34,150 nucleotides of DNA from contig JARGFN010000006.1 in NCBI GenBank assembly GCA_029210665.1, positions 1 through 34,150 on the forward strand, written 5' to 3'. Under the pieces are notes generated by a model. That model did no database searches. It was not told where the DNA came from and saw only the letters and a list, made by a program, of their open reading frames with translations. This document shows positions 1 through 34,150 of the stretch, piece after piece. Each line of letters begins with the position of its first letter. Position 1 is the first letter of the stretch. This DNA comes from Desulfobulbales bacterium (GTDB lineage Bacteria > Desulfobacterota > Desulfobulbia > Desulfobulbales > JAGXFP01). Both the position numbers and the translations under genes were made by a program.

Positions 1-136
1 TTAATAGTTCCAATTTACGGTGGTTAAGAAGTGCTATCCGGAGTATATTATTAGACTTGTTTGAATGAATCGATTTTCGGGTTTTGTTATTATTACGCGT
101 CAGCCGGGTGGGTTCCGCCGGCAGGCGTCGAATTGC

Positions 137-169
137 AAAGGCGGATAACAAACACGGTTATCCGCCTTT
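137..169 (+). terminator. Perfect 13-bp hairpin upstream of the FKBP gene (terminator or leader structure)
   Basis: AAAGGCGGATAAC (137-149) pairs perfectly with GTTATCCGCCTTT (157-169) across a 7-base loop. The bases that follow are only moderately T-rich (TTTAACTTTAT). It could terminate a gene left of the window, or form a leader hairpin in the FKBP mRNA, because it ends only 22 bases before the chosen start codon. The remaining bases 1-136 show no gene I can support. Confidence 0.5.
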
Positions 170-191
170 AACTTTATCAAAGGGAGTGGTC

Positions 192-905
192 GTGAAAAAG
201 AAAATTATTGTGACGTTGGCGCTTTGTCTGTTTATGGCCGGGCCGTTTGCCTGTTCCAAGACCCCCGAGGAAGAGGGGAAAAATGTAGAGCTCGATACCT
301 TTGCCAATGAGATCAGCTATGTGGTCGGCCAGGATATCGGCTCTTCCCTGCGGGAGATTAAAAGCGAGATCAATGCCGCGGCCTTGTTTGCCGGCATTGA
401 TGACAGCCTTAACGGCCGGGAGCCGCGAATCGGGCTTGAACAGGCCGAGGCGTTGAAACAGGAATTCACCCGGAAGCTGCAACAGGAATTCGCGGCCAGG
501 GCCGAGGAGGCCGCCGGCAGGAATCTGGCCGAGGGCGAGACGTTTCTGGCTGAAAACAAGGGTAAGGAAGGAGTGGTGACCACGGAAAGCGGTTTGCAGT
601 ACATAGTCGTGGCCGAAGGCGACGGTCCGGTGCCCGGCAAAACCGATACGGTTAAGGTCCATTATCGCGGCACCTTGATTGACGGAACCGAATTCGACAG
701 CTCGTACGCGCGTGGCGAGGCGGCGGTTTTCCAGGTCGGCGCGGTTATTCCCGGATGGACGGAGGCCCTGCAATTGATGAAGGTGGGCAGCAAGTATCAG
801 CTCTTTCTGCCTCCGGACCTCGCCTATGGGGAAAAACAGGTGAGTCAGGAGATCGGCCCTAATTCCACCCTGATCTTCGATGTGGAGCTGGTTGGGATCG
901 AGTAA
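192..905 (+). CDS. FKBP-type peptidyl-prolyl cis-trans isomerase, probable lipoprotein (Mip/FkpA-like)
   Basis: This 237-residue protein should catalyse cis-trans isomerisation of prolyl bonds in exported proteins. I start it at GTG 192, preceded by AAAGGGAG at 5-base spacing; the longer open frame from 84 runs through the 137-169 hairpin and would bury the signal peptide. From 192 it begins with a Lys-rich n-region, a hydrophobic core, and a Cys near residue 21 that could be lipidated, although the lipobox (GPFAC) is poor. An acidic FKBP_N dimerisation region of about 110 residues follows, then a C-terminal FKBP_C domain. The FKBP_C signatures are visible: TVKVHYRGTLIDGTEFDSS, VIPGWTEALQLMKVG, and the Ala-Tyr-Gly of LAYGEK. 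Periplasmic action and membrane anchoring are inferred from the signal sequence. It is followed by a 126-base gap, so it may be monocistronic. Confidence 0.9.
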   Translation: MKKKIIVTLALCLFMAGPFACSKTPEEEGKNVELDTFANEISYVVGQDIGSSLREIKSEINAAALFAGIDDSLNGREPRIGLEQAEALKQEFTRKLQQEFAARAEEAAGRNLAEGETFLAENKGKEGVVTTESGLQYIVVAEGDGPVPGKTDTVKVHYRGTLIDGTEFDSSYARGEAAVFQVGAVIPGWTEALQLMKVGSKYQLFLPPDLAYGEKQVSQEIGPNSTLIFDVELVGIE

Positions 906-941
906 TGTCCCTAAACCGATGCCTTGCATTTCAGGCGCCCC

Positions 942-953
942 GTAAGCGCTTAC
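942..953. promoter_or_regulatory. 12-bp perfect palindrome GTAAGCGCTTAC in the FKBP-mrp gap
   Basis: A perfect palindrome lies about 80 bases upstream of the Mrp-type gene. It could be a regulator-binding site, or just part of a weak structured spacer (GCCT and AGGC flank it imperfectly). No T-run follows, so it is not a typical terminator. Function is unknown. Confidence 0.2.
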
Positions 954-1031
954 CGGAGGCAAGATTGGCCAATCCTGGGTGGCTTAGCCCGTGATCGATT
1001 ACATTAGGCAAGTAGTCTTTTGGAGACGTAA

Positions 1032-1970
1032 ATGAGTGATACATGCAGCAGTTCCTGCGGCGGCAAGGCCGGTTGCGGTTCGGCGGATGCCAAGGTCGCC
1101 CGCCAGGATACCTCGATAAAAAGATCGTTGGGCAAGATCAGGAATAAAATTCTGGTCATGAGCGGCAAGGGCGGGGTCGGCAAGAGCACGATCTCCACCA
1201 ATCTTGCCCTGGGTCTGGCCCAAAGGGGGTACAAGGTTGGCTTGATGGATGTCGATCTGCACGGGCCTGATATCTGCCGGATGCTCGATCTCAATATGAC
1301 CATCGGCGATATTGAGAAGGAGAACGACCTGGTGCCGCCGATGCCCTATGGCGACAATCTCAAGGTCATTTCCCTTGAATACATGATGGAGAATCGCGAC
1401 GATCCCATCATCTGGCGCGGTCCTCTTAAGATTCAGGCGATCAGGCAGTTTCTCTCCGATATCGACTGGGGCGAACTCGACTATCTGATTATCGATGCCC
1501 CTCCCGGTACCGGCGATGAGCCGCTGACCGTGGCCTCGACAATCAAGGATGCCGTGGCGCTGGTGGTTACCACGCCCCAGGAGATCGCCCTGGCCGATGT
1601 CAGAAAGTCGCTTAATTTCTGCAAACACGTCAAGATGGAGGTTCTCGGCCTGGTCGAGAACATGAGCGGCCTGGTCTGCCCGCATTGCAGCGAGACCATC
1701 GATATCTTCAAGAGCGGCGGCGGCAGCAGGACGGCGGCCGAATTCTCGGTCAAATTCCTCGGCGGCATTCCGGTGGACCCCAAGGTCACCATCGGCGGCG
1801 ATGCCGGTCGCCCCTATCTGGTTTCCGACTCGGACAGCCCGGCGGTGCGGGCCTTCTCCGCTCTGATCGACTCCGTCGAGGAAGCGATGCGGGGCAGGGT
1901 GTCGCTGAATACCGTCGCCGACGCTTGCGGCTGCGGCGGTAACTGCAATCCCGATACCTGCGACTGTTGA
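1032..1970 (+). CDS. Mrp/NBP35-family P-loop ATPase, iron-sulfur carrier
   Basis: This 312-residue cytosolic ATPase belongs to the Mrp/NBP35 group, which carries or inserts iron-sulfur clusters. The deviant Walker A motif GKGGVGKST is at residues 45-53, followed by MDVDLHGPD and the switch region IDAPPGTGDEP typical of the family. The cluster-bridging CPHC pair is at Cys216 and Cys219. Two additions stand out: a Cys-containing N-terminus (Cys5, Cys9, Cys15) and a Cys-rich C-terminal tail whose last 20 residues hold six cysteines. The start is ATG 1032 with GGAG six bases upstream. It is followed after 22 bases by the metallo-hydrolase gene, so the two are probably cotranscribed. Mrp is the family name; the client proteins cannot be read from sequence. 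Confidence 0.92.
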   Translation: MSDTCSSSCGGKAGCGSADAKVARQDTSIKRSLGKIRNKILVMSGKGGVGKSTISTNLALGLAQRGYKVGLMDVDLHGPDICRMLDLNMTIGDIEKENDLVPPMPYGDNLKVISLEYMMENRDDPIIWRGPLKIQAIRQFLSDIDWGELDYLIIDAPPGTGDEPLTVASTIKDAVALVVTTPQEIALADVRKSLNFCKHVKMEVLGLVENMSGLVCPHCSETIDIFKSGGGSRTAAEFSVKFLGGIPVDPKVTIGGDAGRPYLVSDSDSPAVRAFSALIDSVEEAMRGRVSLNTVADACGCGGNCNPDTCDC

Positions 1971-1992
1971 TGATCCCGAACAGAGGTGAAAA

Positions 1993-2640
1993 ATGTTGAT
2001 CAAGGCGATGACCGTGGGCAGCATGGCCTGTTGCTGCTATCTGGCCGTCTGCGAGGAAACCCGGGCGGCGGTGATTATCGATCCCGGCGGCGATGAGGAC
2101 AAGGTTCTGGCCCTCTGTGCCCGGGAAAAGGCCAAGGTCAAGTATATCGTCAATACCCATGGCCATCCGGACCACGTCTGCGGCAATACCGCAATCAAGG
2201 CGGCCACCGGCGCCGATATCGTCATGCACGCGGACGACGCCGCTTTTTTCGGCAAGGCCGAGGTCGCGCAGTACTTTTCGGCGCTCGGCCTCAAGCCTTC
2301 GCCGCCGGTCGATATAACGGTCAACGACGGCGAGACCATCGATTTCGGCCGGGAAAGCCTCAAGGTTATTCATACCCCGGGGCATAGCCCGGGCGGTATG
2401 TGTCTCTACAGCGCTCCCGACCTCTTTACCGGCGACACCCTGTTTGTCGGCGGGGTGGGGCGCAGCGATTTCCCCGGCGGCGACGCCAAGGTGTTGTACC
2501 GTTCGATAACCGAGAGGCTTCTGATCCTGCCCGAGCGGACCGTGGTCTGGCCGGGCCATGGCTACGGCGGCGCCCATTCCACCATCGGCGAGGAGAAGCG
2601 CACCAATCCCTTTCTGACCGACACCTTCTGGACGGGGTGA
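1993..2640 (+). CDS. Metallo-beta-lactamase-fold hydrolase (glyoxalase II-like)
   Basis: This 215-residue protein has the dinuclear-metal hydrolase fold. The THGHPDH motif (His56, His58, Asp60, His61) is the family THxHxDH signature. It is followed by HTPGHSPGG, the TGDTLF Asp motif, a VGRSDFPGG stretch characteristic of hydroxyacylglutathione-hydrolase-like members, and a late GHGYGG His. The length suits a single-domain member without the C-terminal substrate domain of true glyoxalase II, so the substrate (thioester or persulfide-type) is uncertain. GAGGTG precedes ATG 1993. It sits 22 bases after the Mrp gene and 7 bases before selB, suggesting one transcript. A three-Cys run (CCC, residues 13-15) near the N-terminus is unusual but not a known motif. 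Confidence 0.88.
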   Translation: MLIKAMTVGSMACCCYLAVCEETRAAVIIDPGGDEDKVLALCAREKAKVKYIVNTHGHPDHVCGNTAIKAATGADIVMHADDAAFFGKAEVAQYFSALGLKPSPPVDITVNDGETIDFGRESLKVIHTPGHSPGGMCLYSAPDLFTGDTLFVGGVGRSDFPGGDAKVLYRSITERLLILPERTVVWPGHGYGGAHSTIGEEKRTNPFLTDTFWTG

Positions 2641-2647
2641 GCTGAAG

Positions 2648-4567
2648 ATGCGGGAGATAGTGCTCGGCACCGCCGGCCATGTCGATCACGGCAAGACCTC
2701 GCTGGTCAAGGCCCTGACCGGCATCGATACCGACCGCCTCAAGGAAGAGAAGAAGCGGGGGATCACCATCGAACTAGGCTTTGCCTTCCTCGATCTGCCC
2801 TGCGGCCATCGGCTCGGCATCGTCGACGTTCCCGGTCATGAAAAGTTCGTCAGGAACATGGTCGCCGGCGCGGCCGGCATCGATATTCTCGCCTTCGTGA
2901 TCGCCGCCGACGAGGGGATCATGCCCCAGACCCGCGAGCATTTCGAGATCTGCCGGTTGCTCGGGATCGAGCGGGGCATCATCGTCATCACCAAAAAAGA
3001 TATGGTCGAGCCGGAATGGCTGGACATGGTCAAGGAGGAGGTTCGCGACTATTTCACCGGCAGTTTCCTGGAGGAGGCGCCGCTGATCGCGGTCTCCTCG
3101 ATAAGCGGCGAGGGGATCGACCAGGTAAAAACGACCCTTGACCGGATGGTGGCGGGCAGCGATTTCAGCGAGGCATACGGGCCGTTTCGGCTGCCGGTCG
3201 ACCGGGTCTTTACGATCAAGGGTTTCGGGGCGGTGGTCACCGGCACCTCGATTTCCGGGCGGATTTCCCTGGGCGAGGAAGTTGTCATCTATCCGGGAAA
3301 TCAGCGGGGCAGGATCAGGGGCATCCAGGTCCATGCCGACGATGTGCGCGAGGTCGAAGCAGGTCATCGGACCGCGGTTAATATCCAGGGCGTGGACCGG
3401 GAACGGATCCGGCGCGGCGAGATTGTCGCGACCCCCGGCAGTCTGAAGCCGTCGTATATTATGGATGGAGAGTTTATCTATCTGTCCGCCAACGAAAAAA
3501 AATTCAAAAACCGGGCCAGGGTCAGAATCCACCTCGGCACCGCCGAGATCATGGGCCGGGTCGTTCTCTTGGACGACGATGAGATCGCGCCTGGCTCGAC
3601 GGCCAACGTCCAGTTGTTGTTCGAGGAACCGGCCTGTGCCTGGCCCGGCGATTATTATGTGATCAGGAGCTATTCGCCGATGATCACCATCGGCGGCGGC
3701 CGGATCTTAAACGGCGGCGCGGCCAAGAAAAAGCGGTTCAGGGAAAGCAATGGCCAGGTCTTTGAAATATACAAGAACGGCGCCGCCGATGAGCGTCTTC
3801 TCCAGCACCTGAAGGAGGCCGGCCCCGCCGGCCTGACCGGTGACGAATTGGCCGTGCGGATGGGGGTTTTCGGCAAGAAACTGAAGAAGGTCCTGGACGG
3901 CCCGATTTCGGCCCGGAAAGTGATCGTGGTCGATTCGGACAGTCAGTGGCTGCTTTCCGCCGAGGTGTTCGCCGGCTTGCAGGATTGGCTTGTCGCCGCC
4001 GTGGCCCGTTATCATCGGGACAATCCCTTGAAGCCGGGGATTTCCAGGGAGGAGTTACGGAGCCAGCTGACCCAGGTCAAAAGCCAGAAACTTTTTCAGT
4101 TCATGATCAGCGATCTGGGCAAGCGGGAGCGGCTGAAGCAGGATGAATCGGTGGTCAGGATTCCCGGGCACAGGGTCGCCCTTGCCGAGGACAGCGGTAA
4201 ATTGCGGGGCGAGATCGCGTCCTTTTACCGCGAGGCCGGACTTGCGACGCCGACCATCAAGGAGCTTTATGCCAGGTTCAACAGCAATTCTCCGGGACTG
4301 ATCCGGGAAATTCTCGAGGTGATGGTTCGGGATGGAGAAATGGTTAAAGTGAAGGAGGATCTCTACTTTCATGCCGACGCCCTCGCGCTGTTGAAAGATA
4401 AACTGGTTAACCTTCTCGGTGAAAGGGGTGAGATAGACGCCCAGGGCTTCAAGGAACTTACCGGCCTTTCCAGGAAGTTTTCTATCCCCTTGCTGGAGTA
4501 TTTCGACCGCGGCAAGGTCACCCTGCGGATCGGCGACAAAAGGGTGCTGCGCGAACGGAATAAGTAA
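2648..4567 (+). CDS. selB: Selenocysteine-specific elongation factor SelB
   Basis: SelB delivers selenocysteyl-tRNA to the ribosome at UGA codons marked by a SECIS hairpin. At 639 residues it matches the bacterial family length. The GTPase domain is complete: GHVDHGKT (residues 10-17), the [10 protein letters not shown] switch, [12 protein letters not shown], and the TKKD base-recognition motif. EF-Tu-like beta-barrel domains follow ([17 protein letters not shown]). The C-terminal half (about 370-639) looks like the tandem winged helices that bind SECIS RNA, ending with the [14 protein letters not shown] pattern typical of SelB. It starts 7 bases after the upstream gene. No selA, selC or selD is visible in this window, and none of the genes here appears interrupted by a recoded UGA, so the other components must lie elsewhere. 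Confidence 0.97.
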
Positions 4568-4616
4568 ACCTGGCAATGGCGTGGCAAATCATTTTTTGCG
4601 AACTCATCAGTTTTCC

Positions 4617-4620
4617 GGAG
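4617..4620 (+). promoter_or_regulatory. Shine-Dalgarno GGAG positioning a non-AUG start of hflX
   Basis: GGAG at 4617-4620 lies seven bases before ATA 4628, which is ideal spacing. There is no ATG, GTG or TTG in this frame between the selB stop codon (4565-4567) and TTG 4691, so this ribosome site supports initiation at ATA. Confidence 0.55.
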
Positions 4621-4627
4621 CAGGGTC

Positions 4628-6259
4628 ATAGCAAGAATTCTTGGTAATACGGTCGGACTGAAAACCGATCAGGCCCGACGCCTTGAGAAATTGGCCAACC
4701 GGCGGATGACCCCGGATCTGGTGATCAGTCCGGAGGTGGCTCGCGAGCTTTCCGGGTTTTCCCGGGAAATCGGCCGCCAGATCGGTCTGCTGATCGATCG
4801 GGCCGGACGGGTGGATTCCGTTATTGTCGGCGACCAGCGCCGGATCGTGATCCCCGCTCTGGATCAGGCCCGGGGGGCGGCCGGCCGGCTGAAGGGATTG
4901 CGCCTGGTTCATACCCATCTGGCCGGCGAGGATCTGAGCGAAGACGATCTTATGGATCTGCTCTTTCTGCGCCTGGATATGGTGGCCGCGATCAAGGTCG
5001 GGGAGGACGGGCTGCCCGCCGTTTTACTTAGAGCGCATCTGGTGCCGCGGGCGGTTGCCGGTCGCAACTGGGTTACCCTGCCGCCGGTTGCGCCGAGTCG
5101 GCAGCCGCATGATTTCCGGGATCTGATTAAGGCCCTGGAGGATGAATTCGCCCGGGTCGGGTCCGGCGCCCGGGTTGACCGGAACCGGGACCGGGCCATT
5201 CTGGTCAGCGTCACGACCGCTTCCCGGGCCAGGGCCGGCGAATCGATGCTGGAGCTGGAAGAACTGGCCGAATCCGCCGGGGTGAAGGTATTGGATACCG
5301 TGATCCAGAGGCGTCCCAGGCTTAATCCGAAACTGATGATGGGCAAGGGCAAACTGGCCGAAATCATGCTCCGGGCCCTTACCCTCGATGCCAATTTATT
5401 GATTTTCGATCAGGAGTTGAATCCATCCCAGATTCGTTCGATAACCGACCATACCGAAATGCGGGTCATTGACCGGACTCAGTTGATCCTGGATATATTC
5501 GCCCGCCGCGCCCTGAGCAGGGAGGGCAAGCTGCAGATCGAAATGGCCCAGCTTAAGTACATGCTGCCCAGACTGGGAACCAGGGACGACGCCCTGTCCA
5601 GATTAACCGGCGGGATCGGCGCCCGCGGTCCCGGCGAGACCAGGCTGGAGATCGACCGGCGGCGGATCAAGGACCGTCTTACCAAGCTGGCCGGCGAGTT
5701 GAAGAAGGTCGGCCGGGAACGGCATCATCGGCGGAGCAGGCGGCGCAAAAGGGAACTGCCGGTTATCTCCCTGGTCGGCTACACCAATGCCGGCAAATCG
5801 ACCCTGTTAAACAGCCTGACCCATAGCGCTATAGTCGCCGCCGATAAACTTTTCGCCACCCTGGATCCAACCAGTCGCCGTCTGCGTTTTCCGCGCGATA
5901 TGGAGGTGATAATCACCGATACCGTCGGATTCATCCGGGATCTGCCGGCGGAACTTCTCCAGGCCTTCAAGTCCACCCTGGAGGAGCTTGATGAGGCCGA
6001 TCTTCTCGTTCATGTCATTGATATCGCCAATCCCGCCTTCCCTCACCATATCAGGGTGGTCGAAGATTTGCTTAGAGAGCTGGAACTTGATAAAATCCCT
6101 TGCCTGAAGGTCTTCAACAAGATAGACCTGGTAAGCGGCGAGGAGACGGGGAATCTGGCCAGACAGTATGACGCCGTCCCGCTGAGCGCTCTCCATCCCG
6201 AGACCTTTGCCCGGTTTTTCGAGAAGGCCCAACGGATGATAACCAAGAAGTTGAGTTAA
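4628..6259 (+). CDS. hflX: GTPase HflX, apparently initiated at AUA
   Basis: HflX is a ribosome-associated GTPase that splits stalled or hibernating ribosomes. The 543-residue reading has the HflX N-terminal domain, a coiled linker with GGIGARGPGETRLEIDRR, and a G domain with GYTNAGKSTLLNSL, DTVGFIRDLP and FNKIDL. The first family-conserved residues (ARILGNTVGLKTDQARRLEK) are encoded from 4631 on, but no ATG, GTG or TTG precedes them in frame. TTG 4691 would delete about 21 of these residues. ATA 4628 fits both the conservation and the GGAG site at 4617, so I take it as the start. A sequence error (ATG read as ATA) is the main alternative. It lies 60 bases after selB and 3 bases before the DUF4390 gene. 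Confidence 0.9.
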   Translation: MARILGNTVGLKTDQARRLEKLANRRMTPDLVISPEVARELSGFSREIGRQIGLLIDRAGRVDSVIVGDQRRIVIPALDQARGAAGRLKGLRLVHTHLAGEDLSEDDLMDLLFLRLDMVAAIKVGEDGLPAVLLRAHLVPRAVAGRNWVTLPPVAPSRQPHDFRDLIKALEDEFARVGSGARVDRNRDRAILVSVTTASRARAGESMLELEELAESAGVKVLDTVIQRRPRLNPKLMMGKGKLAEIMLRALTLDANLLIFDQELNPSQIRSITDHTEMRVIDRTQLILDIFARRALSREGKLQIEMAQLKYMLPRLGTRDDALSRLTGGIGARGPGETRLEIDRRRIKDRLTKLAGELKKVGRERHHRRSRRRKRELPVISLVGYTNAGKSTLLNSLTHSAIVAADKLFATLDPTSRRLRFPRDMEVIITDTVGFIRDLPAELLQAFKSTLEELDEADLLVHVIDIANPAFPHHIRVVEDLLRELELDKIPCLKVFNKIDLVSGEETGNLARQYDAVPLSALHPETFARFFEKAQRMITKKLS

Positions 6260-6262
6260 TAT

Positions 6263-6880
6263 ATGTCTGTTCCCGGTAATCTTAAAAAAAATCCGTTAAC
6301 GGCGAAGACCTTTTTCCTGTTTCTCCTGGTCCCGCCGCTGATGCTGATGCTGTACGTTTTTTTTGCCGGTTCTGAAAGCAAAGCCTACGCCCGGGCCGAG
6401 ATCAGGGATATTGTCGTCAGTAATTCCCGCCAGGATCTTTTGCTTTATCTGCACGTCGACAAGGCGTTTCGGGCCGAGATCGAGGAAGGTATATTTAACG
6501 GAATTCCCGTCCTGTACACCTTCCTTGTCTCCTTGCGCGAGATTGATCAGGCCGGCCGGCCCGGCCGGCAGGTGGCCGGGATGGAGTTCGCCCATGCCCT
6601 TTCCTATGATGCCCTGAAAGAGGTGTTCAACCTCCGTTTTTCCGAGGGCAACACCGCCGTGGCGGTCGATAATTTCGACAAAGCCAAGGCCCTGATGACC
6701 GAAGTCAATGGCGTCAAGGTTGTCGAGCTGGCCCGGCTTAAACCGGGGACGGCGTATTTTTTGAGTATCAAGGTCAGGCTCGAACGCGAGAACCTGCCGC
6801 TTTTTTTCCAATACCTGATCCCGTTCTGGCAGCTCAGGGGCGAGGAAACGGACTGGCAATATGTCCAATTCAGATACTAA
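6263..6880 (+). CDS. DUF4390 domain protein, membrane-anchored partner of the NtrY-type kinase
   Basis: A 205-residue protein with one N-terminal hydrophobic segment (about residues 16-34), either a signal anchor or an uncleaved signal. A soluble domain follows with alternating beta-strands (EIRDIVVSNSRQDLLLYLHV, KPGTAYFLSIKVRLER). This layout and its place directly in front of an NtrY-like kinase match the DUF4390 family, whose role is not established; a link to periplasmic sensing by the kinase is inference from gene order only. It starts 3 bases after hflX, and its last 20 bases overlap the start of ntrY, so translation is probably coupled. Confidence 0.8.
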   Translation: MSVPGNLKKNPLTAKTFFLFLLVPPLMLMLYVFFAGSESKAYARAEIRDIVVSNSRQDLLLYLHVDKAFRAEIEEGIFNGIPVLYTFLVSLREIDQAGRPGRQVAGMEFAHALSYDALKEVFNLRFSEGNTAVAVDNFDKAKALMTEVNGVKVVELARLKPGTAYFLSIKVRLERENLPLFFQYLIPFWQLRGEETDWQYVQFRY

Positions 6881-9116
6881 CCTGAACGGCGCCCGCTACC
6901 TGGCCCAGCGGGACAGGCGCAAACGCCGGCGGATATGGCTGGCTATCCTTGTCTGTATCTGCTTTCTGCCCATACTGACCTATATCGAGAGCAGAGTATT
7001 TAATCTCGGCGCCATCCCCTTTCCGGTCAGCGGCAACGTTCTGGTCTTTACCGTCATCAATATCAACGTCCTGCTGCTCTTGCTGGTGGTCTTCCTGGTT
7101 CTGCGTAATCTGGTCCAGCTGATCTTCGATCGCCGCCGGGGTTTTCTGGGGACCAGACTGCGCAGCAAGATGGTTATTTCGTTCGTCTCCCTGTCTCTGG
7201 TGCCGACCGGGCTGCTGTTCTTCATCTCCCTGCAGTTTGTCTCGACCAGCATGGATTACTGGTTCAATATCCGGGTCGAACAGTCCCTCCAGGAATCTCT
7301 CAATATTGCCAAGGATGTCTACGACGATGCTCGCCGCCAGGTGCGCGCCCAGGGCGAGTCCATTGCCACCCGTCTCGAATCCGAACTCTATCAGCAGTTG
7401 ATTGCCCAGCATCTCGATGTCTTTCTCGCCGACATTTCGGAAAGCCGTGGCCTGGCAGGGCTCGAACTTCTTTCCGATCAGCGGGTCGCCCTGGTCAAGG
7501 TTTACGATCAGGGGATAGACCGCCGCAAGATTCCGGAAATCCCCGCCGATCTGTTGCGCGGGGCCCTGGCCGGCGAGACTGACCGGGTAGCCATCCAGGG
7601 GGTGGATGAGGGCGAATTGATCCGGGGCCTGATGCCGGTCAGACTCGGGCCGGAGAGCGATCGCCGGACCAATGTCCTGATCACTTCCCTGCTGATTCCC
7701 CGGGAGCATTTACAGTCCATGGAGGTTATTTCCAGCGGGCTTGAGGGATATCGGCAGTTGATGATCCTCAAGAATCCGATCAAGACCAGCCTGCTGGTGA
7801 TGCTGCTGATCGTTACCCTGTTGATCGTCTTCTGCGCGATCTGGTTCGGATTCTATGTGGCGCGCGGGCTCACCGGCCCCATCGCCAAGCTCGCCGACGC
7901 GACCAGAAGGGTGGCCGACGGCGAACTCGATTTTGTCCTGGAGAAGGAGTCGGGCGACGAGATGGGCACCCTGGTCGATTCCTTCAACCGGATGACCCGG
8001 GATCTGCTGGTCGGCAAGCAGCAGCTGGAAGAGGTCAATCTGGCCCTGCAGGATAGTTATTCGGAACTGGAAAAGCGCCAGCAGTACACCGAAACCATTC
8101 TCCAGAATGTCGCGGCCGGGGTCATCTCCATGGATGAATCGGGCCGGATCACCACAATCAACCATTTTGCCGAGGAGCTTCTCAAAATCGATCGAAAGAA
8201 GATGCTCGGCCGGGATTACCGGGAGATCATGCAACCGGCGCACACGAGGATCATGGACGGTTTTTTCGACGAACTGGCCCGTTCGGGAAAGTACTCGATT
8301 CAGCATCCGGTGCGGCTCAGCATCGGCGATGAAACCTTTTCGCTGCGGGTTAATTTTACCCAGCTGATGGACGAGAACCATAATTCCCTCGGGGTGGTGC
8401 TGGTTTTCGATAATCTGACCGAATTGGAGAAGGCCCAGCGCATGGCGGCCTGGCGCGAGGTGGCAAGAAGGATCGCCCACGAGGTAAAAAATCCGTTGAC
8501 CCCGATCCAGCTTTCGGCCCAGCGTCTGCGCAAAAGGTATATGGCCCGCCTGGCCGATGACGACGAGGTCTTCGACAGCTGTACCAGGACGATCATCAAT
8601 CAGGTCGATGAGCTGAAGAGGCTGGTCAGTGAATTTTCCAGTTTTGCCAGGATGCCTGCGGTCCGCAAGTCAATCAGCGATCTTTCCGAAATGGCTCGGG
8701 AGGTGCTGGTCTTTTACCGGGAGGCCCATAAGAATATCGAGTTCGATTTTAAACAAGGTCGGCAGATTCCCAAATTTTCTTTCGACCAGAAGCAGTTAAA
8801 ACGGGTATTGATTAACCTTATGGACAACGCGGTGGCGGCGGTGCCGACCGATCGCGGCAAAATAGGGATCGAAGTATATTTCGATGCCCGGGGAAAGGCG
8901 GCTTTTCTTGAGGTGTGGGACAACGGGCCCGGGGTGCGCGATGACGACAAGCTCAGGTTGTTCGAGCCGTATTTTTCCACCAAAAAAACCGGAACCGGCC
9001 TGGGCCTGGCGATTGCCGGCACCATAGTCGCCGACCATGACGGCTATATCCGGGTCAAGGATAATGAACCGTCCGGCGCCAGATTCGTGATTGAGATGCC
9101 GGTAGCCGTTTCCTGA
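6861..9116 (+). CDS. ntrY: NtrY-like membrane sensor histidine kinase
   Basis: This 751-residue kinase has three N-terminal membrane segments (about 25-43, 58-82, 103-127), an extracytoplasmic region, and a fourth segment near 311-335. A HAMP domain (ARGLTGPIAKLADATRRVADG), a coiled linker, a PAS domain (ETILQNVAAGVISMDESG), HisKA and HATPase_c follow. The phospho-acceptor is His540 in ARRIAHEVKNPLTPIQ. The ATP-binding boxes are present: N box NLMDNAVAA, G1 DNGPGV, G2 GTGLGLAI. This is the architecture of NtrY, which phosphorylates NtrX. It ends with TGA at 9114-9116, two bases before a mobile repeat element that now separates it from its response regulator gene. The next in-frame stop is the TGA inside that element's terminal repeat. 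Confidence 0.93.
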   Translation: MSNSDTNLNGARYLAQRDRRKRRRIWLAILVCICFLPILTYIESRVFNLGAIPFPVSGNVLVFTVININVLLLLLVVFLVLRNLVQLIFDRRRGFLGTRLRSKMVISFVSLSLVPTGLLFFISLQFVSTSMDYWFNIRVEQSLQESLNIAKDVYDDARRQVRAQGESIATRLESELYQQLIAQHLDVFLADISESRGLAGLELLSDQRVALVKVYDQGIDRRKIPEIPADLLRGALAGETDRVAIQGVDEGELIRGLMPVRLGPESDRRTNVLITSLLIPREHLQSMEVISSGLEGYRQLMILKNPIKTSLLVMLLIVTLLIVFCAIWFGFYVARGLTGPIAKLADATRRVADGELDFVLEKESGDEMGTLVDSFNRMTRDLLVGKQQLEEVNLALQDSYSELEKRQQYTETILQNVAAGVISMDESGRITTINHFAEELLKIDRKKMLGRDYREIMQPAHTRIMDGFFDELARSGKYSIQHPVRLSIGDETFSLRVNFTQLMDENHNSLGVVLVFDNLTELEKAQRMAAWREVARRIAHEVKNPLTPIQLSAQRLRKRYMARLADDDEVFDSCTRTIINQVDELKRLVSEFSSFARMPAVRKSISDLSEMAREVLVFYREAHKNIEFDFKQGRQIPKFSFDQKQLKRVLINLMDNAVAAVPTDRGKIGIEVYFDARGKAAFLEVWDNGPGVRDDDKLRLFEPYFSTKKTGTGLGLAIAGTIVADHDGYIRVKDNEPSGARFVIEMPVAVS

Positions 9117-9118
9117 TC

Positions 9119-9391
9119 CCTGAATCCGTGACGGCTTAGTGGAAAATTTTGCTTTATTTGTTTATTGTTACGTAAAATAACCTTTTTTACTGAGTCGTCT
9201 CGATTAACCCCGCCGCCCTGCGGGGCGCCCGATAACGGCGCATCTGCTGCGTTGGCAACTCGTTGATATAAAGCTGAGTTGAGCAGCTTGCCTGCTCGTA
9301 CGAAACTTATGCCCTGTGGGTGTACCATTAGTATTATCAACATCGTTGCCGCCTTGCATCTGCGCCGTTCTCGAACGCTCACGGATTCAGG
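9119..9391 (-). mobile_element. MITE-like element, copy A (inverted orientation), between ntrY and ntrX
   Basis: A 273-bp non-coding element bounded by CCTGAATCCGTGA (9119-9131) and its exact inverse TCACGGATTCAGG (9379-9391). Read on the minus strand it aligns along its length with copy B at 12628-12898, including the GGCGCCC/GGCGGCGGGG block and the segment with GGGCATAAGTTTCGTACGAG. Flanking bases (TGATC left, TAATT right) match at only three of five positions, so a clean target duplication is not preserved. It fills nearly all of the 305-base gap 9117-9421. Confidence 0.85.
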
Positions 9392-9421
9392 TAATTATAA
9401 AAAGAAGAAGACCCCCCTGTT

Positions 9422-10795
9422 ATGGTAAAGAGAATTCTGGTTGTTGACGACGAAAAGAGCATCCTCGATTCGCTGGCCGGTATTCTGGTCGACGAGGGTT
9501 TTGTGCCGGTATGCGCCGGTTCGGCCGAGGAGGGGCTGAAGCTGATCGACGAGGAGGAGATCGATCTGGTCCTGATGGATATCTGGATGCCGGGGATGGA
9601 CGGCTTGCAGGCCCTGGAAGAGATCAAAAAGCGCGATCCGGCCCTGCCGGTCATCATGATTTCGGGCCACGGCAATATCGAAACCGCCGTCAAGGCGACC
9701 AAGAAGGGCGCCTTCGATTTTATCGAAAAACCGCCGTCCTACGACAAGATAGTGGTGGCGGTAACCAACGGTCTGGCCATGTCGAAACTGGTTGAGGAGA
9801 ATGAGATTCTGCGGATCTCGGCCAGGAAGAAAACGGCGCTGACCGGCAATTCCAAGGCCATTCAGGAGCTGTCCGGCCAGATCGAGCGGGTGGCGCCGAC
9901 CTCGGCCTGGGTGTTGATCAGGGGAGAACACGGCACCGGCAAGGAGGTGGTCGCCCAGTCCATCCACCGGTTGTCCGGGTCCAGCGCCAAGCCGATGGTT
10001 GAGCTTAATTGCGCGGCGATCCCCGAAGAGCTGATCGAGAGCGAATTGTTCGGCCATGAGAAAGGCTCCTTTACCGGCGCGACCGCGAACCGCCGCGGCA
10101 AGTTCGACCAGGCCGACGGCGGCATGCTTTTTCTCGATGAAATCGGCGACATGAGTCTTAAGACCCAGGCCAAGATCCTGCGCATTTTGCAGGAACAGAA
10201 ATTTGAAAGGGTCGGCGGCGGCAAGACCATTTCGGTGGAGGTCAGGGTGTTGGCGGCCACCAATAAGGACCTGGAGCGTGAAATCGAGGCGGGCAATTTC
10301 AGGGCCGATCTCTTTTATCGGTTGAACGTGGTGCCGATCAATGTGCCGCCGCTACGGGACCGCCTTGACGATATTCCGTTGCTGGTCGATGAATTTTTGA
10401 ACGATATGGCCCGGAAAGGTCTCGGCGAAAAGAGTTTTGACGAAGCCGCGTTCAAGGCCCTGACGGGTCACAGCTGGCCGGGGAATGTCCGTGAATTACG
10501 GAATCTGGTTGAACGCGCGGTCATCATGGCACCCGGCAAGACGATTACCGGGGATGACCTGGCCCTGCTGCTCCCGGCCGGGCAGGGTGCGGAGCCATCC
10601 CCGGTATCCGGAATCTGGCGGGCGCCGTTTATGGTCAACGACTTCAAGGAGGCAAGAAAAATTTTCGAAAGAGAATTTCTCCGGGTAAAGCTGATGGAAA
10701 ATCATGGTAATATAAGTCAGACCGCCGAAGAGATCGGCCTGGAGCGCAGTCATCTTCACAAAAAGGTTAAAACCCTGCGGGTCGATAACGAATAG
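9422..10795 (+). CDS. ntrX: NtrX-like sigma54-dependent response regulator
   Basis: This 457-residue regulator has three domains. The receiver domain (1-120) has acidic Asp9/Asp10, phospho-acceptor Asp53 in LVLMDIWMPGMDG, and the conserved Lys in IEKPP. The AAA+ sigma54-activation domain (about 140-370) has a Walker A variant GEHGTGKE (His where Ser is common), the sigma54-contact loop as GSFTGA rather than GAFTGA, Walker B MLFLDEIGDM, and an R-finger region. A C-terminal Fis-type helix-turn-helix (GNISQTAEEIGLERSHLHKK) follows. It activates transcription from -24/-12 promoters. ATG 9422 has only a weak purine-rich ribosome site (AAGAAGAAGA). Element A sits just upstream, so expression may depend on read-through from ntrY or on a promoter at the element edge. 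Confidence 0.93.
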   Translation: MVKRILVVDDEKSILDSLAGILVDEGFVPVCAGSAEEGLKLIDEEEIDLVLMDIWMPGMDGLQALEEIKKRDPALPVIMISGHGNIETAVKATKKGAFDFIEKPPSYDKIVVAVTNGLAMSKLVEENEILRISARKKTALTGNSKAIQELSGQIERVAPTSAWVLIRGEHGTGKEVVAQSIHRLSGSSAKPMVELNCAAIPEELIESELFGHEKGSFTGATANRRGKFDQADGGMLFLDEIGDMSLKTQAKILRILQEQKFERVGGGKTISVEVRVLAATNKDLEREIEAGNFRADLFYRLNVVPINVPPLRDRLDDIPLLVDEFLNDMARKGLGEKSFDEAAFKALTGHSWPGNVRELRNLVERAVIMAPGKTITGDDLALLLPAGQGAEPSPVSGIWRAPFMVNDFKEARKIFEREFLRVKLMENHGNISQTAEEIGLERSHLHKKVKTLRVDNE

Positions 10796-10856
10796 CGAGG
10801 TCGGTGCCCGGCCCAGAAAACCGTTGATGGCAAGGCGTCTGCCGGGAGGATCCAAG

Positions 10857-12611
10857 ATGGTCAGGCATGGGGACGTCTTGCCCAGCCGTAAAGAGCTGGA
10901 AAGAGAGATAAGCAAGTATCTTGCCGATAAGTATGGGGAAAAGATCAAGGTTATGTCCGATTTTCCCGCTGCGGAATCGGAAAAAGACGATACCGGGGAG
11001 AAGTTCGGACCATCCTCGGCTACCGCTGAAATCTTCAACTTTCAGCTTAAACCGGAAGAACTGGTCGCTTATCTCGATGAATATGTGGTCCGCCAGGATC
11101 AAGCCAAAGCCGTTCTCGCCACCAAGATCTGCACCCACTTCAACAGGATTCGCCATGCCGCCGAAAAAGGGCGGCTGGACCGGCGCAGTCAGGGGCAGGT
11201 GAAAAGCAATGTTTTGCTGATCGGGCCGACCGGAGTCGGCAAGACCTTTCTGATTAAATTGATTGCTCGCAAGCTCGGCGTCCCTTTCGTAAAGGGCGAT
11301 GCCACCAAGTTCAGTGAGACCGGTTATGTCGGCAGGGACGTTGAGGATCTGGTCCGCGACCTGGTCAAGGAGGCCGGCGGCGTCATCGATCGGGCGGAAT
11401 TCGGGATCATCTATGTCGATGAGATCGACAAGATCGCCGGTTCTGATGATCGTATCACCCACGATGTGTCCAGAACCGGGGTGCAGCGCGCCCTCCTTAA
11501 ACCGATGGAAGAGACCGAAGTGGAGTTGAAGGTTCCCCACGATCCCATTTCCCAGCTTGAGGCCATCGAATATTATCGGACCCACGGTAAGCGCGAAGGC
11601 AGGACGGTCAACACCAGAAATATCCTCTTCATCATGAGCGGCGCTTTTACCGGCCTGGAGGAGATTGTTAAAAAAAGGGTCGGTCGGCAGTCCATCGGTT
11701 TCGAAAGCACGGTGACCTCGAAAAAGGAGGCAATGCTCTATCTGGGCCAAACCAAGGCCGAGGATCTGATCCAGTACGGTTTCGAAAGCGAGTTCGTCGG
11801 CCGTTTACCGGTGATAACCGTATTGGATGAACTATCCGAGGACGATTTTTACCGGATCCTGCTCAATCCGAACAATTCGGTAGTGCTTGGTAAAAGGCAG
11901 GATTTCCGGGCTTACGGAATCAGGCTTGTTTTCGAGGACGATGCCCTGCGCGAGGTGGCGGCCCGGGCCGTCAAGGAAAAAACCGGGGCACGGGGCCTGG
12001 TAAGTGTCCTGGAGAGATCCTTGCTGCCCTACGAGAAAAAGCTCCCCTCCGGCGATCAGGCTTATCTTGTCGTTTCCAGGGATATGATTATCGCCCCCGA
12101 GACCGAATTGGCCGACTTGCTGGCAGACCCCGGCCGCGCCGAATTCCATCGCCGCCGCTTCGAGGTTCTGGCGAGTGAAGAGCGGGAGCGAATCGTCGAG
12201 TTTTTGCGGAAGTCCCGGGCCGATTGTTTTGCGCGGCAAGAGATTGCCGGTTCGCCGAACCGGCTGCGGCTTCTGGCCGAGATGTGTCAGGAAGACAACC
12301 TCGAATCGCACGAGGCCTGTCGGATCATGGTCGAGTTACTCGGCTATATCAGGGAATGCGAGGCGGAATTCAGTTCGGCGGATCTTGCGGTCCGATTCGA
12401 TCAAACCGCCGAGGATGAGATCCTTGCCGCCATGCCCGCCGGCCGGGCGGAGGTTGTCGCCGCTTGCGAAAGGGTGTTCAGGATTTGTGAGCCGGGCTTG
12501 CGCCTGATCAACCGCAAGAAGGATATCCGGCAGGTGGTATTGACCGGTGAGGCAATCGGCGATCCGGAAAAGTTTATCAACAAACTGGTTCAAAACAGCT
12601 TTATAGTGTAA
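10857..12611 (+). CDS. ClpX-like AAA+ unfoldase lacking the zinc-binding domain, with C-terminal extension
   Basis: I start this 584-residue protein at ATG 10857 (GGGAGG seven bases upstream) rather than at 10824. The AAA+ core is clearly ClpX-type: Walker A GPTGVGKT near 123-130, pore loop GYVG (156-159), Walker B IIYVDEID (184-191), the ClpP-docking tripeptide IGF (280-282), the arginine-finger segment EFVGRLP (Arg316) and sensor-2 GARG (377-380). In contrast to ClpX there is no N-terminal Cys4 zinc domain; the first 60 residues are charged and Cys-free. About 160 residues after the ClpX-equivalent end form an extra helical domain that I do not recognise. The likely role is ATP-driven protein unfolding, probably with ClpP, but the substrate class is unknown. 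It lies 61 bases after ntrX and may share its transcript. Confidence 0.88.
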   Translation: MVRHGDVLPSRKELEREISKYLADKYGEKIKVMSDFPAAESEKDDTGEKFGPSSATAEIFNFQLKPEELVAYLDEYVVRQDQAKAVLATKICTHFNRIRHAAEKGRLDRRSQGQVKSNVLLIGPTGVGKTFLIKLIARKLGVPFVKGDATKFSETGYVGRDVEDLVRDLVKEAGGVIDRAEFGIIYVDEIDKIAGSDDRITHDVSRTGVQRALLKPMEETEVELKVPHDPISQLEAIEYYRTHGKREGRTVNTRNILFIMSGAFTGLEEIVKKRVGRQSIGFESTVTSKKEAMLYLGQTKAEDLIQYGFESEFVGRLPVITVLDELSEDDFYRILLNPNNSVVLGKRQDFRAYGIRLVFEDDALREVAARAVKEKTGARGLVSVLERSLLPYEKKLPSGDQAYLVVSRDMIIAPETELADLLADPGRAEFHRRRFEVLASEERERIVEFLRKSRADCFARQEIAGSPNRLRLLAEMCQEDNLESHEACRIMVELLGYIRECEAEFSSADLAVRFDQTAEDEILAAMPAGRAEVVAACERVFRICEPGLRLINRKKDIRQVVLTGEAIGDPEKFINKLVQNSFIV

Positions 12612-12627
12612 AAAGATTTGTCTTTAA

Positions 12628-12898
12628 CCTGAATCCGTGAGCGTTCGATAACGGTGCAGATGCAAGGCGGCAACTCGTTGATAATACTAATGGTACACCC
12701 AAAGGGCATAAGTTTCGTACGAGCAGGCAAGCTGCTTAACTCAGCTTTATATCAACGAGTTGCCAACGCGGCAGATGCGCCGTTATCGGGCGCCCCGCAG
12801 GGCGGCGGGGTGAACCTGGCAATCCAGGGAAAAACGATTATCTAATGAAATTACAAACTTATAAATGAAATTTACCACGAAGCCGTCACGGATTCAGG
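12628..12898 (+). mobile_element. MITE-like element, copy B (most complete), with TTTAA target duplication
   Basis: A 271-bp element bounded by CCTGAATCCGTGA (12628-12640) and TCACGGATTCAGG (12886-12898). It is flanked directly by TTTAA on both sides (12623-12627 and 12899-12903), a perfect 5-bp target duplication. Inside is a large imperfect foldback (12646-12788). The rest is AT-richer and ends with ACCACGAAGCCG before the right terminus. It has no transposase, so it must be moved in trans. It fills the gap between the ClpX-like gene and hemB, starting 17 bases after the stop codon. Confidence 0.9.
12646..12788. repeat. Foldback (hairpin) module inside element B
   Basis: CGATAACGG (12646-12654) pairs with CCGTTATCG (12780-12788), and GGCAACTCGTTGATA (12669-12683) pairs perfectly with TATCAACGAGTTGCC (12750-12764). 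The bases between the two paired blocks match imperfectly, so the unit can form one long stem with a loop of about 66 bases. The same block is reduced in copy C and absent from copy D. Confidence 0.8.
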
Positions 12899-12929
12899 TT
12901 TAACCGAAAATCCATAAGGAGTTGCGCCA

Positions 12930-13910
12930 ATGATCTTTCCGGAATATCGCCCGCGCCGCATGCGGCGGAATGAAATCCTCCGGTCGCTGGTCAGGGAGAC
13001 TACCCTGTCCGCCGACCATCTTATCTATCCGCTCTTCGTCAAGCACGGCAAGAATGTCAACGAGGAAATCGGTTCGATGCCCGGTGTTTTCCGGCTCTCG
13101 GTGGACCGGCTCGGCGCCGAGGCCAAGGAGTGCATGGCGCTGGGGGTCAATAATGTCATCCTCTTCGGACTGCCGGAAAAAAAGGATGCGGTCGGTTCCG
13201 GCGCCCATGCCAGGGACGGCATTATCCAGCGGGCCATCAAGGAGCTCAAGAACAAGGCGCCCGGCTTGAACGTGATCACCGATGTCTGTCTTTGCGAGTA
13301 TACCGATCACGGCCACTGCGGCATCATCATCGACCGGCAGGTCGACAACGATTCCACCCTGGAAGTGCTGGCCAAAACCGCCCTTTCCCATGCCGAGGCC
13401 GGGGCCGACATGGTCGCCCCTTCCGATATGATGGACGGCAGGGTTGCCGAGATCCGGGGAGCCCTCGATGAAAACAACTTCCACAATATTCCGATCATGT
13501 CCTACGCGGTCAAGTATGCCTCGTCCTTCTACGGGCCGTTTCGCGATGCCGCCGACGGCGCTCCCCAGTTCGGGGACCGGTGCGGTTATCAGATGGATCC
13601 CGCCAATGTCAGGGAGGCATTCCGGGAGGCGGACCTCGATGTCGAAGAGGGGGCCGATATCCTGATGGTCAAGCCGGCGGTGGCCTACCTCGATATTATC
13701 GCCAAGCTCCGCGACGAATACGATCTGCCCATCGCCGCCTACCATGTCAGCGGCGAGTATGCGATGATCAAGGCGGCCGCCGAGAAAGGCTGGATCGACG
13801 GCGACAAGGTAATGTACGAAACCCTGCTTAGTATCAGGCGGGCCGGCGCCGATATCATCCTTACCTATTTTGCCAAGGAGGCGGCCCGCTATCTGCGGAA
13901 ATCCTTATAG
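12930..13910 (+). CDS. hemB: Delta-aminolevulinic acid dehydratase (porphobilinogen synthase)
   Basis: HemB condenses two 5-aminolevulinate molecules to porphobilinogen, the second common step of tetrapyrrole synthesis (heme, siroheme, cobalamin). At 326 residues it has the normal length. The two active-site lysines are visible: Lys195 in [16 protein letters not shown] and the Schiff-base Lys248 in ILMVKPA. The metal site is the Cys type (Cys120, Cys122, Cys130 in [14 protein letters not shown]), which indicates a zinc-dependent enzyme rather than the Asp-rich magnesium type. AAGGAG precedes ATG 12930. Element B lies immediately upstream, so the native promoter must be inside or beyond it. 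The last 22 bases overlap the 3' end of the convergent sensor gene, with no terminator between them. Confidence 0.97.
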
Positions 13911-15199
13911 AGCTTCGCGGCGCATTTTGGGCAGTAGCTATGGCTGAACTGGGCCTCCGAATGGTCCCTGATGTATGATTCGATCTGTTCCCATTCTCCG
14001 GACTCGGTGCGGATATCCTTGCAGGAGGCGCAGATCGGCAGGAAGCCGCTGAGGATTTTGACTTCGGCCAGGGCCCTTTCCAGCTCCTCGGTCCTTTCCT
14101 CAACCAGTTGATCGAGTTGTTCATGCTGTACGGCCAGCTTTTGCTCGGTTTGCTCGTGTTCGCGGATCTCGTTTTGCAGGCTGTTATGGATGTCGGTCAG
14201 GTCGGTTTCGATTCGGCCGAGATAGCTGTAGAGCAGCAGCATCAGGACAATGAGCGCCATGAAGGTAAGAAGGCTCAGCATAATGATGCGTTGATTGCTC
14301 GAGGAGATTTTCTTGAAATCCCTGAGGACGATGATCGCGCCGATGTTTTTGATGCCGGCCTCGGAAAGGGGGATGGTCACTCCCCGGTAGGACCCTTTTT
14401 GAGAAGCGACGCTGAAGACCTCCCCGTAGTGAAACCGGTTGGGGTCGTTGAGGATTTGCTGGAGATCTTCCGGCAGCCTGGCCATGGTGGTCGAGATCAC
14501 CACATGTTCGGCAAGAAAATCCCAATCGCCCTTCTCCCTGCCCAGCATCCGGCGGCCTTCCCGCCAGTCTTCGGCATTGAGGAACTTTTTTTCGACAATG
14601 AAGTTGATCTCCAGTTCCAGGATCTTTTTCATCTCCTCGGCAATCTGGTCGATCTCCTTGCCCAGTTCGATAAAGCCGACAAGCTCGCCGTCAATGTGCC
14701 AGGGGATCACAAAACGCAGGGTCAGGGTGCCGAGGGGCCCCAGTTCCAGGCCATAGGCATGGGTGTTGTTCTTGGCGGCAAAATTCATGGTGTGGCGGGC
14801 GACCAGGTCCCCATGGCGGGGCGGATTATGGACCCGCAAAAAACAGGTTTTGTCGGGCAGGTGAAAATAAAAATGGGTGATCTTGAAGCGCTGCTTGATC
14901 TTTTCCAGGATGGGTTCTGTTTCTTGCAGGAGTAGTTCCCGGTCGCCGCCGAGGAATGCTTCCCCGAGAGATGCATTATCCACATAGGTGCTGGCCAGGC
15001 TTTCCAGGACGTCGGTTTCAACCTGCAGAAGCTTGTTGAACAGGGCGTAGGTGCCGTCAAGCCGCATGTTCAACTCGTCATTGTAATGGCGCTGCTGGAT
15101 TGAATAGGTGGTGATGATGCCGACGAAGCAGAGCAGGAGGACGGCCAGCCCCACCGGTGGCATTATCTTGTTACGAATCTTGCTTGGTGGCGATGTCAA
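13889..15199 (-). CDS. Cache-type membrane sensor with C-terminal CxxC...CxxC module, no recognised output domain
   Basis: This protein has about 436 residues. I place the start at TTG 15199 (AGGTGG five bases upstream on the minus strand); ATG 15163 is an alternative. The open frame extends to 15745, but that extension is antisense to acnB. There is a membrane segment near residues 13-32, a large extracytoplasmic region resembling a double Cache ligand-binding domain ([21 protein letters not shown]-like strands), a second membrane segment (about 304-326), a coiled coil (about 330-385), and a terminal module with Cys390/Cys393 (ICASCKDIR) and Cys423/Cys426 ([12 protein letters not shown]). 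That terminal module resembles tails I know from PAS/histidine-kinase and response-regulator proteins of Desulfobacterota; metal binding is inferred. No kinase, GGDEF or methyl-accepting domain is visible, so its downstream partner is unknown. Confidence 0.75.
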
Positions 15200-15382
15200 G
15201 ATATCCACCTGTCGTTGGTAACAGTTAAAGAGGGGATGGTGCGTGTTTGATGATCCGTACCCTGAAGTTTTAATTATAATAATAATTACTCTTAAATGGT
15301 AGTTATTATTGACCCGGAGAAGTATCCAATCGTTTTGATTGACAAGAATGAGGCTCCTTTTTTTATAACATGAGGTTATTTG
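15200..15382. promoter_or_regulatory. Divergent AT-rich intergenic region with an inverted repeat, sensor gene versus acnB
   Basis: This 183-base region must hold the promoters of both divergent genes. An AT-rich block (15268-15312) contains AATAATTACT (15281-15290) and AGTTATTATT (15301-15310), which are inverse repeats with one mismatch and centres 20 bases apart, the spacing of a dimeric operator. On the minus strand a perfect TATAAT is present at 15273-15278, but no convincing -35 accompanies it. A TTGACA at 15339-15344 points at acnB but lies too close to its ribosome site to serve a normal promoter. Confidence 0.35.
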
Positions 15383-17923
15383 ATGATTGATGCGTATCGA
15401 AAACATGTTCTGGCCCGCCAGGAGCAGGGATTGCCGCCGCTGCCTCTCGATGCGACGCAGGTCAAGGCCCTGATCAACCTGTTGAAATCTCCACCGGTCG
15501 GCGAGGAGGAAGCGCTTCTCGACCTGTTGATCAACCGGGTGCCGCCGGGGGTCGACGACGCGGCCAGGGTCAAGGCCGGGTTCCTGGGCGAGGTGGCCCG
15601 AGGCCGGGTGCGGGTTGCCGGGATCGCCCGTAAACATGCCGCTTTCCTGCTGGGCACCATGCGGGGCGGTTATAACATCCAGCCTTTGATCGAGCTGCTC
15701 GATGACGAGGAGACCGCCGCTCAGTCCGCCGAATCCCTCTCGCAAATTGTCTTGGTCTATGAGGCCTACAAAGAGGTCATGGCCAAGGCGGTTGATAATC
15801 CATGGGCGAAAAAAGTTGTTGACGCGTGGGCGGCGGCCGCATGGTTCACCGGTCGCGAGCCGCTGGCCGACAAGATCACCGCAACCGTCTTCAAGGTGGA
15901 CGGGGAAACCAATACCGATGATTTTTCACCCGCCTCGGAGGCGTGGAGCCGCCCCGACATCCCCCTGCACGCCAAGGCCATGCTGGCCGGGAAGATGGAG
16001 GGCGGTCTCGACAAGATTGCCGAGTTGAAGGGCAAGGGGCACCCCGTCGCCTTTGTCGGCGATGTGGTTGGTACCGGCTCGTCCCGTAAATCGGCGATCA
16101 ATTCGGTCCTTTGGCATATCGGTTTCGATATTCCCCATGTGCCGAACAAACGGCAGGGCGGAGTAATTCTGGGCGGCAAGATCGCCCCGATTTTTTTTAA
16201 TACCGCCGAGGATTCCGGCGCCCTGCCCATCGAGTGCGACGTCTCAAAATTGAAGATGGGCGATGTCGTTCACATCCACCCCTATGATGGGAAAATAGTT
16301 GACGACGAAGGCCGCGAGATCGTCTCCTTTGCCTTGCGGCCCTCAACCCTGCCGGACGAAGTCAAGGCCGGAGGGCGGATTCCGTTGATCATCGGCCGGG
16401 CCTTGACCTCCCGGGTTCGGGAAGAACTGGGCCTGCCGCCCAGCGAGGTCTTCCGGCAACCGATTCAGCCCCTCGATACCGGCAAGGGTTATACCCTGGC
16501 CCAGAAAATTGTCGGCCGGGCCTGCGGGGTTGAAGGGGTGCGGCCAAATGCCTACTGCGAGCCGAAGATGACCACGGTCGGTTCCCAGGATACCACCGGT
16601 CCGATGACCCGGGACGAACTGAAGGAACTGGCCTGTCTGGAATTCGGCTGCGATCTGGTCCTCCAGAGTTTCTGCCATACCGCCGCCTACCCGAAGCCGG
16701 TCGACGTCAAGATGCATAAGGAGCTGCCGGGATTTTTCGAGGAGCGGCACGGGGTGGCGCTGCGGCCCCGGGACGGGGTTTTCCATTCCTGGCTGAACCG
16801 TTTCGTGCTGCCCGATACGGTTGGTACCGGCGGTGACTCCCATACCCGCTTCCCGATCGGTTTAAGCTTTCCGGCCGGCTCAGGCCTGGTCGCCTTTGCC
16901 GCCACCATGGGCTTCATGCCTCTTGACATGCCGGAGTCCGTTCTGGTCCGCTTCAAGGGCGAGTTGCAGCCCGGCATCACCCTGCGCGATCTGGTCAATG
17001 CCATCCCCTATACCGCCATCCAAAAGGGGCTGTTGACCGTCGGCAAGGAGACCAAGCAAAACGTCTTTTCCGGCCGTATTCTCGAGATCGAGGGAATGCC
17101 GGATCTGCGGGCCGAACAGGCCTTCGAACTGACCGATGCCACCGCCGAGCGGTCGGCTGCGGCCGGTACCGTCCGTCTCAACAGGGAGCCGGTCATTGAA
17201 TTTGTCCGTTCCAACGCGGCCCTCCTGAAATGGATGATTGAAGACGGTTACGGCGACGCGGATACGATCGGAAAGCGGATCGAGGCCATGGAGGCGTGGC
17301 TCGCCGATCCGCAACTTCTTGAGGCCGATCCCGATGCCGAATACGCCGAGGTTATCGAGGTGGACCTGAACGAGATCACCGAACCGATCCTGGCCTGCCC
17401 CAACGATCCGGATGATGTCAAGCTCCTCTCCGAGGTGGCGGGGACCAAGGTCGACGAGGTCTTTATCGGTTCCTGCATGACCAATATCGGGCATTACCGG
17501 GCCGCCGCCAGACTGTTGGACGGTTTCGGCTTCGTACCCTGTCGGCTCTGGATCGCGCCGCCGACCAAAATGGATGAGCGGCAATTGGTCGAGGAGGGGA
17601 TCTATTCAATTTACGGCAAGGCCGGCGCCCGCACCGAGGTGCCCGGCTGTTCGCTCTGCATGGGCAATCAGGCCAGGGTTGCCGACGGGGCCACGGTGGT
17701 ATCCACCTCGACCCGCAACTTCCCGAACCGAATGGGCAACGACACCAGCGTTTTCCTGTCCTCCGCGGAACTGGCGGCGATCACCGCCAAGCTGGGCAGA
17801 CTGCCGAGCGTCGAGGCGTATCGGGAGCAGGTCCGGATCCTGGCAGGGGATGAGAGGGAAATCTACTCCTACCTTAACTTTGACCGGCTCAGTGACTACC
17901 GCGGCAGGGATTCAGGTGATTAG
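15383..17923 (+). CDS. acnB: Aconitate hydratase B (bifunctional aconitase / 2-methylisocitrate dehydratase type)
   Basis: AcnB interconverts citrate and isocitrate through cis-aconitate in the TCA cycle; family members can also act on 2-methylisocitrate. At 846 residues it is close to the E. coli AcnB length. The start is ATG 15383 with GAGG seven bases upstream, and [22 protein letters not shown]-type wording matches the AcnB N-terminus, where the HEAT-like domain lies. Swivel-domain signatures include [17 protein letters not shown]. The [4Fe-4S] ligands are Cys698 ([11 protein letters not shown]), Cys756 and Cys759 ([10 protein letters not shown]). The catalytic-region motif GGDSHTRFP is also present. 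A strong terminator follows at 17951-17993, so it is probably transcribed alone from the divergent region. Confidence 0.97.
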
Positions 17924-17950
17924 CAATCGGGTGCCGACCGGATCCAGCCG

Positions 17951-17993
17951 ACAACAACGGCCGCTCCTCTTCGGGGCGGCCGTTGTTGTTTTT
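17951..17993 (+). terminator. Rho-independent terminator after acnB
   Basis: ACAACAACGGCCGC (17951-17964) pairs perfectly with GCGGCCGTTGTTGT (17976-17989) across an 11-base loop, followed by a run of T to 17993. It lies 27 bases after the acnB stop codon. Confidence 0.92.
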
Positions 17994-18104
17994 GCGTAAA
18001 CAAAAGGTCACTGAACCGATAAAGCGAACCAGGATAATTTTTTTTCGATTGGGCGTTGGCGCGAAAGCGCCGGAATGTGATAATCTTGAGATGCTGATAA
18101 AGCA

Positions 18105-18134
18105 AAATTCCCCACGAGGACGTCACGGATTCAG
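18105..18134 (+). repeat. Solo right end of the MITE-like family
   Basis: The bases AAATTCCCCACGAGGACGTC followed by ACGGATTCAG match the right terminus of copies A and B (CCACGAAGCCGTCACGGATTCAGG) with a few changes. No left end is found nearby, so it looks like a decayed remnant. It sits 18 bases upstream of the cupredoxin-like gene start, just before its ribosome site. Confidence 0.6.
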
Positions 18135-18152
18135 CTTTATAAGGAGGCTCTC

Positions 18153-18599
18153 ATGAACTGTCATAAATGGACAATCCCGCTCGTGCTTCTTGCCCTTTTT
18201 TGCCTTCCGCCCCTGCTCGCAACCAGTGGTGAAGCGGCGGAAAGGCCGGCCGGCGGTGAGGGAAAACGGGTGGTCGCCGAGGTCGGGGAGGACGGGATTC
18301 AGCGGGTGGAGGTCGTCGGCGGCGAATATTACTTTGAGCCGAACCATATCGTGGTGCGGGTGAATAAACCGGTGGAACTTCTCGTCCGGAAGAGCGGGGG
18401 CTTTATTCCCCACAATATCATCGTCAAGGCCCCGGAAGCCGGGATTGATTTCAATGTCGGCATGGAAGGTGAGTTCAAGCCGATCCGCTTCACCCCGAGC
18501 AAAACCGGCGAGTACGAAATGTCCTGCGACAAGTCTTTCCTGTGGTTTGAGAGCCATCGGGAAAAGGGCATGAAAGGGATAATCGAGGTAGTGGAATAA
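18153..18599 (+). CDS. Exported cupredoxin-like protein
   Basis: A 148-residue protein with a Sec-type signal peptide (hydrophobic 9-23, cleavage probably after the Ala-Ala near residue 29). A single beta-rich domain follows. Candidate type-1 copper ligands are His87 (FIPHNI), Cys125 (MSCDKS), His135 and Met140 (SHREKGM), in the correct His...Cys-x-His-x-Met order. The Cys-His spacing (nine residues between) is wider than in plastocyanin and similar to the total span in CuA-type domains. AAGGAGG precedes ATG 18153. It probably works in the periplasm as an electron carrier or copper-binding protein. The membrane protein gene starts 13 bases downstream, suggesting a pair. Copper binding is inferred from residue pattern only. 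Confidence 0.78.
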   Translation: MNCHKWTIPLVLLALFCLPPLLATSGEAAERPAGGEGKRVVAEVGEDGIQRVEVVGGEYYFEPNHIVVRVNKPVELLVRKSGGFIPHNIIVKAPEAGIDFNVGMEGEFKPIRFTPSKTGEYEMSCDKSFLWFESHREKGMKGIIEVVE

Positions 18600-18612
18600 T
18601 GCCGGGGGCGCC

Positions 18613-19059
18613 ATGGAATATCCGTTAATCAGCAAGGAACTTCTGCCCCCGCTCCGGCTGGGACACGGCCTTTTTAACTTTGCGGTCGCGCTGCTGTTCT
18701 TCTACTCGGCCCGTTTCGGCCTGATGATCCGGCAAGCCCGGCACCAGGGGGCGGCACGGCCGGCCGTCGCGATCAGACGCCACCGCAAACTGGGGCCGAT
18801 TCTTGCCGTGCTCGGCGCGCTGGGCTTTGGCGTCGGGCTGATCCTGGTTCTGCTCGACACCGGTAATATTCTGCAATATCCCGTCCATCTGTCGGTCGGG
18901 GTCATTATTGTCGCCCTGCTGCTTACCACCTTTCTGGTTTCCCGGAAGATTACCGGTACCGGGGCGAGTCCCTTGCGCCGGATCCATTTTCTGCTCGGGC
19001 TTGCCATCCTTTCGCTCTATGTGGTCCAGATCCTTCTCGGTCTCGGGGTGTTGCTCTAA
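18613..19059 (+). CDS. Four-helix membrane protein with conserved-position histidines (DUF4079/cytochrome b561-like)
   Basis: A 148-residue integral membrane protein with four predicted helices (about 17-37, 60-81, 92-110, 123-147). Four histidines lie at or near helix ends: His18 (RLGHGLF), His57 (RRHRKLGP), His92 (PVHLSVG) and His125 (RRIHFLLG). This is the pattern of small four-helix b-type cytochromes and of DUF4079 proteins. Heme ligation is inference. GGGGGCG lies ahead of ATG 18613. Being next to an exported cupredoxin-like gene suggests the two form a periplasm-facing electron transfer or metal pair. No partner such as a molybdoenzyme is seen here. Confidence 0.7.
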   Translation: MEYPLISKELLPPLRLGHGLFNFAVALLFFYSARFGLMIRQARHQGAARPAVAIRRHRKLGPILAVLGALGFGVGLILVLLDTGNILQYPVHLSVGVIIVALLLTTFLVSRKITGTGASPLRRIHFLLGLAILSLYVVQILLGLGVLL

Positions 19060-19197
19060 TCAGTTTGGTGAATTTTGCGAGGCATATTCCAACCTATAAA
19101 AGTTGCACTTCACTTTTGAATCCGCCTTTGAAAAAGTCGGGGACGAAAGACTGATTATCGCGCTTAACACGAGTGGCGGTATGACGGTATAAACAAC

Positions 19198-19238
19198 AAA
19201 AGCGCGGCCGGGATTGATCTCCGACCGCGCTTTTGTTT
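19198..19238. terminator. Bidirectional terminator between the membrane protein gene and nifJ/por
   Basis: AAAAGCGCGG (19198-19207) pairs with CCGCGCTTTT (19225-19234), extended inward by CGG/CCG with one mismatch. T-runs follow on the + strand (TTTTGTTTTG) and A-runs precede it, so it can serve both convergent genes. The rest of the gap 19060-19285 shows no supported gene. Confidence 0.88.
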
Positions 19239-19285
19239 TGCCGCGCTTCTCCCGCAATTGCCGGAGAAGCGATTATTATTAGTAC

Positions 19286-22200
19286 TTACTTCTTCTTGGC
19301 GGCTTTCTTGCCTCCGCAGCTGCCGCCCTTGCAAGGTTCCAGGGCGGCGGCCCGGCCTTCAAGGAAGCGCCAGCCCCGGTCGACGTCCTTCTGGCTCAGC
19401 GCCATCAGTTCGTCGGCGTGCTCGGGATTCATCATCTTCAGCATCCGGTAGCGGTTCTCGTTCAGGGCGTATTCGGCAAACGGAATCGACGGCGCCTTGG
19501 AGTCGATGTGCAGCGGATTCTTGCCCTCGTCTTCAAGGGTGGGATTGTAGCGGTACAGGGGCCAGTGGCCGCAGTTTACTGCCAGCTTCTGCTGCTCCAG
19601 GCCGTCGGCCAGGTTGAAGCCCTGGTTGATGCAGTGCGAGTAGGCGATGATCAGGGACGGCCCGTCGTAGGCCTCGGCCTCGGCCATCGCCTTGACCACC
19701 TGGCCGGGGTTGGCGCCCAGGGCGACTTTCGCCACATAGACGTTGCCGTAGGTCGAGAAGATCATGCCGATATCCTTTTTGGGCATCTTCTTGCCGCCGG
19801 CGGCGAACTGGGCGGTGGCCGCCCGGGGGGTCGATTTGGACATCTGCCCGCCGGTATTGGAATAGACCTCGGTGTCGAGGATCATGACGTTGACGTTCTC
19901 GCCGGAGGCCAGGACGTGGTCGAGACCGCCATAGCCGATATCGTAGGCCCAGCCGTCGCCGCCGACGATCCAGACCGACTTCTTGACCAGATAGTCAGCC
20001 AGGGAAATGAGCCGTCTGGCAACGGCGCTGCTGCTGCCGGCGAGCTTTTCTTTCAGGTCGGCGACGCGGTCCCGTTGGGACTCGATCTCATCCTGGCTGG
20101 TCTGGGAGGCGCTGGTCAGCTCACCGGCGACCTTTTTAGTGATCAGTTTCTCGGCCACGGCTTCTTCGAGCAACTCGACCGCCTGGGAGGCCATTTTGTT
20201 GACGGTATTGCGCATGCCGAGACCGAATTCGGCGTTGTCCTCGAACAGGGAGTTGGACCAGATCGGGCCGCGTCCGTCAGCCCGCTTGGCGTAAGGGGTG
20301 GTCGGCAGGTTGCCGCCGTAGATCGAGGAACAGCCGGTGGCGTTGGCGATCATCATCCGGTCGCCGAACAGCTGGGTGGCCAGTTTGATGTACGGGGTTT
20401 CCCCGCAGCCGCCGCAGGCCCCGGAGAACTCGAACAGGGGCCGGATCAGCTGGCTGCCCTTGATCGTCGAAGGATCGATTTCCTTGTTGTCCATTTCGGG
20501 CAGATCCAGAAAATAGCGGACGTTTTCCGCTTCCTGCTTGCGGACCTTGTCGTTATTGTCGATCATCCTGAGGGCCTTGGTCTTGGCGGGACAGACGTTG
20601 ACGCAAAGGGTGCAGCCGGTGCAGTCCTCGGTGAAAACCTGCAGAACCATCTGCCGGCCGGCGAACTGCTTGCCGACGGCCTTGATCTTCTTGAGGCTCT
20701 TTGGGGACTTTTTCAGATCACCATCCTTGACGATCTTCATCCGGATGGTGCCGTGGGGGCAGACCAGAGAGCAGCGCCCGCACTGGATGCAGTTCTCCGG
20801 CAGCCACTCGGGGACATGTACGGCGATATTGCGTTTTTCGTACTGGGTGGTACCGGTCGGCCAGGTACCGTCGTCGGGCATCTGGGAGACCGTGATCTCG
20901 TCGCCCTTGCCCTCGATCATCTTGGCGGTGACCTCTTTAACGAAGTCGGGGGCGTAGTCCGGGACGACCGGCGGTCTCTGATGGCCGCCGGTGGATTTGG
21001 GCACCTTGACTTCGACGATGTTGTTGACCGCCGCGTCAACCGCGTCGTAGTTCATGTTGACGACCTTGTCGCCTTTCTTGCCGTAGGTCTTCTTGATCGC
21101 ATCCTTGATCGCCTTGATCGCCTCTTTCTTGGTGAGGATGCCGGAGATCAGGAAGAAGGCGGTCTGCATGATCATGTTGATCCGGGCGCCAAGGCCCAGG
21201 GCCTCTGCCAGCGTGATCGCGTCGATGATGTAGAACTTGGCCTCCTTCTCGATCAGGTCCTGCTGGACCGAGGAGGGCAGTTCTTTCCAGACCTGGTTCT
21301 TGTTGAAGGTGGTGGTCAGCAGAAAGGTGCCGCCTTCCTCCAGGTTGGCAAGCATGTCGTACTTGTCGAGGAAGGTGAAGTTGTGGCAGGCGATGAAGTT
21401 CGCCTTGCTGATCAGGTAGGGAGCGACTACCTGGTTCTTGCCGAAGCGCAGATGGCTGGTGGTGATCGAGCCGGACTTCTTGGAATCGTAAACGAAGTAG
21501 CCCTGGGCGCTGTTGTCGGTTTCGGTGCCGATGATCTTGATGGTGTTCTTGTTGGCGCCGACGGTGCCGTCGGAACCGAGACCGTAGAACATGGCCCGGT
21601 AGACGTCGTCGCCCTCGATGTTGAAGGACTTGTCGTAATCGAGGCTGGTGAAGGCCACGTCATCCTTGGGGCCGACGCAGAAGTGGTTTTTCGGAGCCCA
21701 GGCGGCCATGTTGTCGAAAACGGCCTTGATCATCGCCGGAGTAAACTCAGCGGAACCGAGGCCGTAGCGGCCGGAAAGGATCATGGGCTGGCGGTTGATG
21801 CAGGAGCACTCGACCGCTTCGCCGACGGCGGCGCGCACGTCGAGATAGAGGGGCTCGCCGGGGGCGCCGGACTCTTTGGTGCGGTCGAGAACCGTGATTT
21901 TCTTGACCGTACCGGGCAGGGCGTTGACCATCGCCTTCGTATCGAACGGTCTGAAAAGGCGGACGATGACCAGGCCGATTTTCCGGCCCTGGGAGATCAG
22001 GTAGTCGATGGTGGCGACTACCGCTTCAGAGCCGGAACCCATCATCACGATGACTTCCTCGGCATCGGGGGAGCCGTGGTAATCGAAGAGGTGGTACTGG
22101 CGTCCGGTCAGTTCGGCGAATTTGTCCATGGTTTCCTGGACGATGCCCGGAATCGCGTCGTAGTACTTGTTGACGGTCTCGCGGCCGGTGAAGTAGACGT

Positions 22201-22867
22201 CGGGATTCTGGGCGGTGCCGCGCATCATCGGCCGGTCCGGGGAAAGGCCGCGCTCACGGTGGGCGAGGATCAGATCCTCGTCGACGATGGACCGCATATC
22301 GTCCTCGGTGAGCTGCTCGACCTTCTGGATCTCGTGGGAGGTCCGGAAGCCGTCGAAAAAATGCATGAAGGGAATCCGGCTTTTCAGGGTGGCCTGGGTG
22401 GAGATCAGGGCCATATCCTGGCATTCCTGGACGTTCTGGGAGCAGAGCATCGCCCAGCCGGTCTGACGGGCGGCCATGACATCGCTGTGGTCGCCGAAAA
22501 TCGACAAGCCCTGGTAGGCCAGGGAGCGGGCGGTAATATGAAAAACCGTCGGGGTCAGTTCGCCGGCGATCTTGTACATATTGGGGATCATCAGCAAAAG
22601 GCCCTGGGAGGCGGTAAAGGTCGTGCACAATGCGCCGGTGGTCAGCGAGCCGTGCAGGGAGCCGGCCACGCCGCCTTCCGACTGCATCTGGGTAACGGTC
22701 GGCACCGAACCCCAGAGGTTCTTCTGGCCGGCGGTCGCCTTGGCGTCGGCCTCGGCGGCCATGGGCGAGGAGGGGGTGATCGGATAGATGGTGATCACCT
22801 CGCTGGTTGAGTAGGCAACGTGGGTACAGGCCTGGTTGCCGTCGATGGTTACCATTTTTCGGGACAT
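19286..22867 (-). CDS. nifJ: Pyruvate:ferredoxin (flavodoxin) oxidoreductase, single-chain
   Basis: This enzyme oxidises pyruvate with CoA to acetyl-CoA and CO2 and reduces ferredoxin, a central reaction of anaerobes. The protein has 1193 residues, matching homodimeric PFOR. The start is ATG 22867 with AAGGAG upstream; the open frame reaches 22975 without support. Domains in order: pyrimidine/PP domain (YPITPSSPMAAEAD near 30), transketolase-C-like domain, EKR region, two [4Fe-4S] ferredoxin motifs (CIQCGRCSLVCP near 692, CTGCTLCVNVCP near 747), then the TPP-binding domain (GDGWAYDIGYGG near 975, DTEVYSNTGGQMSKSTP). The proximal-cluster cysteines are visible in GACGGCGETP, NATGCSS and YSHCINQG. 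The C-terminus ends in a short Cys/Gly/Lys-rich tail (CKGGSCGGKKAAKKK). The upstream gap 22868-23137 holds its promoter, which I cannot place. Confidence 0.97.
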   Translation of the reverse strand: MSRKMVTIDGNQACTHVAYSTSEVITIYPITPSSPMAAEADAKATAGQKNLWGSVPTVTQMQSEGGVAGSLHGSLTTGALCTTFTASQGLLLMIPNMYKIAGELTPTVFHITARSLAYQGLSIFGDHSDVMAARQTGWAMLCSQNVQECQDMALISTQATLKSRIPFMHFFDGFRTSHEIQKVEQLTEDDMRSIVDEDLILAHRERGLSPDRPMMRGTAQNPDVYFTGRETVNKYYDAIPGIVQETMDKFAELTGRQYHLFDYHGSPDAEEVIVMMGSGSEAVVATIDYLISQGRKIGLVIVRLFRPFDTKAMVNALPGTVKKITVLDRTKESGAPGEPLYLDVRAAVGEAVECSCINRQPMILSGRYGLGSAEFTPAMIKAVFDNMAAWAPKNHFCVGPKDDVAFTSLDYDKSFNIEGDDVYRAMFYGLGSDGTVGANKNTIKIIGTETDNSAQGYFVYDSKKSGSITTSHLRFGKNQVVAPYLISKANFIACHNFTFLDKYDMLANLEEGGTFLLTTTFNKNQVWKELPSSVQQDLIEKEAKFYIIDAITLAEALGLGARINMIMQTAFFLISGILTKKEAIKAIKDAIKKTYGKKGDKVVNMNYDAVDAAVNNIVEVKVPKSTGGHQRPPVVPDYAPDFVKEVTAKMIEGKGDEITVSQMPDDGTWPTGTTQYEKRNIAVHVPEWLPENCIQCGRCSLVCPHGTIRMKIVKDGDLKKSPKSLKKIKAVGKQFAGRQMVLQVFTEDCTGCTLCVNVCPAKTKALRMIDNNDKVRKQEAENVRYFLDLPEMDNKEIDPSTIKGSQLIRPLFEFSGACGGCGETPYIKLATQLFGDRMMIANATGCSSIYGGNLPTTPYAKRADGRGPIWSNSLFEDNAEFGLGMRNTVNKMASQAVELLEEAVAEKLITKKVAGELTSASQTSQDEIESQRDRVADLKEKLAGSSSAVARRLISLADYLVKKSVWIVGGDGWAYDIGYGGLDHVLASGENVNVMILDTEVYSNTGGQMSKSTPRAATAQFAAGGKKMPKKDIGMIFSTYGNVYVAKVALGANPGQVVKAMAEAEAYDGPSLIIAYSHCINQGFNLADGLEQQKLAVNCGHWPLYRYNPTLEDEGKNPLHIDSKAPSIPFAEYALNENRYRMLKMMNPEHADELMALSQKDVDRGWRFLEGRAAALEPCKGGSCGGKKAAKKK

Positions 22868-23031
22868 TTCTTTCTCCTTCTGGTGCTTGTTAACTGTTAA
22901 AGGTTTTATATCTTGAAATGCTAAATAATCGGTCCGGTGAAAACAGTAAAATAGGGCAGAGAGCAGAAAAGGCAAGGTGCTTAAATAAACAAATTACCCG
23001 AAACAGTTCAGAACATCAATACCATATGGGC

Positions 23032-23093
23032 AAAAAAAGCGACCGGGGAAGTTTACCCAGGACCGGCCGGCCGGGCCATTTTACCGGTCACGC
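23032..23093 (-). terminator. Probable terminator after the thioredoxin-fold gene
   Basis: Read on the minus strand, GCGTGACCGG (23093-23084) can pair with CCGGTCGC (23046-23039) with one bulge, followed by seven T (23038-23032). The loop region is itself GC-rich and self-complementary (GGCCGGCCGG). It lies 45 bases after the stop of the 23138 gene and would separate it from nifJ. Confidence 0.6.
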
Positions 23094-23137
23094 GGCAGGC
23101 CGCGCGGCGGCCGGACAGAACCATTTGCCCTTTCGGT

Positions 23138-23392
23138 CTAGGGATCGGCGCGATTGCCGTCAAGAAAGGAGACTATCGCTGCGTCCGACAGCATGAAACC
23201 GGCCAGAATCCGCGCCCCGCAACGGATGGCCGGGATCATCCGGATCCCTTCCTCCCAGGTCTGGAGCGGACTGGCGGCAACCTCGACCGTTTCAATGTGC
23301 AGACCGGGCCGGGCCGCCGCGATTTTTTTCAGAGTCAGACCGACCAGGGCGCAACGGGGGCAGAGGATTGATTTGTAAAAGACGATCTTCAT
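23138..23392 (-). CDS. Small thioredoxin/glutaredoxin-fold protein with CPRC motif
   Basis: An 84-residue protein with the start of a thioredoxin fold (KIVFYKSILCPRC), redox pair Cys11/Cys14, and a cis-proline candidate at Pro54 (RMIPAI). Glutaredoxin-like size and a CPRC active site suggest a dithiol oxidoreductase or a small cytosolic thiol carrier; the electron donor is unknown. Its ATG overlaps the folP stop as ATGA, so it is translationally coupled to folP and belongs to the same transcript. A functional link to folate synthesis is not implied by sequence. Confidence 0.8.
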   Translation of the reverse strand: MKIVFYKSILCPRCALVGLTLKKIAAARPGLHIETVEVAASPLQTWEEGIRMIPAIRCGARILAGFMLSDAAIVSFLDGNRADP

Positions 23393-24204
23393 GGGGCGGC
23401 CTCGATGGCGGCGGCAAGTTTAACGGCCTGGACCGTTTTGTCGACGTCGTGTACTCTGATGATATCGATATCTTTAAGGCAGCTCAGAGCGGCGATAATC
23501 GCAGTGGCCGTATCGCGGTCATCCGGATCCCGGTCCAGAATCGAGCCGATGAAGGCCTTGCGTGAGTGGCCCAGCAATACCGGGCATCCCAGGGCCCTGA
23601 ACCGGTCGAGATGTTTAAGGATGGAGAGGTTGTGGGCCGGGGTCTTGCCGAAGCCGATGCCGGGATCGACGATAATCCGCTCCTTCTTGAGGCCGTGGGC
23701 GACCGCCCATTCGATTCGCGCATGGAGAAAATCGGTGATCTCGCCGAGCAGGTCATGGTAGTCGGGGTTTTTCTGCATGTTGCCCGGCGTACCCTGCATG
23801 TGCATGAGAACCACGGAAGCGCCGGTTTGGCCGGCAAGTTCAACCATCGCCGATTCAAATCTTAAGGCGCTGATATCGTTTATAATATCCGCGCCGGCCT
23901 CAATGGCCTTGCGGGCCACGGCAACCTTGGTGGTGTCAACCGAGATCGGTATGGAAAATTCCTTGCGAATCGCCTGGATGGCAGGCAGGACCCTGGCGGT
24001 TTCCTCTTCGAGCGAAACGGCTTCGGCAAAGGGGCGGCTCGATTCGCCGCCGATATCGATAATGTCGGCCCCGTCCGCGACCATCTTCCCGACCTGGGCC
24101 AGGATGGCGGCCGTCGAGACAAATCGGCCGCCGTCGGAAAAGGAGTCGGGGGTGACGTTGAGGATGCCCATCACCCGGACGCGTTTGGCGAGCGAATCAT
24201 TCAT
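23389..24204 (-). CDS. folP: Dihydropteroate synthase
   Basis: FolP joins p-aminobenzoate to dihydropterin pyrophosphate to form dihydropteroate in folate synthesis. The protein has 271 residues from ATG 24204; the open frame upstream to 24348 runs into mobile element C and is not part of the gene. Family signatures: MGILNVTPDSFSDGG (pterin loop 1), DIGGESSRP, NDISAL, MHMQGTP, DPGIGFGKT and GHSRKAFIG. The RPFAEAVSLEEE variant replaces the more common RPGA. The ribosome site is weak (AGGAAG well upstream). In related genomes folP usually follows ftsH directly; here element C lies between them. The small thioredoxin-fold gene overlaps its end by 4 bases. Confidence 0.96.
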   Translation of the reverse strand: MNDSLAKRVRVMGILNVTPDSFSDGGRFVSTAAILAQVGKMVADGADIIDIGGESSRPFAEAVSLEEETARVLPAIQAIRKEFSIPISVDTTKVAVARKAIEAGADIINDISALRFESAMVELAGQTGASVVLMHMQGTPGNMQKNPDYHDLLGEITDFLHARIEWAVAHGLKKERIIVDPGIGFGKTPAHNLSILKHLDRFRALGCPVLLGHSRKAFIGSILDRDPDDRDTATAIIAALSCLKDIDIIRVHDVDKTVQAVKLAAAIEAAP

Positions 24205-24244
24205 GCGGAAAGGGTGGTCTTCCTGGTTAAGGCGGTAACAATAA

Positions 24245-24491
24245 CCTGAATCCGTGAGCGTTCGAGAACGGTGCAGATGCAAGGCGGCAACGATGTTGAT
24301 AATACTTCGGTATATCAAAAAGTTGCCAACGCGGCACCCCAAGGGCACTTCCTGCGGGGCGCAGATGCGCCGTTATCGGGCGCCCCCGCAGGGCGGCGAA
24401 TGAATTCCAGCTACCACGGATCACTGTCTATATTTTACGTAAAAACAAACATATATTGTGAATCAATGCCCTAAGCCGTCACGGATTCAGG
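24245..24491 (+). mobile_element. MITE-like element, copy C, with AATAA target duplication, between ftsH and folP
   Basis: A 247-bp element bounded by CCTGAATCCGTGA (24245-24257) and TCACGGATTCAGG (24479-24491), flanked by perfect AATAA repeats (24240-24244 and 24492-24496). The ends match copy B, while the central part is shortened and rearranged (the GGGCATAAGTTTCG segment is missing). It occupies most of the 341-base gap 24205-24545; the remaining bases show no gene. Confidence 0.9.
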
Positions 24492-24545
24492 AATAAGGAC
24501 ACCGTAGACTAACAAGCGCGGCCTGTCAAAACGATACTGGCGCCG

Positions 24546-26402
24546 TCAGGGAGTTTTGCCGCCATTGAGCGCCTTGTCAAGCCGCCGCCGGTTTTCAGCG
24601 GGGATTTGACAGTCGGTCTCCTGCAAAACATTGTTGATGTCGTTTTGATCAATAGTCTCCTTTTCGAGAAGGGCCATGGCCAGGGCCTTCAGGGTGTCGA
24701 GGTTTTCCTGCAGCAGTTGCGTGGCCTTGTCGTTGGCGCCCAGGACTATCTTCTTGACCTCGTCATCGATAAGCACGGCGGTGTGTTCGCTGAAGTCGCG
24801 ATGCTGGGCGATCTCCCGGCCCAGAAAGATCTGTTCTTCCTTCTTGCCGTAGGTCAACGGCCCCATGCTTTCGCTCATTCCCCATTCGCAGACCATTTTC
24901 CGGGCGAGATCCGTGGCTCGTTCCAGGTCGTTGCCGGCACCGGTGGTGATCTCCTTGAAAACCAGTTCTTCAGCAAGCCTTCCGCCCAGCAGGCAGCAGA
25001 GAAAATTTTGCAGATAGCTTTTGGACTGGGTATGTTTTTCCTCGGTCGGCAGATACTGGGTCAGGCCAAGGGCCCGGCCCCGGGGAATAATCGAAACCTT
25101 GTGGACCGGGTCGGTGCCGGGCAGAAGCAGGGCGATCAGGGTGTGGCCGGCCTCATGATAGGCGGTGGTCTCCTTCTCGTCCTCGGTGATGATCATGCTG
25201 CGCCGCTCGGTGCCCATCATTACCTTGTCCTTGGCCATTTCCATGTGATTCATGGTGACCTTTTCGGCCTCCTCGCGGGCGGCCAGTAAAGCGGCTTCGT
25301 TTACCATGTTTTCCAGGTCGGCGCCGGAGAATCCCGGGGTACCGCGGGCGATAACCGCGAAATCCACGTCTTCGGCCAGGGGAATTTTGCGGCCATGGAC
25401 GGCCAGAATCATCTCGCGGCCCTTTACGTCCGGGCTTGGGACTACGACCTGGCGGTCAAATCGGCCGGGGCGCAACAGGGCCGGATCGAGGACATCGGGC
25501 CGGTTGGTGGCGGCGACGATAATAACCCCCTCGTTTGCCTCGAAGCCGTCCATTTCGACCAGCAGCTGGTTAAGGGTCTGCTCGCGCTCGTCGTGGCCCC
25601 CGCCGAGACCGGCGCCGCGGTGGCGGCCCACCGCGTCGATCTCGTCGATGAAAATTATGCAGGGCGCATTCTTCTTGCCCTGGATGAATAGATCCCGAAC
25701 CCGGGAAGCACCGACCCCGACGAACATCTCGACAAAATCGGAGCCGCTGATCGTGAAAAACGGCACCTCCGCCTCGCCGGCAATGGCCTTGGCCAGCAGG
25801 GTCTTACCGGTACCGGGCGTACCCATCAGCAGAACCCCCTTGGGAATCCGGCCCCCCAGGCGGGTGAATTTTTTCGGGTCCTTGAGGAAATCGATGATTT
25901 CGGAGAGTTCCTCCTTGGCCTCGTCGATGCCGGCCACATCGGCGAAGGTTACTTTGCTTTCTTCCTTGTTCATCAAGCGGGCCTTGCTCTTTCCGAAGGA
26001 CATGGCCTTGCCGCCGCCAGCCTGCATCTGGCGCATGAAAAAGATCCAGACCCCGATCAGCAGGAGCATCGGGAACCAGGAGACCAGCACGGTAACATAC
26101 CAGGGTGTTTCTTCCTGGGGCTTGACCTTGATGTTGACTCCGTTGTTCCTGAGGATCGGGATCAGTTCGTTGTCGGTTACGGGCATGGTCGATTTGAAGC
26201 TGCCGCCGTCCCGGGTGGCGCCGGTGACCACGTCCCCTTCAATCGTCACCGCGGCAACCTCGCCCGCCTCGACACTGGTCAGGAAATCACTGTAATTCAT
26301 TTCCCGGGAAACGGGTTGCTGCTGATTGAAGAGATTGAAAAGCAGAATCATGGTCAGGCCGATAATCAGCCACATGGACAGATTTTTGTAAAAAGTGTTC
26401 AA
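24546..26402 (-). CDS. ftsH: ATP-dependent zinc metalloprotease FtsH
   Basis: FtsH is a hexameric, membrane-anchored AAA+ protease that degrades misfolded membrane proteins and short-lived regulators, including LpxC in enterics. This 618-residue copy has a first membrane segment (about 9-26), a periplasmic domain, a second segment (about 102-124), then the AAA module with Walker A GTPGTGKT (194-201), Walker [16 protein letters not shown] and the second region of homology [20 protein letters not shown]. The protease zinc motif HEAGH is at 416-420. Length and all motifs are normal. Upstream (26403-26623) lies a fragment of the MITE family. Downstream, element C separates it from folP. Confidence 0.97.
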
Positions 26403-26442
26403 AGGTACCCCCGAAAGGTTATGGGCAATTCATCTTGTTGTT

Positions 26443-26499
26443 ATACCCGCAGGGCATAAGTTTCGTACGAGCAGACAAGCTGCTCAGCTCAGCTTTATT
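26443..26499 (+). repeat. Internal fragment of the MITE-like family upstream of ftsH
   Basis: The segment matches the loop part of copy B around 12694-12748: GGGCATAAGTTTCGTACGAG, then CAGACAAGCTGCT, CAGCTCAGCTTTAT, with few changes. No terminal repeats flank it, so it is a piece left by deletion or recombination. It starts 41 bases before the ftsH start codon and may overlap its promoter. The rest of 26403-26623 shows no gene. Confidence 0.75.
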
Positions 26500-26623
26500 T
26501 GTGGTTTTCAGTCTTTTCGGCCTGCTGAAATCCTGATTCGGTCGGAACCGACTCTTAATTATTAAGTACTGGTGGAAATAAAGTCCAGCAGCTTTCAATA
26601 AATCTCAGAAAAAGAGGCGCGGC

Positions 26624-29600
26624 TCAATTGAAATACTCCTGGACGGCCTTGACTTCCAGATCCGCTTCCCGGACGGCGGCAATTGCCATGGTCATGGCCT
26701 GGGCGCCGGCAATGGTGGTTGTGTATGGCAGGTGGAAATCAAGAGCGGCCCGCCGGATGATGTACGAGTCCTCGGTGGTCCTGGTCCCCATCGAGGTATT
26801 GACGATCCACTGGATTTCCTTGTCGCGGATTTTGTCGTGGATGTGGGGCCGGCCCTCGGATATCTTGTTGATTTTAGTACAGGCGAGATTCTGTTCGGCC
26901 AGATAGGCCGCCGTGCCGCCGGTGGCCACCACGCTGAAGCCCATTTCGATAAGCTCCCTGGCAATCGGTACGATGGCGGGTTTGTCCATGTCCCGGACGC
27001 TGATGAAGACCGTGCCCTGTTCGGGGATTTTCTGACCGGCGGCCAGCTGCGACTTGGCAAAGGCGATACCGACCGAATCGTCGAGTCCCATGACCTCGCC
27101 GGTCGATTTCATCTCCGGGCCGAGGAGGGTATCGACATTATTGAAGCGGTCGAAGGGGAATACCGCTTCCTTGACGGCATGATGGGAGACCTCGACTTCG
27201 CTGGTCAGACCGAGGTCCTTAAGCTTCATGCCCATCATTACCTTGGTCGCCAGTTTGGCCAGCGGCACCCCGGTCGCCTTGCTGACGAAGGGGATGGTCC
27301 GGGAGGCCCGGGGGTTGACCTCAAGGACGTAGAGATCCTCGTCCTTGATGGCAAACTGGATATTCATCAGACCCATGACCTTCAACTCGATGGCCATCGC
27401 CCGGGTCGCCTCCTTGATCGATTCGATAATTTCAGCCGAAAGGGTATGGGGCGGCAGGACGCAGGCCGAGTCGCCCGAATGGATGCCGGCCTCCTCGATA
27501 TGCTCCATGATGCCGCCGATGACGGTGAGCTCTCCGTCGCAGATCGCGTCGACATCGATTTCCACCGCGTCTTTCAGAAACTTGTCGATCAGGATCGGTT
27601 TCTCCGGGGAAATGCTGATCGCCGAAGTCATGTAGTTGTTCAGTTCCTTGTCGTTATAGACAATCCGCATGGCCCGGCCGCCGAGGACATAGGAGGGGCG
27701 GACAACCACCGGATAGCCGATCTCCTCGGCGATTAGCAAGGCCGCCGCCTGGGTGCGGGCGATCCCGTTCTCGGGCTGTTTCAGATTGAGTTTATGGAGA
27801 AACTGCTGAAACCTTTCGCGATCCTCGGCCCGGTCGATTGAATCGGGCGAGGTGCCGAGGATCGGCACGCCGGACTCGGCCAGCGGCACGGCCAGGTTTA
27901 AGGGAGTCTGGCCGCCGAACTGGACGATGACCCCTTCCGGTTTTTCGCTTTCGATGATGTTTAAGACATCCTCGTGGGTCAGGGGCTCGAAATAGAGGCG
28001 GTCCGAAGTATCGTAGTCGGTGCTGACCGTCTCCGGGTTGGAGTTGACCATGATCGATTCAACTCCCAGCTCTCCCAGGGCAAAAGCGGCATGGACGCAG
28101 CAGTAGTCGAACTCAATGCCCTGACCGATCCGGTTGGGGCCGCCGCCCAGGATCATGACCTTGCGTTTCTCGGTGGGCCGTGATTCGTCCTCGACTTCAT
28201 AGGTCGAGTAATAATAGGGGGTGTAGGCCTCGAACTCGGCGGCGCAGGTGTCGACCAGCTTGTAGACGGCCCGGACCGCCAATTTATCCCGCAGTTCCCT
28301 GAGATCTGATTCCGAGGTGCCGGTCAGGAAGGCGAGCTGTCGATCCGAATAACCGTACTGTTTGGCCTGGTAGAGAAAATCCCGGTTAAGCCCCGAAAAG
28401 CCGCGCTCCCTGATCTGCCCTTCCAGGTCGACGATCTGTTTGAGGTTGTTCAGATACCAGGGGTCGATCGCGGTAATCCGGTAGATTTCGCCAACTTCCA
28501 TACCACGCCGCAATCCTTCGTAAAGCTGGAAAAATCTCTGGGAGCTAGGGACGCGCAGGCTGTTTTCCAGATCGGTCTGGTCCAGTTCGGAAAGGTTGAA
28601 CTTAGGGTCGGCGCCGAAACCGGCAACACCGATCTCCAGGGAGCGCAAGCCCTTCTGGAAGGCTTCCTTGAAGGTGCGGCCGATGGCCATGGTCTCGCCC
28701 ACCGATTTCATCGCCGTGGTCAGCATGTCTTCCGTTTCGGGAAACTTTTCGAAGGTCCAGCGCGGGATCTTGACCACGCAGTAGTCGATGGTCGGCTCGA
28801 AGGCGGCATAGGTTTCCCTGGTGATGTCGTTGGGGATTTCGTCCAGGGTATAGCCCACCGCCAGTTTGGCGGCGATCTTGGCGATCGGGAAACCGGTGGC
28901 CTTTGAAGCGAGGGCCGAACTTCGCGACACTCGGGGATTCATTTCGATGACCATCAGCTCGCCGTTTTCGGGATTGACCGCGAACTGGACGTTGGAGCCG
29001 CCGGTCTCCACCCCGATCTCCCGGATAATGGCGATGGCCGCATCGCGCATCTCCTGGTATTCCCGGTCGGTAAGGGTCTGGGCCGGGGCGACCGTGATCG
29101 AGTCGCCGGTATGGACCCCCATGGCGTCCATGTTCTCGATGGAACAGATGATCACCACGTTATCGTTTTTGTCGCGCATCACCTCAAGCTCATACTCTTT
29201 CCAGCCGAGGAGACTTTTCTCCAGCATGATTTCGGTATTCATACTGAGGTCGAGGCCGGCCGTGCAGAACTCTACCAGCTCCTGTTTGTTGTAGGCGACC
29301 CCGCCGCCGGTGCCGCCCAGGGTGAAGCTCGGCCGGACGATGATTGGGAAGCCGATCTGTTCGATGGCGGCATGGGCCTCTTCGATGGTGTGAACGATGG
29401 CGCTCTCCGGAACTTTCAGGCCGATCTTGCGCATCGCGGTCCGGAAGGGCTCCCGGCTTTCCGCCTTATTGATCACCTCGACGTCGGCGCCCAGCATTTC
29501 AACGTTGTACTTTTCGAGGATGCCCATCTCGGCCACCTTGATCGCGGTGTTCAGGGCGGTCTGGCCGCCGAGGGTCGGCAGCAGGGCGTCGGGCCGCTCT

Positions 29601-29839
29601 CTTTCGATGATTTTGGCGACCATTTCCGGGGTGATCGGCTCGATATAGGTCCGGTCGGCGATTTCCGGGTCGGTCATGATGGTGGCGGGGTTCGAGTTGA
29701 TCAGTACCACCTCGTAGCCTTCTTCTTTCAAGGCCTTGACCGCCTGGGTCCCGGAGTAATCGAATTCACAGGCCTGGCTGATGATGATCGGGCCGGAGCC
29801 GATGATCAGGATTTTACGGATATCTGTTCTTTTTGGCAT
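26624..29839 (-). CDS. carB: Carbamoyl-phosphate synthase, large subunit
   Basis: CarB makes carbamoyl phosphate from bicarbonate, ammonia (channelled from CarA) and two ATP, feeding pyrimidine and arginine synthesis. The 1071-residue length is standard. Two homologous ATP-grasp halves are visible: [20 protein letters not shown] at the start and [20 protein letters not shown] at mid-protein, each followed by [11 protein letters not shown] or [20 protein letters not shown]. An MGS-like allosteric domain closes the protein ([13 protein letters not shown]). It lies 52 bases after carA. The ribosome site is weak (AAGAGA). No terminator is evident in the 221-base gap to ftsH. Confidence 0.98.
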
Positions 29840-29891
29840 GGGATCGCTTTGGTCTCTTGATTGTTTTTGGTCTGGTTTATGGGCGGGCTGA

Positions 29892-31004
29892 TTATGGTGT
29901 TATCATCTCCACGAAGCGCCCGAACAGATACGAGGCGTCGTGCGGGCCGGGGGCGTCCTCGGGGTGGTATTGGACGGAAAAGGCCGGGTACTCCTTGTGG
30001 CGCATGCCTTCCAGACTGCCGTCGCTCAGATTGAGATGGGTCACCTCGACTTTTCCCGGATCGAGGGAGTCCGGATCGACACAGAAACCGTGGTTCTGGG
30101 AGGTGATCTCGATGCGGCCGGTTGACAGATCCTTAACCGGCTGGTTAATGCCGCGATGGCCGAATTTCAGTTTATAGGTCCTGCCGCCATAGGCCAGGCC
30201 GAGGATCTGATGGCCCAGGCAGATGCCGAAGATCGGCTTTTTGCCGAGCAGTTCCCGGACCGTATCGACCACCCCCGCCACTCCGGCCGGATCGCCGGGG
30301 CCGTTGGAGAGGAAGATGCCGTCCGGATCCATGGCCAGGATGTGTTCGGCCGGGGTGGCGGCCGGGACGATCTGGACCCGGCAGCCGTTGGCGGCCAGGC
30401 GGCGGGCCTGGTTGAACTTGAGGCCGAGATCGAAGGCCACGACCCTGTATTTGCCTTTGCCGGCGGTCGAGAAATTATCGCCTTCGACCGGTCCGTTGTC
30501 GCACCAGCCATAGGGGGTGGCGCAGCTGACTTCCCTGACCAGATCACGGCCGATCAGCCCTTCCGACCCCCTGGCCTTGGCGATCAGGGAAGCGGGGTTA
30601 AGATCGGTGGTGGAAATCACCCCCTTCATCGAACCCTTTACCCGGAGAAGACGGGTCAGCGCCCTGGTGTCGACCCCTTCGATCCCCGGCACATCGTATT
30701 CGGCCAGGAATTCGGCCAGGGTGGAGGTCGCGCGAAAATTACTGGGAATCGCGTTGTACTCCCTGACGATCAGGGCCCCGGGATGGATCGCATGGGATTC
30801 CATGTCCTCCGGGTTGATTCCGTAATTGCCGATCAGGGGATAGGTCATGGTGACGATCTGCCCCTTGTAGGAAGGGTCGCCGAGGATCTCCTGGTAGCCG
30901 GACATCCCGGTGTTGAATACGATTTCCCCGCTGACTTCGCCGCTGCCGGTAAATGTTCTTCCTTCAAAGACGGTGCCGTCTTCGAGAGCGATAAGTGCTT
31001 TCAT
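29892..31004 (-). CDS. carA: Carbamoyl-phosphate synthase, small (glutaminase) subunit
   Basis: CarA hydrolyses glutamine and passes ammonia to CarB. The protein has 370 residues. An N-terminal CPSase small-chain domain ([30 protein letters not shown]) is followed by a class I glutamine amidotransferase domain with nucleophile Cys262 in FGICLGHQ and the His-Glu pair in [15 protein letters not shown]. The oxyanion-region motif SNGPGDPAG is present. It starts 33 bases after the waaA stop, so waaA-carA-carB are probably one transcript. The spacer contains a short CCTGA-TATT-TCAGG hairpin that may modulate expression, but no recognisable pyrimidine-regulatory motif. Confidence 0.98.
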
Positions 31005-31037
31005 GGCTGATCCCTGTCTGTCCTTGTTCCTGAAATA

Positions 31038-32354
31038 TCAGGTTGAATTGTTCGCGGCGTTATTGGAACATATGGTACGGAGCGCGTCAAATACCGGAGC
31101 CAGCTGTCTGGCGGCGGCCCCCTGTTGGGAGCGGGCCGTTAAGCGGGCGGCTTTCGCCGTTTCGGCATAGATCTCCGGCTTCTGGAAAAGCTCTTTGATC
31201 CTTTCGGCCAGTTCCCTCCGGTTCTTGACCATGATGCCGCCGTGCCCTTCCAGAAGCTGTCCGGCATCGCTGAAATCGTCCATGCAGGGTCCGTAAAAAA
31301 CCGGAGTCCCCCAGATTGCCGCCTCAATTATATTGTGGCCGCCGCGGGGAACCAGACTGCCGCCGCAGAAGATGAAATCGGCCGCCGCATATAGTTCGGC
31401 AAGTTCGCCGACGGTGTCAACGATGATGATTTCGGCCCGCCGACCCTTGCGGATCGCCGTGCTGAGCAGCTCATACCCGGTTCCGGCGCCGTCCAGCGCT
31501 TCTCTTATCTCGTCGATTCTTCGGAGATGACGGGGCGCGATAATCAGGACCAGACCGGCCAAGGCGTCTTGCAGACCGTGAAAAACCTCCAGCAGCATTT
31601 CCTCTTCGCCGGTATGGGTGCTGCCGGCCACCAGGACCGGCCGGTCGTCGCCAAGATTGAGTTGTCGCCGCCATTCCTCCCTGGTGGCGGCGGCCGAGAC
31701 CGGTTCCGGCGGATCGTATTTAATGTTGCCAGTGACCTTGATCTTCTTGCGGTCGGCACCCAGGCCGGCAAAACGGTCGGCATCGGCATCGGTAATTGTC
31801 GCGATTATCTCGAAGCCGTTGAGAATTTCCCTGCTGAATTTTTTGACGAGCCGATACCGCCGGTAGGAACGTTCGCTTAATCTGCCGTTCAGCAAAAACA
31901 GCCGGGTGTTGTTGGCCCGCAGCCGACTCAGCAGATTCGGCCATAGTTCGGTTTCAAGACATATATAAAGGTCGGGGCGAATGGCCGCGACCGCCCGGGC
32001 CGCGGCCCCGGGCAGATCGAGGGGGGCGAGGATGCATTTCGCCATGGTTCCGCATTGTTTCCGGGCAATTTCCAACCCTTGCGCCGTGACGGTGGATAAG
32101 ATCAGGAGCGCGGCGGGGAATTTTTTTTTTATTTTGGCCGTCAGGATTCCGGCGGCCAGGATTTCCCCGATCGAGGCCCCGTGGATCCAGATTACGGGCG
32201 CCCCCCCCACCGGAATTACAATATCATTGTAAAACCCTAAGCGCTGCCGCAACCCGGCCCGGTGCCTGCCGGTGATTCCGGAGTAAATCAGGAAGCCGGG
32301 AAAAGTCAGGGCGAAAAGCAGTCTGGTTAGCAAACGATAAATTGCGTAGGTCAA
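31038..32354 (-). CDS. waaA: 3-deoxy-D-manno-octulosonic acid (Kdo) transferase
   Basis: WaaA adds Kdo to lipid IVA at the inner membrane, building the LPS inner core. The 438-residue GT30-family protein has an N-terminal membrane anchor (about 8-24), the RQRLGFY motif, catalytic-base Glu64 in HGASIGE, and the C-terminal GT-B domain with VAGSTHTGEEE, PRHLRR, DTVGELAELYAAADFIFCGGSL and GGHNIIEAA. The only start in frame after an upstream stop is TTG 32354, without a clear ribosome site, so initiation is uncertain by a few codons. It precedes carA by 33 bases. Its presence confirms a Gram-negative envelope. Confidence 0.95.
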   Translation of the reverse strand: MTYAIYRLLTRLLFALTFPGFLIYSGITGRHRAGLRQRLGFYNDIVIPVGGAPVIWIHGASIGEILAAGILTAKIKKKFPAALLILSTVTAQGLEIARKQCGTMAKCILAPLDLPGAAARAVAAIRPDLYICLETELWPNLLSRLRANNTRLFLLNGRLSERSYRRYRLVKKFSREILNGFEIIATITDADADRFAGLGADRKKIKVTGNIKYDPPEPVSAAATREEWRRQLNLGDDRPVLVAGSTHTGEEEMLLEVFHGLQDALAGLVLIIAPRHLRRIDEIREALDGAGTGYELLSTAIRKGRRAEIIIVDTVGELAELYAAADFIFCGGSLVPRGGHNIIEAAIWGTPVFYGPCMDDFSDAGQLLEGHGGIMVKNRRELAERIKELFQKPEIYAETAKAARLTARSQQGAAARQLAPVFDALRTICSNNAANNST

Positions 32355-32440
32355 TGAATTGGGTGTCCAAAATACAGATGGTTTGACGGTAGAAAATCGC
32401 GTTATTAGACATTATATCAATCGATTCGTCAATCAATAAT

Positions 32441-32506
32441 GACGGCGTCGCAAAAAGCACCCGCAAGGGCATAAATCGCCAGCTCCGGCGTTGCGGCAAT
32501 TATTCA
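32441..32506. repeat. Possible truncated dispersed repeat next to element D
   Basis: GACGGCGTCGCAAAAAGC (32441-32458) and the following ACCCGCAAGGGCATAA resemble repeat sequence more than a promoter. The latter part shares wording with the fragment at 26446-26461 (ACCCGCAGGGCATAA). No borders are visible and the call is tentative. The remaining 32355-32440 holds nothing I can name. Confidence 0.25.
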
Positions 32507-32508
32507 AA

Positions 32509-32783
32509 CCTGAATCCGTGATCGGGCGCCCCGCAGGGCGGCGGGGTTAACCCCGGCAATCCAGGGAAAAACAATTATCTAGTGTCTGTCCAGAAATGAG
32601 GATTTTTGTCCGAGAACGAGAAGCAAGGATGTCGGAAAAGCGCAGCGTACTTGGGTACGTGAGCACTTTCCGACTCTGCGGCGACGAAGTTATCGGGCAA
32701 AAAGACCATTTATGGACAGGCACTATCTAATGAAATTACAGACTGATAAGTGAAATTCACCACGAAGCCGTCAAGTATTCAGG
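32509..32783 (+). mobile_element. MITE-like element, copy D, with TCAAA target duplication and a nested insertion
   Basis: Bounded by CCTGAATCCGTGA (32509-32521) and the variant TCAAGTATTCAGG (32771-32783), and flanked by TCAAA on both sides (32504-32508 and 32784-32788). Removing the nested unit and one TATCTA leaves about 127 bp. These align with the ends and right half of copy B, but the foldback (12641-12785 of B) is absent. Its right terminus supplies the final codons and stop of amrS. It fills the gap between waaA and amrS. Confidence 0.9.
32582..32723. mobile_element. Second-family foldback element (142 bp) nested in copy D, TATCTA duplication
   Basis: The ends GTGTCTGTCC (32582-32591) and GGACAGGCAC (32714-32723) are inverse repeats with one mismatch, and the similarity continues inward for about 35 bases. 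The centre has a second inverted pair (GTCGGAAAA and TTTCCGAC), so the whole unit is one imperfect palindrome. It is flanked by TATCTA at 32576-32581 and 32724-32729; copy B has the uninterrupted site ATTATCTAATG. It has no coding potential. Confidence 0.88.
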
Positions 32784-33802
32784 TCAAAAACCCCGGCCAG
32801 TGCGGTATGGCAGTTCCGGCAGGCCCCTTTTTTCAGATTGACGATCTCCGAACTGAAGCCGGTTCGGGTAATCAGCCTTTCCCGGCAATTCGGGCAATAG
32901 GTGCTCTCTCCTTCCGGATCGAGGAGGTTGCCCGTGTAGACATGCTTAAGACCCGCGGCCAGGCCGATCTCCCGGGCCTTTTTTATTGATGAGGTCGGTG
33001 TGACGGGTCGATCGATCATTTTGTAGGTCGGCTGAAATCTGGTGACATGCCAGGGAATATCCGGGTCAAGCGACTTGATGAAGTTGGCGATCTCCTTCAG
33101 CTCGGCCTCGGAATCGTTCCAGCCGGGAATGATCAGGGTGGTCACCTCCACCCATACCCCCAGCTCTTTCATTAAGGTTATGGTGTCAAGGACCGGTTGA
33201 AGCCGGGCGCCGCAGACTTCCCGGTAGAATTTGTCGGTGAAGGCTTTCAGATCTATATTGTTGCCGTCGAGGAAGGGTGCGATTGCCCGGGTCGCCTCCG
33301 GGGTGGTGTAGCCGTTGCTGACAAATACGTTTTTAAGGCCCCGTTCAGCGGCGAGCCGGGCGGTATCCAGGGCAAATTCGAAAAATATCGTCGGCTCGAC
33401 ATAGGTGTAGCTGATGCTGGCGCAACCCAGTTGCCCGGCGCTTTCCACTACTTCCAAGGGGGTGCGATGGTTGCCGATGATCTCATTGTCGTGGAGTGAG
33501 GGGTATTGGGATATATCGTAGTTTTGGCAGTGGCGGCAGTGAAAGTTGCAGCCGACCGTCGCAATCGAGTAGGAGTAGGAGCCGGGCAGGAGATGAAAGA
33601 GCGGTTTTTTTTCGATGGGGTCGACGTTTTCGGTAATCAGCCGGCCGTAGACCAGGCTGTAAAGGGTGCCGCCCCGGTTTTCCCTGACTCGGCAGAGCCC
33701 CCGGCGGCCCTCCTTGATCCGACAGTGATGATTGCACAGAAAACATTGGACGGCGTTCTCATCTCTTTCGCTCCTCCTATAGAACATCGCTTCGTGCAAC
33801 AT
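32771..33802 (-). CDS. amrS: AmmeMemoRadiSam-system radical SAM enzyme (AmrS-type)
   Basis: A 343-residue radical SAM protein. The cluster-binding CxxxCxxC motif is CNFHCRHC (Cys85, Cys89, Cys92). An N-terminal Cys block (CFLCNHHC...GLCRVR) and a C-terminal two-CxxC module (CPNCRERL, CRNCHTAL) are typical of the AmrS group, related to pyruvate-formate-lyase-activating enzymes. The substrate is not established, and the AmrA/Memo partner genes are not in this window. ATG 33802 follows AGAGGGG at good spacing. Unusually, the last codons (Phe-Asp-Leu-Asn-Thr and TGA) are read from the target duplication and terminal repeat of element D, so the native C-terminus has been replaced, probably by a few residues only. 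Confidence 0.92.
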   Translation of the reverse strand: MLHEAMFYRRSERDENAVQCFLCNHHCRIKEGRRGLCRVRENRGGTLYSLVYGRLITENVDPIEKKPLFHLLPGSYSYSIATVGCNFHCRHCQNYDISQYPSLHDNEIIGNHRTPLEVVESAGQLGCASISYTYVEPTIFFEFALDTARLAAERGLKNVFVSNGYTTPEATRAIAPFLDGNNIDLKAFTDKFYREVCGARLQPVLDTITLMKELGVWVEVTTLIIPGWNDSEAELKEIANFIKSLDPDIPWHVTRFQPTYKMIDRPVTPTSSIKKAREIGLAAGLKHVYTGNLLDPEGESTYCPNCRERLITRTGFSSEIVNLKKGACRNCHTALAGVFDLNT

Positions 33803-33951
33803 ATCTTCCCCTCTTTTGAAAATAGCTTGAAAATGGCGTATTGTTATTTATGGCACGACAACCCGGGCAATGGCAAACAAAAAATAATTTCTTTAATATC
33901 AGCTTGTTATGGGATTGGTGATTCTTTTTAATAAAAACCGCGAACAAGTGA

Positions 33952-33979
33952 TTGACAAAAGCTGGAAAGCCTATATATT
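33952..33979 (+). promoter_or_regulatory. Strong sigma70-type promoter P1 near the right edge
   Basis: A perfect -35 TTGACA (33952-33957) and a -10 TATATT (33974-33979) lie 16 bases apart, followed by a GC-rich stretch AGCGGCTCC of the kind seen in growth-rate-controlled stable-RNA promoters. It drives rightward, out of the window. The bases 33803-33951 show no gene I can support; an upstream promoter for amrS presumably lies there on the other strand. Confidence 0.65.
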
Positions 33980-34063
33980 AGCGGCTCCTTACGGGGGCTG
34001 AAAAGCGGCGGGGCATTGTTTCCGGCGCTGAGGTTACCGGGGGGAGGGCAGCAAACAAAGCGG

Positions 34064-34093
34064 TTGACAAGAGCCGCTGGTAAGTTGTATAAA
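34064..34093 (+). promoter_or_regulatory. Second tandem promoter P2 near the right edge
   Basis: TTGACA (34064-34069) and TATAAA (34088-34093) with an 18-base spacer, 112 bases downstream of P1 and in the same direction. Tandem consensus promoters with no open frame before the window end suggest a strongly expressed operon, possibly rRNA or tRNA. Confidence 0.6.
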
Positions 34094-34102
34094 GATTGTT
34101 TC

Positions 34103-34139
34103 CGCGGCTTCGAGCCGCGCCATTATTTAGGTAATGGCG
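34103..34139 (+). promoter_or_regulatory. Two adjoining leader hairpins after P2
   Basis: CGCGGCT (34103-34109) pairs with AGCCGCG (34113-34119) over the loop TCG. CGCCATTA (34118-34125) pairs with TAATGGCG (34132-34139) over TTTAGG. The stems overlap by two bases, so they compete only slightly. They lie in the transcribed leader of P1 and P2. No T-run follows the first stem, so it is not a clear terminator. Confidence 0.45.
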
Positions 34140-34150
34140 GATCGATCATT

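Follow-up and report, generated by a model that had tools for sequence, protein, structure and literature searches.

The 142-bp unit that interrupts a repeat in the stretch of Desulfobulbales DNA analysed here (34,150 nucleotides, called the window below) is very probably a non-autonomous element (MITE) that relies for its movement on an ISNCY-family DDE transposase (NF033593) supplied in trans. This reading draws on the unit's ends, duplications, target rule and empty sites, on the order in which it and the surrounding repeat were inserted, and on the ends and target that it has in common with ISNCY elements of sister genomes. The bacterial MITE family to which the unit belongs extends across the order and has natural empty and filled sites, a clear target rule and a named likely mobiliser; many palindromic bacterial repeats have no such link to a mobiliser.

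The unit occupies positions 32582..32723 (plus strand) and is an imperfect palindrome from end to end, its extent being supported by its borders, by the copies in its own genome, by folding and by insertions across the order. Its inverted ends are GTGTCTGTCC/GGACAGGCAC; the left terminal inverted repeat, GTGTCTGTCCAGAAATGA, lies at 32582..32599 (plus strand) and the right one, GTGCCTGTCCATAAATGG, at 32706..32723 (minus strand). The sequence and a comparison of flanks place the two copies of a 6-bp target duplication, TATCTA, at 32576..32581 and 32724..32729, the span 32576-32729 thus consisting of duplication, unit and duplication. The original prediction of a 142-bp foldback inside one copy of another repeat (copy D), with TATCTA on both sides, was right to the base. 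It had also described the unit as nearly one palindrome over its whole length, with which the folding agrees: the predicted hairpin is full-length, with an apical loop at 32651..32654 (plus strand) and an energy of -70.2 kcal/mol on the plus strand, against -36.6 +/- 3.5 for shuffled sequences (z = -9.6; 0 of 200 shuffles). The unit sits between a radical-SAM gene (32771-33802, minus strand) and a KDO transferase-like gene (31038-32354, minus strand), both named from their translations.

The repeat that hosts the unit has inverted ends of the form CCTGAATCCGTGA, 239 of which are found with at most one mismatch in the 2.5-Mb genome, the reversed pattern giving 0, and exact 5-bp duplications accompany 15 of 18 copies (a further pair in the list of duplications, L272 1078-1458, is a spurious match). 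Its copies fall into three size classes, short at ~120-128 bp, middle at ~219 bp and long at ~271 bp, and the window holds copies at 9119-9391, 12628-12898, 24245-24491 and 32509-32783. Comparison among copies shows the last of these, copy D (32509..32783, plus strand), to be of the short form, with 127 bp remaining when the unit and one TATCTA are subtracted; in its flanks, the 5-bp duplication TCAAA stands at 32504..32508 and 32784..32788. Copy B (12628..12898, plus strand) is bounded on either side by 5-bp TTTAA duplications and was said to carry the same site uninterrupted; it does, with the empty target TATCTA at 12839..12844 (plus strand; TATCTAATG at 12839) lying within an unbroken ATTATCTAATG, and three further host-repeat copies (L007, L010 and L014) also keep the site intact. 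Since the TCAAA duplication lies outside copy D and the TATCTA duplication within it, the host repeat is a second, older mobile family that was inserted first, and the 142-bp unit was inserted second, as the claim of two mobile families with relative ages had proposed. There is a second nested case, in which a 143-bp copy of the MITE family (L058:5798-5940) lies inside a different repeat, CCCCGAATGTAGTTATCGGGGATCCAGG, whose empty version is found 1.3 kb away at the same locus. Such nested insertions date two repeat families relative to each other. Elsewhere in the window, an isolated 60-bp fragment of the host repeat's interior, devoid of repeat ends, is present at 26439-26498.

Five matches to the unit were found in its own genome, corresponding to four full copies (100, 99, 99 and 95%) and one degraded part. 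The genome-wide search called for by the original prediction thus added three full copies, two of them with exact 6-bp duplications. The borders are identical in every full copy, and exact 6-bp duplications flank three of the four (TATCTA, TAACTA and TAGCGA), the fourth having degenerate flanks. Both here and in the insertions gathered across the order, the idea survived the search for copies with divergent borders or no duplication; the duplication of 6 bp holds, and the 4-bp alternative, ATCT, fails. The presence of copies that are 97-99% alike, with intact duplications, suggests recent movement, and a source of transposase would therefore have been lost, be absent from the fragmented assembly or be external.

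The family extends well beyond this genome. The unit was matched in 24 of 58 genomes searched, and its 18-base end motif, GTGYCTGTCCRNAAATGR, in 43 of 146 genomes of the order Desulfobulbales, with no match for a reversed-pattern control; the named records that carry it include Desulfurivibrionaceae, Desulfobulbaceae, Desulfocapsa and records titled Desulfoarculaceae, all placed in Desulfobulbales. The 102 distinct insertions gathered from the loci read across the order range from 73 to 214 bp, with a mode of 141, 69 copies at 140-145 bp and a second cluster at 153-169. Exact duplications flank 54 of the 102 (51 of 6 bp and 3 of 7 bp), while randomly paired flanks match at all six positions in 4.9% of cases. 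Among the 51 exact 6-bp duplications, the first position is T in 46, the second A in 48, the fifth T in 43 and the sixth A in 47; the target is TANNTA, most commonly TAGTTA/TAACTA or TATCTA. With a length below 500 bp, no transposase gene, terminal inverted repeats, multiple copies, target-site duplications and empty sites, the family has the properties of a MITE. The target in its native state spans the stop codon of a frame of at least 100 codons at 15% of 48 sites versus 3% of 163 nearby TANNTA sites, but these numbers are small and a preference for stop codons was set aside. A plasmid collection yielded no match to the unit, and viral contigs were rejected as carriers, their nine end-motif matches all being due to chance and none having a partner end.

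The likely mobiliser came to light through lone ends in one genome (G122), which led to a longer repeated element whose C-terminal 102 aa match the NCBIfam model transpos_ISNCY_1 (NF033593). A search of the order with the G122 transposase gave matches in 22 genomes, nine copies being present in G049. The elements measure 1700 bp (G122), 1693 (G030), 1686 (G078), 1846 (G077), 1672 (G063) and 1698 (G049), have ends of the GTGTCTGTCC, GTGTCCGTCC or GTGTCCATCC type, and in five of these genomes are flanked by exact 6-bp duplications: TAGCTA (G122), TAACTA (G030 and G078), TAGTTA (G063) and TAGTTA/TAAGTA (G049). Each encodes one transposase, which at full length has 452-481 aa and scores 414-485 bits against a cut-off of 325 for NF033593; the three that were scanned contain the Pfam DDE_Tnp_1 domain. 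In an alignment of seven transposases, D157, D369 (DGG) and E420 are invariant, the last in a Y/R-E-K arrangement with an R-x3-E-x6-K pattern, and these residues can be read as an intact DDE triad. We take NF033593 elements to be, possibly, the ISDol1 group of ISfinder, with 6-7-bp direct repeats.

The unit agrees with these elements in terminal sequence, in the 6-bp length of the duplication and in the TANNTA target. Seventeen of its first 18 bp are identical to the 3' end of the G122 element and to the 5' end of the G030 element, and because the terminal ~17 bp and the 6-bp TANNTA duplication are common to both, it is best regarded as a MITE of ISNCY-type elements, a membership well supported by ends, duplication and target. 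As to distribution, ISNCY elements occur in the unit's order, and the transposase accompanies the MITEs in some genomes but is not found in the unit's own. The end motif is present in each of the seven genomes whose transposase is at least 74% identical to the query, although some of these matches are the elements' own ends, and paired MITEs co-occur with an ISNCY transposase in G030, G122 and G129. With the more distant transposases (~60%) the ends are shifted (GTGTCCATCC) and the MITE motif is mostly absent, as would be expected if protein and ends change together; in G003, a genome of the same taxonomic family as the unit's own, there is a C-terminally shortened transposase with one GTGTCCATCC-type end. 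NF033594 (ISNCY_2) transposases were also considered as mobilisers and rejected, since their ends do not match. The autonomous elements differ from the unit in being ~1.7 kb long and in carrying a transposase, whereas the unit has 142 bp, no gene, an unrelated interior and a fully palindromic structure. Similarity stops after the terminal ~18 bp, so that the interior does not correspond to a simple internal deletion in any of the elements observed; derivation by deletion is true of some MITEs and is not required of all.

From these likenesses we infer both the mobilisation of the unit by an ISNCY transposase and its strand-transfer route. The transposase would bind the ~17-bp terminal repeat, GTGYCTGTCCRNAAATG, move the gene-less unit in trans and insert it through a 6-bp staggered cut at TANNTA, giving rise to the 6-bp duplication. 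In the window, the older, abundant repeat would have been inserted earlier, leaving its 5-bp duplication, and the unit would then have entered TATCTA inside a short-form copy of that repeat.

A different, unseen DDE transposase, with ends that resemble those of ISNCY elements by chance, is an improbable source of the movement, even though the common end sequence amounts to only ~17 bp and many MITE-bearing genomes, the unit's own included, show no ISNCY transposase. A profile built from seven transposases found none in the unit's own genome or in the two other genomes of its genus, the own assembly being a fragmented MAG of 287 contigs, from which multi-copy elements are easily lost. Likewise, a search of the MITE-rich genomes G001, G012 and G145 for an autonomous element gave, besides a few lone ends, only pairs of MITE size. 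What speaks for ISNCY elements instead is that the unit matches them in its ends, in the length of its duplication and in the TANNTA target, that both are present in the same genomes, and that in the loci read no other element has the unit's ends. Within the literature collection searched, we found no paper tying ISNCY elements to such MITEs.

Inside the terminal repeats, the hairpin is kept through compensatory changes. RNAalifold was applied to 26 copies that are less than 90% alike, and of the 33 pairs that it gives, 14 show changes on both sides. Pairing holds in 95.2% of cells (85.3% for shuffles), double changes are seen in 74 cells (22.4 for shuffles), and covariation scores 0.328 (0.146 for shuffles and at most 0.133 with slid partners); none of 500 shuffles reaches any of these values. 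Kinship among copies inflates the counts of double changes, but the slid control retains kinship and yet stays far lower. The double changes all lie in inner helices, and the outer helix (columns 2-17 with 131-145) has none, as expected for an end bound by protein. Exchange between the two arms could also preserve a palindrome, and covariation is therefore not proof of function.

That the unit is chiefly a structured RNA gene or regulatory hairpin, with mobility secondary, is highly unlikely. Besides the compensatory changes, this would be favoured by the better folding of the left-end strand in 91% of copies, by 11 kcal/mol on average; against it stand the dispersed positions, empty sites and duplications, which amount to mobility, as well as the lack of an Rfam match to the unit. 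The structured small RNA suggested in the original prediction would be compatible with both the folding and the covariation. An excess of G-T over A-C mismatches was discarded as proof of RNA, the strand bias being weak when both strands contribute pairs (78 versus 51). Another proposal is that the whole hairpin, beyond the terminal repeats, is under constraint, diverse interiors keeping the fold, the ~141 bp length and offset internal loops by means of compensatory changes; a folded single strand (RNA, cruciform or single-stranded DNA intermediate) might then be needed for spread or have been adopted by the host, a tentative idea that we consider rather unlikely on balance. The compensatory changes make the importance of the long hairpin for the spread of the element testable.

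Finally, spread of a REP/BIME-type palindrome by a RAYT (Y1 HUH) transposase can be dismissed: the unit is palindromic, these genomes commonly carry RAYT-like Y1_Tnp genes and one lone end-like sequence adjoins an ORF, but 28 of 30 Y1_Tnp loci lack the end motif (at most two mismatches), the REP/BIME association was not found, and the exact 6-bp duplications and empty sites contradict it, as Y1 transposition is not known to make a target duplication.

Among known systems, ERIC and similar palindromic bacterial MITEs are like the unit in being about 130 bp long, nearly one palindrome and mostly intergenic (PMC10969869), but their sequence is unrelated, and for the unit both a likely transposase and a 6-bp duplication are identified. 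Another MITE, Chunjie, is described from the sulfur/metal-reducing bacterium Geobacter uraniireducens, which belongs to a neighbouring lineage, and has conserved ends and direct repeats (PMC10969869); at 178-235 bp it is longer than the unit, and the likeness is one of general description.

Two other palindromes were noted. The lone end-like sequence mentioned above (L153:1501-1535, G001:C41) is a 35-bp palindrome, and the ORF that adjoins it resembles the C-terminal (helix-turn-helix) domain of DnaA. In the window, a 70-bp imperfect palindrome (71% complementary) lies between two genes at 4603-4672 and, according to the repeat search, is unrelated to both repeat families.
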